From: Alphaproteobacteria bacterium
GTDB lineage: Bacteria > Pseudomonadota > Alphaproteobacteria > UBA7887
Direction of reading: 5' to 3'
Assembly: GCA_030739735.1 (NCBI GenBank)
Contig: JASLYQ010000001.1
Span: forward strand, 1 to 64,000
DNA length: 64,000 bases
The translations under genes were made by a program, and so were the position numbers. Each line of letters begins with the position of its first letter. Position 1 is the first letter of the stretch. This document shows positions 1 to 64,000 of the stretch, piece by piece. The notes under the pieces are model-generated. The model saw nothing but the letters and a program-made list of their open reading frames with translations. It made no database searches and was not told where the DNA came from.

Positions 1-526
1 CTCGGCCCGCGCCCGGTGCTGCGGGCGAGTGCAAGCGCATGCCTGCTTATCGTCGGCCAGGCGCCAGGCACCCGCGTGCATGCCTCGGGCTTCCCTTTCG
101 ACGATCCCTCGGGTGACCGCCTGCGGGGCTGGCTCGGTATCGCCAAGACGCCCTTCTACGACCAGAGCCGCATCGCGATCATGCCCATGAGCCTGTGCTA
201 TCCAGGCCGCAACCCAAATGGCGGCGACGCGCCGCCCAGGCCTGAATGCGCGCCTGCCTGGCATGCGCGCGTGCTGGCAGCGCTACCCGGGCGTCGACCT
301 GACCTTGCTCGTCGGTGGCTATGCCCAGCGGTATTATCTCGGTGATGCCGGCAGGGCTGCCGTTGGTGCCACGGTCGCCAACTGGCGTGAGCACCTGCCC
401 ACCTATCTGCCGCTGCCCCACCCGAGCTGGCGCACCCGTGCCTGGGTTGCCAGGCGCCCCTGGTTCAAATGCGAGTTGCTGCCGGCGCTGCGCCACCGCA
501 TCGCCGCCCTGCTCGCCCCTCGTTGA
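1..526 (+). pseudogene. Uracil-DNA glycosylase-family protein, frameshifted, 5' end outside window
   Basis: The reading frame is open from base 1 and begins beyond the left edge. It carries the UDG-superfamily motif GQAPG near base 50, then the FDDPSGDRLRxW and PxSLCYPG segments. Near bases 284-296 homology jumps from frame 1 (ending PAWHARVLAALPG) to frame 2 (continuing VDLTLLVGGYAQRYYLGD). Removing one base there restores a continuous protein of about 175 visible residues ending at a TGA at 524-526. Family members excise uracil from DNA, so loss would affect base-excision repair. A single-base sequencing error would give the same picture. The family call is firm; the pseudogene call is not. 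Confidence 0.75.
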
Positions 527-562
527 CAGCACTGGGAGCGCTGCGTAAGTAAGCGGTTCTGC

Positions 563-655
563 GGAGAGGTGGCCGAGTGGCTGAAGGCGGCGGTTTGCTA
601 AACCGTTATACGGAGACAATCCGTATCGGGGGTTCGAATCCCCCTCTCTCCGCCA
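563..655 (+). tRNA. tRNA-Ser, anticodon GCT
   Basis: A complete class II tRNA. The acceptor stem GGAGAGG (563-569) pairs with TCTCTCC (645-651), with a G-T at the last pair. The D arm is typical of serine tRNAs. The anticodon loop TTGCTAA has GCT at 597-599. A long variable arm lies around 606-626, and a 5-bp GGGGG/CCCCC T stem encloses TTCGAAT. The discriminator is G652 and CCA is encoded at 653-655. It follows the frameshifted UDG gene by 36 bases. Serine tRNA genes are common integration targets, but no second copy of the tRNA 3' end was seen in the window. Confidence 0.97.
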
Positions 656-787
656 ATTACCTTGGATTTACGATGCTGCTACAGTGACCATGTGACTGAT
701 TGATATTGTATCAGAAATATTATCTCTGGGCCAGTCGGCCGCGGCTCACAGATATGCGTTCTTTGCTGTTTCGGCTATACTTCTGGC

Positions 788-916
788 ATGCGCCGCATAG
801 CCGCCACACTCGCCGTCGCCGGAGCGCTTTTGTTTAGCGCCGGATCGGCATGGGGAGATTTTTATGATAGCTTAGCGGCGGCTCAACGAGGTGATCAATA
901 TCAATCAACATGGTGA
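788..916 (+). pseudogene. Remnant start of a secreted Sel1-repeat-type protein (42 codons)
   Basis: An ORF of 42 codons starts at ATG 788. It begins with a clear signal peptide (MRRIAATLAVAGALLF..., cleavage probably after SAWG), followed by DFYDSLAAAQRGD, which resembles the opening of Sel1/TPR repeat proteins. It then stops at 914-916 inside the start of the next gene. The repeat domain is missing, so I read it as a gene truncated when the downstream sequence became joined to it. It could instead be a short secreted peptide or an upstream ORF influencing the next gene. The family assignment rests on a short stretch. Confidence 0.4.
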
Positions 917-1568
917 GCCAGAGCCTCCTGTAGTTCAGGACACAAGCTGTCTTAAATCTTTTGACCACGGACACGATACCTGGGTCAATCGGCTGGCGGC
1001 GCTTCTCGCCAAGGACCTGGCGCGGACGTCCTTATCTCCCGATCATTTGAGCTGGCTGGGTCTCGGCTTCGGTTTGACCGCAGGGGTCTTGTTTGCACTC
1101 GGCGGACAGGCGCTCAATAATGCAGGCTCCGTTATGTTCATGCTGGCCGTGTTCATGGACGAGCTGGACGGCGCGCTGGCGCGGGATAGCGGACGCATTA
1201 CCCGCTTCGGCCACCGCCTCGACTACATTGCCGGTACGATGTCTTTCTGTGCCCTATTTATTGGCGCTGGGATTGGTGCCCGCCAACTTATCGGGACTTG
1301 GGGCCCTATACTCGGCGTCATGGCGGCGGTTGCCGCTTTGCTCTCTATGCGGATTCGCATGGGGATGGAGGACCGTCACGGCTCCAAAGCGGTGAGCCAC
1401 AAGCGGTTTGGTCCCTTCGAACTCAAGGACGGCATCTATTTGGTCGGCCCAGTCACTTGGGTTGGAGGCCTATACTGGTTTTTCGTTGCCGCAACGCTGG
1501 GCACCTTTGGCTTCGCTTTGTGGACCCTGTCGCACCGAAAGCTTTGGCTAAAGGGTGCGGCGAGGTAA
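891..1568 (+). CDS. CDP-alcohol phosphatidyltransferase family membrane protein, motif incomplete
   Basis: 225 aa with about six hydrophobic segments. The family motif D-x2-D-G-x2-A-R-x8-G-x3-D-x3-D is present as D90, D93, G94, A97, R98, G107 and D111. The fourth aspartate, the proposed general base, is replaced by G115 (DYIAGT). Family members transfer a phospho-alcohol onto a second alcohol to make phospholipid headgroups in the inner membrane. With D4 missing the enzyme may be inactive or altered. The start is a GTG at 891, overlapping the Sel1-type remnant by 26 bases, with only a weak purine-rich stretch before it. Its last 55 residues are clearly related to the fragment at 17526-17753. 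The substrate is unknown. Confidence 0.75.
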   Translation: MININQHGEPEPPVVQDTSCLKSFDHGHDTWVNRLAALLAKDLARTSLSPDHLSWLGLGFGLTAGVLFALGGQALNNAGSVMFMLAVFMDELDGALARDSGRITRFGHRLDYIAGTMSFCALFIGAGIGARQLIGTWGPILGVMAAVAALLSMRIRMGMEDRHGSKAVSHKRFGPFELKDGIYLVGPVTWVGGLYWFFVAATLGTFGFALWTLSHRKLWLKGAAR

Positions 1569-1623
1569 ATCGAGCTGACCTGATATAGTTCGCTGTACTG
1601 AGCAATTAGCGAGGCAGGTCGGA

Positions 1624-2967
1624 TTGGACGAAAGCGCAGCAATCCTGGCGATTGGTGATATCCACCTTGGCACCGTTTGCTCGAGCGTACCTGACGAAAT
1701 TTCGTCCTGGGGGCTCGACCGGAGTGAGTTGACGCCTGCGGGCGCTCTCAATCTGTCAGTTGATTTTGCCATTGAACAGAAGCTGGATGCAGTGCTGTTC
1801 GCGGGCGACGTCGTCGAAAGCACCAATGCCAGGTTTGAGGCAATGGCGCCACTCGAAGACGCTGTTCGACGTCTGCTGGATGCAAAAATTCAGGTTATTG
1901 CTGTCGCCGGCAACCATGATGTCGACGCCCTGCCGAGACTAGCGGCTCTGATAGAGGGGTTCACCATAGTGGGTGCCGGCGGCCATTGGGAATCGCGAAC
2001 CATATTGAAGAACAAGGCCCCCATTGCCGAGGTCATAGGCTGGTCCTTCAACGAACAGAAGGTGCGTCGAAGCCCAGTTGCTCAGCTCTTGGCAGAGCCG
2101 TTGGATGAACCGTCAACCCGTATTCCCAGAATTGGCTTGCTGCATGCCGATCTCGATGCATCCGAGGGGCATTACGCACCCATCCGACAGGCAGAGCTCG
2201 ATAACACCGGCTACGATGCTTGGCTTCTTGGTCACATTCACAAGCCTTCGCTCGACGGCCTGGCTGCGGCGGGGAGGTCCCGGCCATGTGGCTATCTCGG
2301 ATCGCTGGTTGGGCTCGACCCATCTGAAACAGGCCCACACGGTCCTTGGCTTCTGAGGGTGCCCGATAGCGGCCCGCTGCGCATGACGCAGGTGCCGCTC
2401 GCGCCGCTGCGATGGGAACACATCTCGGTCTCGGTAGAGGGGCTCGAGCACGTAGAGGATGTACCTGATCGATTAATGGACGAGGCCACAAACATTGCTC
2501 AGCAAGTCACCAAGTCGGGTCCTGCGCCGCGCGCGCTCGGTTTGCGTGTTCGCCTGACAGGGGCAAGCCCCCAATATGAAAAAATCCGCCAGGCGATTGG
2601 CGCCGGCGCATGGAACGGTTTGGGGCGCAACGTCGACGGGACCACGGTCTTCTTCAACAAGATCATCGACACCATGGAACTGTCGCTGGATCTCGTGGAG
2701 ATTGCCAAGGGAGACGACCCGCCCGCCTTGATGGCGCGACGGCTCTTGAGCCTTGAGCACAACGATGACCAGTCGAGGGAATTGCTCGAGAAGGCGCGCG
2801 CTGAGCTGAGCAATATCGCCCGCGAAGACCGCTGGTCGCCCCTTCAGGATCATCGCAACGCGACCGACCCTCTCTCCGAAGATGCCATGCGCGAGCTTCT
2901 CCACCGATCCGGAAAGGCAGCCCTGAACGCCATGCTCTCCGGTAATTCGCAGGTCGATCCGTCGTGA
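1624..2967 (+). CDS. SbcD/YhaO-like metallophosphoesterase, DNA repair nuclease subunit
   Basis: 447 aa. The calcineurin-like nuclease motifs appear in order: AIGDIHLG (D12, H14), FAGDVVES, VAGNHDVD, LLHADLD and LLGHIHKPS. These bind two metal ions and cut DNA ends in the Mre11/SbcD family. The C-terminal half would be the capping and partner-binding region. The start is a TTG at 1624, nine bases after a GAGGCAGG stretch. The gene overlaps the ATPase gene by four bases (GTGA at 2964-2967), so the two are translationally coupled and should form one complex. It is closer in layout to YhaO, which pairs with a membrane-anchored YhaN ATPase, than to classical SbcD. Confidence 0.82.
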   Translation: MDESAAILAIGDIHLGTVCSSVPDEISSWGLDRSELTPAGALNLSVDFAIEQKLDAVLFAGDVVESTNARFEAMAPLEDAVRRLLDAKIQVIAVAGNHDVDALPRLAALIEGFTIVGAGGHWESRTILKNKAPIAEVIGWSFNEQKVRRSPVAQLLAEPLDEPSTRIPRIGLLHADLDASEGHYAPIRQAELDNTGYDAWLLGHIHKPSLDGLAAAGRSRPCGYLGSLVGLDPSETGPHGPWLLRVPDSGPLRMTQVPLAPLRWEHISVSVEGLEHVEDVPDRLMDEATNIAQQVTKSGPAPRALGLRVRLTGASPQYEKIRQAIGAGAWNGLGRNVDGTTVFFNKIIDTMELSLDLVEIAKGDDPPALMARRLLSLEHNDDQSRELLEKARAELSNIAREDRWSPLQDHRNATDPLSEDAMRELLHRSGKAALNAMLSGNSQVDPS

Positions 2968-5900
2968 AGCTCAAACGTCTTGCCATTAATCTGCTGCCTG
3001 GGATCAGCCCGCCATTCGAGATCCAAGCGGCAGGTGCCGGGTTCCACGTCGTTGTCGGGCCTAACGGCATCGGCAAATCGAGCCTTTGCCGCGCGGTTGA
3101 GAGTCTGTACTGGGACGACCGTGGATCGTCACAAAAAACCTCGATAAATGGCGAGTTCGAGTTGGATGGTGAAGCCTGGTGGGGGGAACGAGAGGGTTCA
3201 CGTGTGCGATGGCAACGCAGCGGCGAGGACAGTAAGCCGCCCAATCTGCCGGCATCCCATAATCATCGCTATTTTTTTCTGCATCTGCGAGATCTGATCG
3301 ATCCGTCGTCGGACGGCACGCAAGACATTGCCTCTGAGATCCGGCGCCAGATGTCTGGTGGGTTCGATCTGGATCGTATCGCGGCTGACTTGTTCGGTGG
3401 CGTGAGCGCACAGCATGTCCGCCGCGAGCGGAGCGATTTTAACAAGGCATCGGAAGATGTGCGAAATGCGGAAGGAACGCAGTTGGGCCTTCAGCGGCGT
3501 GCGGATCAGCTGGATATCCTCAGCGAGCAACTCGCCGCGGCAGAATCCGGCGCGCGCCGTCTCATATTAGTCGAACGTGCCCTCGAGCTTACCGGACGCC
3601 TTCAGGAGAACTCAGCCATTGCGGAGGAGATCGCTATCCTGCCGCAGGGGGTGGCGAAACTTGCCGGCAATGAGCTCGAGCAGATCGAGCGGTTCCAGGA
3701 TCAGATTGCCGGGTTGAACGAGCGAGGCCGTAACTGGGAGGCACAGCTTGACGCTGCACGCAAGACCAAACAGGCCACACGCCTGTCGGCGCCTCTGGAT
3801 CAGGCAGAACTGTCTATCTTGCGAGAGAATGCAAACGCGGTGGGCCGGTTGGAACTCGAACTACAGGCAGCAAGAGACAAGCGTAGCGAGTGTCTAACGG
3901 CTGTAGCGGTATCCCTGAAGGCGCTAGGCGGCGGCGAGGTCGATGAGACCGGTCTGACCCTGCCCGACAATCACCAGCTGTTCGAATTCCTGCGCGACGC
4001 CGAAGGGCACAGAGCTGAAATCAATGCCATAGAGAAAGAACTGGGTGTCCTCGCCTATATCGAGAAACCGGAAGCCGAGCAAAGTGCGCTAGGTGACATG
4101 CGCCGCGCGGGCGATATGTTGCGTGCGTGGCTGCGCGCGCCAGAGCTGCAAGCACCTGTACTGCCACGTCGGGCGTGGATCCTAGGCGGCGTGGGCGTCG
4201 TCGCTGTCGGCCTTGGTCTGGCCGCCTTGGCTGACCCGCTGTTTGCGGCGCTGGCGGCCTTTGGCGCCGGGCTCGCCGTGCCGGCCTTGCTGCGGGGCCG
4301 TGGGCAACCCCATGGCGGCACACGGGACGCCGCACAGCAAGCGTTCGCGAGGCTCGGCATTGCAGAACCCGAAGCATGGGATATTGCTTCCGTCGATGCG
4401 CGATTACGCAGCCTAGAGGACGACATATCCCGCATGGTGCGAGCGCGAGATCGTGATGTGGAGCGGCAAAAACTCAACAGTCGATTGGAAGGCTTGTCCA
4501 AGGACGGAAAAGTACTTGATGAGAGACGTCGGGAGCTGGCGGATAGTTTACGGCTCGATGAGATCCCGCCCGACGCGGAGCTTGTCGAAACGGTTCGCTC
4601 GCTCGCTCAATTGGCCACGGCTCGCAAGGATGACGAACGCGCCCGTAGCAAAGTCGAGACCCTCGAGACCCGGTATACAGCACTGCTATCCGGGCTCGCC
4701 GACGTATTCGAACGCCATGGTGAGGCGCAGCCGGCAGACGCCACAGAGACGGCGGCCTACCTCGATAGTCTCATCTATCGCGATGCGGGGTTGGCTGGGG
4801 CGCTTTCCGACGAGCAAGGTGCAATCTCCGGATTGGAACAGGTTTCAGACGATCGCAGCGCGTATCTCAGTTCGATAGAGCGAATCTATTCAGAAGTCAG
4901 CCTGGACGATGGCGATTTGCAAGGGCTCACGCTGCTGCTGAACTCATTGCCGAGTTATCGCGACAGGAAGGAAAAGGGAACGAGGCTTGAAGGGCAGATT
5001 GAACTCGATAGGGCCGAGCTTGCGAAGGCTGGCGAAGCCGAGCTCGCCGAGTGCGACGGACCGATGCTCGAACGGCTACAAGGCGACCTTACTCAGACGG
5101 CGAGTAAAGCGGCCGGTTTGCGCGACGAGATCGCCGAGATCAATGCTCAGGTGAAGGAGGCTCAACGCGGTAGCAATGTACAAGACTTCATTGCTGTGCG
5201 TGATGAAGCCCGAATGAAACTGTCAGACTGCCGCGACGAAGTGCTTTTCGCAAAGGCCGGAAAATTTCTCATTGATGCGGCCGAGGCAGAATATGAGCAA
5301 ACGCAGATGCCTCATGTGTTCCAGCGTGCGCGTAGTCACTTGTCTGCCTTTACCCGTCACGGCTATGAACTTCATTTGGGCAAAGACACCACGTCACCGG
5401 GATTGCTGGCGATCGAAACGAGCAGCGGAGAAAGACGAAACCTGGATGAACTTTCGGACGGTACGCGAGCGCAGTTATTGCTGGCCGCACGTCTCGCTTT
5501 CGCCGAGGAAGTGGAGCAGGGTGGGATACTTCCGCTGTTTCTCGATGAGGCGCTCGATCAGAGTGACCCTGCCCGTTTCGAAGCCATCGTGCGCAGTCTC
5601 GGCCAAATTGCGAAGGATCAGGATCGCCAGATCTTCTATCTCACCAGCGACCCGGTGGATGTTGATCGCATCGGCAACGCGCTTGCCGAAGAGGGGTGCG
5701 ACATAGCAGCCACGATCGATGTCGGCTTGATCCGCCGGAATGCCGCAAGCTGTAGCGATCCCGCCGCACTTTGTGTTGAGCCAAGACCTGAGATTCCGTT
5801 GCCCGACGAAATGTCAGCCGAGGACTATGGTATCGTTTTGGGGGTGCCGGCATTCTTGCCGGGAGCCGGGCATGAGCCACAGCACGTCTTCTATGTCCTA

Positions 5901-6434
5901 TCGGACGCGCTTGACCAACTGCGCGACTTCCTCGCGGCCGGAATCGAGCGTGTCGGTCAATGGCGGACAGCCTCCGATACCGGGCTCGCCGAGCAGCTGT
6001 GCGCAGGCTCGCTCTCTGCGCAGGAGGTTACCGCCCGCGTGGCTTTGCTCGGGCATTTCTGCGCGCTATGGAAGCAGGGGAGAGGCCGGTCTGTCGATCG
6101 TGACACACTCGAGCAGAGCGGCGCTGTAAGTGGCACCTTCATCGACAAGATAACGGCGGCTAACGATGAGCTTGGTGGGGACGCGGAAAGACTTCTCGCG
6201 TCCCTTGATGCCAAGAATGATACCCGGCTGAAGGGGTTCAGGCGAAACAACCGTGATAGCCTTGAAAGCTATCTCAGGAGCGAAGGTTATCTCGATGACC
6301 AACCGGTGCTGAGCGAGAGCGAGTTACGGCTTCAGGCCATGGCGACGCCGGCCGCAAACACCCTGCCAAGAGACAGCGCCGGAGATCTGTTACATCGTTT
6401 GTGGACCTGGGCAACACGGTCTTCAGACGCATAG
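2964..6434 (+). CDS. SbcC/YhaN-like AAA ATPase with C-terminal extension
   Basis: 1156 aa. Walker A GPNGIGKSS lies at 32-40, a long coiled-coil region follows, then a signature-like LSDGT near 830-834 and Walker B LFLDEALDQSD with D861/E862. Two hydrophobic stretches at about 404-443 interrupt the coiled coil, as in YhaN, which has a membrane segment where SbcC carries a zinc hook. No CxxC hook is visible. Past the ATPase domain there is an extra region of about 230 residues (from about 925) that I do not recognise; it looks helical. The start is the GTG overlapping the nuclease gene stop. The likely role is DNA-end tethering and processing with the nuclease partner; a defence role is only a guess. 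Confidence 0.8.
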   Translation: MKLKRLAINLLPGISPPFEIQAAGAGFHVVVGPNGIGKSSLCRAVESLYWDDRGSSQKTSINGEFELDGEAWWGEREGSRVRWQRSGEDSKPPNLPASHNHRYFFLHLRDLIDPSSDGTQDIASEIRRQMSGGFDLDRIAADLFGGVSAQHVRRERSDFNKASEDVRNAEGTQLGLQRRADQLDILSEQLAAAESGARRLILVERALELTGRLQENSAIAEEIAILPQGVAKLAGNELEQIERFQDQIAGLNERGRNWEAQLDAARKTKQATRLSAPLDQAELSILRENANAVGRLELELQAARDKRSECLTAVAVSLKALGGGEVDETGLTLPDNHQLFEFLRDAEGHRAEINAIEKELGVLAYIEKPEAEQSALGDMRRAGDMLRAWLRAPELQAPVLPRRAWILGGVGVVAVGLGLAALADPLFAALAAFGAGLAVPALLRGRGQPHGGTRDAAQQAFARLGIAEPEAWDIASVDARLRSLEDDISRMVRARDRDVERQKLNSRLEGLSKDGKVLDERRRELADSLRLDEIPPDAELVETVRSLAQLATARKDDERARSKVETLETRYTALLSGLADVFERHGEAQPADATETAAYLDSLIYRDAGLAGALSDEQGAISGLEQVSDDRSAYLSSIERIYSEVSLDDGDLQGLTLLLNSLPSYRDRKEKGTRLEGQIELDRAELAKAGEAELAECDGPMLERLQGDLTQTASKAAGLRDEIAEINAQVKEAQRGSNVQDFIAVRDEARMKLSDCRDEVLFAKAGKFLIDAAEAEYEQTQMPHVFQRARSHLSAFTRHGYELHLGKDTTSPGLLAIETSSGERRNLDELSDGTRAQLLLAARLAFAEEVEQGGILPLFLDEALDQSDPARFEAIVRSLGQIAKDQDRQIFYLTSDPVDVDRIGNALAEEGCDIAATIDVGLIRRNAASCSDPAALCVEPRPEIPLPDEMSAEDYGIVLGVPAFLPGAGHEPQHVFYVLSDALDQLRDFLAAGIERVGQWRTASDTGLAEQLCAGSLSAQEVTARVALLGHFCALWKQGRGRSVDRDTLEQSGAVSGTFIDKITAANDELGGDAERLLASLDAKNDTRLKGFRRNNRDSLESYLRSEGYLDDQPVLSESELRLQAMATPAANTLPRDSAGDLLHRLWTWATRSSDA

Positions 6435-6507
6435 AAGACGTCGATGGGGATGTGTGCGGGCCTAGCAAACCTCCGTTGAGAAATACCCGCCAAAGAGGGA
6501 CCATCCA

Positions 6508-7482
6508 ATGACAATCGTCAGAGCATCCGTCGTCCAGGCCGCGCCCATCGCCTTCGATCGCACCAGGACACTTGAGAAAGTGCGCGCCCTGGCCGCCGAT
6601 GCGGCCAGCCAAGACGCCAAACTGGCATTGTTTCCGGAAGCCTTCGTTTCGGCCTATCCCAAGGGCCTGGATTTCGGTGCCCGGATCGGCATGCGCTCGC
6701 CCGAAGGCCGCGACGACTTCCGTCGCTATTATGACAGCGCCGTCGATGTTCCCGGGCCGGATGTGGATTTCCTAGGGTCTATCGCCCGGGAAAACGACCT
6801 GCATCTCGTCATCGGTGTGATCGAACGCGATGGCGGTACTCTTTATTGCACCGTTTTGTTCTTCGCGCCCGACGGAGAATATCTTGGCAAGCACCGCAAG
6901 CTCATGCCGACGGCGCTTGAGCGCTTGGTCTGGGGCTACGGCGATGGTTCGACCCTGCCTGTCTTCGATACGGATTTGGGAAAACTGGGAGCAGTCATTT
7001 GCTGGGAAAACTATATGCCGATGATGCGCATGGCCATGTACAACAAAGGTATCCAAATTTACTGTGCCCCGACGGCCGATGATCGAGACACCTGGATAGC
7101 GACCATGCAGCATGTTGCCATGGAAGGCCGTTGTTTTGTCCTGTCTTGCAATCAACGCACGCTGCGCAGCGACTTTCCTGCAGACTACGACGCCATTCAG
7201 GGTGATGATCCGAACACCGTACTCTCGCGGGGAGGGAGCTGTATCGTCAACCCCCTGGGGCAAATTCTCGCCGGTCCCGATTTCGAGTCCGAGACGATCC
7301 TAAGCGCCGACCTGGATACCGGGGACATCGCCCGAGGCAAGTACGACTTCGATGTAACCGGCCACTATGCACGGCCCGACATTTTTCAGCTCAGCGTCAA
7401 CGAAAGAGCGACACCGGCGGTAACCACAAACGCCCCGGCCGTCAGCGGGGATGAATACGAGACTTTTGACGACGGGCAATAG
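6508..7482 (+). CDS. Nitrilase-superfamily carbon-nitrogen hydrolase
   Basis: 324 aa. The catalytic triad is visible: E44 in LFPEAF, K131 in GKHRKLMPT and C165 in VICWENY. The ICWEN context and the overall length match true nitrilases and cyanide-type hydrolases, which turn R-CN into acid and ammonia, rather than shorter amidases. It has no signal peptide, so it is cytoplasmic. The ATG at 6508 follows an AGAGGGA ribosome site at good spacing. It stands alone between the SbcC-like gene, 73 bases upstream, and a convergent exporter gene. Substrate cannot be told from the sequence. Confidence 0.88.
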   Translation: MTIVRASVVQAAPIAFDRTRTLEKVRALAADAASQDAKLALFPEAFVSAYPKGLDFGARIGMRSPEGRDDFRRYYDSAVDVPGPDVDFLGSIARENDLHLVIGVIERDGGTLYCTVLFFAPDGEYLGKHRKLMPTALERLVWGYGDGSTLPVFDTDLGKLGAVICWENYMPMMRMAMYNKGIQIYCAPTADDRDTWIATMQHVAMEGRCFVLSCNQRTLRSDFPADYDAIQGDDPNTVLSRGGSCIVNPLGQILAGPDFESETILSADLDTGDIARGKYDFDVTGHYARPDIFQLSVNERATPAVTTNAPAVSGDEYETFDDGQ

Positions 7483-7503
7483 GACGATTTTTCCCCTACG
7501 GTC

Positions 7504-7529
7504 CGGCTAGAGCATATTTATACTAGCCG
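7504..7529. terminator. Possible shared terminator hairpin between convergent genes
   Basis: A 7-bp perfect inverted repeat, CGGCTAG at 7504-7510 and CTAGCCG at 7523-7529, with a 12-base AT-rich loop. It lies between the stop of the plus-strand nitrilase and the stop of the minus-strand exporter. On the plus strand a T-containing tract follows. The stem is short, so termination activity is uncertain. Confidence 0.35.
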
Positions 7530-7559
7530 CCTTTAACCTTTTGTTCTTTCGATGCTGGA

Positions 7560-10082
7560 TCAACCGAACGGTTTCCAAAGTAAAATTAGCTTTGGCAGTA
7601 CAGTGAGTGCTGCCAAAAACGCGATGAGCATTGCCGACGCGACTAGCACACCAAAATAGATAGTGGGGATGAAGTTTGAAAGGACCAAGATAGAGAAGCC
7701 AAAAATTATGGTCATGGCCGTATAGAACACCGCTTTGCCGATATTGGAATGACAAACATGCAAGGTATCCACATAACTGTGAGTAAGTGCATACTCTTCT
7801 CTGAAGCGATAGATATAGTGAATACCATTATCCACTGCGATACCGATGGTGATGGCAGCGATCGTGATGGTCATCATATCCATGGGGATTTCCGCCCACC
7901 CCATTACCCCCAAAACCACCGCGGCACCTAGCAGGTTTGGCAGAATGCCGATAATTGCCAAGGTGACTGACCGGAACAACACTAGGAACATTATCGCAAT
8001 CCCCAACATCACTACACCTATGGTTTTGATCTGCGACTTGAATAGGCTCTGCAGCATGTTGTTGTAGAGAACCAGTAGTCCACTCACGATCACTTCCTGC
8101 TCCTCAAATCCGAGCTTCTCCCCTAAATCACGGTGTACTGTCTCGAGCAACTCATTGCGACGTAAATTCGGTTTTGAATCCAATACACGTGCAAAAATCC
8201 GTGCCTCATTGTCATCGATGGAGACATAAGGGTCGATGAGCATCTTTTTTACATCGGGGGGAATTTTGGTGTACAGGATTGCCAGCTCGAATGCGCCCAA
8301 TTCCTCTTCGGCTATGCCTTCCGCAACCCGCACCGGTGACACGAGCGAAAGCACCTTGCCGATTTCGGGCAGTCCATCGAGGTAGTCGTGTACTTTTTTG
8401 ATGAGTTCGACCTTGTAGGCGGTAAACCAATACTCCGGTAACTTGGCGTTTTTTGCGAATTCACGCTCCATTTCCGCGTACTCAAGCTCCATTTGTATCT
8501 CTTCCTCGCTCAACCCCTCGAGGTCCTCTGGGGTCGGGAAGTAGTCGGAGCCATCGTCGTCGAGATCATCTCCAAAATTTATCAGTATTTCCAGTGGAGT
8601 AGTGCCGCCAAGGTTCTCATCAATGTGCTTGAGACCTTGATAAATCTCGGTGTTGTCGCTGAAGTAGTTGATGAAACTGTTCTCCACACGCAACCGGGTT
8701 ATTCCGGCTACACTCACGACGGTTAAAATTAGCGCCAACACCAGGATCTTGTTGCCCTGTATCTCGGTCATTCGGGCCAGATATTCAGGCAAAAGAAACC
8801 GGCCACTGTCGGAGGTGGGTTTGGACTCGGTTTTTCCCGTCACCATCAGCAACGTGGGGAACAGTAGAAACGAGGTGACAAATGTTACCGCCAAACCGGC
8901 ACTCATCATCCACCCGAAGTCAATGACCGGCTTGATTTCGCTCACGACCAGGGAACTAAAACCTATGATCGTAGTTAGCGCGGTATAAAGACAGGGTTTC
9001 ACCATCTTATGCGTGGTAGTTTTGACCAGCGCTAATTGATCGTCACCAGGATGATCTCGATTGAGTTGTCGGTAACGCACGATCAAATGAATGTTCATAG
9101 AGATGGTAATGATTAGCATAAGAGCGAGGAAGTTTGATGAAATTACGGTGACCTTCCAACCCATCAAACCCAGTACACCTACCATGGATAACCCGGCATA
9201 AAAGCAACTGAGAAGTGGGAGCGCTATCCAGCGAAATTCTCGGAAGATAGCGGTGAGAATAATGACAAGAAATGCTAGAACACCACCGCCAAAGACGATC
9301 AAGTCGTTGCGTACAAATGTCACCATATCATCGGTAATCATCGGCAGGCCGCCGAGATATAAAACGCCATGCTGACGGTACGGCTTGATGATGTTCCTGA
9401 TGTGTGCAACATCGAGGTGGCGTTGCTTATTCAACGCATCATGAGCCTGATCGAATTCAGCGTTGATGTGTTTCAGGGCATGCGCTTCTTTGACGGAGAG
9501 ACCGCTATTTTGTTGTTTGGCCCGCAGCTCATTTCGAGATCGAAGTAAACTGTCGTACTGCTGCTCCTCGACTAATCCCAACAGTAATGCGGTGGTTCGA
9601 CCATCTGCACTTATGATCAGTTCGCGGTAAATGGGGCTATTGAGAAGCTCGTCTTTGGCCTTGGCTCGATCGATCCCGGGTTTCTCCAGGCTTGGAATAT
9701 CGTCGATCATTTCCGTGAACGGTGCGTCTGAAATGTTCAACAGGGGAGCGTCCAGTATCGTAAACACCGTGTCCACGCTGGTGATTTCCGCGAGTTCTTC
9801 ACGGAGTTGCTTCAAAGAGGCTAAAGCCTGGTCCGAGAAGAGATCCTCATCGGGAGTGAACGTCACGACGAGCAAGTCGCCACTCGGATATCGCTCGTGG
9901 ATTTTCCGGAACACCTTGAGGTCTACGTCGTCTTCCAGCAACAAGGAGTCGGCTGATGCGTCCAACTTGAAGTCTTTTGCGTGGTAGCCGAAAAAAACTA
10001 GAATCGAGAGCAGCACGACCAGGACTAACTTGGGATAGTGGAGCACCAGAGTGTCATAGGCCTGCACGGTACGAGACGACAT
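7560..10082 (-). CDS. RND-superfamily (MMPL-type) exporter
   Basis: 840 aa. One membrane segment near residues 17-35 precedes a large periplasmic loop. Five to six membrane segments lie around 250-400, then a second N-terminal-type segment near 437-455, another periplasmic loop rich in Asp/Glu, and a final cluster near 680-835. This two-fold repeat is the RND/MMPL layout. Such proteins move lipids or hydrophobic molecules using the proton gradient. The ATG at 10082 follows an AGAGGAAAC site. Base use differs from the neighbours: a sampled 60-base line (8041-8100) is 48% GC against 58% at 14281-14340. No partner adaptor or channel gene is adjacent. It looks laterally acquired; the substrate is unknown. 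Confidence 0.82.
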   Translation of the reverse strand: MSSRTVQAYDTLVLHYPKLVLVVLLSILVFFGYHAKDFKLDASADSLLLEDDVDLKVFRKIHERYPSGDLLVVTFTPDEDLFSDQALASLKQLREELAEITSVDTVFTILDAPLLNISDAPFTEMIDDIPSLEKPGIDRAKAKDELLNSPIYRELIISADGRTTALLLGLVEEQQYDSLLRSRNELRAKQQNSGLSVKEAHALKHINAEFDQAHDALNKQRHLDVAHIRNIIKPYRQHGVLYLGGLPMITDDMVTFVRNDLIVFGGGVLAFLVIILTAIFREFRWIALPLLSCFYAGLSMVGVLGLMGWKVTVISSNFLALMLIITISMNIHLIVRYRQLNRDHPGDDQLALVKTTTHKMVKPCLYTALTTIIGFSSLVVSEIKPVIDFGWMMSAGLAVTFVTSFLLFPTLLMVTGKTESKPTSDSGRFLLPEYLARMTEIQGNKILVLALILTVVSVAGITRLRVENSFINYFSDNTEIYQGLKHIDENLGGTTPLEILINFGDDLDDDGSDYFPTPEDLEGLSEEEIQMELEYAEMEREFAKNAKLPEYWFTAYKVELIKKVHDYLDGLPEIGKVLSLVSPVRVAEGIAEEELGAFELAILYTKIPPDVKKMLIDPYVSIDDNEARIFARVLDSKPNLRRNELLETVHRDLGEKLGFEEQEVIVSGLLVLYNNMLQSLFKSQIKTIGVVMLGIAIMFLVLFRSVTLAIIGILPNLLGAAVVLGVMGWAEIPMDMMTITIAAITIGIAVDNGIHYIYRFREEYALTHSYVDTLHVCHSNIGKAVFYTAMTIIFGFSILVLSNFIPTIYFGVLVASAMLIAFLAALTVLPKLILLWKPFG

Positions 10083-10240
10083 GGAGTTTCCTCTTTGAGT
10101 AACGCTAATTCAACCGGGGGTACAACAGTGTCACCCAGCTCTGCTCCTTCGACGTAGAATGGTCCATTCTGCAGATTGGCTCGCCGCAAGTCCAACTTCG
10201 AGAATATCGTGCAGCCATGCCTCACTAGGCTCCAGACTCG

Positions 10241-10552
10241 TAACCAATAGCATATCGGAGCAACGAGACAGACGGCAGCGAGGAAACTCTGGGCGAGCCG
10301 GTCGTATCGGGTAGTGATCCTTTAGAAGTCCTTTATGCGCCCGAACATGCCCTCGATGGCATTGCGATCGCGATAGAGGACAGGCGAGAAGCAGTATTTC
10401 CGGCGCCCGTTCACCTTTGGCGGAATGTTAGCTGCCGCGCCTCGGGCCTCGATTTTGCGGCGCACCGCATCGCTGTCGTAGCCCTTGCCGCCGTGAACGA
10501 GGTCGCTGCCGAAGCGCTGAAGTGGTCTCGCAAGGCTGCCGAGCAGGGTCAT
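10241..10552 (-). mobile_element. IS5-family transposase remnant (C-terminal part, nonsense mutation)
   Basis: On the minus strand the segment encodes GGKGYDSDAVRRKIEARGA, then YRDRNAIEGMFGRIKDF with the catalytic-type glutamate. A TAA at 10321-10323 interrupts it, and after it the same frame continues RITTRYDRLAQSFLAA...CYWL, the usual C-terminus of IS5 (IS427-type) transposases. The N-terminal half with the first two aspartates is not found. The copy is therefore dead, and it marks an old insertion beside the exporter gene. Confidence 0.75.
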
Positions 10553-10777
10553 GCAGGAACCCAGTACACCGCGTCGGAATCATGTACGCCAACGGCGAGG
10601 ACGTTCCTGTAAATAACGTTAAGATTTGTGCGTGGTGATCACTTACCAAAGTGTAGGGCGAAGAGGCCGCGGCGAAGAATCTAGATTTAGTCAAAACATA
10701 AATGACCAGCGCCGACATATCCAAAGCCAAGCATTAGCCGCCGGTAGAGCCGGGGCAGCCAACGCTTTCACGACGCT

Positions 10778-10978
10778 GGCCGGCACGGTCGCGCTTGGCG
10801 ATGAAATTCTCAATCTTGTCCTGGTCGAGGGGCAGGGCGAAGGCCACCGCAGAGCGTGCGCTGGGCAGCACGTATTCGAGAACGGTCGAGGGCGCCCCCG
10901 GCCAGGGTCTGGCGCATCGTGATACCCACCGCGCAGGCGCCGTAGTCCCTGACGATCTCCTTGACTTTGGTGGTGAGC
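10778..10978 (-). pseudogene. Broken partial duplicate of the QueG-like gene start
   Basis: This stretch matches 12158-12362, the first 65-70 codons of the Fe-S protein gene, with only scattered substitutions. Read on the minus strand it gives LTTKVKEIVRDYGACAVGIT, then after a small deletion in the GGCGG/CCCCC tract the frame shifts and continues LEYVLPSARSAVAFALPLDQ. No rest of the gene follows. It sits between the IS5 remnant and the tandem repeat, so transposition or recombination probably copied the fragment. Overlapping ORFs in other frames here are not genes. Confidence 0.8.
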
Positions 10979-11007
10979 CAGCGGCGGCGGAGCGGTAACT
11001 GACATGA

Positions 11008-11093
11008 TTGTACCCCGTCAGCGCTTAGTGGACAGATTGGGTTGATTTCCTTGTACCCCGTCAGCGCTTAGTGGACAGATTGGGTTGATTTCC
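11008..11093. repeat. Perfect 43-bp tandem duplication
   Basis: Bases 11008-11050 and 11051-11093 are identical 43-bp units in direct tandem, beginning TTGTACCCCGTCAGCGC and ending GGTTGATTTCC. Identity over the whole unit means the duplication is recent. Each unit contains an IS-end-like core (CGTCAGCGCTTAGTGGACA) that recurs inverted and imperfect at 11177-11195. Confidence 0.95.
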
Positions 11094-11199
11094 TAAGGGA
11101 GTGTTTCTGTCTCATCTTCGTTCCCTTCGGTCACTACGATGAGACAGAAATCCTCCCTTATGCAATCCGACTAGTGTGTCCCATAGGCGCTGACGTCAA
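11094..11199. mobile_element. Probable IS/MITE end remnant with long hairpin
   Basis: TAAGGGAG and TTTCTGTCTCAT at 11094-11115 pair with ATGAGACAGAAA and CTCCCTTA at about 11139-11160, giving an interrupted stem of 8 plus 12 bp. Right of it, TGTCCCATAGGCGCTGACG at 11177-11195 is an imperfect inverted copy of the core of the 43-bp repeat. The ensemble resembles the two ends of a small insertion element with its middle missing. The family cannot be fixed by eye. Confidence 0.45.
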
Positions 11200-11252
11200 A
11201 CACTTACGTTATTGGAAATACGAAAAGGCAGAATAACAGGTACCTATCACCG

Positions 11253-12374
11253 TTATGAGCGCCGCCGGCGGCGGCCGTAGAGCTCGATGTCGGAGTACGC
11301 CTCCTGGTCCGGCTCGTAGAGGGCGCGACGGGCGGGCGTCATCTCGGCCAAGCGGCGCTCACCCTCTTCCGGTGACACTGCCTCCAAGCTGCCGTCCGGG
11401 CTCTGCACCACAACGCCGCTCGACTGCAGCAGCTTGAGGCGGCGCTGGCGCTCCTCGGAGGTCGGGGCGCAGACCAGCATGCAGCTGCCGCAGGTCAGGT
11501 TTACGTCCTTGCCCGTATTCTCGTAAACCAACGGCTGGTGCAGCACGCCTCCGTCCAGCTCGGGCCGCCGCTTCCAGGCTTCGACCGCGTCCACCAGCAC
11601 CCGGCGCAAATCTCCGTCCTGCTTGGGAATGGGAAAGCGACCCGGCGACCAAGTCGACCATTTGCCCGAGGGGTGCAGCCCGGAATAGCCGGCGCAGACA
11701 TAGCCGCAGCGATTGTAGTGGCGGCGCCTAGCGTAAGTGAACGTGAGGCCACCCATGGTGACGCTCGCCATATCGCTCTTACCTTCGTGCAGAAAGGCCG
11801 AGGGGCAGGCGGCAGCGCACTCCATTTGCTCGCATTGGCAAAAATTATCCTCAGCCGGCAGCGGCTCCGTGGGCTCGAGTTCCGCGGTGGTGACCGCCGT
11901 GGCCAGGCTGACCATGGCGCCGTTTTCGGGCGTCAGCACATTGCCCGAGAAGCCGAACCAGCCGACGCCACCGCGCACCGCCAGCATGCGATGCGACAAG
12001 TCGGGGCGCAGATGGCGGGGCTGAGACTCGGCGTCGTTGCGGTAGACCTCGTTCGACAGCACGCCCACCGAGGCGTAGCCGAAATGAGCGATGTAGCCAG
12101 CGATCTGCGCCGCGATGCCGCTAGCCATGGTGCCGGTGCGGCTGTAGTCGTCCTGATGGCCGGAACGGTCGCGCTTGGCAATGAAATCCTCGATCTTGTC
12201 CTGGTCGAGGGGCAGAGCGAAGGTCACCGCCGAGCAGGCGCCGGGCAGCACGTACTCGAGATCGGTCGAGGGCGGTCCCCCGGCCAGGGTCTCGCGCGTG
12301 GTGATACCAACCGCGCAGGCGCCGTAGTCCCTGGCGATCTCCTTGACCTTGGCGGTGAGCATCGCGTTGTCCAT
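11253..12374 (-). CDS. QueG-like 4Fe-4S protein (epoxyqueuosine reductase-related)
   Basis: 373 aa. The N-terminal part (KVKEIARDYGACAVGI) matches the cobalamin-binding half of QueG and reductive-dehalogenase-related proteins. Cysteine groups follow: FCQCEQMECAAACPS, NRCGYVCAGY and LTCGSCMLVCAP. Their spacing departs from the two standard ferredoxin clusters of true QueG, so a separate function is likely; the tail is arginine-rich. The ATG at 12374 shares a base with the hemN stop (TGATG), so it is the second gene of a hemN operon. Redox work under low oxygen, possibly corrinoid-dependent, is an inference from that linkage. A broken copy of its 5' end lies at 10778-10978. Confidence 0.7.
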   Translation of the reverse strand: MDNAMLTAKVKEIARDYGACAVGITTRETLAGGPPSTDLEYVLPGACSAVTFALPLDQDKIEDFIAKRDRSGHQDDYSRTGTMASGIAAQIAGYIAHFGYASVGVLSNEVYRNDAESQPRHLRPDLSHRMLAVRGGVGWFGFSGNVLTPENGAMVSLATAVTTAELEPTEPLPAEDNFCQCEQMECAAACPSAFLHEGKSDMASVTMGGLTFTYARRRHYNRCGYVCAGYSGLHPSGKWSTWSPGRFPIPKQDGDLRRVLVDAVEAWKRRPELDGGVLHQPLVYENTGKDVNLTCGSCMLVCAPTSEERQRRLKLLQSSGVVVQSPDGSLEAVSPEEGERRLAEMTPARRALYEPDQEAYSDIELYGRRRRRS

Positions 12375-13723
12375 CAGACTGCCTGTGAATGACGGCCAGC
12401 GCCACGGCCGAGATAGGTGTCGAAGCAGGCTGCGACGGTGCGCACGTAGGGGCGGCCGAGCGATGTGATGTGCAGCGTGCCGCCCTTCCGGCTCACGAGC
12501 CCGTCGCGCTCGAGCTCGGCGAGGCCGTCCACATCAGCGAGCGCGGCATCCGGATCAACGTCATGCTGACGGCAAAGCGCCCGCACATCGGCGGCGAAAT
12601 CACACATCAGACGCTCGATGATGGCACGGCAGGCGCGGTCCCGCGCGTCGAGCGCGATGCCGCGCTCGGTAGCAAACTCACCCGCCAACACGGCGTTGCG
12701 ATAGGCGCGCATATCGCCGGTGTTCTGGGCATAGCCTTGCGGCAGGGCGCTGATCGCCGAGGCGCCAAAGCCTATCAGGGCGACGGCCGCATCATCGGTA
12801 TAGCCCTGGAAATTGCGGTGCAGGCCGCCATCCTCAAGGTGCTTGGCCATGGCATCATCAGCGCGGGAAAAATGATCCATGCCGATGCGGCGATAGCCGT
12901 GGAATTCGAGCCGCCTTGCCGCGGTATCGGCCTGGGCGGCGCGCCCCTGCGGTCCTGCCAGCGCGGCTTCTTCTATCATTTGCTGATGCTTGCGCATCCA
13001 CGGCACATGGGCGTAGCCGAACATGGCCACCCGGTCGGGCGCCAGGGCCACCGCCTGGTCCACCGTGCGTGCGATATCGGCCTCGGTCTGATGGGGCAGG
13101 CCGTACATCAAATCAAAATTGAGCGCTGCGACACCTGCCTGACGGAGCATGGTCACCGCATCGGCGACCATTTCCACCGGCTGGACACGGTTGATCGCCT
13201 GCTGCACCTCCTCGGTAAAGTCCTGTACCCCGAGACTGGCGCGGCTGACACCCTCGTGGCCCAGCCTGTCAGCCATCACCGGTGTCAAGGTGGTGGGATC
13301 TATCTCGATGGCGATCTCGGCCTCAGGCGTAATCGCGAAATGTCGGCGCAGCGCCGCCATCAAATCCGCGAAGCTCTCTTCGCCGAGCTGCGTCGGCGTG
13401 CCACCGCCGAAATGCACATGCGAGACCGGCATGTTGACGGGCAACGCCGCTACCGCGATCTCGATCTCGCGCACCAGCACATCTGCATAGGCAGCGATGC
13501 GCAGCGGATCGTTGGAGATCGTGGTGTGGCAGCCACAATACCAGCACAACCGGTCGCAAAAGGGCACATGGATATAGAGCGACAGCGGAGCCGTAGCGTC
13601 GAGCGCCTCCAGCCAGCCGCCAAAGGCCGCCCCGTCGACGCCGTCATGGAAATGCGGCGCGGTCGGATAGCTGGTGTAACGCGGCACGCGCGCGCTACCA
13701 TATTTCGCGACAGAATCCACCAT
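12374..13723 (-). CDS. hemN: Oxygen-independent coproporphyrinogen III oxidase
   Basis: 449 aa. The radical SAM motif reads IHVPFCDRLCWYCGCHT, with CxxxCxxC plus the extra HemN cysteine. The GGGTP segment and the YTSYPTAPHF start are typical of bona fide HemN rather than HemW. It converts coproporphyrinogen III to protoporphyrinogen IX without oxygen, using two SAM. I chose ATG 13723, which opens MVDSVAKYGSARVPRYTSYP; the ORF extends 39 codons upstream but that part does not look like HemN. The stop overlaps the QueG-like gene start. An FNR-type box lies just upstream, which fits induction at low oxygen. Confidence 0.93.
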   Translation of the reverse strand: MVDSVAKYGSARVPRYTSYPTAPHFHDGVDGAAFGGWLEALDATAPLSLYIHVPFCDRLCWYCGCHTTISNDPLRIAAYADVLVREIEIAVAALPVNMPVSHVHFGGGTPTQLGEESFADLMAALRRHFAITPEAEIAIEIDPTTLTPVMADRLGHEGVSRASLGVQDFTEEVQQAINRVQPVEMVADAVTMLRQAGVAALNFDLMYGLPHQTEADIARTVDQAVALAPDRVAMFGYAHVPWMRKHQQMIEEAALAGPQGRAAQADTAARRLEFHGYRRIGMDHFSRADDAMAKHLEDGGLHRNFQGYTDDAAVALIGFGASAISALPQGYAQNTGDMRAYRNAVLAGEFATERGIALDARDRACRAIIERLMCDFAADVRALCRQHDVDPDAALADVDGLAELERDGLVSRKGGTLHITSLGRPYVRTVAACFDTYLGRGAGRHSQAV

Positions 13724-13757
13724 GCTTGGCTTATCCCTATTCCACGCCGTTGGCACC

Positions 13758-13771
13758 TTGATTGAGGTCAA
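13758..13771 (-). promoter_or_regulatory. FNR/ANR-type box upstream of hemN
   Basis: TTGATTGAGGTCAA matches the FNR-family consensus TTGAT-N4-ATCAA at 9 of 10 positions. Its centre lies about 41 bases upstream of the hemN ATG. hemN is a classical FNR/ANR/FixK target, so anaerobic activation is likely. The short distance would put a class II start site almost at the ATG. Confidence 0.65.
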
Positions 13772-14060
13772 CCACCACTGCCGAGATGGCCGCGTCCCGA
13801 TCGCCGCGCCGACTTCGCCGATAGATACACATGTTCGCATACCACAAGGCGCGCTCGCCTGCGAGTTGTCAGCGCCAATCGGACACCAGCGGCGGCCTCA
13901 CGCAGCACAGCATGCCGAGAGCGCGGACTTCGCCAAAATTCTGGCTCGATCCAGCATGGCAGCGGTGGTAGCGGCAAAGGCGGCAAAGGCGCAAGTGCAT
14001 CATTTGCCACTCACCCCTCCTTGTGATCATAATCCGCGCTTCGATTCAGGAGGGCCGAGC

Positions 14061-15548
14061 ATGGGCGATGCGGGCGTGATAGTGGTTGGCGGCGGCAACG
14101 CCGCCATGTGTGCAGCCCTAGCGGCCCTTGAGAAAGGCGCCTCGGTGTTGGTGCTCGAACGGGCGAACGAGGACGAGCGCGGTGGCAACACGCGCTTTAC
14201 CGCCGGTGCCATGCGTGTCGCCTATGACGGCCTCGACGATCTCTTGCAGATCATGCCAGACCTCAGCGAGGACGAGCGCGCAAACACCGATTTTGGCAAC
14301 TACCCGGCCGACCAGTTCTTCGACGACATGGCGCGGGTCACGGAATACCGGGCCAATCCGGACCTGGTCGAGGTGCTGGTGCGCCAGAGCCAACCGACGC
14401 TCGTCTGGATGCGTGAACAAGGCATCCGCTTCATGCCCATGTATGGCCGCCAGGCCTTCAAGATCGACGGCCGCTTCCGCTTCTGGGGCGGGCTGACGGT
14501 GGAGGCCTGGGGCGGTGGTGCGGGACTCTGCGAAGCCGAGTTCCGGGCAGTCGAGAAAGCGGGCGCCGAGATCCGTTACGGCGCCCGCGTGATCTCGCTG
14601 GTGCAGGACGGCCCGCGGGTCTGCGGTGTGGTTCTCCGCCAGGGCGGGTACGAGGAGACGCTGCACGCCAAGGCTGTCGTGCTCGCCTGCGGCGGCTTCG
14701 AGGCCAATGCCGAGTGGCGGACGCGCTACCTCGGGCCCGGCTGGGACCTCGCCAAGGTGCGCGGCAGCCGCTTCAACACCGGTGACGGCATCCGCATGGC
14801 GCTCGATGCAGGTGCCGTGGCGGCAGGTAACTGGTCAGGGTGCCATGCGGTAGGCTGGGATCGCAACGCACCGCCCTTCGGCGATCTTGCGGTCGGCGAC
14901 GGCTTCCAGAAGCACAGCTATCCCTTCGGCATCATGGTCAATGGAGAAGGCAAGCGCTTTGTCGACGAGGGTGCGGATTTTCGCAACTACACCTATGCCA
15001 AATATGGCCGCCGTATCCTCCAGCAACCAGGACAATTCGCCTGGCAAATCTTTGATGCCAAAGTAGAACACTTGCTACGCGATGAATATCATATACGTGA
15101 GGTCACCAAGGTCACGGCTGACACCCTAGAGAATCTGGCAGCTCGGCTCGATGACGTTGACACCCAGGCCTTTCTGGAGACGATCGCCGCTTTCAACACA
15201 GCGGTGCGCGACGACATCGCCTTCGACCCGACGGTCAAGGACGGCCGCTGCACCGAAGGGCTGACCCTGGCCAAGAGCAATTGGGCCAATGCCCTAGATA
15301 CACCGCCCTACAGCGCCTACGCGATAACCTGCGGTGTGACCTTCACATTCGGGGGCATCGCCATCACGCCAGATTGTGCCGTGGCCGAGACCGACGGCGG
15401 CACCATTCCCGGCCTCTTTGCCGCGGGGGAACTGGTCGGCGATCTCTTCTATTTCAACTATCCCGGCGGTACCGGGTTGACCTCGGGCTCGGTCTTCGGG
15501 CGCATCGCCGGTTGCGGCGCAGCCGATTTCGCGAAGGGGAACGGATGA
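14061..15548 (+). CDS. tcuA: FAD-dependent tricarballylate dehydrogenase-like flavoprotein
   Basis: 495 aa. The FAD-binding motif VVGGGNAAMCAALAALEKGA opens the protein, and the FAD-binding-2 domain continues with GGNTRFTAGAMR, VVLACGGFEAN and the C-terminal FYFNYPGGTGLTSGSVFGR. The overall pattern matches TcuA, which oxidises tricarballylate to cis-aconitate, though other fumarate-reductase-type flavoproteins are close. ATG 14061 is chosen because AGGAGGG precedes it and the FAD motif starts six residues later; the frame is open farther upstream but carries no homology. It overlaps the next gene by ATGA. No TcuB electron acceptor or tricarballylate transporter is adjacent, so the substrate is not certain. 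Confidence 0.75.
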   Translation: MGDAGVIVVGGGNAAMCAALAALEKGASVLVLERANEDERGGNTRFTAGAMRVAYDGLDDLLQIMPDLSEDERANTDFGNYPADQFFDDMARVTEYRANPDLVEVLVRQSQPTLVWMREQGIRFMPMYGRQAFKIDGRFRFWGGLTVEAWGGGAGLCEAEFRAVEKAGAEIRYGARVISLVQDGPRVCGVVLRQGGYEETLHAKAVVLACGGFEANAEWRTRYLGPGWDLAKVRGSRFNTGDGIRMALDAGAVAAGNWSGCHAVGWDRNAPPFGDLAVGDGFQKHSYPFGIMVNGEGKRFVDEGADFRNYTYAKYGRRILQQPGQFAWQIFDAKVEHLLRDEYHIREVTKVTADTLENLAARLDDVDTQAFLETIAAFNTAVRDDIAFDPTVKDGRCTEGLTLAKSNWANALDTPPYSAYAITCGVTFTFGGIAITPDCAVAETDGGTIPGLFAAGELVGDLFYFNYPGGTGLTSGSVFGRIAGCGAADFAKGNG

Positions 15549-16450
15549 TGGCGAGCCCACTTGGCTTCATCGGCCTCGGCGTCATGGGCGGGCCCATGTG
15601 CCGCAATCTGGTGACCAAGTCGGGACTGCCGGTAATTGCCTACGACATCCGCCAGGAGCCTCTCGACCGGCTTGCCGAAGCCGGCGCGCGCGCTGTCGCA
15701 GGCATCGTTGAGGTAGCGGCCGAGGCGGACGTGATCTTCCTGTCACTGCCCGGGCATGCGGAGCTGGAAGCCGTTGGCTCCGAGTTGCTCTCGGCCGCAC
15801 GCCGGGGATCGGTCGTTGTCGATACCAGCACCGTTCCAGTGGCGCTGACCCGGGACATGGCGGCCCGCTTTGCAAAACAAGGCATGGACTACGCGGATGC
15901 TCCGGTAGCGCGTACGCGCGCGGCAGCCGAGGCGGGCACGCTTGCGGTCATGGTCGGTGCCAAGGATGCTGTGCTTGCACGCATTCGCCCGCACCTCGCC
16001 TGTTTTGCCAGCGACATCAGCCATTGCGGCGGCATCGGCGCGGGCCAGGTCGGCAAGCTGATGAACAACATGGTACTGTTCCAGAGCGTGGTCGCATTAT
16101 CTGAAGCGCTAACCATCGCACGGCGCGCGGGCGTCGATGGCGAGCGCTTGTTCGAGACCCTGTCAACTGGCTCTGCCGACAGCTTCGCGCTGCGCAATCA
16201 CGGCATGAAGGCGCTGATGCCGGGAGACTTTCCGGAACGTGCCTTCTCCGCCCGCTACGCCCTGGAAGACTTGCGCTATGCCATGCAGCTCGCAGCCGAC
16301 GGCGGTGTCGCAGTGCCCGGCGCCGAAACCGCCGCGAGCATGCTGGAAGCCGCTATCGCCGCCGGCCATGGCGACGAATACCACCCAACGATATTGAACG
16401 TGGTGGAAAAGCGTTCGGGCGTGTCCAACAGCCCCGCCAACGCCCGCTGA
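15545..16450 (+). CDS. NAD(P)-dependent beta-hydroxyacid dehydrogenase
   Basis: 301 aa. The Rossmann motif GFIGLGVMGGPMCRNL, the substrate-binding stretch (here DAPVARTRAAAEAGTL) and the catalytic lysine in GAGQVGKLMNNMV match the 3-hydroxyisobutyrate / tartronate-semialdehyde reductase family. It interconverts a short beta-hydroxyacid and its semialdehyde in the cytoplasm. The start ATG overlaps the stop of the TcuA-like gene, so both are one operon. Because mmsA lies at 25708-27204, 3-hydroxyisobutyrate is a candidate substrate, but family members differ only in subtle residues. Confidence 0.83.
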   Translation: MMASPLGFIGLGVMGGPMCRNLVTKSGLPVIAYDIRQEPLDRLAEAGARAVAGIVEVAAEADVIFLSLPGHAELEAVGSELLSAARRGSVVVDTSTVPVALTRDMAARFAKQGMDYADAPVARTRAAAEAGTLAVMVGAKDAVLARIRPHLACFASDISHCGGIGAGQVGKLMNNMVLFQSVVALSEALTIARRAGVDGERLFETLSTGSADSFALRNHGMKALMPGDFPERAFSARYALEDLRYAMQLAADGGVAVPGAETAASMLEAAIAAGHGDEYHPTILNVVEKRSGVSNSPANAR

Positions 16451-16468
16451 ACTTCCGCTCGAACCGCC

Positions 16469-16546
16469 ATGACCACTCCTTCCGAATACTGCAACCCGAT
16501 CTGGTTGGCCGCAGAGTATGACGCCATTCGGCAGGCCTCACGATGA
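16469..16546 (+). CDS. 25-codon ORF coupled to hpnA
   Basis: ATG 16469 opens MTTPSEYCNPIWLAAEYDAI and stops at a TGA that overlaps the hpnA ATG as ATGA. I do not recognise the peptide. Its WLAAEYDAI segment looks like an ordinary protein end, so it may be the tail of a deleted gene, or a short upstream ORF feeding ribosomes into hpnA. There is no clear ribosome site of its own. Confidence 0.25.
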   Translation: MTTPSEYCNPIWLAAEYDAIRQASR

Positions 16547-17523
16547 CGACGCTGATCACGGGAGCGACCGGCTTTGTTGGTGCCGCGGTCGCACGCCGCG
16601 TGCTGGCAGAGGGCCGCCCGGTGCGCGCGCTGGTACGCCACGACAGCGACCGCAGCAATATCGAGGGCCTGGACGTAGCGGTCGTCGAGGGCGACCTCAC
16701 CGATGCGGCGTCCCTAGCGGAGGCAGTGCGCGGCTGCAAGTCGGTCTTTCACGTGGCCGCCGACTACCGCATCTGGTGCCCTGATCCGGCGGCCATGATG
16801 GCAACCAATGTCGAGGGATCGCGGGCCCTGATGCGGGCGGCAGCCGAGGCTGGGGTACAGCGCGCCGTCTATACCTCCAGTGTCGCAACGATAATGCCGC
16901 ACGCCGACGGGACGCCCGCCGACGAAAACACACCGTCCTCCGTGGACAATATGATTGGCTCCTACAAACGCTCAAAATATCTGGCCGAGCAGGTGGTCCT
17001 GGCGGTGGCCGAGGAGACGGGTCTAGAGGTGGTAGTGGTCAACCCCTCGACCCCGGTCGGCCCGCGCGACATCAGGCCGACGCCGACCGGGCGCCTAATT
17101 CGCGATGCCGCGGCGGGACGCGTGCCCGCTTATGTGGAGACCGGGCTCAATATTGTGCATGTTGACGATGTCGCGGACGGCCATTGGCTTGCCCATAAGC
17201 GGGGGAATGTGGGCAGGCGCTACATTCTCGGTGGAGAGAACATGAGCCTACGGAAGATCCTCAGCACGGTGACACGCCTAGCCGGGCGACGACCGCCGAC
17301 ACTACAGCTGCCGAACCCTTTGGCGATGGGCATCGCCCACATGTCGGAGGCCGTCGCCCGGCTGACCGGACGCGAGCCGATGGCGACTATGGACGGGGTA
17401 CGCATGGCTCGCCACAAGATGTATTTTTCGAGCCGCCGGGCCTGCGACGAGCTCGGCTACGCGCCGCGTCCGGCACACGAAGCCCTGGCCGATGCTGTGG
17501 CCTGGTTCTCCAAGGGCGGGTGA
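16543..17523 (+). CDS. hpnA: Hopanoid-associated sugar epimerase (HpnA type)
   Basis: 326 aa extended SDR. The NAD(P) motif TGATGFVG is at the start, the catalytic YKRSKYLAE (YxxxK) is in the middle, and VHVDDVADGH and YILGGENMSL follow. These segments are characteristic of HpnA, the dihydroflavonol-reductase-like epimerase found in hopanoid gene clusters and involved in hopanoid headgroup chemistry. No other hopanoid gene (shc, hpnC-H) is visible here, so the gene is separated from its cluster. A CDP-alcohol phosphatidyltransferase tail follows three bases after its stop, suggesting a deletion in the neighbourhood. Confidence 0.8.
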   Translation: MTTLITGATGFVGAAVARRVLAEGRPVRALVRHDSDRSNIEGLDVAVVEGDLTDAASLAEAVRGCKSVFHVAADYRIWCPDPAAMMATNVEGSRALMRAAAEAGVQRAVYTSSVATIMPHADGTPADENTPSSVDNMIGSYKRSKYLAEQVVLAVAEETGLEVVVVNPSTPVGPRDIRPTPTGRLIRDAAAGRVPAYVETGLNIVHVDDVADGHWLAHKRGNVGRRYILGGENMSLRKILSTVTRLAGRRPPTLQLPNPLAMGIAHMSEAVARLTGREPMATMDGVRMARHKMYFSSRRACDELGYAPRPAHEALADAVAWFSKGG

Positions 17524-17525
17524 GC

Positions 17526-17753
17526 ATGAGCAATCCGACGGTTAGGTTGGTACACCTCGCGATCCAGCGCCACCACGACAAGGAAGCGGTTGCGTATCCC
17601 TATTTCGGCGACTTCGAGATCGAGGATTTCGTCTATCTCGTCGGCCCCTTCGCCTGGGTTGGTGTCTTTGAACGATTTTTTCTGGCCTTCGGCCTGGGAG
17701 GAATCGGCTATCTTAGCTGGCAGAGCTGGGAGCTACCTGGCAGGCGCCGATGA
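17526..17753 (+). pseudogene. C-terminal fragment of a CDP-alcohol phosphatidyltransferase
   Basis: 75 codons. From about residue 14, RHHDKEAVAYPYFGDFEIED and the following YLVGPFAWVG align with the tail of the enzyme at 891-1568 (RHGSKAVSHKRFGPFELKD, YLVGPVTWVG). The catalytic DG-AR motif and the first four membrane segments are absent. It begins at ATG 17526, three bases after the hpnA stop, and ends overlapping the next ATG, so it remains neatly embedded in the operon. It could be expressed as a one- or two-helix membrane peptide, but most likely it is what remains of a paralogue after an internal deletion. Confidence 0.65.
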
Positions 17754-18613
17754 GCGAACGCAAGATCAGGGCAAGGCGCAGCCTACTGTTCGCACCAGCC
17801 GACAGGCCCGAGCTGTTCGCCAAGGCGCTGGCGACAGGCGCCGATATGGTCTGCATCGATCTCGAAGATGCGGTGCCGCCGGGCGACAAGGCAGCGGCGC
17901 GCGCCACGGCGATGGCGCTTCTCGCCACGCCCTGCGCCGACGACGGCGTGGAGCGTCTGTTGCGCATCAACAACCTGCGTGGGAGCGAGGGTCTGCGCGA
18001 CATCGAGGCCATTCTGGAAAGTCCGGCGTCGCCTGGTGCATTGCTGCTACCCAAAGTCGAATCAGCGGACGAACTACGTCTGCTGGGCGAACTGCTCTCA
18101 ACAGGTCCGCAGGCTGATATCCGCCTCCATGTCATCATCGAAACCAATGCCGGGCTGGAAGCGGCGCACGAGATCGTCCAGGCCAGTCCGCGGCTCGACC
18201 TGATGGCTTTCGGTGGCGTCGACATGGCGGCGGAGCTGCGCTCGCGCCCGACCTGGGAGGCTTTTTTGTACACCCGCTCGCGCCTGGTAACCGCCGCCGC
18301 GGGCGCTGGCGTCGACCTGCTTGACGTACCTCACCTCGATTTGTCGGACAGGGACGGAATGGTCGCGGATGCCGAGCGGGCACGCGACCTCGGCTTTACC
18401 GGCAAGGCGGCGATCCATCCGAGCCAGGTCGCGGCCATCAATGCGGTGTTCAGCCCGCTCCCGAAAGAGGTGTCGCGGGCCCGCCAGATCATCGCCGCCT
18501 TTGAAGCCAGCCCCAACGGCGTCGTGGTCATCGATGGCAAGCTCATCGAGGCTCCGGTCCTACGCTCCATGCGGCGCCTGATCGCAGTTGCAGAGCGTAT
18601 TGCCGCCAGCTAA
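17750..18613 (+). CDS. HpcH/HpaI aldolase / citrate lyase beta-like (CitE) protein
   Basis: 287 aa TIM-barrel lyase. RRSLLFAPADRPELFAKAL, VCIDLEDAVPPGDK (Mg-binding region), LLPKVESADEL, IETNAGL and AIHPSQV are the family landmarks. Members cleave malyl-, citramalyl- or citryl-CoA-type thioesters. The usual GTEDL-type segment reads GGVDMAAEL, so it is not a close relative of the Mcl-like protein at 33887-34771. It starts by ATGA overlap with the preceding fragment. No CitF/CitD partner is present, so it acts alone. The substrate is not determined. Confidence 0.8.
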   Translation: MSERKIRARRSLLFAPADRPELFAKALATGADMVCIDLEDAVPPGDKAAARATAMALLATPCADDGVERLLRINNLRGSEGLRDIEAILESPASPGALLLPKVESADELRLLGELLSTGPQADIRLHVIIETNAGLEAAHEIVQASPRLDLMAFGGVDMAAELRSRPTWEAFLYTRSRLVTAAAGAGVDLLDVPHLDLSDRDGMVADAERARDLGFTGKAAIHPSQVAAINAVFSPLPKEVSRARQIIAAFEASPNGVVVIDGKLIEAPVLRSMRRLIAVAERIAAS

Positions 18614-18827
18614 CCGCCATGTGCCCCGACATGCAGACGCCGTCGTCAAACACCTTGCTAAAACCGTACGTGAGTGCCGTTCTGGCCGGGGTGTTGCAAG
18701 CCGAACTCGGCATTCTCGTCTACGACAGTATCGTCGTGACCGTGTGGAATTACTTGCGGCAACACCAAATGATGAGTGATTTTGCTGTATGGTCTTTCGC
18801 GACAGCAGCCCAGATAAGGCACGTGCC

Positions 18828-21095
18828 ATGAATACACCAAACAAGTCCTACAAGTGGGTCGGAACACGGCCGGTACGTCCCGACGGGGTGGAGAAGGTAA
18901 CGGGTGCTGCTCGCTTCGGCGCCGATCTGTCACTCCCAGGCATGCTAGTTGGAAAAATGCTGAGGAGCCCCCACGCCCATGCGCTCATTCGCGGTATCGA
19001 CGTGAGCAAGGCGGCAGCGCTGTCCGGCGTCAAGGCAATCGTCACGGCAGCGGACTTCCCCGACCACGTGTCGGCCTATGCCGGCCCCGACCGTCTCGAG
19101 CGCAACATGGCTCACCTGACGCGCAACGTCATGGCACGGGAGAAGGCGCTTTACGAAGGGCACCCGGTCGCCGCTGTTGCTGCCACCACGAAAGCTGTGG
19201 CCAATGAAGCTCTGTCGCTGATCGCGGTGGATTACGAGGTGCTGCTCCACGTCATCGGCGTCGAGGAGGCGATGGCGCCGGATGCGCCGCTGCTGTTCGA
19301 GGACATGATCAGCCGCGGCGATGGCCCCGAGACCGATACGCCCTCAAACATCGCCAAAATCCGCGTGATGGAGATCGGTAATATAGAAGCAGCCTTCGCC
19401 GAGGCTGACATGGTGGTCGAGCACAACTTCACCACCGAGCCCGTGCACCAGGGCTATATCGAGCCCCACGCCTGCGTCGCCAGCTACACCCAGGACGGCA
19501 AAGGCGAGGTCTGGTGCTGCACCCAAGGGCATTTCGCGGTGCGCGCCTTAACCGCCAACCTACTCGGTATGGAGCTTGCCGACATCACCGTTACGCCGTC
19601 CGAGCTTGGCGGTGCCTTCGGTGGCAAGACCGTGGTCTATCTCGAGCCAGTCGCCTTAGCATTGGCGAAGAAGTGCACCAGGCCCGTGAAGATGGTCATG
19701 AGTCGAGAGGAGGTCTTTAAAGCTTCGGGTCCCACCTCCGGCAGCATCATGACCGTCAAAATCGGTGCCAAGGCCGATGGCACCATCACGGCGGCGGAAG
19801 GCAATTTCGCCTATTCGGCAGGTGCCTTTCCCGGTTCGCCCGTTGTCAATGCCTGCATGTGCGCCTTCTCGCGCTACGACCTCACCAACGTCAAAACCAC
19901 AGGCATCGATGTAGTCGTCAACCGGCCCAAGGCCGCGGCCTATCGCGCGCCTGGCTCACCGATTGCCGCCTACGCGGTAGAAAGTGCCATGGATGAGCTT
20001 GCTCGTAAACTCAACATGGACCCGCTGAAGCTACGCCTCCAAAATGCAGCGCGCAACGGTAGCACGACAATCTATGGACAGAAGTTTAGCAGCATCGGCT
20101 TTGCCGAGACCGTGGAGGCACTGCTCGACCATCCCCATTACAAGGCGCCACTCGGTCCTAACCAGGGGCGTGGCGTCGCCTCTGGTTACTGGTTCAACGC
20201 CGGCGCGGAATCCTCGGCTACTTTGCAGATCAACGAAGACGGGACGGTGGAGGTCGCCACCGGAAGTCCCGACGTGGGCGGCTCGCGCGCCTCGATGGCG
20301 CTCATGACAGCAGAGACCCTTGGTGTCGATTACGGCAAGGTTAATGTGGTTGTGGCGGATACTGCTTCGGTCGGCTTCGCCTTCGTTAGCGGCGGTAGCC
20401 GCGTGACCCTGGCTACGGGTCTTGCGGTGATCAACGCCGCCGAGGACGTCATTGGCCAGTTGTGCACCCGGGCCGCCATGATGTGGGGTGTCGATCCCGA
20501 AGGCGTAACCTGGGAGAACGGCTACGCCAAGCCATCGAGCAGCAATGTAGGCGAACATGAGCCCTTATCGTTGCGCGAGATCGCCGCCAACAAGGCTGCG
20601 ACCGGAGGGCCAATCGGTGCCAGTGCGGGTGTTAACGCGACTGGGGTCGGCCCCGGCGTCTCGACACAGATCTGCGATATCGAGGTCGATCCGGACACCG
20701 GAGGCGTGACCGTGCTGCGCTACACCGTAGCCCAGGATGTCGGCTGCGCCGTGCACCCCTCTTACGTCGAAGGGCAGATGCAGGGTGGCGTTGTGCAGGG
20801 CATCGGCTGGGCGCTCAACGAAGAGTATGTCTACGATGATCAGGGGTGTATGGAGAACGCGAGCTTTCTCGACTACCGCATGCCGCTGGCCTCCGACCTG
20901 CCGATGATCGACACGGTGATGGTGGAGGTAACCAACCCCGACCATCCCTACGGCGTAAAGGGCGTCGGCGAGGCCAATATCGTACCCCCCATGGCGGCCG
21001 TCGCCAACGCTGTGCGTGATGCAATCGGCAAGCGCCTGACGGATCTTCCCATGTCGCCGCCGCGCGTGCTTGCGGCCATGGAGGAACATGACTGA
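18828..21095 (+). CDS. Xanthine dehydrogenase-family molybdopterin-binding large subunit
   Basis: 755 aa. RPDGVEKVTGAARFGAD at the N-terminus, EPVHQGYIEPHACVASY, GGAFGGKTVVYLEP, AAYRAPGSP, the second domain with GSPDVGGSRASM, and the active-site glutamate in GVKGVGEANIVPP show a complete Mo-cofactor subunit. AYRAPG places it with aldehyde-oxidase or hydroxybenzoyl-CoA-reductase types rather than CO dehydrogenase. ATG 18828 is preferred over the open frame upstream because homology starts there. The usual FAD and [2Fe-2S] subunit genes are not next to it, so it must borrow partners from elsewhere. The 214 bases before it hold no gene I can support. Confidence 0.85.
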   Translation: MNTPNKSYKWVGTRPVRPDGVEKVTGAARFGADLSLPGMLVGKMLRSPHAHALIRGIDVSKAAALSGVKAIVTAADFPDHVSAYAGPDRLERNMAHLTRNVMAREKALYEGHPVAAVAATTKAVANEALSLIAVDYEVLLHVIGVEEAMAPDAPLLFEDMISRGDGPETDTPSNIAKIRVMEIGNIEAAFAEADMVVEHNFTTEPVHQGYIEPHACVASYTQDGKGEVWCCTQGHFAVRALTANLLGMELADITVTPSELGGAFGGKTVVYLEPVALALAKKCTRPVKMVMSREEVFKASGPTSGSIMTVKIGAKADGTITAAEGNFAYSAGAFPGSPVVNACMCAFSRYDLTNVKTTGIDVVVNRPKAAAYRAPGSPIAAYAVESAMDELARKLNMDPLKLRLQNAARNGSTTIYGQKFSSIGFAETVEALLDHPHYKAPLGPNQGRGVASGYWFNAGAESSATLQINEDGTVEVATGSPDVGGSRASMALMTAETLGVDYGKVNVVVADTASVGFAFVSGGSRVTLATGLAVINAAEDVIGQLCTRAAMMWGVDPEGVTWENGYAKPSSSNVGEHEPLSLREIAANKAATGGPIGASAGVNATGVGPGVSTQICDIEVDPDTGGVTVLRYTVAQDVGCAVHPSYVEGQMQGGVVQGIGWALNEEYVYDDQGCMENASFLDYRMPLASDLPMIDTVMVEVTNPDHPYGVKGVGEANIVPPMAAVANAVRDAIGKRLTDLPMSPPRVLAAMEEHD

Positions 21096-21266
21096 CAAGG
21101 CCCCGGGCATGGCCGTCCGCACCCGGGCGAAGGTCGATTTAAAGGCCCCAACAGCCAGTATTTCTATGAACTCGCCTCTGCTCGCTTCGGCTATCGCGAA
21201 GAGGTACCGGAGGTCTTCAGACCTTCTACGTCAAGGGCTACCATCTTTTACTCCGCTTTGCGGCAG
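21096..21266 (+). other. Short non-coding gap with possible unidentified gene scrap
   Basis: Between the molybdenum enzyme and the convergent sucD there is no complete gene. One frame from 21150 reads NSQYFYELASARFGYREE followed by VPEVF, and a second frame then reads TFYVKGYHLLLRFAA, as if one protein had suffered a frameshift. I do not recognise it. It may be chance. Confidence 0.2.
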
Positions 21267-22142
21267 TTACCCTTGCATTACATCCAACATGGTGGTGCCA
21301 AGGCTTGCCGGCGAATCGGCAACCACGACACCAGCTGAGTTCAAGGCCTCAATCTTCTCGCCGGCACCGCCTTTGCCACCGGCAATGATTGCTCCAGCAT
21401 GCCCCATGCGCCGGCCCGGTGGCGCGGTGCGTCCGGCAATGAAACCGACCACGGGTTTCTTCACCTTAGATGTCTTTAGGAACTCCGCCGCTTCCTCCTC
21501 GGCACTGCCACCGATCTCTCCGATCATAACGATGCCCTCGGTGTCCGGGTCGGCCAGAAAGAGATCCAAGCAATCAATGAAATTGGTGCCGTTGACGGGA
21601 TCGCCACCAATGCCGATGCAGGTGCTTTGGCCAAGGCCTACCGCACTGGTCTGGGCGACCGCCTCGTAGGTCAGCGTACCCGAGCGTGAGACGATGCCGA
21701 TGCGCCCCGGCGCATGGATATGCCCCGGCATGATGCCGATCTTGCAGGCTTCCGGTGTGATGAGGCCGGGGCAGTTGGGGCCGATTAAGCGCGTGTCAGA
21801 GTTGCCGAGAAGCCGCTTGACCCGCACCATATCGGACACCGGAATCCCTTCGGTGATGCAGACCAGAAGCGTCACGCCGGCATCGACGGCCTCGAAGATC
21901 GCGTCAGCGGCGAAAGGCGGCGGCACGTAGATGACGCTGGCGTCTGCGCCGGTCGCCGCGACCGCCTCGTAGGTGGTGTCAAAGACTGGCAGATCGAGAT
22001 GGGTGCTGCCGCCCTTGCCAGGGGTCACACCACCCACCATGCGGGTACCATAGGCGATCGCCTGCTCCGAATGGAAGGTGCCCTGACGGCCGGTGAAACC
22101 CTGGCAGATCACCTTGGTCTCGGCATCGACGAGAACTGTCAT
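21267..22142 (-). CDS. sucD: Succinate-CoA ligase, alpha subunit
   Basis: 291 aa. CoA-binding [26 protein letters not shown] and the phosphohistidine region [17 protein letters not shown] are all present, with full family length. With SucC it makes ATP or GTP while converting succinyl-CoA to succinate in the TCA cycle. It overlaps the sucC stop by four bases. In many alphaproteobacteria sucA follows sucD, but here the block ends at sucD and meets the convergent molybdenum enzyme gene. Confidence 0.96.
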
Positions 22143-23311
22143 CGCGAGACTTCCTTTACCGCGTGAACCATGTTCTCGGCAGCATCGCCGAGGTCGTTGG
22201 CGGAAATAATAGGCAGACCGGAATCGGCCAAAATCTTCTTGCCGAGATCGACATTGGTGCCTTCGAGGCGGACGACGAGCGGCACATGCAGGCTGACTGT
22301 GCGCGCCGCGCCGACGATGCCCTCCGCAATCACGTCGCAGCGCATGATACCACCGAAAATATTGACCAGCACACCGTCCACGTCTGGGTCCGAGAGGATG
22401 ATCTTAAAGGCCTCGGTCACGCGCTCGCCGGTGGCACCGCCGCCGACATCGAGAAAATTGGCAGGCTCGCCGCCGTGCAGCTTGATGAGATCCATCGTCG
22501 CCATGGCGAGGCCGGCGCCATTGACCATGCAGCCGATATTGCCGTCGAGCTTTATGTAGTTGAGATCATAGCGGGCCGCCGCCAGTTCGCGCGGATCCTC
22601 CTCGCTCTCGTCGCGCAGGTCCGCGATATCCGGCTGGCGATAGAGCGCGTTGTCATCGAAGTTCATTTTAGCGTCGAGCGCTAGCACATCACCACTGCCA
22701 GTGACCACAAGCGGATTGACCTCGATGAGGTTGGCATCGGTCTCGAGATAGGCCTTGTAGATGGCAGCCAGAAACTTGATCAGGGAAAAGACCTGGCGCC
22801 CTTCGAGGCCGAGCCCAAAAGCCAGGCGCCGAGCATGGAATGGCTGCAGCCCGCTAGCCGGGTCGATGGCAGCGCGGAGAATTCTTTCCGGCGTGCTTGC
22901 CGCCACCTCCTCGATATCCATGCCGCCCTCGGTCGAGGCCATAATGGTGATGCGGCTGGTAGCGCGGTCGAGCAGCACACCAAGATAGAGCTCGCGCGCA
23001 ATATCACAGCCTTCCTCGATATAGACGCGCTTGACTTCTTTTCCTTCTGGCCCGGTCTGATGGGTAATCAGCGTCATGCCGATCATCGCCTTGGCGGCCT
23101 CGACCACCTCGTCGATAGACTTGGCAACCTTTACGCCGCCGCCCTTGCCCCGCCCACCGGCATGAATCTGTGCCTTGACCACCCATACGGCGCCGCCCAG
23201 CGTCTGCGCGGCTTCTTCAGCCTCCTGCGGCGTATAGGCGATCTGGCCACGCGGGACAGCCACGCCATACTTAGCGAGCAATGCCTTCGCCTGATATTCA
23301 TGGATATTCAT
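22139..23311 (-). CDS. sucC: Succinate-CoA ligase, beta subunit (ADP-forming type)
   Basis: 390 aa ATP-grasp protein. The start [20 protein letters not shown], the [16 protein letters not shown] nucleotide region, the EVNPLVVT metal site and the [12 protein letters not shown] / [10 protein letters not shown] CoA-interface segments are intact. It forms the heterodimer or heterotetramer with SucD encoded immediately downstream. Mdh lies 135 bases upstream on the same strand, the common alphaproteobacterial mdh-sucC-sucD order, so they are probably cotranscribed. Confidence 0.97.
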
Positions 23312-23446
23312 GAAGCACTTTCGTTGTCGACAGCCGCAGCGATGGTGTCGAATCCGTCTTCGGAATGTATCACGTTAGCGGTATTGGCCAAGGCCTTCCC
23401 TGCCATTGTGTAAAAAGATGACCCGGATCGTTTTGCCGAGATTACG

Positions 23447-24532
<1,086 letters not shown>

Positions 24533-24563
24533 TTATAGTCCAAAACGTGCCACGCGCGCAAAC

Positions 24564-25700
24564 TTAGGCGGGCCGGTGGGGTGCCGCGAGATAAGCCTCG
24601 CTCTGCATCTCCACCAGGCGCGAGGCGGCGCGCCGAAACTCAAAGGCACCAGTGCCTCTAGCGTAAAGAGAGTCGGGCGGACCGTCACCGCTAACAAGCA
24701 GCTTGACGTTGTGATCGTAGAGAATGTCGATCAGCATCGCCAGGCGACGAGCCTCGTTGCACTGCTCCGGCACCATCACCGGCACGTTGGCTAGCACCAC
24801 GGTATGGAAATGATTGGCGATGGCAAGATAATCGGCAGCACCGAGCGGCTGCTCGCAGAGATCGGCGAAGACGAAGCGGGCGATGCCGCGATTAGCCGCC
24901 GGCACGGTGACCTCACGTCCCTGGACCAGCAGCGTCTCGGATACTGTGCATGCACCACCAATAAGACGCTGGAAGGTCTCATCGAGCGCCGTCTCAGAAG
25001 CCTCACCAAGAGGCGTGAAATAGACTTTTGCTTCCGTCATGCCCACGAGCCGGTAGTCGCTCGGGCCGTTGAGATGCACGATATCGAAGCGCTCTTCGAC
25101 CAGATCGATGAAGGGCAGAAAGCTATCGCGCTGAAGACCGTCGAGATAGAGTTCACGCGGCGGCCGGTTGGAAGTGGCGACGATCACCACGCCGGCCTCG
25201 AGCAAGGCGGCGAATAGCCGACCCAGGATCATTGCGTCGGTAATGTCACGCACCTCGAACTCGTCAAAGCAGAGCAACCAGGCTTTATCGGCCAGCGCCA
25301 CGGCGAGCGGCGGGATAGGATCGGCGGCACTATGGCGGGCGGGCCCTGGCGCGACACCGCGCCAGCGATGAATTTGTGCGTGCACGTCCTGCATGAAGGC
25401 ATGGAAATGAGTTCTGCGGCGGCGCCCCACCGGGGCGCAATCATAGAACAGGTCCATGAGCATAGTCTTGCCACGCCCCACCCCACCATAGAGGTAGAGG
25501 CCGCGCGGCGGCAGCCGCTTGTCGCTGCCGCCGCCGAGGCCGAGACGATCGCGCCAGCCGCCACGCTGCATCGGCTGCCAGTGCCGCAGCCGTGCGTGCA
25601 GGACTTGCAGCGCCTGCGCCGCCAACTCCTGCGTCGGGTCTGGGTGCAGCTGCCCGGCGGCAACCCGTCGCCGATAGGCGGCGATGGGGCCGTCGCTCAC
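24564..25700 (-). CDS. zapE: Cell division protein ZapE (AFG1-like ATPase)
   Basis: 378 aa. Walker A GGVGRGKT at 72-79, LLCFDEFEVRDITDAMILGRLF as Walker B, and the sensor stretch VVIVATSNRPPRELY are diagnostic of the AFG1/ZapE family. ZapE acts at the division ring in bacteria; the mitochondrial AFG1 relative handles respiratory proteins. Its place directly upstream of mdh in a TCA block is widespread in alphaproteobacteria and hints at a link to energy metabolism. The ATG at 25700 lies seven bases after the mmsA stop. Confidence 0.93.
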   Translation of the reverse strand: MSDGPIAAYRRRVAAGQLHPDPTQELAAQALQVLHARLRHWQPMQRGGWRDRLGLGGGSDKRLPPRGLYLYGGVGRGKTMLMDLFYDCAPVGRRRRTHFHAFMQDVHAQIHRWRGVAPGPARHSAADPIPPLAVALADKAWLLCFDEFEVRDITDAMILGRLFAALLEAGVVIVATSNRPPRELYLDGLQRDSFLPFIDLVEERFDIVHLNGPSDYRLVGMTEAKVYFTPLGEASETALDETFQRLIGGACTVSETLLVQGREVTVPAANRGIARFVFADLCEQPLGAADYLAIANHFHTVVLANVPVMVPEQCNEARRLAMLIDILYDHNVKLLVSGDGPPDSLYARGTGAFEFRRAASRLVEMQSEAYLAAPHRPA

Positions 25701-25707
25701 CGGGTCT

Positions 25708-27204
25708 CTACCGCAACGTCGGGATGGTGTACTCTACGCCTTCCCGGATGCCACTCGGCCAGCGCGCGGTCACGGTCTTGAGTTGGGTGTAGAAGCGCAC
25801 CCCGTCCATACCATGGGTGTTGTGGTCGCCGAACTTCGAGGCCTTCCAGCCGCCAAAGCTGTGATAGGCCACTGGCACCGGGATCGGCACGTTGACGCCG
25901 ACCATGCCGATATTGGCGCGGTTCACGAAATCGCGCGCCGCATCGCCGTCACGAGTAAAAATAGCTGTGCCATTGCCGTAGGCGTTCTCACGCACCAGGT
26001 TCAACGCACCCTCATAGTCGTCGGTGCGGACCACGGACAGCACCGGGCCAAAGATCTCTTCCTTGTAGATATCCATCTCCGGCGTCACCTTGTCGAACAG
26101 GGTGCCGCCCATGAAGTAACCGTTTTCATAGCCCTGCAGGGTATAGTCGCGGCCGTCGACCAGCAAGTCAGCACCTTGCGCCACGCCGGAATCAATGAGG
26201 CCGCCGATACGCTGCTGCGCCTCGGCCGTGACGATCGGACCCATATCCGCTTCCGGATCATTGTATGGCCCGATTTTGAGACTCTCGATGCGGGGCCTGA
26301 GGCGCTCGATCAGGGGCTGAGCAGTGCCGCCGACGGCAACCGCCACCGAGACCGCCATGCAGCGCTCGCCGGCCGAGCCATAGGCCGCACCCATCAGGGC
26401 ATCGGTGGCCTGATCGAGATCCGCATCCGGCATCACCACCATATGGTTCTTGGCGCCACCGAGCGCCTGCACCCGCTTGCCGGCGGCGGCGGCCATGCCA
26501 TAGACCGTTTGCGCGATGGGTGTGGAGCCAACGAAGCTGATCGCCGCCACGTCTGGATGCACGAGTAGCGCGTTCACCGCGTCCTTGTCGCCGTTTAGCA
26601 CGTTGAACACGCCATCCGGCACGCCGGCTTCGGAGAACAGCTCCGCAAGCTTGAGCGGGCAGCTCGGATCGCGCTCGGAGGGCTTGAGGATGAAGGTGTT
26701 GCCGCAGGCGACCGCCAACGGCGCCATCCACAAGGGGATCATGGCCGGGAAGTTGAACGGCGTGATGCCAACACAGACGCCGACGGGTTGACGCACGGAG
26801 AAGCTGTCAACGCCGGTGCCCACGGCCTCGGTGTACTCGCCCTTGAGCAGGTGCGGGATGCCGCAGGCGAACTCGACCACCTCGAGGCCGCGAGTGATCG
26901 AGCCCTTGGCATCGGGAATGGTCTTGCCATGTTCGCTGCCGACCAACTCGGCCAGCTCATCCATGTTGTCCTCGATCAGGGACTTGAGGCGAAACATGCA
27001 GCGGGCACGGGTGATTGGCGTCGTCGCCGCCCAGCCGGGAAAAGCCGCCTTTGCCGCTGCCACAGCCTCGTCCACATCCGCGGCGTCGGCCAGCGGCACG
27101 TGTTTTTCGGCCTCGCCCGTCGCTGGGTTGAACACGTCGCCGAGGCGACCGTTTTTATCAGCCACTTTCTGGCCATTGATGTAATGGTGAAGCGTCGTGG
27201 TCAT
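25708..27204 (-). CDS. mmsA: Methylmalonate-semialdehyde dehydrogenase (CoA-acylating)
   Basis: 498 aa aldehyde dehydrogenase. YINGQKVADKNGRLGDVFNP, GVCVGITPFNFPAMIPLWM and the catalytic cysteine in GSAGERCMAVSVAVAVG follow the MmsA pattern, including the CMAVS motif typical of this subfamily. It converts methylmalonate semialdehyde plus CoA to propionyl-CoA in valine and myo-inositol breakdown. It sits between zapE and a TRAP binding-protein gene, placing valine-type carbon next to the TCA genes. Confidence 0.93.
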   Translation of the reverse strand: MTTTLHHYINGQKVADKNGRLGDVFNPATGEAEKHVPLADAADVDEAVAAAKAAFPGWAATTPITRARCMFRLKSLIEDNMDELAELVGSEHGKTIPDAKGSITRGLEVVEFACGIPHLLKGEYTEAVGTGVDSFSVRQPVGVCVGITPFNFPAMIPLWMAPLAVACGNTFILKPSERDPSCPLKLAELFSEAGVPDGVFNVLNGDKDAVNALLVHPDVAAISFVGSTPIAQTVYGMAAAAGKRVQALGGAKNHMVVMPDADLDQATDALMGAAYGSAGERCMAVSVAVAVGGTAQPLIERLRPRIESLKIGPYNDPEADMGPIVTAEAQQRIGGLIDSGVAQGADLLVDGRDYTLQGYENGYFMGGTLFDKVTPEMDIYKEEIFGPVLSVVRTDDYEGALNLVRENAYGNGTAIFTRDGDAARDFVNRANIGMVGVNVPIPVPVAYHSFGGWKASKFGDHNTHGMDGVRFYTQLKTVTARWPSGIREGVEYTIPTLR

Positions 27205-27244
27205 GATGCTCGATTCTTGTTTTCTTAAGTTCCGGACCAGGTGT

Positions 27245-28372
27245 TTATTTCAGATAGCCGAGTTCGCGCCAAGTGGCGTAGCGGGTACGGAACTCGCTGA
27301 GAGATTGCCATACGCGTGCAAATGTCTCGTCGGCGGCGACCTCCTCGGTCAACACTTCGCCCCACGCCACCTTGAGCGCGGCGAGGATTTCGGGCGACCA
27401 TTCGTGCAGCGTCACGCCTTGCGATTGGAAGAACTCCATCGAAGGTACCTGCTTGGCCTCGCTGAGCGCGATCGTACGCGTCACCATGCGGCCGCAGGCA
27501 ACCTCGATGATACGCTGTTGCTGGGCGCTAAGCGCGTTCCATTTATCGAGATTCACCATCATCTCGACCCAGGTAGATTGCTGGTGCCAGCCTGGAAAAT
27601 AATAGTGTTTGGCGATCTGGTGAAAACCCAGGCTCTGGTCAATCGCCGGGCTCGCCAGCTCGGTCGCGTCAATCGTCCCCAGCTCGAGCGCAGGAAAGAT
27701 ATCGCCGGGCGCCAGAAGCTGGGTGGAAACGCCGAGCTTTTCCATCACGCGCGCGCCGAGGCCGAAGAAGCGCATTTTCAACCCCGACAGCTCCTCGACA
27801 CTGGTTATCTCGGTGCGGAACCAGCCCGATGCCTCCGGCGCAAACAAGCCGCAAAGATGCGACTTTATATTATGCTGGACATAAATCTCGTCGAACAACG
27901 CTTCGCCGCCACCGTAATAGTACCAGGCCATATACTCGGCCGACGCGGGGCCAAAAGGCACGGCGGCGAAAAGCTGCAGAGCGGGAACCTTGCCCGACCA
28001 AAAGCCGGGCGTGGCATACCCTGCATCTACCGAGCCGGTGGAGACCGCGTCGAAGACCTCAAAGGCCGGCACCAGTGCGCCGGGCTCGAAGAACTTGAGC
28101 TTCATGTTGCCGCCCGAAAGCGCATCAACATCGTCGATGAAGGCCTGGCCAGACGGCCCCACCAGCGCCAACGTCGAGGTATAGGTGCTGGCGAGCTTCC
28201 AGCTTACCGGCTCGCCGAGCCCACTGTCGGCGGCGGGCGCGGTTGTCTCACTCGCCGGCGCCGATGCGGTCTCCGCACCAGGGACCGGCGCCTCTGTCGA
28301 CCGGTACGTCCGACCGTAATAACCGACGCCCAAGCCGATCACCAATGCGATGATAATGCTCAATCCACGCAT
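27245..28372 (-). CDS. TRAP transporter substrate-binding protein (DctP family), copy 1
   Basis: 375 aa. The start at ATG 28372 follows GGGAGGA and opens an N-terminal membrane anchor or signal segment (MRGLSIIIALVIGLGVGYYG), followed by an Ala/Pro/Thr-rich linker. The mature domain has the DctP landmarks: FFEPGALVPAFEVFDAVSTG, GLKMRFFGLGARVMEKLG and the ELASPAIDQSLGF ligand region. The AYEAFDAV-type motif points to the subgroup that binds 2-oxo- or hydroxy-acids. It would capture ligand in the periplasm for DctQM permeases, but neither permease gene is in the window. Confidence 0.88.
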   Translation of the reverse strand: MRGLSIIIALVIGLGVGYYGRTYRSTEAPVPGAETASAPASETTAPAADSGLGEPVSWKLASTYTSTLALVGPSGQAFIDDVDALSGGNMKLKFFEPGALVPAFEVFDAVSTGSVDAGYATPGFWSGKVPALQLFAAVPFGPASAEYMAWYYYGGGEALFDEIYVQHNIKSHLCGLFAPEASGWFRTEITSVEELSGLKMRFFGLGARVMEKLGVSTQLLAPGDIFPALELGTIDATELASPAIDQSLGFHQIAKHYYFPGWHQQSTWVEMMVNLDKWNALSAQQQRIIEVACGRMVTRTIALSEAKQVPSMEFFQSQGVTLHEWSPEILAALKVAWGEVLTEEVAADETFARVWQSLSEFRTRYATWRELGYLK

Positions 28373-28486
28373 GACGTCCTCCCGCCCGAGTAACAAAGAA
28401 AGGTAGAATAGCGCAGAAGCAGGACCTTTGCCCATGACCCTAGAGTATGTATTGGCTAATTGGGGCCAGTTTGACCGAGACATGCT

Positions 28487-29437
28487 CTAGATTGTGCCGG
28501 GGCTTACGATCAACGTAATGTAGAGGCCATAGCCCGCAACCAGCGCCGCGCCTTCAAGACGTCCGATGCGCCGGCGGACGGTTATCATCAGCGACAGGCC
28601 CACGGTCACCGCCAACATTACCCATAAGTCGAAGGCGAGCAGTTCCGCGGCTACGGGCACGGGCACGACCAGCGCCGTGATGCCGGCAATCGCCAGGATA
28701 TTGAACAGGTTCGAGCCCAGCACGTTGCCGATGGCGAGATCGCTATGTCCGCGCCAAGCGGCCATGCCGGCGGTGGCAATCTCGGGCAGCGACGTGCCGA
28801 AGGCGACCAGGCTGAGACCGATCACAGCCTCCGACAGACCGGCCAGCCGCGCCACCTCTACCGCGCCGTCTATCAAGAGGTCAGCGCCAATAATCACGCC
28901 CGCGATGCCGCCGACGGTGAACAGCATCGCCTCCCAGGGTTTAGTCGACGCCTCCTTAATCTCATCGCCAAGATCGGCGATAGCAGATGCCGCAGCCCGG
29001 CGCGCAGCCCAGAACGACCATACCGTATAGCCGACCAGCAACAGCACCATAAGTACGCCAATTGGGCGATCGATGGTGCCACGCAAACAAAGGCTGACAA
29101 AGACCAAGCTTACCAGCAGTAGAATGGTGCCGTCGCGGCGCACCGTCCTGCCGACGATGAGGATCGGGGTGAACAATGCGGCGACGCCGATCATGGCCAG
29201 CACGTTGGCGATGTTGGAGCCGACCACATTGCCCAGTACGATATCCGGGTGGCCGCTGAGCGCCGCGTTGAGGCTGACCACGAGCTCCGGCGCCGAAGTG
29301 CCGAAAGCCACCACTGTCAGGCCGATGACCAAGGGTGAGACGCGCCAGCCGCGCGCCAGTCCGACGGCACCGTTCACCAGCATCCCGCCCCCCACCAGCA
29401 ACAGCAGTAGGCCGGTAACGACAAAGACAATCATCAT
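28487..29437 (-). CDS. Calcium/sodium antiporter, YrbG-type
   Basis: 316 aa, about ten membrane segments. The two inverted alpha repeats are clear: GTSAPELVVSLNAAL with GNVVGSNIANVL, and GTSLPEIATAGMAAW with GNVLGSNLFNIL. This is the NCX/CaCA superfamily, bacterial YrbG branch. It exchanges Na+ or H+ for Ca2+ at the inner membrane. Its start lies one base after the sdhB stop, so it is likely part of the sdh transcript. The ion specificity is not shown. Confidence 0.9.
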   Translation of the reverse strand: MMIVFVVTGLLLLLVGGGMLVNGAVGLARGWRVSPLVIGLTVVAFGTSAPELVVSLNAALSGHPDIVLGNVVGSNIANVLAMIGVAALFTPILIVGRTVRRDGTILLLVSLVFVSLCLRGTIDRPIGVLMVLLLVGYTVWSFWAARRAAASAIADLGDEIKEASTKPWEAMLFTVGGIAGVIIGADLLIDGAVEVARLAGLSEAVIGLSLVAFGTSLPEIATAGMAAWRGHSDLAIGNVLGSNLFNILAIAGITALVVPVPVAAELLAFDLWVMLAVTVGLSLMITVRRRIGRLEGAALVAGYGLYITLIVSPGTI

Positions 29438-29438
29438 A

Positions 29439-30215
29439 TCACCGGCGCTCGACCATCAGCTTCTTGATCTCGCCGATCGTCCGGCCTGGATTGAGACTTT
29501 TCGGACAGGTTTTAGTGCAGTTCATGATGGTGTGGCAGCGGTAGAGCTTAAAGGGATCCTCCAGCGCGTCGAGCCGCTCGCCGGCCGCCTCGTCGCGGCT
29601 ATCGGCGAGCCAGCGATAGGCCTGCAACAGCGCCGCCGGGCCCAGATACCGCTCGCCGTTCCACCAATAGCTGGGACAGCTGGTGGAGCAGCAGAAGCAA
29701 AGGACGCATTCGTAAAGGCCGTCGAGCTTCTCGCGCTCCTCGGGGCTTTGCAAACGCTCGCCGGCGGGCGGCGGCGTCTCGGACTGCAGCCAGGGCTCTA
29801 TGGAGGCATATTGGGCGTAGGCGCGGTTGAGGTCGGGCACCAGGTCCTTGACCACCGGCATGTGTGGCAGTGGGTAGACCGGCACCTCGCCATCAATCTC
29901 GTCGATGAACTTAGTGCAGGCGAGCGTATTAGTGCCGTCGATGTTCATGGCACAGCTGCCACAAACACCTTCGCGACACGAGCGGCGGAAGGTAAGCGTC
30001 GCATCGATCTCGTTTTTGATCTTGATCAGCGCGTCGAGAACCATCGGCCCGCAGGCGTCGAGATCGATCTCGTAACGGTCCACACGCGGATTCTCGTCAT
30101 CGTCCGGGCTCCAGCGATAAACCGCGAAGGTACGCACATCTGTCGCCCCTTCCACCGCCTTGTGCGTGGTGCCAACACCGACCCGCGAGTTCTTCGGAAG
30201 TGTGAATTCTACCAT
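29439..30215 (-). CDS. sdhB: Succinate dehydrogenase iron-sulfur subunit
   Basis: 258 aa. The three clusters are visible in order: [2Fe-2S] [15 protein letters not shown] with a further cysteine, [4Fe-4S] [16 protein letters not shown] and [3Fe-4S] [18 protein letters not shown]. It passes electrons from the SdhA flavin to quinone at SdhCD. It starts 26 bases after the sdhA stop. Length and motifs are standard. Confidence 0.97.
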
Positions 30216-30241
30216 GGGTTCAGCCTCTCGAATGGCAGCGT

Positions 30242-32032
30242 TTAGTACACCCGTATCTTGGGCGGGATGGACTGGACCTCGTTGGTCAGCGTGTTCAAGT
30301 GGACGGGGCGGTAATCAAGACGCGGCGTGCCATCGCCATCGAGCCAGGAAATGGTGTGCTTGAGCCAGTTCTCGTCGTCGCGGTCGGCATAGTCTTCCCG
30401 CGCGTGGCCGCCGCGGCTTTCGGTACGGTTGGCAGCGCCGGCCAGCGCGACCACAGCCTGGGCCATGAGGTTTTCCAGTTCCAGGGTCTCGACAAGATCC
30501 GAGTTCCACACCAGCGAGCGGTCGGAGACGCCGATGTCGTCGAGCCCACCCCAGGCCTCGGCGAGCTTCCGTACGCCATTCTCCAGCACCTCGCCGGTGC
30601 GGAAGACAGCGCAATGGTTCTGCATGATGCGCTGCATCTCAAGACGCATGGCGGCCGTGCGCGTGCTGCCCTTGGCATGGCGCCATTTGTCGAGGCGGGC
30701 GATAGCATGCTCACCGGCAGCTGCCGGCAGGTCCTTGTGGGACTCGCCAGGGCGCACCACCTCGGCGGCGCGAATGGCCGCAGCGCGGCCGAAGACCACG
30801 AGATCAAGCAACGAGTTGGAACCAAGCCTGTTGGCGCCGTGCACCGAGACGCAGGCCGCCTCACCGATCGCCATCAGCCCCGGCACCACCGCGTCCGGAT
30901 CACCGCCGCGCAGCGTCACGGCTTCGGCGTGATAGTTAGTCGGAATGCCGCCCATGTTGTAGTGGCAGGTCGGCAGCACCGGGATCGGTTCGCGGGTCAC
31001 GTCGACCCCACCGAAGATGCGCGCGGTCTCGGCAATACCCGGCAAGCGCAAATTGATCAGCTCCGCATCAAGATGCTCGAGATGCAGGTGGATGTGGTCG
31101 GCCTCGGCGCCTACCCCGCGGCCCTCGCGGATCTCCATGGTCATGGAGCGGCTGACCACGTCGCGGCTGGCCAGATCCTTGGCCGACGGCGCATAGCGCT
31201 CCATGAAACGCTCGCCCTCACCGTTGGTGAGATAGCCTCCCTCGCCGCGCACCCCCTCGGTGATTAGGCAGCCGGCGCCGTAGATGCCGGTCGGGTGGAA
31301 CTGCACGAACTCCATGTCCTGACATGGTAGGCCAGCGCGCAGCACCATGGCGTTGCCGTCGCCGGTGCAGGTGTGAGCCGAGGTGCAGGAGAAATAGGCA
31401 CGCCCGTAGCCGCCCGTCGCCATCACCACCTGATGCGCACGAAAACGGTGGATGGTGCCGTCGTCCAGGTTCCAGGCCATTACCCCACGGCAGACGCCCT
31501 CGTCGTCCATAATGAGGTCGAGGGCGAAATATTCGACCAGGAACTCGGCACGAGCGCGCAGCGCCTGCTGGTAGAGCGTGTGCAGAATGGCATGGCCAGT
31601 GCGGTCGGCGGCAGCACAGGTGCGCTGGGCGATGCCCCCGCCGAAATTGGTGGTCATACCACCGAAAGCGCGCTGGTAGATCTTGCCTTCGGGCGTGCGC
31701 GAGAAGGGCACGCCGTAATGCTCCAGCTCGTAAATCGCGGGCGCCGCCTCACGGCACATATATTCTATGGCGTCCTGGTCACCGAGCCAGTCCGAGCCCT
31801 TCACCGTGTCGTACATGTGCCAGCGCCAGTCGTCGTCGCCCATATTGCCGAGCGCCGCCGAGATACCGCCCTGGGCCGCCACGGTGTGGCTGCGCGTGGG
31901 GAAAACTTTCGTCAGGCAGGCCGTCTTGAGGCCTTTCTCGGCCATGCCGAAGGTAGCACGCAGGCCGGCGCCACCGGCGCCCACGACGACGACATCGTAA
32001 GCATGATCGATGATCGGATACGCATCGGACAT
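30242..32032 (-). CDS. sdhA: Succinate dehydrogenase flavoprotein subunit
   Basis: 596 aa. [20 protein letters not shown] binds [13 protein letters not shown] carries the flavinylated histidine, and [11 protein letters not shown] and [18 protein letters not shown] form the succinate site. It oxidises succinate to fumarate in complex II. Start ATG 32032 lies 12 bases after the sdhD stop. Intact and of usual length. Confidence 0.97.
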
Positions 32033-32044
32033 AGCAGCTCAGCC

Positions 32045-32410
32045 CTAGAAAGCGATCTTGAGCACGGAGAAGACGGCGATAGCACCGAGCAAGACGCAGC
32101 CAAAGCCGGACGCCAGCAGCATGGCATGTTTGGCGCAGGCGCTGTGCACATAGTCCTCAATCACCACCTCGAGCCCGAGCTTGAGGTGGTAGAAGGCGGC
32201 AAACAGCACCAGCACCAGCAACACCGCAACCACGGGCCGCGCCAGCCAGGCAGTGACCGTAGCATGATCGGCTCCGGCCAGCTGTGTGATCGAAGCGGTA
32301 AACCAGAGCAGCAGCGGTACCAGGGCGATCGCCGACACACGCTGCAGCCACCAGTGCTGCACGCCTTTCTTGGCAGCACCGAGCCCGCGGGCGGGCGCCA
32401 GCCGGCTCAT
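32045..32410 (-). CDS. sdhD: Succinate dehydrogenase membrane anchor subunit
   Basis: 121 aa with three membrane segments. WWLQRVSAIALVPL and the FYHLKLGLEVVIEDYVH stretch carry the family histidine and the Asp/Tyr pair near the quinone and heme sites. I chose ATG 32410, which overlaps the sdhC stop by four bases; the longer open frame upstream is the sdhC region in another frame. With SdhC it anchors complex II and reduces ubiquinone. Confidence 0.93.
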   Translation of the reverse strand: MSRLAPARGLGAAKKGVQHWWLQRVSAIALVPLLLWFTASITQLAGADHATVTAWLARPVVAVLLVLVLFAAFYHLKLGLEVVIEDYVHSACAKHAMLLASGFGCVLLGAIAVFSVLKIAF

Positions 32411-32802
32411 GATCCGCCCCGCGAGGCGTAGCCGACGACGAAGGCGAGCAGTGTCAAACCGACCGAGACGACGACCACCGCCCAGCCGCTGCGATAGAAC
32501 GCAGTCAGTTCGTAACCGACACCGGCATCCCAGAACAAATGCCGGATGCCATTGCAGAGGTGATAGAACAGCGCCCACACCCAGCTCAGCAGTAGCACGC
32601 GGCCGATGACAGAGCCGATGAAGGCCTGCGCACTGGTAAAGCACTCGGGACCCACGGCGGCAGCAGCCAGCCACCAGACCAGCAACAAAGTGCCGACGCC
32701 GAGCACGACACCTGTCACGCGGTGCAATATCGAAAGCACCGAGGTCAGTTGCAGTCGATAGACTTGTAGGTGTGGCGACAGCGGCCGCTCGGCTCGGCTC
32801 AT
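32407..32802 (-). CDS. sdhC: Succinate dehydrogenase cytochrome b556 subunit
   Basis: 131 aa, three membrane segments. RPLSPHLQVYRLQLTSVLSI and LHRVTG at the N-terminus, and FYHLCNGIRHLFWD with the heme-ligand-type histidine, identify SdhC. ATG 32802 follows GGGGAG at good spacing; 21 further upstream codons are open but unlikely to be used. First gene of sdhCDAB, 59 bases after the mesaconyl-CoA hydratase-like gene. Confidence 0.93.
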   Translation of the reverse strand: MSRAERPLSPHLQVYRLQLTSVLSILHRVTGVVLGVGTLLLVWWLAAAAVGPECFTSAQAFIGSVIGRVLLLSWVWALFYHLCNGIRHLFWDAGVGYELTAFYRSGWAVVVVSVGLTLLAFVVGYASRGGS

Positions 32803-32861
32803 CGACGGCTCCCCAGGGCGCGAAACGACGCCAATTGACCTAGACCCTGGATTCGACCAAG

Positions 32862-33890
32862 TCAACCGCGCGGCAGCAACACTGTGGTGTCGAGATCAAG
32901 AACCATGTCCTCTTCCGGGAAATCGACACAAGGCCGGTTGCTTGTCACCACCAGGCGCAGCCGCAAGCTCCCGAGGTCGGCGCGGCCGGGGAGGGGATCC
33001 TTTGCCAATACTTCGGACCAGGCATGGATGGTATCGCCCGCGAAGACCGGCGCCGCGTGCCGACCACCGTTGAGCGCTACCGGCCAGAAGGCATTGGCAA
33101 GACCGTTGAAGCTGAGCGCCCGGGCCAGGCTGATGACGTGGCCGCCATAGATCAACCGTTTGCCGAAGCGTGTGCCGGCGGCGTAGTGGGCGTCGTAGTG
33201 CGGCCGCGCGGTGTTTTGATAGAGCCGCGTCGCCATCTGGTGCTCGGCTTCCTCGATGGTGATGCCTACCCGATGGTCGATGCGCTCGCCGACCGTGTAG
33301 TCGTCCCAGCGATGGGGCTCGCCGGATGCCGCGAAATCGTAAGCCGCCATGTCCAAAGTGGGCGCCAACAGATCGGCCACGGCGACATGGTCGGCAAGCT
33401 CGGGCACCACGGGCTCGGGTGCCACGGACGCCGGATCGCGCTTTGCCACCATCACCCAGCGGGCAAATTGCATGACTGTCTCGCGGGCCTGGTTGGTGCC
33501 GCTGGTGCGCACATATACGACGCCCGTCTTGCCGTTGGAATTTTCCCTTACACCGATGACAGTCGAGGATACGGACAAGGTATCACCAGGATAGATTGGG
33601 GCTAGGAAGCGCCCCTCCGCGTAGCCGAGATTAGCGACGGCGTTGAACGAGACATCGGGGACGGACTTGCCGAAGACCATATGAAAGGCGAGCCAAGGAT
33701 CAATCGGCGCACTCCTCAGGCCGAGAGCTTGCGCAAAGCTGTCGGCCGAGGTAACGGCAAAGCGGGAGCCAGTCAGCGCCGTATAAAGAGCCACGTCGCC
33801 CGTGTTCACGGTGCGTGGCGTAGCGTGCACGATCTCCTGGCCAACCGCAAAGTCCTCGAAGAAGTTGCCCGTCCAACTTTTCATGCTCAT
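32862..33890 (-). CDS. mch: Two-domain MaoC-type hydratase, probable mesaconyl-CoA hydratase
   Basis: 342 aa with two hotdog-fold halves: FEDFAVGQEIVHATPRTVN near the start and YTVGERIDHRVGITIEEAEH in the second half, then the NTARPHYDAHYA and RLIYGGHVISLARALS segments. This double-MaoC layout and the pairing with a malyl-CoA lyase-like gene match Mch, which hydrates mesaconyl-CoA to beta-methylmalyl-CoA in the ethylmalonyl-CoA and related pathways. The start at 33890 overlaps the upstream stop; 33884 is an alternative ATG. ccr, ecm and mcd are not in the window. Confidence 0.78.
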   Translation of the reverse strand: MSMKSWTGNFFEDFAVGQEIVHATPRTVNTGDVALYTALTGSRFAVTSADSFAQALGLRSAPIDPWLAFHMVFGKSVPDVSFNAVANLGYAEGRFLAPIYPGDTLSVSSTVIGVRENSNGKTGVVYVRTSGTNQARETVMQFARWVMVAKRDPASVAPEPVVPELADHVAVADLLAPTLDMAAYDFAASGEPHRWDDYTVGERIDHRVGITIEEAEHQMATRLYQNTARPHYDAHYAAGTRFGKRLIYGGHVISLARALSFNGLANAFWPVALNGGRHAAPVFAGDTIHAWSEVLAKDPLPGRADLGSLRLRLVVTSNRPCVDFPEEDMVLDLDTTVLLPRG

Positions 33891-34771
33891 AGCGCCGCCT
33901 CCAGTGCTTCGATGCGTTGCGTTAGTGCCACGGTGCGATGCGCCGACGCCACGTGCAAATTCTCGATCAGCTTGCCGTCGACCAGAGCCACGCCCTTGCC
34001 GGCAACCTCGGCCTCGGCATGGGCGGCGATGATGCGCCGCGCCCATTCGACTTCCGTCTCGCTCGGCGCGAAGGCGGCGTTGGCGGCGGCGATGGTTTTC
34101 GGGTGGATCAGCGTCTTGCCGTCGAAGCCAAGTTCAGCGCCTTGGCGGCAGACCTCCGCGAAGCCTTTGTCATCGGCGAGATCGAGATAGACGCCATCAA
34201 GAATAACCAGGTCGTAGGCCCGCGCCGCCAGGATGCAGTGGGATAAGGCGGTCAGCAGGGGCAGACGCATCGTCGTGTGCGCCGCGTGCAGGTCCTCGGC
34301 CAAATCTGAGGTGCCCATAACCAGTGCCGTGAGCTTGGGGCTGGCACTGGCGATCGCTTGGGCCTCGAGGATCGCTCGCGGCATCTCCATCATGACCCAA
34401 ACAGCTAGTGTCTCCGGCGCGCCCGCCTCATCGAGAAGGCTGAGCGCCTGTCGCAGCGCATCGGCGCTCTCGATCTTGGGCAAGAGAATGGCGTCCGCCC
34501 CGGCCTTGGCCAGCGCCGCGAGATCGTCCCGCCCCCACGGGGTGCTGAGCGCGTTGGCCCGCACCACGACCTCGCGCTCACCGTAGCCGCCCTCGGCGAG
34601 GGCCACCAAGATTTGCTCCCGCGCCCTCACCTTGGCATCGGGTGCCACCGCGTCTTCCAGATCCATGATGATGGCATCGCAAGCCAACCCACGCGCCTTC
34701 TCTAGCGCCCGCGCATTCGCCCCTGGCATATACAAGACACTGCGGCGCGGCCGCACGGTTGCTGGCATCAA
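33887..34771 (-). CDS. mcl1: HpcH/HpaI lyase, probable L-malyl-CoA / beta-methylmalyl-CoA lyase
   Basis: 294 aa. RPRRSVLYMPGANARALEKA, IIMDLEDAVAPDAK, LLPKIESADALRQA, MMEMPRAI, VMGTSDLAEDLHA and TLIHPKTI carry the CoA-thioester lyase and Mg2+ sites. It is coupled by ATGA overlap to the Mch-like gene, the basis for choosing the malyl-/methylmalyl-CoA activity over citramalyl-CoA. It would yield glyoxylate plus acetyl- or propionyl-CoA, feeding the adjacent TCA genes. Two start codons (34771, 34768) are adjacent. The 274 bases upstream hold no gene I can support. Confidence 0.75.
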   Translation of the reverse strand: MMPATVRPRRSVLYMPGANARALEKARGLACDAIIMDLEDAVAPDAKVRAREQILVALAEGGYGEREVVVRANALSTPWGRDDLAALAKAGADAILLPKIESADALRQALSLLDEAGAPETLAVWVMMEMPRAILEAQAIASASPKLTALVMGTSDLAEDLHAAHTTMRLPLLTALSHCILAARAYDLVILDGVYLDLADDKGFAEVCRQGAELGFDGKTLIHPKTIAAANAAFAPSETEVEWARRIIAAHAEAEVAGKGVALVDGKLIENLHVASAHRTVALTQRIEALEAAL

Positions 34772-35045
34772 TTTCCACCTTTCCAGAAATTTACGGGCAG
34801 CCTAATCGTGCCGTGTGACGCGGACAACCTGGAGATGGGTTGGGATGAGGGATCATGCTCGGAACTCTCTTGTATCACCTCATCGCCTGAACACGTCTTG
34901 CCAGCGCGCTGATGCTGTGGGCGGAGGCGCCTGTCGGCGCTCGGCGGAGCATCGGCGCTCTTGATCGCCCAAACGATCTTGATCTGTGTCATCCTGTGAT
35001 CCGGTCCGCCCTCGCCCGGCGACAGTCTAACCGAGGAACGCGTCG

Positions 35046-35837
35046 ATGCCCGTGATTTCCATTCAGTCCCATGTGGCGATGGGCCATATCGGTAATAGCG
35101 CAGGGGTCTTTACCTTGCAGCGGCTTGGTATCGAGGTCTGGCCGGTGCATACCGTGCAGCTCTCGAACCATACCGGCTATGCTGACTGGGGCGGCGGCGC
35201 CATTGCGGTAAACCAGGTGGCGGACGTGCTGGCCGGGCTTGAGCGCCGCGGCGCCTTTGCCAAGGCTGATGCCGTCTTAAGCGGCTACATGGGAACACCG
35301 GAGTTGGTTGCAGTCGTGGCCGAGTTCGTAGTGCGGGCTAAGGCGGCCAATCCAGCCCTGCTCTATTGCTGCGATCCGGTTATCGGCAATGGCGTGAAAG
35401 GGCTTTTCGTGCCCGAGCCGGTAGCCGAGGCGATCCGCGATCGTCTGTTGCCACTGGCCGATCTCGCCACGCCGAACGTTTTCGAGCTGCGTTGGCTTAC
35501 GGGCGTCGACGACCCGGCCCGTCTCGGCCCGGCACAGGTCGCCGTCACCTCGGTCGAGACGGCGCTGGGCACAGGGGCGCTGTTGCGCGACGGCGAAACG
35601 ACATGGCTAGTCGAGACGCCGCGTCTCGCAGTGCCGGGCGATGGGGCCGGCGATACCTTCTGCGCGCTTTTACTTGGGCATATCTTGCACGGCAGCACGC
35701 CGGACGAGGCCTTGTGTCTTGCCGTCTCGTCCGTACACGCCCTGCTGTCCTCTGACGGCCTGTCGCTGATCGAAAACCAGGCGCAGATTGTCAACCCACG
35801 ACCCGTGTTTCCCGCGAAACGCTCCGCCGCTTTCTAG
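35046..35837 (+). CDS. pdxY: Pyridoxal kinase, PdxY type
   Basis: 263 aa ribokinase-family protein. SIQSHVAMGHIGNSAG at the N-terminus is the PdxY/PdxK signature, DPVIGNG lies in the middle, and the anion hole with catalytic aspartate reads PGDGAGDTFCALLLG. It phosphorylates pyridoxal and related vitamers to make PLP, in the cytoplasm. It stands alone, divergent from the lyase gene and followed by an AT-rich gap. Confidence 0.92.
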   Translation: MPVISIQSHVAMGHIGNSAGVFTLQRLGIEVWPVHTVQLSNHTGYADWGGGAIAVNQVADVLAGLERRGAFAKADAVLSGYMGTPELVAVVAEFVVRAKAANPALLYCCDPVIGNGVKGLFVPEPVAEAIRDRLLPLADLATPNVFELRWLTGVDDPARLGPAQVAVTSVETALGTGALLRDGETTWLVETPRLAVPGDGAGDTFCALLLGHILHGSTPDEALCLAVSSVHALLSSDGLSLIENQAQIVNPRPVFPAKRSAAF

Positions 35838-36092
35838 GCAGATCCAGTCCAACGCCCACCATGCAACAGCTAACTGTTACTGACGTGTTACCCATCCATA
35901 CTGACAGCCTTTGTTTTGGAATCGTGGGCGATATCACAGCCCACCAATAGTTCTTATAGGATTTCGGCATAGATAATATTTTAGCATATTGGTTTTCGGT
36001 ATAGATAATAATTAGTCTAACTAAGAATTCTTATAGATTGATGCCTGTAGTCTTCGCACTCATGGTCAACTCCATATCCTGAGGGGGGAGCT

Positions 36093-36131
36093 ATGGCTCT
36101 CTATCGCTGTATCTGGATGAGGGGACGATAG
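36093..36131 (+). CDS. 12-residue mini-ORF behind a strong ribosome site
   Basis: ATG 36093 sits five bases after the purine run GAGGGGGGAG and encodes MALYRCIWMRGR before a TAG. The ribosome site is much better than at most genes here, which suggests translation. It might be a leader peptide or the start of a truncated gene. No homology is recognised. Confidence 0.3.
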   Translation: MALYRCIWMRGR

Positions 36132-36152
36132 GCCAGAAAACAGGGGATAGAC

Positions 36153-36230
36153 ATGTGTGCTTCTAAAAAATCTATATGCCGCTTGTTGGCGTTATTATTC
36201 GCTACCGGCGCAGCCGCACGCCCGTCATAA
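36153..36230 (+). CDS. 25-residue signal-peptide-like mini-ORF
   Basis: ATG 36153 follows CAGGGGAT and encodes MCASKKSICRLLALLFATG, ending AAARPS then TAA. It has a positive N-region, a hydrophobic core and an AxA-like end, the outline of a signal peptide with no mature part. It is either a truncated exported protein or a tiny membrane peptide. No homology is recognised. Confidence 0.3.
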   Translation: MCASKKSICRLLALLFATGAAARPS

Positions 36231-36261
36231 ACGAAACAGCAGGCGACCCTAACGACGGTCA

Positions 36262-36747
36262 TCATTGTGCAACCTCGTGGACCTCCTCCATGCGATAATA
36301 GTAGCCGTTCCAGTCGTCTATACGGATCTTAAATACGCCTGTTACCACCACAGGCTCCGTAGTGAAACCAAGTGGTTCATCACAACTAAGTTCCACAAAA
36401 CCTTCCGGTCCTGAAGGCAAACAAAACGGACAATGAGGAGAATTGAGGCTAAGCAATTGACGCTGGCCCGTGCTATCCAATGGCATCAAGAAACCCACCA
36501 TCTTAACACGCTCACCATCCAACGCCCGTATCTCATCGGCGTAATCCGGCACAAGATCGTTTTCATCCCAGGCTAAATCCACCTTGGAAAGAATGTCCCA
36601 CGAAACAGCACCATCCACCTCAGGCAAAGGCACTCCCGCATAACCGCCATCAGCCCAGGGGTTGACATTGCTTTGCGCCAAAGCAGAACCTCCAAAAGGC
36701 ACCGCCAAAGCTATCTCCAGTATACTCAACGCGACAATCCGATTCAC
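36262..36747 (-). CDS. DUF3299 periplasmic protein of an ABC transporter operon
   Basis: 161 aa. A GTG at 36747, four bases after the permease stop, opens a signal peptide (NRIVALSILEIALAVPFGGS, cleavage near ALAQ). The DUF3299 core follows: VKMVGFLMPLD, SPHCPFCLPSGPEG with a CxxC pair, and VVVTGVFKIR. The function of DUF3299 is not established. Proteins of this kind are found with LolD/MacB-like ATPase-permease pairs, and related gammaproteobacterial sets also carry a ZrgA-type (DUF2796) protein linked to zinc uptake. No DUF2796 gene is visible here, so zinc is only a suggestion. Confidence 0.75.
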   Translation of the reverse strand: MNRIVALSILEIALAVPFGGSALAQSNVNPWADGGYAGVPLPEVDGAVSWDILSKVDLAWDENDLVPDYADEIRALDGERVKMVGFLMPLDSTGQRQLLSLNSPHCPFCLPSGPEGFVELSCDEPLGFTTEPVVVTGVFKIRIDDWNGYYYRMEEVHEVAQ

Positions 36748-36751
36748 GATA

Positions 36752-38017
36752 TTACCCTTTAGATAGAACCTCCGAGACATCCACACGATAGGCCTGAATC
36801 GCTGGCAACAAGGCAGCCATCATACCAGTGCCAAGCGAAAGAACTACAAGATAAAATTCACCAGAAAGCCAAGTTAAGCCCGACAAATGCAACTGATGTT
36901 CACGCCAGAGCCACTGACCTGTCAACTCCGCAATTAGATGGCCAAGCATGAGCCCAATAAGCGCCCCTGCAAAGCTCAACAACAAACCCTCTACTAAGAA
37001 CTGCCAAAGCACACGTCTCCGACTTGCGCCAAGAGCACGAAATACAGCTATATCATAACGACGCTCAGATAGAGCATTGTACAAAGCAACAAAGATACCG
37101 ATACCGGCGCTGATCACCAGCACCATAGAGAAAGCTCGAAAGCCGTCTATGCCCGCGCCCACAAGCTTGAACATGCGCGAAATTTCGTATCCAGGCAACG
37201 CCGCCTGCATAGAAGTCTCCGCATTTATTACTCGCGGCAGCGTAACAACTGCGATGGGACTAGAAAATCGAACCAGCAATGCGGTGATCTCCTGAGTATC
37301 ATTACTGTGCATTTTGTTAGCCTTTCCCGCTCCCTCCTCATTATCGTGAAGGATCTCTGCATGATTCCCGTGATTTTCCATGGCTAAGTCCGTACCGAGC
37401 GACACCCCGTGCGCAATCCAAACACTCTCAATCGAGGTCAAAATTAGTCGGTCGACAACGGTACCGCTGCGGGCAAAAATACCTGTAATCAGATATGGGC
37501 TCTTAGCATGGGCACTGCCTCCATCAGCAAAACCGTGGCTGGGTATAAAACGGTCGCCAACTATCAGTCCCAGATCTCGGGCAACCAGTGCGCCCAGCGC
37601 TACTTCCTGGGGATTCTCCCAGAGAGCACCTGCTGCAATAACCGCCTTGTAGTGACGAGGGTAATCATGGCTCGTGCCTACAATACGGAAGCCTCGAAAA
37701 CTATCACCAAGCGCAAGCGGAAAAGTTTCTTTCACCATAGGATTGGCTGCGAGTGCCTCTGCATCAGCTAGACGAATATTCCCTGTTGGCACGTCGACAT
37801 GATATATGCCCGACAAAATAAGTTGTATCGGACTTCCCTTCGCACCGACTACCATGTCGATACCCTCCGCGTCCCGGGTCATTTGCCCTTCCAGTTGCTC
37901 CGTGAAGAGCATCAATAAGGTAATTGCCGCAATCCCCAGAGCCAACAGCATCACATTTAGGCACGTGTGCAGCGGGCGCGATCGTATGTACGCTAACGCA
38001 ATGGTAAATACGTTCAT
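36752..38017 (-). CDS. FtsX/MacB-type ABC transporter permease
   Basis: 421 aa. One membrane segment lies near residues 20-40, followed by a long periplasmic domain and three C-terminal segments with the FtsX signature (LYNALSERRYDIAVFRALGA, then QAYRVDVSEVLSKG at the end). A stretch in the periplasmic domain has several His/Asp/Glu residues (MENHGNHAEILHDNEEG), which could bind metal. It starts with ATG overlapping the ATPase stop. Low GC (27 of 60 in 37021-37080). The transporter type is usually mechanotransmission or lipoprotein handling rather than classical import. Confidence 0.82.
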   Translation of the reverse strand: MNVFTIALAYIRSRPLHTCLNVMLLALGIAAITLLMLFTEQLEGQMTRDAEGIDMVVGAKGSPIQLILSGIYHVDVPTGNIRLADAEALAANPMVKETFPLALGDSFRGFRIVGTSHDYPRHYKAVIAAGALWENPQEVALGALVARDLGLIVGDRFIPSHGFADGGSAHAKSPYLITGIFARSGTVVDRLILTSIESVWIAHGVSLGTDLAMENHGNHAEILHDNEEGAGKANKMHSNDTQEITALLVRFSSPIAVVTLPRVINAETSMQAALPGYEISRMFKLVGAGIDGFRAFSMVLVISAGIGIFVALYNALSERRYDIAVFRALGASRRRVLWQFLVEGLLLSFAGALIGLMLGHLIAELTGQWLWREHQLHLSGLTWLSGEFYLVVLSLGTGMMAALLPAIQAYRVDVSEVLSKG

Positions 38018-38670
38018 GTCCCGTCCGCTACAGCCGTTAAGTCAAGTCTGTATGAGAATCGATGGCGAACACGGCTATCATGAGTCGCCACAACCAAAGC
38101 ACTTTCATTCAAAGTAGCTTGTTCAAGCAGTAACTCGATGACACGGTGCGCATTCACATCATCAAGATTCGATGTGGGCTCATCAGCCAGAATAATTTTT
38201 GGTTGATTAACCAAAGCGCGCGCCATAGCAACTCGCTGAGCCTGTCCATAACTAAGTTGCCGAGGGTAACAATCTGCCTTGTCGGAAATACCAAGTCGTT
38301 CAAGCAATTCATAGGCTTCTTGGGAATCGGCCATACGTTCAGCCAGAGTCTGTACAAGAACAAGATTTTCTATAACAGTTAGGGCCGCAATTAAATGCAG
38401 CTTCTGAAAAACAATGCCAACCTGCCGGCCACGCAACGAATCCCGTGCCGAGCTAGACAATGAGGCAAGTTCCTGTCCTACCACGCTCACGGTACCTGCA
38501 CTCGGAGTCAGAAGACCCGCGAGGATATTCAACAAGGTAGTCTTGCCGCTACCCGATGGCCCAAGGAACAGCCAGTGCTGGCCCTCGCCGGCAGACCAAT
38601 CCGGCAGCGCCAATACGACTGTGCCCCCGTAGGAGTGTTTCAGTCCTTCAAATTTAAGTGCATCCGCCAC
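38014..38670 (-). CDS. LolD/MacB-type ABC transporter ATPase
   Basis: 218 aa. Walker A GPSGSGKTTLLN, Q-loop VGIVFQKLHL, signature LSYGQAQRVAMARAL (LSYGQ, one change from LSGGQ), Walker B IILADEPTSNLD and the H-loop VVATHDSR are intact. It powers the permease encoded downstream with a four-base overlap. First gene of the ATPase-permease-DUF3299 operon. Like its partners it is less GC-rich than the flanks. Confidence 0.87.
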   Translation of the reverse strand: MADALKFEGLKHSYGGTVVLALPDWSAGEGQHWLFLGPSGSGKTTLLNILAGLLTPSAGTVSVVGQELASLSSSARDSLRGRQVGIVFQKLHLIAALTVIENLVLVQTLAERMADSQEAYELLERLGISDKADCYPRQLSYGQAQRVAMARALVNQPKIILADEPTSNLDDVNAHRVIELLLEQATLNESALVVATHDSRVRHRFSYRLDLTAVADGT

Positions 38671-38787
38671 GGGTTCTCTTCCCTTTCGGCTCTACAAAAG
38701 GCCCGCACAGCGCGAGTATCCTGTTAACACTACACGGGTAGCCTTACAGTTTTCTGCAGAAACACTTATGCTGGCCAGAAGCCAGTG

Positions 38788-39096
38788 TTACATATGAACT
38801 TGGCTTTCACCGGTTGCCTCTCCATTTACGTAACACTGTACTCCCTCTACGAGCACCTCATCATCGATATCAGCTTCGCAAGGAATATAGAACGTCCCGA
38901 GTTCAAACTGGAGTAACGCAGGAGGATTGGTCGGAGTAAAGACAGCACTATCACCAGGGTTGATACGACGTTCCCATTTCTCAATTGTTACCTTCAAAGT
39001 CTCATCTGTACCATTCGTAATCGTCAACGCACTCGCTTTTGACGCTACAGTCAGAACCAACAATATGCTCGCTAAGCCTACACTAATTGAATTCAT
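38788..39096 (-). CDS. Small secreted protein of unknown function
   Basis: 102 aa. ATG 39096 follows GGAGTGAAGTT and opens a signal peptide (MNSISVGLASILLVLTVASK, cleavage near ASA). The mature part of about 80 residues starts LTITNGTDETLKVTIEKWER and looks like a beta-sandwich. It has two cysteines that could pair (IPCEAD and GVQCYV). I do not recognise a family. It lies 117 bases upstream of the ATPase gene on the same strand in the same AT-rich segment, so it may be the ligand-binding or accessory protein of that transporter. A weak 5-bp hairpin (38771-38785) follows its stop. Confidence 0.6.
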   Translation of the reverse strand: MNSISVGLASILLVLTVASKASALTITNGTDETLKVTIEKWERRINPGDSAVFTPTNPPALLQFELGTFYIPCEADIDDEVLVEGVQCYVNGEATGESQVHM

Positions 39097-39389
39097 AACT
39101 TCACTCCAAAACGGCATCGCGTTCGACAGCTCTACTTCTCGATCCAAGCAAGCATCCAACTTTGGTGGGCCAGTCGTATGACCTGACCATGTAGTGATAA
39201 CCTGGTCACAAGCTTGGCCTTGTGTCTCTAGGAGGCATACCGCTAGAATCTCTCGAGATCAATAATTTTTCTACCGGCCACGGCCTGATGGAACAGGCTG
39301 AGCTGGCGCATCGTCAGGGGCCTGCCCGTACGGCCCCCGTGTGGCCGATCCCACAGCCGCCGACCTCGACCGATGCGACCATGGCAGCG

Positions 39390-40955
39390 TCAGCTGACCT
39401 GTTTCTCGTGGCCCTCCCAATAGGGCTTGCGCAGCTCTGTTTTGAGGATTTTGCCGGCACCAGAGAGCGGCATGGCTTCGTCGCGGAAGGCGACGCTGCG
39501 CGGGCATTTGAAGCCGGCGATCAGGGTGTGACAGTGGGCGATGACGGCGTCTGCGTCGAGTGCGTTGCCGTCCTTAAGGCGAACGATGGCGTGTACGCGC
39601 TCACCCCACTTGTCGTCGGGCACACCTATCACCGCGCATTCGGCCACGGCTGGGTGCTGGTAGACGGCGTCCTCAACCTCAGCCGAATAGACGTTCTCAC
39701 CGCCCGAGATGATCATGTCCTTCATGCGATCGACGACATAGACGAAGCCGTCCTCGTCCATGGTGCCGCCGTCGCCGGAATGCATCCAGCCGCCGCGCAG
39801 CGTCTCAGCCGAAAGCTCGGGCTGGCGCCAATAGCCGAGCATGACGTTCGGCCCGCGCACAGCGATCTCGCCAACCGTGCCGCGCGGCACCTCGGTGTCG
39901 TCCTCATCGACGATCTTCACCTCAACGCCGGGCACGGCGTGCCCTACCGAGCGAAAGCGGTAGGCGTTAGGCCCCTCGAGCACATGGTATTGCGGCCCGC
40001 AGGTGGTCGACAGCGGCGCACACTCCGTCTGGCCGTAAGCGTGCACGAACTGACAGTCGGGAATGATCTCCAGCGCACGCACGATCACCGCTTCCGGCAT
40101 AGGCGAGGCACCATAGGTGATAGTACGTAGCGTCGACAGGTCATAGTCCTCGACCCCAGGATGGTTGACCAGCATGTTGCACATGGTTGGCACCAGCAGC
40201 ATGTCGGTGATACCCCAGCGCTGCACTGCCTCAAGCACACCTTCAGGCGTAAAACCGGGAATGAAATAGTGGCTGCCGGCGATCTGCGTGCCGGCGAACA
40301 CCGCCGTGCAGTCAGCAATATGGAACATCGGCGCCGAATGCAGCCAACGCGAATCCTCCCGCAGGCCCAGGGTCGGCATGGTGTTGAAGGCGTTGAAAAC
40401 CAGGTTGCGGTGGCACAGCATAACGCCCTTGGAGCGCCCGGTGGTGCCGCCCGTGTAGAACAGTCCAGCGAGGTCATCATTGCCACGACCCGCGTCTGCC
40501 ATGGGCTCCGCTGCCTGCAGGATCTCCTCAAAGGCCAGCATGCCCTCGGGCGCTCCAGCGTCGCCGACATAGACCATATGCTTAACGCTCGGGATGTCGC
40601 CCGCGGCCTTGAGACTGGCGGCAATAGCGGCGAAGGCATCGTCGACTAACAGCACGCGGCTCTCGCTGTCGCTGAGCCAGAAGGCGATCTCGGGCAGCGC
40701 CAGGCGCGTGTTGATCGGCACAAACACACCGCCAGCCCAGACCGCGGCGTAAAGGAACTCGTAATAACGATCGGAGTTATGAGCCAGGATCGCCGAGCGC
40801 TCGCCGTCAGTTATACCCAGCTTAACCAGCGCGGCGGCCAGCCTGGCGATGCGGTCGACGCATTCGGTCCAGGTATGGACCCGAGTGCCATCATAGGTGG
40901 CGACGGCCTTGCCACGCACTTGCACTGCACGCCGTAGTGCCTGGGTAATATACAT
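39390..40955 (-). CDS. AMP-forming acyl-CoA ligase
   Basis: 521 aa. The adenylate-forming motifs are complete: FYTGGTTGRSKGVMLCHRNL (P-loop), HAYGQTECAPLS, YVVDRMKDMIISGGENVYS and the C-terminal lysine in GAGKILKTELRKPYW. It activates a carboxylic acid to its CoA thioester via the acyl-adenylate. ATG 40955 follows TCGGAGGAACGG; the earlier GTG at 40973 is less likely. It is divergent from the enoyl-CoA hydratase gene, which suggests a shared acid-catabolism role. The substrate (medium-chain or aromatic) cannot be decided. Confidence 0.9.
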   Translation of the reverse strand: MYITQALRRAVQVRGKAVATYDGTRVHTWTECVDRIARLAAALVKLGITDGERSAILAHNSDRYYEFLYAAVWAGGVFVPINTRLALPEIAFWLSDSESRVLLVDDAFAAIAASLKAAGDIPSVKHMVYVGDAGAPEGMLAFEEILQAAEPMADAGRGNDDLAGLFYTGGTTGRSKGVMLCHRNLVFNAFNTMPTLGLREDSRWLHSAPMFHIADCTAVFAGTQIAGSHYFIPGFTPEGVLEAVQRWGITDMLLVPTMCNMLVNHPGVEDYDLSTLRTITYGASPMPEAVIVRALEIIPDCQFVHAYGQTECAPLSTTCGPQYHVLEGPNAYRFRSVGHAVPGVEVKIVDEDDTEVPRGTVGEIAVRGPNVMLGYWRQPELSAETLRGGWMHSGDGGTMDEDGFVYVVDRMKDMIISGGENVYSAEVEDAVYQHPAVAECAVIGVPDDKWGERVHAIVRLKDGNALDADAVIAHCHTLIAGFKCPRSVAFRDEAMPLSGAGKILKTELRKPYWEGHEKQVS

Positions 40956-41114
40956 CCGTTCCTCCGAACTCACGATCGTTTGAGCGTAGCTTCAACGCCA
41001 CAAAATCCTTGTCAAGAGCCAAGCCGGTTAAATCGGCTTCCCTGCCGCCCAAGCCGTGACATCGGCGGGGCATGACCGTACATATTGACGACCTCAACTG
41101 ACCTGGAGAGCCGA

Positions 41115-41960
41115 ATGTCCTATGACGAGATCGAGTATGCGGTCAGGGACCGCATCGCCACCATCGCGCTCAACAGGCCCGACCGCCTCAACGCCTGGAC
41201 CACGGTGATGGAGGGTGAGATCCGCACCGCCATGGTGGCCGCGGCGGGTGACGACGCAGTGCGCGTCATCGTCCTCACCGGCACCGGCCGCGGCTTCTGC
41301 GCCGGTGCCGACATGTCGCTGCTACAAAGCACCGATGCGGTGGACCCCGAGGAACGCCGCGCCAAGGCGCTCTTGCCGCCGGGCGACGCCCAAATTCCCG
41401 GTCGCCTTGACGTGCCGGAGGACTATTCGCTCCGCTACACCTACTTCCCCTCGGTGCCAAAACCGATAATCGCCGCCATTAACGGCCCCTGCGCCGGCTT
41501 GGGTCTGATCATGTCTCTCTATTGCGATTTTCGCTTCGCTTCTGAGGCAGCGGTGCTCACCACCGCGTTTGCGCGGCGCGGGCTGATCGCCGAGCACGGT
41601 ATCGACTGGATCCTGCCGCGCATTGTCGGCTTCCCCAATGCCCTCGATCTGCTCATGACTGCGCGCCGAGTAAGCCCCGAGGAAGCGCTGGCCAAGGGCC
41701 TAGTCAATGCTGTCTATCCGCCCGAGACCTTCGCCAACAATGTGCGCGACTTCGCCCTGGACCTGGCGCAGGCGGTCTCGCCGCGCTCGATGCGGGTGAT
41801 GAAGACGCAACTTTACACCACCGCCGGGCTCGGCCGCAGCCTCGCCGACGCGGTGCGCAACGGCAACGAGGAGATGTTCGCCAGCTTCGGCACTGAAGAT
41901 TTTAAGGAAGGCGTAGCCCACTTCGTCGAGCAACGCGCCGCGAACTTCAAAGGGTGCTGA
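41115..41960 (+). CDS. Enoyl-CoA hydratase/isomerase family protein
   Basis: 281 aa crotonase fold. ATIALNRPDRLNAW, the oxyanion segment GTGRGFCAGADM, and PCAGLGLIMSLYCDFRFASE are family marks. The second catalytic position lies in the RRGLIAEHGIDWILPRIVG stretch, where both acidic residues of true crotonase are not obvious, so hydratase versus isomerase is open. ATG 41115 is chosen after GGAGAG; ten earlier codons are open. It probably handles the CoA ester made by the divergent ligase. Confidence 0.87.
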   Translation: MSYDEIEYAVRDRIATIALNRPDRLNAWTTVMEGEIRTAMVAAAGDDAVRVIVLTGTGRGFCAGADMSLLQSTDAVDPEERRAKALLPPGDAQIPGRLDVPEDYSLRYTYFPSVPKPIIAAINGPCAGLGLIMSLYCDFRFASEAAVLTTAFARRGLIAEHGIDWILPRIVGFPNALDLLMTARRVSPEEALAKGLVNAVYPPETFANNVRDFALDLAQAVSPRSMRVMKTQLYTTAGLGRSLADAVRNGNEEMFASFGTEDFKEGVAHFVEQRAANFKGC

Positions 41961-42044
41961 CTTAATTCGTGACCGTTTCTAATTTACCTGCGTTTGGGTG
42001 CAAAGTGCTGGCTGAAAATGGTAACCGCCGTCAGTGAGAACGCC

Positions 42045-42821
42045 TCAGTTCCCACGTAGGATACCCATGCCGGCATCGACAGAAATGATCTCCCCGGTGA
42101 CCTTGGGCGCAGCGGCGAGTAAGTAGACGATATTTTCGGCGATGTCCGTGGGATTGTTGACCGCACGCAACGGCGTGCTTCGCTCGAGACGCGTCTTGGT
42201 CGCCTCGTAGGGCGCATCGCCCATACCTTGGCGCAGCCAGTCGCCGGCGATGAAGCCGGGGCATACGGTATTGATCTGGATCTCCGGGCCAAGTGCGCGC
42301 GCGAGTCCCATGGCCATGGTGTTGAGCGCGCCCTTCGATGCCATATAGGCGACGGAGGAACCAAGTCCGTGCAGACCCGCCACCGAAGAGACGTTGACCA
42401 CCGAGCCGCAGCCCTGGGCCTTCATGGTGGCTGCGACGGCGCGGATCATCTGGAACGGGCCGATAGTATTGACGGCGTAGATGTTGTGGAAGTCCGCTGC
42501 GTCGAGACCGTCGAGATCGCCATGGGCAACAAACTTGGTGGTGCCGGCATTGTTGACCAGACCGTCGATGCGACCCCAGTTGTCAAGCGCCGCTTGGGCC
42601 AGACGCCGGCAATCGGCATCCTCGGCGACGCTGGCCTGGCAGACGATGGCCTCGCCCCCCGCTGTCCGGCATTCCTCGGCCACGCCTTCGGCCTCGGCCA
42701 CCGAACTCGAGCAGTTGATCACCACCTTGGTGCCTTTGCCAGCGAGCATCAGCGCCGTCGCCCGGCCGATACCTCGCGACGACCCCGTGACGATCACCAC
42801 ACCACCGTTCAAATCGATCAT
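42045..42821 (-). CDS. Short-chain dehydrogenase/reductase, FabG-like
   Basis: 258 aa. VTGSSRGIGRATALML binds NAD(P), NNAG is present, and the catalytic residues are S in VNVSSVAG and Y/K in YMASKGALN. It is a classical SDR of the 3-oxoacyl-ACP reductase group. It is convergent with the enoyl-CoA hydratase gene. The next genes on its strand are a TRAP binding protein and a deacetylase, over 300 bases away. Substrate unknown. Confidence 0.9.
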   Translation of the reverse strand: MIDLNGGVVIVTGSSRGIGRATALMLAGKGTKVVINCSSSVAEAEGVAEECRTAGGEAIVCQASVAEDADCRRLAQAALDNWGRIDGLVNNAGTTKFVAHGDLDGLDAADFHNIYAVNTIGPFQMIRAVAATMKAQGCGSVVNVSSVAGLHGLGSSVAYMASKGALNTMAMGLARALGPEIQINTVCPGFIAGDWLRQGMGDAPYEATKTRLERSTPLRAVNNPTDIAENIVYLLAAAPKVTGEIISVDAGMGILRGN

Positions 42822-43158
42822 GGCTTCCTCCTGTTGACCGTGCCGCGCCTGCTTCGCCCAAAGCCGACGTCACGTCAAGGCAGAAACCGGTACGTGGCGC
42901 GCTTGACCATAGCATCACGCAGGCACACTGGCGTTAAGTTAGCAAGCGATTACCATAGATACAAGTAGCGTAACTAGACAAGAATTTTTGTATTTATAGC
43001 AACAGAGTATCGTGAGTTTTGCCAAGGCTCTCCACGAGCACGCCGTGACGATCTGCACGGTGATCGAGAAACCTCTACAAGAACCTTTTCCTTGGTGCGA
43101 TAACAGCCATTGAGGCGCACTGCAGCGTACTTACGCCGATCAATCAGATTCGAGCACC
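42822..43158. other. Intergenic region without a gene
   Basis: 337 bases between the SDR start and the TRAP binding-protein stop. It holds an AT-rich patch around 42955-43010. I see no ORF with support, no RNA gene and no clear repeat. Confidence 0.6.
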
Positions 43159-44232
43159 TTAGAGGCCCTCGGAACGCCCCCGCAGATAGCCGTAGGGGCC
43201 GTAGGGGGCGTAGGCATGCATGGTGTCGCGGAAGGCCAACCAGGTCTCATAGATGCGAGCGGACAGCGCATCGTGCTCAGCAACCTCCGCCACCACCTCA
43301 TGCGACACCGCGTGCAGGCGCGACACCACCTCGGCAGGAAAATGTCGCAGTTCAACGCCGTAGCGCGTCAACAGGGCCTGCAAGGCGACGGCATTGCCGT
43401 TGAGTATCTCCGCCGGCATGCGCGCGGTCTCAGCCGCCGCCGCCAGACGCACGACGGCCTGCAAGTCTGCCGGCAAGGTCCGCCAAGCCTCTCGGCTGAT
43501 CATCAGCGAGTTGGCGGGGCCGGGCTCGTGCACGCCTGGCCCATAATAATACTTGGCCACCTTGTGAAGTCCGAAGGCAAGATCCGCATAGGGCGCTATC
43601 CATTCTGCCGCGTCGATGACACCGGTCTGTAACGCCGTCACGATCTCACCGCCCGAGAGATTGACGGTGGTAGCGCCGAGACGGTTGAGCACCTCCGCGC
43701 CGAGGCCCGGGATGCGCATACGCAGACCCTCGAAGTCGCCAGGTTCGATGATCTCACGGTTGTACCAGCCACCCATGTTGGTGTGCGAATTTCCGGCGAG
43801 AAAGGCGACGAGCCCGAAGCGATCGTAAAGTTCATCCCACAGTGCCTGACCGCCGCCGAAAGTGATCCAGGCCGTGTGCTCCGCCGGCGTCAGCCCCCCC
43901 GGCACGGTACAAAAGAAGGCCGCGGCTGGGTGCTTGGCAATCCAGATATAAGGCGCGTCGTGAGCACATTCGGCGGTGCCGTCGCGCACCGCGTCAAAGG
44001 CTTCGTAGGCCGGCACCAACTCACCAGCGCCATAGATCTTGATGGTCAGGCGGCCGTCTGAGGCAGCCGCCACGGCGTCCACCAGACGTTGCGAACTGGT
44101 GCCGAGGCCGGGGAAGTTACGCGGCCAGAGCGTCACCATGCGCCACTCGATGCGTCCTTGTGCGATTGCCGGCGCTGCCAGCGGCGAGGCTGCCGCTACA
44201 CTGGCACCGGCAAGAAACTGCCGCCGCTTCAT
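43159..44232 (-). CDS. TRAP transporter substrate-binding protein (DctP family), copy 2, Tat-exported
   Basis: 357 aa. The N-terminus MKRRQFLAGASVAAA is a twin-arginine signal followed by an AxA-type site (APAIAQG). Mature landmarks are KIYGAGELVPAYEAFDAV, LRMRIPGLGAEVLNRLG and the ligand helix DAAEWIAPYADLAFG. It resembles the subgroup that binds alpha-keto acids or similar carboxylates. It overlaps the deacetylase-like gene by ATGA. DctQ and DctM permease genes are absent. Confidence 0.9.
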   Translation of the reverse strand: MKRRQFLAGASVAAASPLAAPAIAQGRIEWRMVTLWPRNFPGLGTSSQRLVDAVAAASDGRLTIKIYGAGELVPAYEAFDAVRDGTAECAHDAPYIWIAKHPAAAFFCTVPGGLTPAEHTAWITFGGGQALWDELYDRFGLVAFLAGNSHTNMGGWYNREIIEPGDFEGLRMRIPGLGAEVLNRLGATTVNLSGGEIVTALQTGVIDAAEWIAPYADLAFGLHKVAKYYYGPGVHEPGPANSLMISREAWRTLPADLQAVVRLAAAAETARMPAEILNGNAVALQALLTRYGVELRHFPAEVVSRLHAVSHEVVAEVAEHDALSARIYETWLAFRDTMHAYAPYGPYGYLRGRSEGL

Positions 44233-45095
44233 GGCGCCGGCTCCGCCGCGGCGTACCAGTCGGCGATCTGGCTGCCGGTCAAGAACGCTACATCATCATG
44301 CGCCTGCAGAAGATCAAGAATGCGCGTCAGAATGGCGATGCGGTGGGGCACGCCGATCAGATGCGGATGCAGGCCGATGGCGAGCACGTGTGGACCCGGC
44401 TCGACCACGAAACACGACAGTGTGTCGCGCAAACGCCGCTCCATTTCCGGCCCGGCGTGATGCTCGACCGCATAAATGACACTGTCGTTCACCTCCAGCG
44501 CATAGGGCATGGCGATGAGCGGCCCGTGGGCCGTGGTCATCCAGCAGGGCAGGTCGTCGAGCACCCAGTCGCAGACATAGTCGATGCCCGCGGCCTTGAG
44601 GTTGTCAGGGCTGTCCGCAGTTTCGCGCAGACCGGGGCTAAGCCAGCCGCGCACGGGGGCGCCCGTGAAGTTTCTGAGGATGCCGAGCGCCTCGTCGATC
44701 AGCATCGCCTCGTCGTCCTCCCCCTGCACAGCGCGCTGGTGAATACCATGGCCGATGAACTCCCAACCCGCTTTCAACATGGCCTCCGCCGCCGTCGGAT
44801 AGGCGGCGATGGCGCTGGTGTTGATGCTGGTGCTGGCGGCGAGCCCGCGCGCGTCGATCGTTTTCAGGAGCCGCGGCAGGCCGCGCCGCATGCCATATTC
44901 GGCCCAGGCGAAGTTGGGCACGTCCGGGACCTGCTCGATGCCGTGCGGCGCCGGGATCACCTTGCGCGGCATGGCGGCGTCAAAGCGCCAGTGCTCCACA
45001 TTGACTACCAGGTGCACCAGGATAGTCTTGCCGGCGGGCCCCGCCAGCGGCGCCCGCTCGCTGGCCATAACAAAGGGAATGCGTGGATTGCTCAC
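44229..45095 (-). CDS. Polysaccharide deacetylase-like protein (PuuE/allantoinase type)
   Basis: 288 aa NodB-fold protein. NPRIPF near the start, LVHLVVNVEHWRFD, STSINTSAIAAYP, FIGHGIHQRA and GLHPHLIG are the marks of the PuuE-like subgroup, which acts on small amides such as allantoin rather than on polymers. The start is placed at GTG 45095 because NPRIPF begins the conserved region. The gene is coupled to the TRAP binding protein downstream, so the bound ligand may be related to this enzyme's substrate; that is inference. Confidence 0.78.
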   Translation of the reverse strand: MSNPRIPFVMASERAPLAGPAGKTILVHLVVNVEHWRFDAAMPRKVIPAPHGIEQVPDVPNFAWAEYGMRRGLPRLLKTIDARGLAASTSINTSAIAAYPTAAEAMLKAGWEFIGHGIHQRAVQGEDDEAMLIDEALGILRNFTGAPVRGWLSPGLRETADSPDNLKAAGIDYVCDWVLDDLPCWMTTAHGPLIAMPYALEVNDSVIYAVEHHAGPEMERRLRDTLSCFVVEPGPHVLAIGLHPHLIGVPHRIAILTRILDLLQAHDDVAFLTGSQIADWYAAAEPAP

Positions 45096-45138
45096 GCTAC
45101 TAGACTGGCAGACGCGAATACCACCCGCAACCCTCGCC

Positions 45139-45294
45139 GTCACCTCGCTTGCGCGGCTTCGGCAGTCCCAAGGCAAGACCAGCGAAGCCCGTGACCTGCT
45201 CAGATTTGTCTATGATTGATTCGCCGAAGGCTTCGATACGCTCGACCTGATCGAGGCAAGAACCCTGTTGGATGACCTGGAGAAAACCGCATGA
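45139..45294 (+). pseudogene. C-terminal remnant of a TPR-type adenylate/guanylate cyclase
   Basis: One frame reads TSLARLRQSQGKTSEARDLL, then FVYD, a TGA at 45217-45219, and FAEGFDTLDLIEARTLLDDL. This matches the usual end of multidomain cyclases (TSLARLWRDQGK...WFTEGFDTxDLKxAKxLL), where the stop replaces the conserved Trp codon TGG. Everything upstream is gone. The remnant's last codons (CTGGAGAAAACCGC) now provide the ribosome site of the MBL-fold gene, which overlaps it by ATGA. Confidence 0.75.
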
Positions 45295-46172
45295 CACCGC
45301 TGCATCTGGGCGACGTGAGCATCACCCGCACCATCGAGGCGGAAGGCCCGAGCTTCTTTCCGGGCTTTCTGCTGCCCGACTCGACGGAAGAGGCTCTGGC
45401 TGGCGAGCGCCACTGGCTGGTGCCGCGCCATCTCGATCCCGCCAGCCAGCGTTTTGTCATGAGCCTACACAGCTATGTGATCCGCACGCCGCGGCACACC
45501 ATCCTGGTCGATACGTGCGTCGGCTCCGACAAGGAGCGGCCCTCGACCAAACTCTGGCACCGCCTGCAATCGCCCCTGCTCAACCAACTAGCGGTGGCGG
45601 GCGTGGCGCCGGAAGCGGTGGATTTCGTACTTTGCACCCATTTACACGTGGACCATGTCGGCTGGAACACGCGGTTGGCTGAAGGCCGCTGGGTGCCGAC
45701 CTTTCCCAACGCACGCTATCTCTTCCACGCAAATGAGTATGCCCATTGGGAAAGTATGGAAGCGGGCGAAGCCGAGCGCTCCGGCGGCCAGGACGGCTGC
45801 TTCGCGGACAGCGTGCTACCGTTGATGGAAGCGGGCCAGGCGCTGCTGGTGCGCGACGGCCACCAGATCGAAGACGGGCTCACCATCGAGCCCTCGCCAG
45901 GCCATTCGCCGGGGCATGTTTGCCTCGACCTGCAGAGTGGCGGCCGGCGTGCGATATTCTCCGGCGATGTCATGCACCACCCGGTGCAATGCGCTTATCC
46001 AGAATGGAACAGCCGCTTCTGCTTCGATCCCGCCCAGTCCCGCGCCACCCGCCAGCGCTTTATCGCGGACCACGCCGACAGCGACACGCTCATCCTCGCC
46101 GCCCACTTCGCCGATCCCGTCGCCGGGCGCATCGTCGGCAATGGAGAGCGTTGCAGGTTCACAACACTCTGA
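45291..46172 (+). CDS. MBL-fold metallohydrolase
   Basis: 293 aa. The zinc-binding motif reads THLHVDHVGW, with later metal-ligand candidates in PSPGHSPGH, FSGDVMHH and LAAHF. The size and the TPGHSPGH-like region fit the AHL-lactonase / esterase-type group. No signal peptide. ATG 45291 takes its ribosome site from the cyclase remnant. Its 3' end overlaps that of convergent cobK by 14 bases. The substrate is not known. Confidence 0.87.
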   Translation: MTPLHLGDVSITRTIEAEGPSFFPGFLLPDSTEEALAGERHWLVPRHLDPASQRFVMSLHSYVIRTPRHTILVDTCVGSDKERPSTKLWHRLQSPLLNQLAVAGVAPEAVDFVLCTHLHVDHVGWNTRLAEGRWVPTFPNARYLFHANEYAHWESMEAGEAERSGGQDGCFADSVLPLMEAGQALLVRDGHQIEDGLTIEPSPGHSPGHVCLDLQSGGRRAIFSGDVMHHPVQCAYPEWNSRFCFDPAQSRATRQRFIADHADSDTLILAAHFADPVAGRIVGNGERCRFTTL

Positions 46173-46875
46173 CCCAATCGACGGCTTCCGCCACCGTCCT
46201 GACAGCCGAGCCTGGCGGCGGCGGCGGACGGGCGATGAGGATTACCGGGATGTTGCCCTCACGCGCAGCGTCGAGCTTGGCGCGATCGCCGCCGGCGTTC
46301 TTGGCCACGACAACATCGATATGGTGCTCCGCTAGCAGCGTTCGCTCGGCGGCGAGCGCGAAGGGACCTCGACCGACCACAACCGTTGCATGTGCAAGCG
46401 GCACGGTCTCCGGCAACTCAACCACGCGCACCACGAAGGCGATATCGCGGCAGTGGCCGAAGGGGGCAAGTCCCTGACGGCCGACGGCGAGAAAGGCCTT
46501 GGCGTAGCCGTCGAGCGCATGCGCGGCAGCCTCGGCGTCGGTGACCTCGGTCCAACGGTCACCGAACTCGGCTTGCCAGGGCGGGCGCACCAGCGCCAGG
46601 CGCGGAACATGCTCCTGCACACAGGCCGCGACCGCATTAGCGGAGATCTGTGTCGCGAAGGGATGGGTGGCATCGACAACCGCCTCGATCCCGACCTCTC
46701 GCAGATAGGTGGCGAGAGCATCGGTGCCACCAAAGCCGCCGACGCGCATCTCGCCGGCTGTCTGCGCGGGGTTACGCGTGCGTCCGGCGAGCGATGTGAT
46801 AACCGCGTGATCGCCGAGGCAATCGGCCAAGCGCCGCGCCTCCGCCGTGCCTCCGAGGATCAGGATGCGGGACAC
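46159..46875 (-). CDS. cobK: Precorrin-6A reductase
   Basis: 238 aa. RILILGGTAEARRLADCL, VVDATHPFA (DATHPFA), LALVRPPWQ and VVAKNAGG are the CobK/CbiJ landmarks. It reduces precorrin-6A to precorrin-6B with NADPH in the corrin-ring pathway. The start is a GTG at 46875, inside the last codons of cbiD (16-base overlap), which shows coupling. Its stop lies inside the end of the convergent MBL gene. Confidence 0.92.
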   Translation of the reverse strand: MSRILILGGTAEARRLADCLGDHAVITSLAGRTRNPAQTAGEMRVGGFGGTDALATYLREVGIEAVVDATHPFATQISANAVAACVQEHVPRLALVRPPWQAEFGDRWTEVTDAEAAAHALDGYAKAFLAVGRQGLAPFGHCRDIAFVVRVVELPETVPLAHATVVVGRGPFALAAERTLLAEHHIDVVVAKNAGGDRAKLDAAREGNIPVILIARPPPPPGSAVRTVAEAVDWVRVL

Positions 46876-47912
46876 TGCCCCACCAGTTCTCCCTGGCGAT
46901 TGCAGATCAGCACCTCGATGGCGACGGCATCGCCCGCCACACCCAGCGCCACCTCTCTCGCCAGAGCCGCGACACGGTTTGCCAGGGGTCTGCCGACGAG
47001 CTGCAGCGCTTCATTAGCGCTGTTGGCAGTTGCCAGTGCTTGCGGATTGTCGCTAAGTGATGCCAGCCAGGCCATATCGATGCGGCTTCTCGCCGAATGC
47101 AGGTCGAGCTCACCGTTGGCTAGCTTAGCCATCTTGGCAAAGCCCCCAACAATGGTAAGTCTAGCAACAGAGTTGCGGCGAAGATATTTTAGCATGCCGC
47201 CAGCGAAATCGCCCATGTCGACCAGGGCCTGCTCTGACAAGTCATAGCGTGCCCGCACAAAATTCGCGGAGGTTGAGCCCGTGGCGGCAGCAATATGCTC
47301 GAGGCCGGCAGCGCGGGCAACGTCGATACCGCGTTGGATGCTGGCGACCCAGCTGGCGCAGGAGAACGGCACGACGATGCCGGTGGTGCCGAGGATCGAC
47401 AGCCCCCCGCGGATACCGAGGCGGGGGTTGAGAGTGCGCTCGGCCATCTTTTTACCGCTCGGAATCGCCACCTCAACATCAATATTGCCGCTGCCACCAT
47501 GGGCCGTTGCGACACTGGCAATGGCGTCCCGCAACATTTGGCGTGGCCCCGGATTAATAGCTGGCTCACCGACCGCCAACGCCAATCCGGGCAAGGTCAC
47601 TGTGCCGATGCCTTCGCCGGCGCGAAAACGGATCCCGCCGTCGGCCCGCGAGCGCACGATCACCTGCACCAGCGCTCCGTGGGTCACGTCGGGATCGTCA
47701 CCCGCATCCTTGACGATGGCGGCACTGGCCACACCGTGGCCGAGCGTCTCGCGGGCCAACGCGAAGGCCGGACGCTGGCCGCCGGGTAAGGTGATGGTTA
47801 CGGGATCAGGGAAGTCTCCGGTTAACAGCGCCTCGTACGCCGCTGCTGCCGCGGCGGCGGCACAGGCGCCCGTGGTCCAGCCCCGGCGCAACTCCCGCTC
47901 TGATCTTCTCAT
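46860..47912 (-). CDS. cbiD: Cobalt-precorrin / precorrin-5B C1-methyltransferase CbiD
   Basis: 350 aa. LRRGWTTGACAAAAAAAAYE, the SIPSGKK-type stretch AIPSGKKMAERTLNPRLGI, GGLSILGTTGIVVPFS and GGFAKMAKLANGELD are typical of CbiD. In many alphaproteobacteria CbiD replaces CobF in the aerobic route and methylates C1. It starts just downstream of the LivF remnant on the same strand, and overlaps cobK. Confidence 0.94.
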   Translation of the reverse strand: MRRSERELRRGWTTGACAAAAAAAAYEALLTGDFPDPVTITLPGGQRPAFALARETLGHGVASAAIVKDAGDDPDVTHGALVQVIVRSRADGGIRFRAGEGIGTVTLPGLALAVGEPAINPGPRQMLRDAIASVATAHGGSGNIDVEVAIPSGKKMAERTLNPRLGIRGGLSILGTTGIVVPFSCASWVASIQRGIDVARAAGLEHIAAATGSTSANFVRARYDLSEQALVDMGDFAGGMLKYLRRNSVARLTIVGGFAKMAKLANGELDLHSARSRIDMAWLASLSDNPQALATANSANEALQLVGRPLANRVAALAREVALGVAGDAVAIEVLICNRQGELVGQCPAS

Positions 47913-47920
47913 GGGATGAA

Positions 47921-48223
47921 TTATACAGTGAGGTAGCGGCTGCGCACCTCGTTATCGGCTTTCAAGGTCTCGTTGCTGTCGCGATAGATCACGTGACACT
48001 TGTCAATGATCACCGCTTGGCTGGCGTTGCCGAGGCAGAAATGCATGTTCTGCTCGGCCAGCAGCACGGTGACACCCATATCGCGCAACCGTCGAATGAG
48101 ATCGCCGATGGCGCGTAAAATGAGTAGCGCAAGACCTTTCGAGGACCCGTCGAGCAACGGAATCTGTGGATTGCCCATCAGCGCGTGGGCGATCGCCAGT
48201 ATCTGCTGCTCGCCACCCGAAAG
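47921..48223 (-). pseudogene. C-terminal remnant of a LivF-type ABC ATPase
   Basis: From 48223 the minus strand encodes LSGGEQQILAIAHALMGNPQ, then LLDGSSKGLA where a LivF would read LLDEPSEGLA. VTVLLAEQNMHFCL and a normal RYLTV end follow. The signature motif is present but Walker A is missing and the Walker B Glu is lost. It is the dead tail of a branched-chain amino-acid transporter ATPase caught between cbiD and cobA. Confidence 0.8.
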
Positions 48224-48284
48224 ACACTCGCAAGCTGATTTCCGCGTTCGGCGGGCTGCGGCAGTCTGCTATAAGACGGCGATC

Positions 48285-49097
48285 ATGACCGACTTTCCCT
48301 TGGATATGCCAACCCTTGAGCCGGGCTGGGTGTGGCTGGTGGGAACCGGACCGGGCGATCCCGGTCTGCTCACGCTGCATGCCTGGAACGCCATGCAGCA
48401 GGCCGATGTAGTGGTTTACGACGCGCTGGTTGGCGATCCCGTCATGGACATAGTCCGCGCCGACACGGTCATAGAATTCGCGGGTAAGCGCGGCGGCAAG
48501 CCCTCGGTGCGCCAACCCGACATCTCACGCCGCCTGGTCGAGCTGGCCAAGGCGGGCAAGCGGGTAGTGCGCCTCAAGGGCGGCGATCCTTTCGTCTTCG
48601 GCCGCGGCGGCGAGGAAGCTCTGGCGCTGGTCGCTGCTGGGGTGCCGTTTCGCGTCGTCCCTGGCATCTCCGCCGGTATCGGGGCACTAGCCTATGCCGG
48701 CATTCCGCTCACCCACCGTGCCACCAATGCTGCCGTCACCTTCATTACCGGCCACGCGGCCGATGGCGAGATGCCCCGCGCCCTCGATTGGACGGCCATC
48801 GCCAGCGGCTCGCCGGTGATCGTACTCTACATGGCGATGGCCCATTTGGCGGCCATCGCAGGGCGCCTGCAGGCCGGGGGGCGCGCAGCGGACGAGCCGG
48901 TCGCCGTGATCTCGGCCGCAACGACCCCGGCGCAAGTGGTGCTGGAAACCACGCTCGGAGCCTGCGCTGCTGAGGCCAATACGGCCGGTGTCGGGCCGCC
49001 TGCTATCGTCGTCGTCGGCGATGTAGTGCGCCTGCGGGCGGGGCTCGACTGGCTGGGGGCGGCGGCGGGCAAGGCTCTCGACGCCAATCCCCTGTGA
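48285..49097 (+). CDS. cobA: Uroporphyrinogen-III C-methyltransferase
   Basis: 270 aa. VWLVGTGPGDPGLLTLHAWN, VVYDALVG, RLKGGDPFVFGRGGEEA, VVPGISAGIGALAYAGIP and TFITGHA are the SUMT landmarks. It adds two methyl groups from SAM to uroporphyrinogen III, making precorrin-2, the entry to cobalamin and siroheme. ATG 48285 is preferred over the long open frame before it. It ends with a GTGA overlap into cobB, so both are one operon. No CysG-type oxidase/ferrochelatase domain is attached. Confidence 0.94.
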   Translation: MTDFPLDMPTLEPGWVWLVGTGPGDPGLLTLHAWNAMQQADVVVYDALVGDPVMDIVRADTVIEFAGKRGGKPSVRQPDISRRLVELAKAGKRVVRLKGGDPFVFGRGGEEALALVAAGVPFRVVPGISAGIGALAYAGIPLTHRATNAAVTFITGHAADGEMPRALDWTAIASGSPVIVLYMAMAHLAAIAGRLQAGGRAADEPVAVISAATTPAQVVLETTLGACAAEANTAGVGPPAIVVVGDVVRLRAGLDWLGAAAGKALDANPL

Positions 49098-50395
49098 CTG
49101 CGCCGGCGCTAATCCTGGCCGCGCCAGCTTCGGGCAGCGGCAAGACCACACTCACCCTCGCATTGCTGCGCGCCTTTCGCAACCGCGGCGTGCGTGTCGC
49201 TTCGTTCAAGATCGGGCCCGATTATATCGATCCTGCCTTCCATGCCGCGGCCAGCGGCCGGCCCTGTCCCAACATCGATACCTGGGCCATGCGGCCAGAC
49301 ACAGTGGCAGCAATCATCGCGGATCTCTGCGCCGATGCCGAACTAGTCATCGGGGAAGGGGTGATGGGGCTGTTCGACGGCGCAGCAGGCGGCGGCGGCT
49401 CGACCGCCGATGTGGCGGTGGCACTCGGACTACCCACAGTCCTGGTGCACGACGTCAAAGGCCAGTCGGCAAGCGCCGCAGCGGTGGTCGAAGGCTTTGC
49501 TAACCATCGGGACGACGTGCATGTCGCTGGCGTGATCTTCAATTACGTCGGCAGCGAGCACCACGCAGCACTACTGAAAAAAGCTTGCGCGAACCTGGAG
49601 CCGATCCATGCTGGCGCTGTTCCCCGCGCCAATCGCCTGGCCATACCTGACCGCCATCTGGGCTTGGTACAGGCGGTTGAGCACGATGGCCTGGAGCGCT
49701 TTCTCGACAGCGCCGCGGAACTCGTCGCTGCACATGTGGATCTCGACCGTCTCACTGCCATGGCCCGGGTGCCGACGACACCAGCACCGAAGGCGCAAAA
49801 CTCTATCGCACCGATCGGCCAGCGCATCGCCATCGCCGCCGACACGGCCTTCGCCTTCGCCTACCATCACCTTGCTGAAATCTGGCGCGCGCAAGGGGCT
49901 GAACTATCGCGCTTCTCTCCGCTCGCCGACGAGGCGCCATCGGCGGCCGACGCCATCTACCTCCCGGGTGGTTATCCCGAACTGCATGCAGGCCACTTGG
50001 CCACTAATGCGCACTTTCTTGACGGCCTCAGGACGGTCGCCGCGAGCGGCACCGCAGTCTACGGCGAGTGTGGCGGCTATATGGTTCTTGGCGAAGGGCT
50101 GGTAGATGGCGACGGCGCCCGGCACAAAATGGCCGGACTGCTACCACTAGAAACGTCGTTTGCGCGCCCGCGTCTGCATCTCGGCTATCGCCAGCTCACG
50201 CTCGCCGCAGATACCCCGCTGGGGCCGGCAGGTGCATGCTTCCGCGGGCACGAGTTCCATTACGTTGAGGGCAACCCCGGCGACGCGGCGCCGTTATTTG
50301 AGGCCAGCGATTCGCTGGGCCAGCCGTTGGGACCCGCGGGTCTGCGGGCCGGCAGGGTCATGGGATCGTTCATACACCTCGTCGACGCAGCGTGA
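49094..50395 (+). CDS. cobB: Cobyrinate / hydrogenobyrinate a,c-diamide synthase
   Basis: 433 aa. The N-terminal P-loop ILAAPASGSGKTTLTLALLR is followed by KIGPDYIDPAFH and, in the C-terminal glutaminase domain, the catalytic cysteine in YGECGGYMVLGEG. CobB/CbiA amidates the a and c side chains using glutamine and ATP. The start is the GTG that overlaps the cobA stop. Whether hydrogenobyrinate (aerobic CobB) or cobyrinate (CbiA) is the substrate cannot be read from the motifs. The last 26 bases overlap a small gene on the opposite strand. Confidence 0.93.
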   Translation: MTAPALILAAPASGSGKTTLTLALLRAFRNRGVRVASFKIGPDYIDPAFHAAASGRPCPNIDTWAMRPDTVAAIIADLCADAELVIGEGVMGLFDGAAGGGGSTADVAVALGLPTVLVHDVKGQSASAAAVVEGFANHRDDVHVAGVIFNYVGSEHHAALLKKACANLEPIHAGAVPRANRLAIPDRHLGLVQAVEHDGLERFLDSAAELVAAHVDLDRLTAMARVPTTPAPKAQNSIAPIGQRIAIAADTAFAFAYHHLAEIWRAQGAELSRFSPLADEAPSAADAIYLPGGYPELHAGHLATNAHFLDGLRTVAASGTAVYGECGGYMVLGEGLVDGDGARHKMAGLLPLETSFARPRLHLGYRQLTLAADTPLGPAGACFRGHEFHYVEGNPGDAAPLFEASDSLGQPLGPAGLRAGRVMGSFIHLVDAA

Positions 50396-50531
50396 GCGTG
50401 CGCAGCATCAGGCCGCCCGCAAGCAGCAAAAGGATCGCGACCAGCAGGCCGGGCTGGGTCTCATGACCAGGATGGGCGAAGGCGGTGCCGGGCACGAGCG
50501 CGAGCACGATGATTAGAGAAAAGTTACGCAT
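50370..50531 (-). CDS. 53-aa membrane/periplasmic protein with HPGHE motif, cob cluster
   Basis: A small gene on the minus strand: ATG 50531 to TGA 50370-50372. It encodes MRNFSLIIVLALVPGTAFA (signal peptide), then HPGHETQPG, a hydrophobic helix (LLVAILLLLAGGLML) and a basic end RTLTLRRRGV. The layout of an exported His motif plus one membrane helix suggests a metal-handling peptide, and it lies 17 bases after the cbtA stop on the same strand, so it probably belongs to the cbtB-cbtA operon. Its 3' end overlaps cobB by 26 bases. I do not recognise a named family; an HPGHE start resembles HupE/UreJ-type metal transporters but the protein is far shorter. Confidence 0.62.
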   Translation of the reverse strand: MRNFSLIIVLALVPGTAFAHPGHETQPGLLVAILLLLAGGLMLRTLTLRRRGV

Positions 50532-50548
50532 CGTCGAGAATCCTTTCG

Positions 50549-51241
50549 TTAGGCGGGATGGGTTTCGCTGTGACCCAGCCGCGCCAATGCAGTTGCAGCG
50601 AGCGTCCCGAGCACCAGCCAGAAAACGAGATTTGCCACCATCGTCGCACTGACGAAGGCCGCCGCCATCTCAGGCGGCACGCTGCCCACGACGGCCGGTG
50701 CTTCGGGCGCACCTACGCCATGGGGCAAGGCGATGAGCACGACGCCGATGGCCTTTAACCAGACCGCGGGAACCAAAAGCAGGATCCAGAGGCCGATCGC
50801 CGTGGCGACGACGGTGCCAAGCCACCAGGCCTGCCGCTCGGTCAGCTCGCCGCCGGCCATACCAGGCAGCTCGGGCGGCATACCAAGCGCCGGCGCCAGC
50901 GAAAACACGACAAAGCCAGCAAGACCCCAAAGCGCCCCCTGACCCCAGTCCAGCCGGCGCCCGGTCAGTACCAGCGTCGCACTCAGCAACAGAGCAAAAC
51001 CGACGCCGAGCAACACGTTGGTGCCGAGGCGTAGTATCAGACGCTCGCCGTCATCTACCGGCGTTCCAGCTTCGTGCGCTTCGCCATCGCCATGACCGTG
51101 CGCGTGACTGTCAGCCGCCTGCAACTCATAGGTCTCGGCTGCAACGATAAGTGGCTGCACCTTGTGCGCCTGTAGCGCCGTCAGCAAGGCACCAGACAGC
51201 ACGCCGGCGATGATTGCCGAAAGCGCGATTCTCAGAAACAT
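50549..51241 (-). CDS. cbtA: Cobalt transporter subunit CbtA
   Basis: 230 aa with five to six membrane segments. ATG 51241 begins MFLRIALSAIIAGVLSGALL, the usual CbtA start, and a His-rich loop follows (DSHAHGHGDGEAHEAG). The family is predicted to import cobalt and is commonly found under cobalamin control. Four bases separate it from the cbtB stop. The open frame extends upstream, but that part overlaps cbtB in another frame and is not used. Confidence 0.88.
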   Translation of the reverse strand: MFLRIALSAIIAGVLSGALLTALQAHKVQPLIVAAETYELQAADSHAHGHGDGEAHEAGTPVDDGERLILRLGTNVLLGVGFALLLSATLVLTGRRLDWGQGALWGLAGFVVFSLAPALGMPPELPGMAGGELTERQAWWLGTVVATAIGLWILLLVPAVWLKAIGVVLIALPHGVGAPEAPAVVGSVPPEMAAAFVSATMVANLVFWLVLGTLAATALARLGHSETHPA

Positions 51242-51245
51242 GTGC

Positions 51246-51434
51246 TCAGTGGCAGGGGAACGCCATGCCATGCCGCCCGTCATGGGCGGCATTGTGCAGG
51301 AGCGAGGGCTGGGCGAATCCCGCCCCATACAGAATAAAGACGCCAAGCAGGGCCGCAGCGACCACTGCTGCCAGAGTCCCGAGGCCTCGTGCGGCCTGTG
51401 GGCCGCTCTCGACACATGCGCCAATTGCCGTCAT
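51246..51434 (-). CDS. cbtB: Cobalt transporter subunit CbtB
   Basis: 62 aa. One membrane segment (LGTLAAVVAAALLGVFILYG) precedes the His-rich C-terminus LLHNAAHDGRHGMAFPCH, the hallmark of CbtB. ATG 51434 follows AGGGAGAAGACG; 20 earlier codons are open but unlikely. First gene of cbtB-cbtA-small protein. The 119 bases to divergent cobU contain no recognisable B12 riboswitch. Confidence 0.9.
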   Translation of the reverse strand: MTAIGACVESGPQAARGLGTLAAVVAAALLGVFILYGAGFAQPSLLHNAAHDGRHGMAFPCH

Positions 51435-51553
51435 CGTCTTCTCCCTGCGATTTGAGCCACCGACTGTGCGGCGGCGCGAATATGGCGAGCCCAACTATAG
51501 GCAAAGCTCGTGTTCGCGACAAGGTGATCCGTACCGTGACGGAGAAGGAAACG

Positions 51554-52093
51554 ATGACAGGCTTAGCCCTACCGCCGCTGACGCTGGTGCTGGGCGGTGC
51601 GCGCTCGGGCAAGAGCCGCTTCGCCGAGGCTCTCGTGGAAACGAGTGGCCTTGATGCCGTTTACATCGCCACAGGAGAGGCGGGTGATACCGAGATGGCG
51701 GCACGAATCGCTCACCATCAGATCCGCCGTGGCAGTCGCTGGCGCACCCTGGAAACACCGCTGCAATTGGCCACCATGCTGGCACGCGAAGCCGCGCCGC
51801 AGCGTGCTTTGCTCGTCGACTGCCTGACGCTGTGGCTCGCCAACATCATGGCTGAGGGCCGCGACATCGAAGACGATACGACGGACCTTGTCACGGCGCT
51901 CGGCGAACTCTCCGGACCCGTGGTGCTGGTCAGCAACGAAGTCGGCCAGGGCATCGTCCCCGACAACCTGCTGGCCCGCGCCTTCCGCGACCATGCCGGG
52001 CGACTGCATCAGGATATCGCGGCAGTCGCCGACAGGGTCCATTTCGTCACCGCCGGTTTGGCGAATACCCTGAAGGGGGCTAGCCCTCGCTGA
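51554..52093 (+). CDS. cobU: Bifunctional adenosylcobinamide kinase / GTP transferase
   Basis: 179 aa. LVLGGARSGKSRFAE is the P-loop, ARIAHHQIRRGSRW carries the guanylylated histidine region, and LVDCLTLWLAN and VSNEVGQGIVP follow. It phosphorylates adenosylcobinamide and transfers GMP. It is called CobP in the Pseudomonas naming scheme. ATG 51554 follows GGAGAAGGAAACG. The last 14 bases overlap convergent cobT. Confidence 0.94.
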   Translation: MTGLALPPLTLVLGGARSGKSRFAEALVETSGLDAVYIATGEAGDTEMAARIAHHQIRRGSRWRTLETPLQLATMLAREAAPQRALLVDCLTLWLANIMAEGRDIEDDTTDLVTALGELSGPVVLVSNEVGQGIVPDNLLARAFRDHAGRLHQDIAAVADRVHFVTAGLANTLKGASPR

Positions 52094-53081
52094 CGCCGGC
52101 GTCGGCGAAGGTGGCCATGCCGGCATGGGTCTTGACGGCGGCCTTGACGACGTGTGCGGCAAGCGCAGCGCCAGAGCCTTCGCCGAGGCGCATGCCGAGG
52201 TCGAGCAGCGGTGTCAAGCCGAGCACCTGCAGCATGCGGTCATGACCAGCCTCAGCTGAGCGGTGGCTGGCCAGACAATGGTCGAGGCCGCCGGGAGCGG
52301 CTCGCTGCAGGACGGCGGCGGCAGCGCAGCAGATGAAGCCGTCAAGCATCACCGGCACACGGGCGCGGCGGGCGCCGATAATGGCACCAGCGATGGCCGC
52401 CAACTCGAACCCGCCCAGGCGGCGCAAAACCTCCAGTGGATCGCCGAGCGCGGCGCCGTGAAATGCCGTGGCGGCGGCGATAGTATCGCACTTGCGCGTC
52501 AGGCCAGCGTCGTCAACTCCAGTGCCACGTCCCACCCAGTCGGCCGGGTCGCCGCCGAATAGCGCCGTCGCTAGCGCCGCTGCCGAAGTGCTATTGGCGA
52601 TGCCCATCTCACCCAGGCAGAGCAGGTCCGTCCCCGCCTCGACGCGCGCCATACCAGTAGCGATCGCGGCGGCACACTCAGCTTCGCTCATTGCCGCGTC
52701 GGAGGTGAAGTCGGCGGTCGGTCGGTCAAGATCGAAGACCTCGACGCTGAGTTCGGCACCTAGGCTGTCGCAAAGCTGATTGATGGCGGCGCCACCGGCC
52801 TCGAAATTCGCCACCATCTGCGCCGTCACTTCCGCCGGAAACGCCGACACACCACGCGCAGCCACGCCGTGATTGCCGACGAAGACGATTGTGCGCAAGA
52901 TCTCAGCGCGCGGCGGATAGCGGCCCTGCCAGGCGGCCAACCAGGCGGCGACGTCCTCGAGTTTGCCGAGCGAGCCGGGCGGCTTGGTGAGCTGCGCGTC
53001 GCGAGCGCGGGCCGCGGCCACAGCATCTTCGTCGGCGGGTGCCAAATCACTAAGCAATTGGCGTATGGTGGCAAAATCCAA
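52080..53081 (-). CDS. cobT: Nicotinate-nucleotide-dimethylbenzimidazole phosphoribosyltransferase
   Basis: 333 aa. LTKPPGSLGKLEDVAAWLA, VFVGNHGVAARGVSAFP, CLGEMGIANSTSAAAL, GRGTGVDD and the C-terminal GEGSGAALA segment are characteristic, including the catalytic-type glutamate before the end. It makes alpha-ribazole phosphate for the lower ligand. Pseudomonas-style naming calls it CobU. It is divergent from cobS with only 20 bases between start codons, and convergent-overlapping with cobU. Confidence 0.95.
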   Translation of the reverse strand: MDFATIRQLLSDLAPADEDAVAAARARDAQLTKPPGSLGKLEDVAAWLAAWQGRYPPRAEILRTIVFVGNHGVAARGVSAFPAEVTAQMVANFEAGGAAINQLCDSLGAELSVEVFDLDRPTADFTSDAAMSEAECAAAIATGMARVEAGTDLLCLGEMGIANSTSAAALATALFGGDPADWVGRGTGVDDAGLTRKCDTIAAATAFHGAALGDPLEVLRRLGGFELAAIAGAIIGARRARVPVMLDGFICCAAAAVLQRAAPGGLDHCLASHRSAEAGHDRMLQVLGLTPLLDLGMRLGEGSGAALAAHVVKAAVKTHAGMATFADAGVSEG

Positions 53082-53101
53082 GATGAGGGCTCCGTTCGTT
53101 C

Positions 53102-53860
53102 ATGTACTCCCGGCAGGTCATATCACGGTTCGACGATTTGCGCGTCGCTGCTGCATTCCTCACGCGCCTACCGCTGCCTGTGCCGGAAGGCCGCGGCATA
53201 GCGGCGGTCGCCGGCGCCTGTCGCGCCTTCCCGCTGGTTGGTGCAGCGATCGGCCTTGCCGCCGGCGCAGTCTGCCTTGCGTCCCAATTCCTCGGTCTCG
53301 GTGTTTGGCTGGCAGCGGCTCTCGCCGTGACCTGCCAGGTGCTGCTGAGCGGGGCCCTGCACGAGGACGGTTTGGCGGATGTTGTCGACGGTCTCGGGTC
53401 CTACGAGCGCGCAAGACGCCTGGAAATCATGCGCGACAGCCGCATCGGCACCTATGGCGTGCTAGCCTTGATTCTTGCCACGGTCTTGCGCATCGCCGCC
53501 GTCGCCGGCCTGGCCGACAATGCACTGGCGGGCTTGGTGGTGGCTGCGGCTCTCTCGCGCGCCATCATGGCCTGGCCCATGGCCCTGTTGCCGCCAGCTC
53601 GCGATGACGGTCTTGCCGCCAGCGCCGGCACACCGCCATGGGGGGGCGTGATCGAAGGCGCGCTGATCGCGCTTGTTCTTGCGCTGGTCATATCCGGTCC
53701 TGCCGGAATACTTGCCGCGGCGACGGCGGCATTTGCCGCGCTATTGGTTGCTTGGTTGGTAGGACGCGCCATCGGCGGCATGACCGGTGATGTCATCGGC
53801 GCTGCTCAGGTGCTTGCCGAGATCGCCGCCCTTTTGGCTCTGGTCGCCCTCAGCGATTGA
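53102..53860 (+). CDS. cobS: Adenosylcobinamide-GDP ribazoletransferase (cobalamin synthase)
   Basis: 252 aa, about six membrane segments. AAFLTRLPLPVPEG at the N-terminus, then the metal-binding LHEDGLADVVDGLGS and RLEIMRDSRIGTYGV, are the CobS/CobV signatures. It joins adenosylcobinamide-GDP to alpha-ribazole at the inner membrane. Called CobV in Pseudomonas naming. Its 3' end overlaps convergent cobC by 11 bases. Confidence 0.94.
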   Translation: MYSRQVISRFDDLRVAAAFLTRLPLPVPEGRGIAAVAGACRAFPLVGAAIGLAAGAVCLASQFLGLGVWLAAALAVTCQVLLSGALHEDGLADVVDGLGSYERARRLEIMRDSRIGTYGVLALILATVLRIAAVAGLADNALAGLVVAAALSRAIMAWPMALLPPARDDGLAASAGTPPWGGVIEGALIALVLALVISGPAGILAAATAAFAALLVAWLVGRAIGGMTGDVIGAAQVLAEIAALLALVALSD

Positions 53861-54392
53861 CGAATTCCACCAACCAGGCATCGCTGTGGCGCACCAGACA
53901 CGTAAGCGACAGCGGATCGATGCGTAACGATAGGGCACCTGCGGGCGTGAGATCCAATGCCTTGGCGAGTGCAGCACGGATCGGCCCAGCGTGTGCCACA
54001 ACGAGAATCTCGGCCCCTTCGATACGGTCAATTGCTGCGCCGACGCGCGCCAACACATCGATGAAGCTTTCGCCGCCGGGCGGACGCAAGGTGGCCGGGG
54101 ACGACAAATCGATATCGATGTGCTCGTAAAGCTGCCCTTCCCAGGCGCCAAAGTCCTGTTCGGCAAAGGCTGGCTCGGCATCGGCAAGCGCGAAGCCGGG
54201 CAAGGCCGCAAAAGTGCGTCTGGCACGCAGGCGCGGGCTGGTCAGACAAATGGCGGTATCCGGCAGAAGCGCTGAAACCCGTGCCAGGGTCGCGGGGTCC
54301 GGGTCGAGACAGTCCACATCGCTGGAGCCGACGCATACACCCTTGCCGACCGCACTCGCCGCATGGCGCAGCCACCACCAACGGCTGCTCAT
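53850..54392 (-). CDS. cobC: Histidine-phosphatase family, probable alpha-ribazole phosphatase
   Basis: 180 aa. The phosphohistidine motif reads LRHAAS, where many relatives have RHGE. LTSPRLRARRTFAAL, EQDFGAWEGQ, PPGGESFIDVLARV and VVAHAGPIRA complete the branch-1 phosphoglycerate-mutase fold. In a cobalamin cluster it most likely removes phosphate from alpha-ribazole phosphate or adenosylcobalamin phosphate. It overlaps the aminotransferase-like gene by ATGA. Confidence 0.83.
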   Translation of the reverse strand: MSSRWWWLRHAASAVGKGVCVGSSDVDCLDPDPATLARVSALLPDTAICLTSPRLRARRTFAALPGFALADAEPAFAEQDFGAWEGQLYEHIDIDLSSPATLRPPGGESFIDVLARVGAAIDRIEGAEILVVAHAGPIRAALAKALDLTPAGALSLRIDPLSLTCLVRHSDAWLVEFVNR

Positions 54393-55372
54393 GCTAGAGC
54401 CTTCTCAAGACGGGCCAGCGATGTTCTACATCCAGGCAGACCGAAGCGCAGCCATCCGGGTTGCTCGACAAAGCGCCGCACCAGGATACCGTGATTCCCT
54501 AGGCGCTCGAACACGGCATCAGCTTGGTGGCTTTCGACGAGGCGGAACAGGTCAGTGCCGCCGACAACGCCAAGACCAGCTTTGGCGAGAACGGCATCGA
54601 GCGCGGAAATCTCGCCAGTCAGTTGCCCACGCATAGCATCGGCCCATGCGGCATCCGCGAGCGCCTCTCGCCCCACCGCCACCGCCGGGCCGCTCACGGG
54701 CCAGGGTCCAAAGGCTTCGCGAACTCGCGCCGTCACGTCTGGTGCGGCAACGGCAAAGCCGAGGCGTAAGCCGGGGAGCCCGTAGAACTTGCCGAAGGAG
54801 CGCATCACCAACGTTTGTCCGGAGACCCGCCCGGCAAGGCTGAACTCCGACGCCACGTCAGTATAGGATTCGTCAATCACTACGCGCCCGGCGAGTTCCG
54901 CCAGCAAATCCGGTGCGTGACACGTGCCATCGGGATTGTTCGGATTGGTGACGACGATGGTGTCGAAACGATTCACAAGGTTGGATATGCCGCTAACAAT
55001 CTCAACCGCATGTCCAGCAGCCGCCCAGGCGCGCGCATGCTCTGCATAGGTTGGCCCGACCACCGCTACGCGTCCCGGATCGCACAGGCGCGGTAGCAAC
55101 TGGATGAGCGCCTGGACACCCGGCACCGCTGCAACGTTCTCCACGCCTGCCGCGCCATAGCAGACCGCGGCCACCTCATTCAGCGCAGCGATATCCACCG
55201 ACTCCGGCAGACGCGTCCAGACCGTATCGCAGGGCGCCGAAAAGGGATACGCGTGGGGATTGATGCCGGTGCTAAGGTCGAGCCAGGGCGCGCCAGCGGC
55301 CGGAAAACGGCGCCTAGCCCAGGCCAGTTCGCCGCCATGGGCGGGATCGTCAGCCAGCGATCCCGCTGCCAC
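54389..55372 (-). CDS. cobD: Threonine-phosphate decarboxylase-like PLP enzyme of cobalamin synthesis
   Basis: 327 aa aminotransferase fold. WLDLSTGINPHAYPF at the start, VTNPNNPDGT, VVIDESYTD and the PLP lysine in RSFGKFYGLPGLRLGFA are typical of CobD/CobC-type enzymes that supply aminopropanol phosphate. Called CobC in the Pseudomonas scheme. It starts at GTG 55372, one base after the cytochrome c stop, so it may share the copper operon transcript. Confidence 0.88.
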   Translation of the reverse strand: MAAGSLADDPAHGGELAWARRRFPAAGAPWLDLSTGINPHAYPFSAPCDTVWTRLPESVDIAALNEVAAVCYGAAGVENVAAVPGVQALIQLLPRLCDPGRVAVVGPTYAEHARAWAAAGHAVEIVSGISNLVNRFDTIVVTNPNNPDGTCHAPDLLAELAGRVVIDESYTDVASEFSLAGRVSGQTLVMRSFGKFYGLPGLRLGFAVAAPDVTARVREAFGPWPVSGPAVAVGREALADAAWADAMRGQLTGEISALDAVLAKAGLGVVGGTDLFRLVESHQADAVFERLGNHGILVRRFVEQPGWLRFGLPGCRTSLARLEKALA

Positions 55373-55373
55373 C

Positions 55374-55826
55374 TCAGTAGCCTCCGCGCTGGTTAATCTC
55401 GTCGTGACGTTGGCGCACCTCGAGTGGCCAGCTCTCTTTTATGAAAGAGAGTACGGCAACGATATCGTCGTCACTCAAGATCTTGCTGTAGCCGGGCATA
55501 TCGCTTTGATAGTCATTGCCGACGAGCGCTGCCGTGCCGTGCTTGGTGATGGCGAAGAGATCCGCGTCCGTATGGTGCCAGGTATGCCCGGCCTCGTCAT
55601 GGGGCGGCGCGGGCATCCGGCCGTTGGGCAGCTTCTCGCCCCAGTTTGGCTGACCCTGGAGCGCATCGCCATGGCAGCTTGCGCAGACTTCAGTGTATAT
55701 CTCGGCACCGCGCGCGGTAATTGCCGGATCGTCCGGCTTCAGCAACGTGCCGTCATCGCACAAAATCCACCAGGCAGCGCCGGCAGATGCTACAACAGCC
55801 AGGGAGATAACGAGCCTGTACGTCAA
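55374..55826 (-). CDS. Monoheme cytochrome c
   Basis: 150 aa. A signal/anchor segment (YRLVISLAVVASAGAAWWIL) is followed by the heme site CASCH and a distal methionine in QSDMPGYSKIL, which is a small class I cytochrome c with a loop of several His residues (GHTWHHTDADLF). It is exported and probably stays membrane-anchored. ATG/stop overlap couples it to the CueR-like gene. Cytochromes of this type often follow copA or CueR-type genes; a role in copper handling or electron transfer to an oxidase is possible. Confidence 0.88.
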   Translation of the reverse strand: MTYRLVISLAVVASAGAAWWILCDDGTLLKPDDPAITARGAEIYTEVCASCHGDALQGQPNWGEKLPNGRMPAPPHDEAGHTWHHTDADLFAITKHGTAALVGNDYQSDMPGYSKILSDDDIVAVLSFIKESWPLEVRQRHDEINQRGGY

Positions 55827-56224
55827 TGTTCTGAGCCCGCCTCACCGGCCAGACCGTCGAAGATTGGACAAACGGACATCTCGTCGCCACGGCAGGCGCA
55901 ACCCAGACGGGCGAGCACGCCGCGCAGACTTTGTAGGCCGGCGAATTTGTCGTCTATCTCGGCAAAATATGTTCCGACAATACTCTTAACGTTGACCGAG
56001 ACACGCTCCCTGTCTTCGTAGAGTATGAGCAGTAAGAGGGAGTCACCGATGGAAAGGCTGAGATTGCGGGCGCGCTGCAGGACGCAGAACTCGTGCATAT
56101 CGCAAGAATCGTAAGTCCCACAACCATTAGTCCAGCGCTCTGAAACAACCAAATTGACATCTTCATCATGGCGGATGGTTCGGGCGCTAAGGCCTGATTG
56201 CTGTCCCGCCTGGCCAAGATTCAT
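55823..56224 (-). CDS. Diverged MerR-family copper regulator (CueR/HmrR type)
   Basis: 133 aa. The C-terminal metal loop is intact: CRGDEMSVC has the C-x7-C spacing of CueR, followed by PIFDGLAG. The N-terminal helix-turn-helix opens [19 protein letters not shown], but the next positions, usually YYEEIGL, read DEDVNLV, and the following wing lacks several conserved arginines ([10 protein letters not shown] instead of a GYRxYDERD type). So copper sensing looks kept while DNA binding looks altered. It is coupled by ATGA to the end of copA, an unusual order for this regulator. It could be functional with changed specificity or a decaying gene. Confidence 0.75.
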
Positions 56225-58506
56225 AGGCTTGCTCTCCTCAGCCGCGACGCGTTGCTAATAACCGAGACCGAACTCAGGCTCATCGCCGCGGCAGCGATCA
56301 TCGGGCTCAGCAGAAGCCCAATCACAGGATAAAGCGCGCCCGCCGCGATGGGTACCCCGAGCGCATTGTAAAAAAACGCGAAAAACAGGTTCTGGCGGAT
56401 ATTGGCCATAGTGGCGCGGCTCAGGCGACGGGCACGCACGATGCCGAGCAGGTCTCCCTTCACCAGAGTTACGCCGGCGCTCTCGATGGCGATATCAGTG
56501 CCGCTGCCCATGGCGATGCCTACATCAGCTTGTGCCAATGCCGGAGCGTCGTTGACACCGTCGCCGGCCATGGCCACGACGCGCCCATCTGCCTGCAAAC
56601 ACCGGATGACTTCACTCTTGCGCTCTGGCAACACTTCGGCCTCGACTTCCGCAATGCCAAGTTCCCGCGCCACGGCCTCAGCCGCGCCGCGGCCATCCCC
56701 GCTCAGCATAACCACACGCAGGCCCTCCTCGCGCAGAGCTTCGAGCGCTGCCGGGGTTGTTGCCTTGATCGGATCAGCAACGGCGATTAGCCCAGCCGCA
56801 GTGCCATCGATAGCCACGAACATGATCGTCGCGCCTTCGGGCGGGTGCTCAGACAAACCGGTAATATCGATACCGAGGTGACCCATTAGCGCTGCGTTAC
56901 CGAGGCCACAGGCCATGCCCTCGACCTTTCCACTCACGCCCTTGCCGGTGACGGAGACAAAATCTAAGGGCCCGGTCAGCACCAGGCCGCGCTGCTTCGC
57001 GGCGTCGACAATGGTGGTGGCCAATGGATGCTCGCTGGCGCGCTCCAGACTTGCGGCGAGCCGCAGCAGCCGGTCCTCATCGCCGTCAAGGGCGACGACT
57101 TGGCGCAGTCGTGGTACGCCCTCGGTAAGGGTACCTGTCTTGTCAACCACGAGCGTGTCTACGCCCTCCAGGCGCTCAAGCGCTTCGGCATTACGAATTA
57201 GGACGCCCATGCTTGCACCGCGGCCGGCGCCAACCATGATCGACATAGGCGTAGCCAAGCCGAGGGCGCAGGGGCAGGCAATGATTAGTACAGATACCGC
57301 CGCCACCAGCCCGTACGCGAGCGCCGGCGGCGGGCCCCATATAGCCCAGGCGGCAAAAGCGAGAACAGACCAGACGAGCACGGCGGGCACAAAATAACCC
57401 GCGACCGTGTCGGCCACGTGCTGGATCGGCGCGCGGCTGCGCCGCACCTCACCCACCATACGTACGATGCGCGCCAGCAGGGTCTTGTCACCAACCGCCT
57501 CGGCCCGCATGACCAAGCCACCCGCGCCGTTTAGCGTACCGCCAACGAGTGTGTCGCCAGCACGCTTCTCAACCGGAATGGATTCACCCGTAACCATAGA
57601 TTCGTCAACCGCGCTACTGCCTTCGAGAACGATGCCATCGACGGGCACGCTTTCACCTGGTCGGATGCGCAAGCGGTCGTCCTTATGTACGAGTGCCAGC
57701 GGCACCGTCTCTTCCTCGCCGTTGCCGAGACGCAACGCGGTCTTGGGTGCCAGGTCGAGCAAAGCGCGCACGGCATCGCCTGTGCGCTCACGAGCGCGTA
57801 GCTCCAGCACTTGGCCGAGCAGAACCAGTGTCGTAATCACCGCCGCCGCTTCGAAATAGAGCCCGACGGCGCCGCCGTAACGAAAGCCCTCGGGAAAGGC
57901 ACCCGGCACCACCACCGCGACCAGGCTATAGAGGTACGTGGTGCCCGTGCCGATGGCGATTAGCGTGAACATATTGAGGTTGCCGGTGACCAGAGAACGC
58001 CAGCCGCGCACCAGAAACGGCCAACCCGCCCACAACGCAACCGGCGTCGCCAAGGCTAGCTGTATCCAAGCATTCCAAGTCCCGGACAGCAGCTTACCGA
58101 CCACCATCTCGCCCATGGTAATGGTGAAAAGCGGTACGGTCAGCACCGCCGCAACCCAAAACCGCCGGGTCATATCGATAAGCTCGGGGTCGGGTGGGCG
58201 CTCCGCCGCCACCGTCACGGGCTCTAGCGCCATACCGCATTTCGGACACGGCGCCGGAACATCACTGTGCACCTCAGGGCACATCGGACAGAGATAGCCG
58301 CCAGGTGCAAGCGCGGCATCTCCGTCAAGCGCCTGCGGGTTTAGAAAGCCGTCTGGATCGGCGACGAAACGCTCAGCACAGCGGGCGCAGCAGAAATGAT
58401 AGACCGTGCCCCCATGCACCCGACTCGGCTTGCCAACCGTCGGGTCGACCGACATGCCGCAGACGGGATCGGTCTCTGTTTCTGGAATATCGGGATGCGG
58501 GTTCAC
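56221..58506 (-). CDS. copA: Copper-exporting P1B-type ATPase
   Basis: 761 aa. The N-terminus has a YHS-type metal site ([15 protein letters not shown]) and a heavy-metal-binding domain ([20 protein letters not shown]) instead of CxxC ferredoxin-like domains. The core has the TGES motif ([10 protein letters not shown]), the transmembrane CPC at 411-413, the phosphorylated aspartate D455 in [14 protein letters not shown] (SEHPLATT) and [10 protein letters not shown]. It expels Cu+ from the cytoplasm. The start is a GTG at 58506 with GGAG too close to it; the predicted promoter would start transcription almost at this codon. First gene of copA-cueR-like-cytochrome c. Confidence 0.92.
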
Positions 58507-58512
58507 ACTCCA

Positions 58513-58543
58513 GATATAAAGGTTGCAGTTACAGTAAGGTCAA
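58513..58543 (-). promoter_or_regulatory. MerR-type copA promoter with 19-bp spacer
   Basis: On the minus strand TTGACC (58543-58538) and TATATC (58518-58513) are separated by exactly 19 bases, the overlong spacer that MerR-family regulators compensate by twisting DNA. The operator is lopsided: the left half ACCTTAC matches the CueR half-site ACCTTCC at 6 of 7, while the right half GCAACCT matches GGAAGGT at only 4 of 7. The start of transcription would fall near 58506. Confidence 0.5.
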
Positions 58544-58666
58544 GGGCGAAACTCGGACGTCGTATGTCACCATCCACCATGGCGGTGGCTAATTTCAGCT
58601 GAATGTCCCAGTGCTGCGCCCCAGCGGCAGGGTGTTCATAGATACATGTAGCACCAATGAAATGGA

Positions 58667-59668
58667 TCAGGGGGCGAGATTTTTAGCCGCAGCGAGAAGC
58701 TCGGCGCCGAGATTCCCTGCTTTAGCCAGATAGGCATCGCGCAGCGGTACCGTGGCCTGTTGCCAGGCCGCGAGCTCCGCCTCACTCAAATGATGGACGG
58801 CCATGCCGTTGGCGATGGCGGTCTCCAGTGCCGCGACCTCGATCGCGGCAAAGCCGCCTCGCAGTTCCTGCTCCACCGCCACGGCAGCGTCGTGCAGAAT
58901 AACTTGCTGACCTTCGTCGAGGCTCTGCCAGAAACGCTCGTTGATCAGCACCACGAACTCGATTGCCGAATGGTTGGTCAGGGTCAGCGAACCCAGCACC
59001 TGGTAAAGCTTGCGATCGGCCACCGTTAGAAGACCCGTCATGCCGCCATCGACGGTGCCGCGCTCATAGGCCAGAAATTGCCGCGAGCCGGAAACGTTCG
59101 TAGCCGCGCCGCCAAGCGTGTTGACGAAGGCCTCGAGCGCCTTGCCAAAGGTGCGGATCTTGAGACCGCGCAACGCGTCCGGCAGGCGCGCCGGCTCGTC
59201 CTGTTTCAACATCACAATGGACATGCCATAGGGCTGCCACCACAGTGGCCGCGCGCCCTTAGCGGCCATCGCCGCATCGAGGGGACCGCGCACGGGTGAA
59301 CCCGGTGCCGTCGCCGCTTTTACGAGCGCCGGCGTGTTGAACAAGAACGGGACCGTGAAGATATCGACCGCGGGAATAGTGCCGGCGAACCGCGCCAGCG
59401 ACGACACGCCCATCTCGATCTGACCCGAAGCAACCGCTGTCGGCACCTCGCGGTCGGTAAAAAGTTGGGCGCTGGGATAGATCTCGACGCGCAAGCTTCC
59501 GTCGCTGGACGCCTCAACGCGCTCCTTGAAGGCGACGAGGTTCTGTCCGAGCGGCGTCGTGATCGGCAGCTGCAGAGTGATGCGCAGAGTTTCCGCCGCC
59601 TGGCCGGCACTGGCCGCAACGCCAAGCACCGCCACCAACAGACCCAGCCATACGACGTGGCGGATCAC
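58667..59668 (-). CDS. TRAP transporter substrate-binding protein (DctP family), copy 3
   Basis: 333 aa. A Sec signal peptide (MIRHVVWLGLLVAVLGVAAS, cleavage near GQAA) precedes ETLRITLQLPITTPLGQNLV. The DctP landmarks are RVEIYPSAQLFTDREVPTAV, LRGLKIRTFGKALEAFV and GTVDGGMTGLLTVADRKLY. It resembles binding proteins for C4-dicarboxylate-like or aromatic acids. The gene overlaps the end of the transglutaminase-like gene by four bases. No permease genes are near. Confidence 0.9.
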   Translation of the reverse strand: MIRHVVWLGLLVAVLGVAASAGQAAETLRITLQLPITTPLGQNLVAFKERVEASSDGSLRVEIYPSAQLFTDREVPTAVASGQIEMGVSSLARFAGTIPAVDIFTVPFLFNTPALVKAATAPGSPVRGPLDAAMAAKGARPLWWQPYGMSIVMLKQDEPARLPDALRGLKIRTFGKALEAFVNTLGGAATNVSGSRQFLAYERGTVDGGMTGLLTVADRKLYQVLGSLTLTNHSAIEFVVLINERFWQSLDEGQQVILHDAAVAVEQELRGGFAAIEVAALETAIANGMAVHHLSEAELAAWQQATVPLRDAYLAKAGNLGAELLAAAKNLAP

Positions 59669-60369
59669 TCGCGCTCCGCCGCCGCCTCAGCGTGGAAGTC
59701 GCCATCCTTGACCGCGAATCCGCTGTCAACCATGTCACGCCTATATGTGGCGAACCAGACAGTCCGGATCTCGTCATAGGGCACATCGACATAGGTGCCT
59801 CGCTGGCGGATATATTCCATGTGCTTGCGCCCAGCGATATCGTATGGGTGGAAAAGCGAGTCCGTGCGCCCGTCAAATTCGAGCGTCTTCACGCCGAAGC
59901 GATCGCATAGCGTCTTGTTGAAAGCCGGCGTCGCCTTCACCCAGCGGCCCTCGATAAGCAGATCGGTATAGCCGTGAAAGACGAAGAGATCGCTTCCCAT
60001 GATCTCGCACAGCTTTTGCGTCACCAGATGGTTGCGTACATCGCCATAGCCAACCCTGGCGGCGAGCCCCATGGCACGGGCGCAAGCTGCCAGCAGTGCC
60101 GCCTTGGTGATACAAAAGCCCTTGCGCGCCGCCAGGCAGGCGCTGGCGTGAAAGCCTTCGGGTGTGGTCGGCACGCCATAGGGGTCGTACAGCAGATCGT
60201 CGCGCACCGCGTAATAGAGCCGGCAGGCAATATCCACTTCGTCTTTGGCGTCGCCGGCTGCCTCGGCCGCGTAGGCCTTAATGGTCGGATGATCACTATC
60301 GATGAAACGGCCGGGCGCCAGATAGGGGGCCAAGTTTTCAGTGTTCACCACTGCCGTGCTAGTCGCCAT
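59665..60369 (-). CDS. Transglutaminase-like (bacterial) protein
   Basis: 234 aa. The papain-like core is visible: ARKGFCITKAALLAACARAM with the nucleophilic cysteine, FVFHGYTDLLIEGRWVKATP with the histidine, and a following acidic position (TLEFDGRTD). It has no obvious signal peptide, although many relatives act outside the cytoplasm. It is translationally coupled to the TRAP binding protein. A cysteine-peptidase or amidase role on an imported compound is a guess from context. It is divergent from the MetE-like gene (91 bases apart). Confidence 0.82.
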   Translation of the reverse strand: MATSTAVVNTENLAPYLAPGRFIDSDHPTIKAYAAEAAGDAKDEVDIACRLYYAVRDDLLYDPYGVPTTPEGFHASACLAARKGFCITKAALLAACARAMGLAARVGYGDVRNHLVTQKLCEIMGSDLFVFHGYTDLLIEGRWVKATPAFNKTLCDRFGVKTLEFDGRTDSLFHPYDIAGRKHMEYIRQRGTYVDVPYDEIRTVWFATYRRDMVDSGFAVKDGDFHAEAAAERE

Positions 60370-60460
60370 GGTTTTCGCGCGTTTTTCTGGTTATACCCGA
60401 CTCGGGCGCGCCAACCTGACCGCAGTGGCGCGCCACGTCAAGCGATGCCGGGAGTGAGCC

Positions 60461-61564
60461 ATGTCCGAAGACCGCCTGCCTTTTCACGCCGAACACATCG
60501 GCAGCCTGTTGCGTCCGGCAGCGCTGAAACGCGCCAATGCCGCGCGCAAAGACGATCCGGCGACCTATGAGGCGACGCTGAAAGCGGCAACGGCTGAGGC
60601 CATCCGCATGCAGACAGAGGTCGGGCTGCGCTCTATCAGCGACGGCGAGTTTCGCCGCGCCTCTTGGTTTTCCGCCTTTTTTGAGGCGATGCCCGGCTCC
60701 TTCGGCTCCACGCCATCACGGTTTTGCTTCCACGACAAGGACGACGGCGAGCACAGCTGGCCGACCTGTTGCGCCACAGCGCGGATCCGCCGCGAAGGTG
60801 GCATCACGCTCAGCGAATACGAAGCCATCCGCAGCCAAACCGACCGTTTACCCAAGGTCACCATGCCAACGCCGTCGGCCTTTCACTTTTTTGCGGGGCG
60901 CGAGTGCGCGAACAGCTTGATCTATCCCGACCTGGACGAGTTCTGGGAGGACCTAGTGGCGGTCTATCGTAAGGAGATCGCGGCATTGCACGAAGCCGGC
61001 GCGCAGTACGTTCAGCTCGACGAGGTGCCACTGGCGATGCTTTGCGACCCTACCATCCGCGAGCAGCTCAAGAGTTTCGGCGAGAACCCGGAGACACTGA
61101 CCAAGCTCTACGTGGATGTTGTAAACCGCGCCATTGCGAAGCGCCCGGATGGTATGCATGTGGGGATCCACCTTTGCCGCGGCAATTTCCGGGGCCGTTG
61201 GATGGCCTCGGGCGGCTATGGTCCGGTCGCGCAAGAGCTGTTCAATACATTGAAGGTCGATTCTTTCTTTCTCGAATATGACAGCGAGCGGGCGGGCGAC
61301 TTCTCGCCACTAGCCGAAGTGCCGGCTGACAGGATCGTCGTGCTCGGCCTCGTCGGCACAAAGACGCCAAAGCTGGAAGAGATTGAAGCGCTGGCCAAGC
61401 GTGTCGACGAAGCGACGCGTTACATCCCCCTCGAGCGACTGTGCCTCAGCCCTCAATGCGGCTTTGCCAGTGTTGCGGGTGGCAACCCTATCACGGAGAA
61501 CGACCAACGCGCGAAGTTGGCACGCGTAGTCCAGACCGCGGAGCTAGTCTGGGGCGAGGCTTAG
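60461..61564 (+). CDS. MetE-C-terminal-domain-like zinc methyltransferase
   Basis: 367 aa, matching only the catalytic half of cobalamin-independent methionine synthase. HAEHIGSLLRPAALKRA, ISDGEFRRASW, QLDEVPLAML and the zinc-ligand segments IHLCRGNFRGRW (H, C), LEYDSERAGDF (E) and LSPQCGF (C) are in order. Such stand-alone proteins transfer methyl groups to thiols from donors other than folate, or act on small xenobiotics. Divergent from the transglutaminase-like/TRAP pair. True MetE function is unlikely without the N-terminal half. Confidence 0.85.
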   Translation: MSEDRLPFHAEHIGSLLRPAALKRANAARKDDPATYEATLKAATAEAIRMQTEVGLRSISDGEFRRASWFSAFFEAMPGSFGSTPSRFCFHDKDDGEHSWPTCCATARIRREGGITLSEYEAIRSQTDRLPKVTMPTPSAFHFFAGRECANSLIYPDLDEFWEDLVAVYRKEIAALHEAGAQYVQLDEVPLAMLCDPTIREQLKSFGENPETLTKLYVDVVNRAIAKRPDGMHVGIHLCRGNFRGRWMASGGYGPVAQELFNTLKVDSFFLEYDSERAGDFSPLAEVPADRIVVLGLVGTKTPKLEEIEALAKRVDEATRYIPLERLCLSPQCGFASVAGGNPITENDQRAKLARVVQTAELVWGEA

Positions 61565-61663
61565 TACGGCACCAGAACGGCGGCGCCTTGCAGGCAGCCG
61601 TCGCGAAGATTGGCAAGGGCGGTGTTGCCTCTATCAGGGGGTAGCGGGTTATGGTTCACTTGA

Positions 61664-62770
61664 TTATCCCCAACGGCGCCGGACGTGCCGCATCAGGGTG
61701 ATAAGGGCATCAACGCCAGTGTCCGGCATGGCATTGTAGAGGCTAGCGCGCATGCCACCGATGGCCGAATGCCCTTTAAGATTGGCGAGGCCGCATTCGT
61801 CCGCAGCCCCTAGAAAGCGCGCTTCCAGCGCCCGGTCATGGATGCGAAAGCAGATATTGACCCGCGAGCGATCCTCGTGTGCAACGGGCCCTTCGTAGAA
61901 GTCGTCTGCATCGATTTCGCCATAGACCATGGTGCTGCGCCGCCGCGCTGCCGCTGCCATCGCCGTTAGACCGCCCTGGTCGACAATCCAGTCGAGCACC
62001 AGCCCGGCGAGATAGATGGGATAGGTCAGCGGCGTGTTGACCATGCTCTCGTTTCCCGCCTGCACAGTGTAGTCGAGCACGCTCGGGGTCTCGGGCCGCG
62101 CATGGCCAAGCAGGTCGTTGCGGATTAGCACCAGGACTAGCCCGGCCGGGCCGATGTTCTTTTGTGCTCCGGCATAGACCATGCCGTATTGCGCCACATC
62201 GAGCGGCCGTGTGAGAAAACTTGAGGTCATGTCGGTGATCAACGGTACGGCGCCGGTCTCGGGCAGCCAATGGAACTCGCTGCCCTCGGCGGTCTCGTTG
62301 TCGGTTATATGGCAATAAGCGGCAGCCGGATCGAGCTGCCAACTCGCCATGGCGGGGATGCGTGTGAAACTACTGTCGGTTCCGGTCGCGGCGATGCGAA
62401 TATCACCATAGCGGCGGCCCTCGCGGATCGCCTTACGTGCCCAATGGCCGGTCTCGGCATAATCTGCACTGGCGCCCGGCGGCAGCAGGTTGAGCGGTAA
62501 TAGAGAGAACTGGGTCGAGGCGCCGCCGTGCATTAGTAGTATGCTATAGCCCTTTGGCAGGTCGAGCAGTGTCGCCAGATTGTCACGAAAGCTTGCGACG
62601 ATGGAGCGGAAATTCTCGCCGGTAAATGGCATCTCCCAAACCGACATGCCGCTGCCGTGCCAGCTAAGCAACTCGTCGCGGGCACGCAGCAGCACCGGCT
62701 CCGGTAGCATGGTTGGCCCGGCGGCAAAGTTGTAGGCCACGCCCGATCGCTCTTCGGCCAAAACCGCCAT
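61664..62770 (-). CDS. serC: Phosphoserine aminotransferase
   Basis: 368 aa. YNFAAGPTMLPEPVLLRA, HGGASTQFSLLPLNLL, the PLP lysine in VYAGAQKNIGPAGLVLVLIR and the end GGMRASLYNAMPDTGVDALI are definitive of SerC. It makes phosphoserine from 3-phosphohydroxypyruvate for serine, and also acts in pyridoxine synthesis. serA is not next to it; instead it follows the PuuD-like gene by four bases on the same strand, an unusual neighbour. Confidence 0.96.
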   Translation of the reverse strand: MAVLAEERSGVAYNFAAGPTMLPEPVLLRARDELLSWHGSGMSVWEMPFTGENFRSIVASFRDNLATLLDLPKGYSILLMHGGASTQFSLLPLNLLPPGASADYAETGHWARKAIREGRRYGDIRIAATGTDSSFTRIPAMASWQLDPAAAYCHITDNETAEGSEFHWLPETGAVPLITDMTSSFLTRPLDVAQYGMVYAGAQKNIGPAGLVLVLIRNDLLGHARPETPSVLDYTVQAGNESMVNTPLTYPIYLAGLVLDWIVDQGGLTAMAAAARRRSTMVYGEIDADDFYEGPVAHEDRSRVNICFRIHDRALEARFLGAADECGLANLKGHSAIGGMRASLYNAMPDTGVDALITLMRHVRRRWG

Positions 62771-62774
62771 CTGC

Positions 62775-63398
62775 CTACTCGAAGATACCGGGGGCGTGGG
62801 GCGCCGCCACCATCAGCAGGATCAGCGGAATCGACAGGATCGTGTTGGTGCGGGCGCTGAGAAAGGTGATGCGCGAGCAGCGGATACGCTCCTCGTCAGG
62901 TGCCGAAACGAAGCCCAGCACTTTTTTCTGATGCGGCCACATGATCAGCCACAAGTTGGCCAACATGATTGTCCCTATCCACGTCGCAGCACCAATCGGC
63001 GCTGCATAGCCACTCAGCGTCAGCGCCTCGACCAGCATGCCCTCCTGGCGCCACAGCATGAGCATGCCGGTAACCCAAGCTACCACGGAGCTGTAACGGA
63101 AAATGGCATGCTCGCGTGTCTGTCGGCCCATATAGGACGAGGTCGTGACTTCTCCCTGATCTTGCGCCGGGTTCCAGGGACGAAATATCGGCACCAGGAC
63201 CAAACCGGCATAATTGTGGCCGATCCAGACCATACCGGCGAGCACGTGCAGCCAGCGTAGAACGGCATCAACGCTTGCAGCCTCCATGGCGCGCTCCAGA
63301 TCGGCGAGCTGATATTCGCCGAAGACGACCACCAATAACAATGAAAGCAGGAAGCCGGTCACCAGTGTGCCGGTAAAGGAGTCATGCGGCAGTTTCAT
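62775..63398 (-). CDS. PuuD-like (urate hydroxylase N-terminal domain family) membrane protein
   Basis: 207 aa with about six membrane segments. RWLHVLAGMVWIGHNYAGLV, FRYSSVVAWVTGMLML and MLANLWLIMWPHQKKVLG match the membrane part of PuuD-type proteins. The C-terminal cytochrome c domain of longer PuuD is absent. Conserved membrane histidines could bind heme. It overlaps the pqqE stop by four bases, suggesting a link to PQQ-dependent oxidation rather than urate. Function not established. Confidence 0.7.
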   Translation of the reverse strand: MKLPHDSFTGTLVTGFLLSLLLVVVFGEYQLADLERAMEAASVDAVLRWLHVLAGMVWIGHNYAGLVLVPIFRPWNPAQDQGEVTTSSYMGRQTREHAIFRYSSVVAWVTGMLMLWRQEGMLVEALTLSGYAAPIGAATWIGTIMLANLWLIMWPHQKKVLGFVSAPDEERIRCSRITFLSARTNTILSIPLILLMVAAPHAPGIFE

Positions 63399-64000
63399 GT
63401 CACGGTCTCAATCGCCGAGCCACGATGGACCAACGGTGTCCGCGAGCCCGCTTGCGGCCAGGCCAGGTCATGGTCGGGCGCCAGGGCGCAGGCCGGGTCG
63501 GCATTGGCGGCGTCTCCCGTGAGTTGATAGGCCTGACAGCGACAGCCACCGTAATCGACCGTTTTGTCCGGGCAGTCGCGGCAGGGTACTTTCATCCAGT
63601 CGCTGCCACGAAAGCGGTTGAAAGCGGGCGAGCGGTGCCAAATCCAATCGAGATCATGCTCGCGCACATTGGGGAATGCGAGATCATCAATAGCAACGGC
63701 ATCGCGGCAGGGCAGCGCCGTGCCATCCGGCGACACGGTTAGGCGAACCGTGCCCCAATCGTTGCGGCAAAGCTGCGGCCTGCCACTGTCACCGTCGTCG
63801 AGGGCGGTAAAAATCTTGAGGCGCTGGCTGGCATCTGCGATCCAGGTCCGCGTCGCCGCTAGTTGCTCTCGGCTCGGCGAAAGCGCCTCGCGGTTGCGCG
63901 CCGCCCAGGTAGTGGGGCGGACCTGGGTCACCTCCACCATATTGGCGCCGAGCCGCTCGGCCAGTGACAATATATCGGGCAGCTGCTCTATCGTGTCGCG
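63395..64000 (-). CDS. pqqE: PQQ biosynthesis radical SAM protein PqqE, C-terminal part
   Basis: The frame is open from the right edge; about 201 residues are visible. The SPASM/twitch region is typical: SREQLAATR, a cysteine at QLCRNDWG, ALPCRDA, then VPCRDCPDKTVDYGGCRCQA and YQLTGDA...ADPACALAPDHD, the auxiliary Fe-S cluster ligands. PqqE links Glu and Tyr of the PqqA peptide at the first step of pyrroloquinoline quinone synthesis. The catalytic CxxxCxxC and the other pqq genes would lie beyond the window. Confidence 0.9.
   Translation of the reverse strand, partial: RDTIEQLPDILSLAERLGANMVEVTQVRPTTWAARNREALSPSREQLAATRTWIADASQRLKIFTALDDGDSGRPQLCRNDWGTVRLTVSPDGTALPCRDAVAIDDLAFPNVREHDLDWIWHRSPAFNRFRGSDWMKVPCRDCPDKTVDYGGCRCQAYQLTGDAANADPACALAPDHDLAWPQAGSRTPLVHRGSAIETVT

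What the first reader, a model, noticed from the sequence alone, without database searches (positions are those of the whole stretch)
1624..6434. Extended YhaO/YhaN-like nuclease-ATPase pair next to tRNA-Ser
The coupled nuclease and ATPase look like an SbcCD relative, but the ATPase has hydrophobic stretches in place of a zinc hook and about 230 extra C-terminal residues of no recognised family. The position just past a tRNA-Ser and a truncated gene is one where islands insert. It could be a repair complex with a membrane tether, or an anti-phage DNA-end sensor.
Basis: partly seen in the sequence, partly recalled or inferred. Interest (0 to 1): 0.6.

Follow-up and report, generated by a model that had tools for sequence, protein, structure and literature searches.

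The report
Mobile Mre11-Rad50-like pair with membrane hairpin
Two overlapping genes encode a DNA-end nuclease and its motor that resemble the universal Mre11-Rad50 repair machine, but the motor carries a membrane-spanning hairpin where the zinc hook should be and an unknown tail; the same pair turns up on plasmids of salt-loving archaea and scattered through a few bacteria, as a mobile accessory system would.

Summary
The pair lies at 1624-2967 (nuclease, 447 aa) and 2964-6434 (ATPase, 1156 aa), overlapping by 4 bases. The nuclease is Mre11/SbcD-type with every metal-binding residue intact. The ATPase has a Rad50/YhaN-type head, two long arms, a hydrophobic hairpin (about 403-446) at the apex with no CxxC hook, and a 230-residue C-terminal extension matching no Pfam family or PDB chain. 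All three features recur together in full-length homologues on haloarchaeal plasmids (about 27% identity) and in three species of another bacterial genus, so this is a coherent subfamily. Two ordinary YhaN proteins from the same class lack both hairpin and extension. Its distribution is very patchy: none of 8 other genomes of the order, about 0.5% of class genomes sampled, and 3 of 10 species in one genus, at three different sites. The tRNA-island argument is weak: the tRNA 3' end is not repeated, and the 'truncated gene' is a frameshifted gene cut by the contig edge. Some archaeal neighbours match defence families, others replication or recombination genes. Most likely it is a mobile, membrane-tethered, ATP-gated nuclease acting on DNA ends or hairpins, plausibly against invading DNA; defence remains untested. 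The extension's structure could not be predicted.

The parts
1624..2967 (+). Mre11/SbcD-type metallophosphoesterase nuclease, 447 aa (YhaO-like)
   Evidence: Metallophos 1.3e-12; family profile matches Mre11/SbcD structures to 1.1e-13; D12 H14 D62 N97 H98 H174 H204 H206 identical in 9 of 9 homologues
2964..6434 (+). Rad50/YhaN-type coiled-coil ABC ATPase with C-terminal extension, 1156 aa
   Evidence: AAA_27 over cut-off; family profile matches Rad50 structures to 1.7e-8
2964..2967 (+). 4-base overlap of the two genes (translational coupling likely)
   Evidence: the same overlap is annotated in most archaeal homologues
3057..3080 (+). Walker A (GPNGIGKS, residues 32-39)
   Evidence: conserved in all 7 aligned
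4170..4301 (+). Hydrophobic helical hairpin (residues ~403-446) at the apex of the coiled coil, in place of a zinc hook
   Evidence: best 19-residue hydropathy peak 2.1-2.6 in each of 7 homologues; two ordinary YhaN peak at 1.65 and 1.1
5451..5477 (+). ABC signature LSDGTRAQL (residues 830-838)
   Evidence: of the YhaN form (SDGTRDQ/SKGTRFQ), not the SbcC form (LSGGES)
5532..5549 (+). Walker B with catalytic Glu (PLFLDE, residues 857-862); the switch (H-loop) histidine that should follow T894 is absent
5736..6431 (+). C-terminal extension (residues ~925-1156), no known family; helical in low-confidence models
   Evidence: conserved in archaea and bacteria; no Pfam or PDB match
563..655 (+). 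tRNA-Ser(GCT), context only; no duplicated 3' end found

Best explanation
The two genes make a Mre11-Rad50-type complex of a distinct, mobile subfamily. Shown by sequence: an intact Mre11-type nuclease; an ABC-ATPase head with Walker A, signature and Walker B; two long arms joined by a hydrophobic hairpin with no zinc hook; and a conserved C-terminal extension. Inferred: ATP binding clamps the heads on DNA ends or hairpins and positions the nuclease to cut, as in SbcCD. The hairpin holds the apex of the arms in the cytoplasmic membrane, so the active heads work in the zone just inside it. The extension is a partner- or DNA-binding module that sets specificity. Because the pair is rare, patchy and at different sites, and occurs on archaeal plasmids among defence and replication genes, its most likely job is to process or destroy foreign DNA with free or hairpin ends. 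The anatomical part is about 90% likely; a role against foreign DNA about 45%.
For: Nuclease catalytic residues invariant in 9 homologues; PDB profile matches to Mre11 and Rad50; hairpin in all 7 ATPases, absent from two ordinary YhaN of the same class; extension 27-31% identical to archaeal homologues, against 18-24% for the coiled-coil arms, so it is under constraint. Patchy: 0 of 8 other genomes of the order; only the window genome and G194 full-length among 385 class genomes; 3 of 10 species of G194's genus, excluding a misbinned contig, beside unrelated genes in each. Full-length homologues on haloarchaeal plasmids of several genera; some neighbours match TmtA, a CARF protein, a defence helicase and ZorE-like HNH. 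No over-threshold SbcD in 9 family genomes, so it is not simply a duplicate of a resident SbcCD there.
Against: The window's own neighbourhood is metabolic, not a defence island; the copies in G194, G752 and G755 also lack obvious defence neighbours in the stretches read. Archaeal neighbours include a polymerase/primase-like protein and UvrD + PD-(D/E)XK helicase-nucleases, equally fitting plasmid replication or recombination. No functional data exist. Membrane insertion is inferred from hydropathy only. Neither structure prediction of the extension was usable (pLDDT 37.6 and 43.3).
Confidence: 0.5

Rival explanations
1. An accessory DNA-repair or recombination nuclease: it processes the host's or plasmid's own broken ends or hairpins, standing in for SbcCD where that is missing, with no dedicated role against invaders.
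For: Nuclease and head are those of a repair enzyme; no over-threshold SbcD in the 9 family genomes, so there may be a vacancy; archaeal neighbours include UvrD/PD-(D/E)XK and primase/polymerase-like genes.
Against: None of 8 other genomes of the order has it, so repair there does not need it; presence and absence within one genus at different sites is unlike a repair gene.
Confidence: 0.35
2. A selfish-element or plasmid-maintenance function: the pair serves the element that carries it, for example by processing its replication intermediates or attacking competing elements.
For: The archaeal copies found are on plasmids or a secondary chromosome; a primase and a polymerase-like gene lie close by in some; an IS110-like transposase start follows one bacterial copy (read by eye).
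Against: The bacterial copies are on contigs with ordinary metabolic genes and no replicon genes in the stretches read; the plasmid contexts differ from one another. The plasmid collection holds only plasmids, so chromosomal archaeal copies could have been missed.
Confidence: 0.15
3. It is just a member of the widespread YhaO-YhaN family with unremarkable lineage-specific variation.
For: AAA_27 over its cut-off; YhaN-type signature; nuclease closer to a class YhaO (E 2e-14) than to E. coli SbcD (2e-5).
Against: Two class YhaN proteins lack both hairpin and extension and are alignable only in the head; the two traits travel together across domains of life.
Confidence: 0.2

Closest known systems
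YhaO-YhaN (PF13514 AAA_27 ATPase plus metallophosphoesterase)
   Same: Two-gene order, Mre11-type nuclease, AAA_27 P-loop, GTR-Q ABC signature, no CxxC
   Different: Class YhaN examples (L016, L018) have no hydrophobic hairpin, no extension, and keep the switch histidine (THH). From memory, B. subtilis YhaN may have membrane segments; this could not be tested here.
SbcCD / Mre11-Rad50
   Same: Nuclease plus coiled-coil ABC ATPase with Rad50-type head; catalytic residues intact
   Different: No zinc hook, LSDGTR instead of LSGGE signature, no switch histidine, extra C-terminal 230 aa; SbcD NCBIfam model scores 41.9 bits against a cut-off of 77.65
Lamassu (LmuA/LmuB; PMC10586767)
   Same: Patchy Rad50-like ATPase with a nuclease-type partner in many cases, thought to sense DNA ends or hairpins
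   Different: LmuB is ~650 aa, in many cases with a hook, and generally Walker B Glu-to-Gln; here 1156 aa, Glu intact, and the partner is a Mre11-type nuclease rather than an LmuA effector; PADLOC LmuB hit only E 2.8e-5 within the coiled coil

Membership tests
YhaO-YhaN | ATPase passes the PF13514 (AAA_27) gathering score | tested here: met
   25.6 bits against 22; all 7 aligned members match AAA_27 at E of 1 or better, best 1.4e-5
YhaO-YhaN | Adjacent metallophosphoesterase nuclease | tested here: met
   1624-2967, overlap 4 nt; BLASTP to a class YhaO 2e-14
YhaO-YhaN | ATPase ends shortly after Walker B and the H-loop | tested here: not met
   About 230 further conserved residues; of 71 matching genomes in the phylum sample only the window's own aligned over the whole extension
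SbcCD / Mre11-Rad50 | Mre11 metal-binding residues | tested here: met
   8 of 8 invariant in 9 homologues
SbcCD / Mre11-Rad50 | Zinc hook (CxxC) at the coiled-coil apex | tested here: not met
   No CxxC anywhere in P0001; hydrophobic hairpin instead
SbcCD / Mre11-Rad50 | NCBIfam SbcD cut-off | tested here: not met
   41.9 bits against 77.65
SbcCD / Mre11-Rad50 | ATP-dependent nuclease on ends and hairpins | not testable with these tools
   needs biochemistry
Lamassu | LmuB model match and LmuA effector partner | tested here: not met
   LmuB 2.8e-5 in coiled coil only; no LmuA-like partner; partner is Mre11-type
Anti-phage defence system (any) | Match to a described system in PADLOC-DB | tested here: not met
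   Only weak, partial ATPase or phosphoesterase hits
Anti-phage defence system (any) | Protection against phage or plasmid | not testable with these tools
   needs plating and transformation assays
tRNA-integrated genomic island | Direct repeat of the tRNA 3' end and a recombinase | tested here: not met
   No match of 14 or more bases, nor the last 30 bases with up to 6 mismatches, elsewhere in the window; no recombinase among proteins tested. Sequence upstream of base 1 is lost at the contig edge.

The most novel reading that the evidence does not exclude
A previously undescribed immune system shared by haloarchaea and bacteria: a membrane-anchored Mre11-Rad50 complex, perhaps ATP-locked by loss of the switch histidine, that catches DNA ends at the membrane as foreign DNA enters and cuts them, with the C-terminal extension as the recognition or regulatory module.
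Probability: 0.25. Interest if true: 0.75.

Novelty: new variant of a known kind. Interest (0 to 1): 0.5.

Why it matters
Mre11-Rad50 complexes are held together at the tips of their arms by a zinc hook. A subfamily in archaea and bacteria that puts a membrane hairpin there implies nuclease heads reaching into the cytoplasm from a fixed membrane point, a geometry suited to meeting DNA as it enters. If so, it extends the set of SMC/Rad50-like immune machines beyond Wadjet and Lamassu, and gives a compact two-gene system in which tether, head and tail can be deleted separately.

Tried and rejected
AlphaFold of the extension with the only two sequences the tool admits gave pLDDT 37.6 and 43.3; no fold search was run on those models. 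Weak Pfam hits of the extension (Ish1 0.04 and 0.15 at the same place in two members; Spike S2 chain 0.024 in PDB) were set aside as not significant. Three scans of viral contigs and a phage-genome search found no relative. The copy in G749 was rejected as independent: its contig is 99% identical to the window including neighbours, in a bin with 7% contamination. The CDP-alcohol phosphatidyltransferase 56 bases upstream was considered as a third partner and rejected because other genes stand there beside the other bacterial copies. Seven literature searches found no description of such a pair.

Full report
The feature is real. The nuclease gene (TTG 1624-2967, 447 aa) overlaps the ATPase gene (GTG 2964-6434, 1156 aa) by four bases. 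The nuclease matches calcineurin-like phosphoesterases (1.3e-12), and a profile of its family matches Mre11 and SbcD structures (1.1e-13). The eight residues aligned with the Mre11 metal-binding and catalytic positions are identical in nine homologues. The ATPase passes the AAA_27 cut-off, and its family profile matches Rad50 heads (1.7e-8). Its signature LSDGTRAQ is of the YhaN form, not the LSGGES of E. coli SbcC.

Three features set the ATPase apart. (1) A hydrophobic hairpin at about residues 403-446, between arms of roughly 240 and 315 residues, with no CxxC; all seven homologues examined have it, while two YhaN proteins of the same class do not. Both flanks are basic in the window protein, which fits both ends in the cytoplasm (direct reading, inference). 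(2) The extension ~925-1156: 43% identical to the copy in genome G194 and 27-31% to archaeal copies, better conserved than the arms at 18-24%, with no Pfam or PDB relative. (3) The histidine that follows the Thr aligned with T894 in YhaN (THH), or the Ser in SbcC (ISH), is Ser or Ala throughout the family. Slow ATP hydrolysis is a possible consequence, but this is inference, since some related ATPases also lack it (from memory).

Distribution. Full-length homologues of the ATPase, nuclease beside it, occur on plasmids of several haloarchaeal genera; one further record holds only a 370-residue C-terminal fragment, and one copy is on a secondary chromosome of a halophilic archaeon. In bacteria it was found in the window genome and in G194 among 385 class genomes (a loose first look, so a lower bound). 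It is absent from eight other genomes of the order, several of them incomplete, and from all others in a phylum sample as judged by alignment over the extension. In G194's genus four of eleven genomes matched, but one, G749, carries a contig 99% identical to the window with the same neighbours and is probably misbinned. The remaining three copies sit beside different genes: a dioxygenase-like gene and an AMP-ligase (G194), an epimerase (G752), and a GGDEF/EAL gene (G755) (neighbour names read by eye). This is how a mobile accessory pair behaves.

Context. In the window the flanks are a CDP-alcohol phosphatidyltransferase, a nitrilase-family hydrolase and an MMPL transporter, then metabolic genes. 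The tRNA-Ser at 563-655 has no repeated 3' end in the window. The glycosylase-like gene before it is cut by the contig end and frameshifted. The same glycosylase-tRNA order in another genus is followed by different genes, so the site varies, but insertion at the tRNA is not shown. Archaeal neighbours are mixed: TmtA, a CARF protein, a defence helicase and ZorE-like HNH, and also a polymerase/primase-like protein, UvrD and PD-(D/E)XK proteins. No background rate was measured, so this is suggestive only.

Mechanism. From established knowledge of Mre11-Rad50 (SbcCD): ATP-bound heads clamp DNA and the nuclease cuts ends or hairpins. The hairpin would replace the hook, fixing the apex in the membrane and leaving the heads in the cytoplasm. 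A role against incoming DNA is the reading I favour, at about 45%, over accessory repair at about 35%; the rival likelihoods in this report overlap and are not meant to add to one. Compared with Lamassu (PMC10586767), which is Rad50-like, patchy and thought to sense DNA structures, it differs in size, intact Walker B glutamate, lack of hook and Mre11-type partner. It is therefore not filed as Lamassu, nor as SbcCD; it is an outlying, extended subfamily nearest to YhaO-YhaN.

Limits. The census is sampled. The extension's structure is unsolved and membrane location is predicted from hydropathy alone.

Noticed in passing
window 788-916: A signal-peptide-like ORF start (MRRIAATLAVAGALLFSAGSAWGDFYDSLAAAQRGDQ...) ends after 42 codons just where the next gene begins, like the stump of a secreted protein gene; possibly a rearrangement scar.
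   Followed up: partly
window 1-526: Uracil-DNA-glycosylase-like gene whose 5' part is lost at the contig end and which changes frame near base 290 (pseudogene or sequencing error).
   Followed up: partly
window 7560-10082: MMPL-family transporter gene with clearly lower G+C (about 0.49) than its surroundings (0.58-0.66), a candidate recent arrival.
   Followed up: no
L064 (G749:C18): Contig 99% identical to the window over the pair, with the same neighbours, but binned in a genome of another family; probably misbinned, and suggests a second strain carries the pair.
   Followed up: yes
L011 and L052 (NZ_CP119813.1): Halorussus plasmid holds two oppositely oriented copies of the region; in one, the extension is a separate ORF.
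   Followed up: partly
L051, L011, L019: UvrD helicase and/or PD-(D/E)XK nuclease genes (AddAB-like; in L019 by eye) lie near the archaeal pair in three different hosts; could be a functional partner.
   Followed up: partly
L065:14075-14117: Start of an IS110-like transposase (MTYYCGIDLHSNN, read by eye) about 250 bases after the pair in G752.
   Followed up: no
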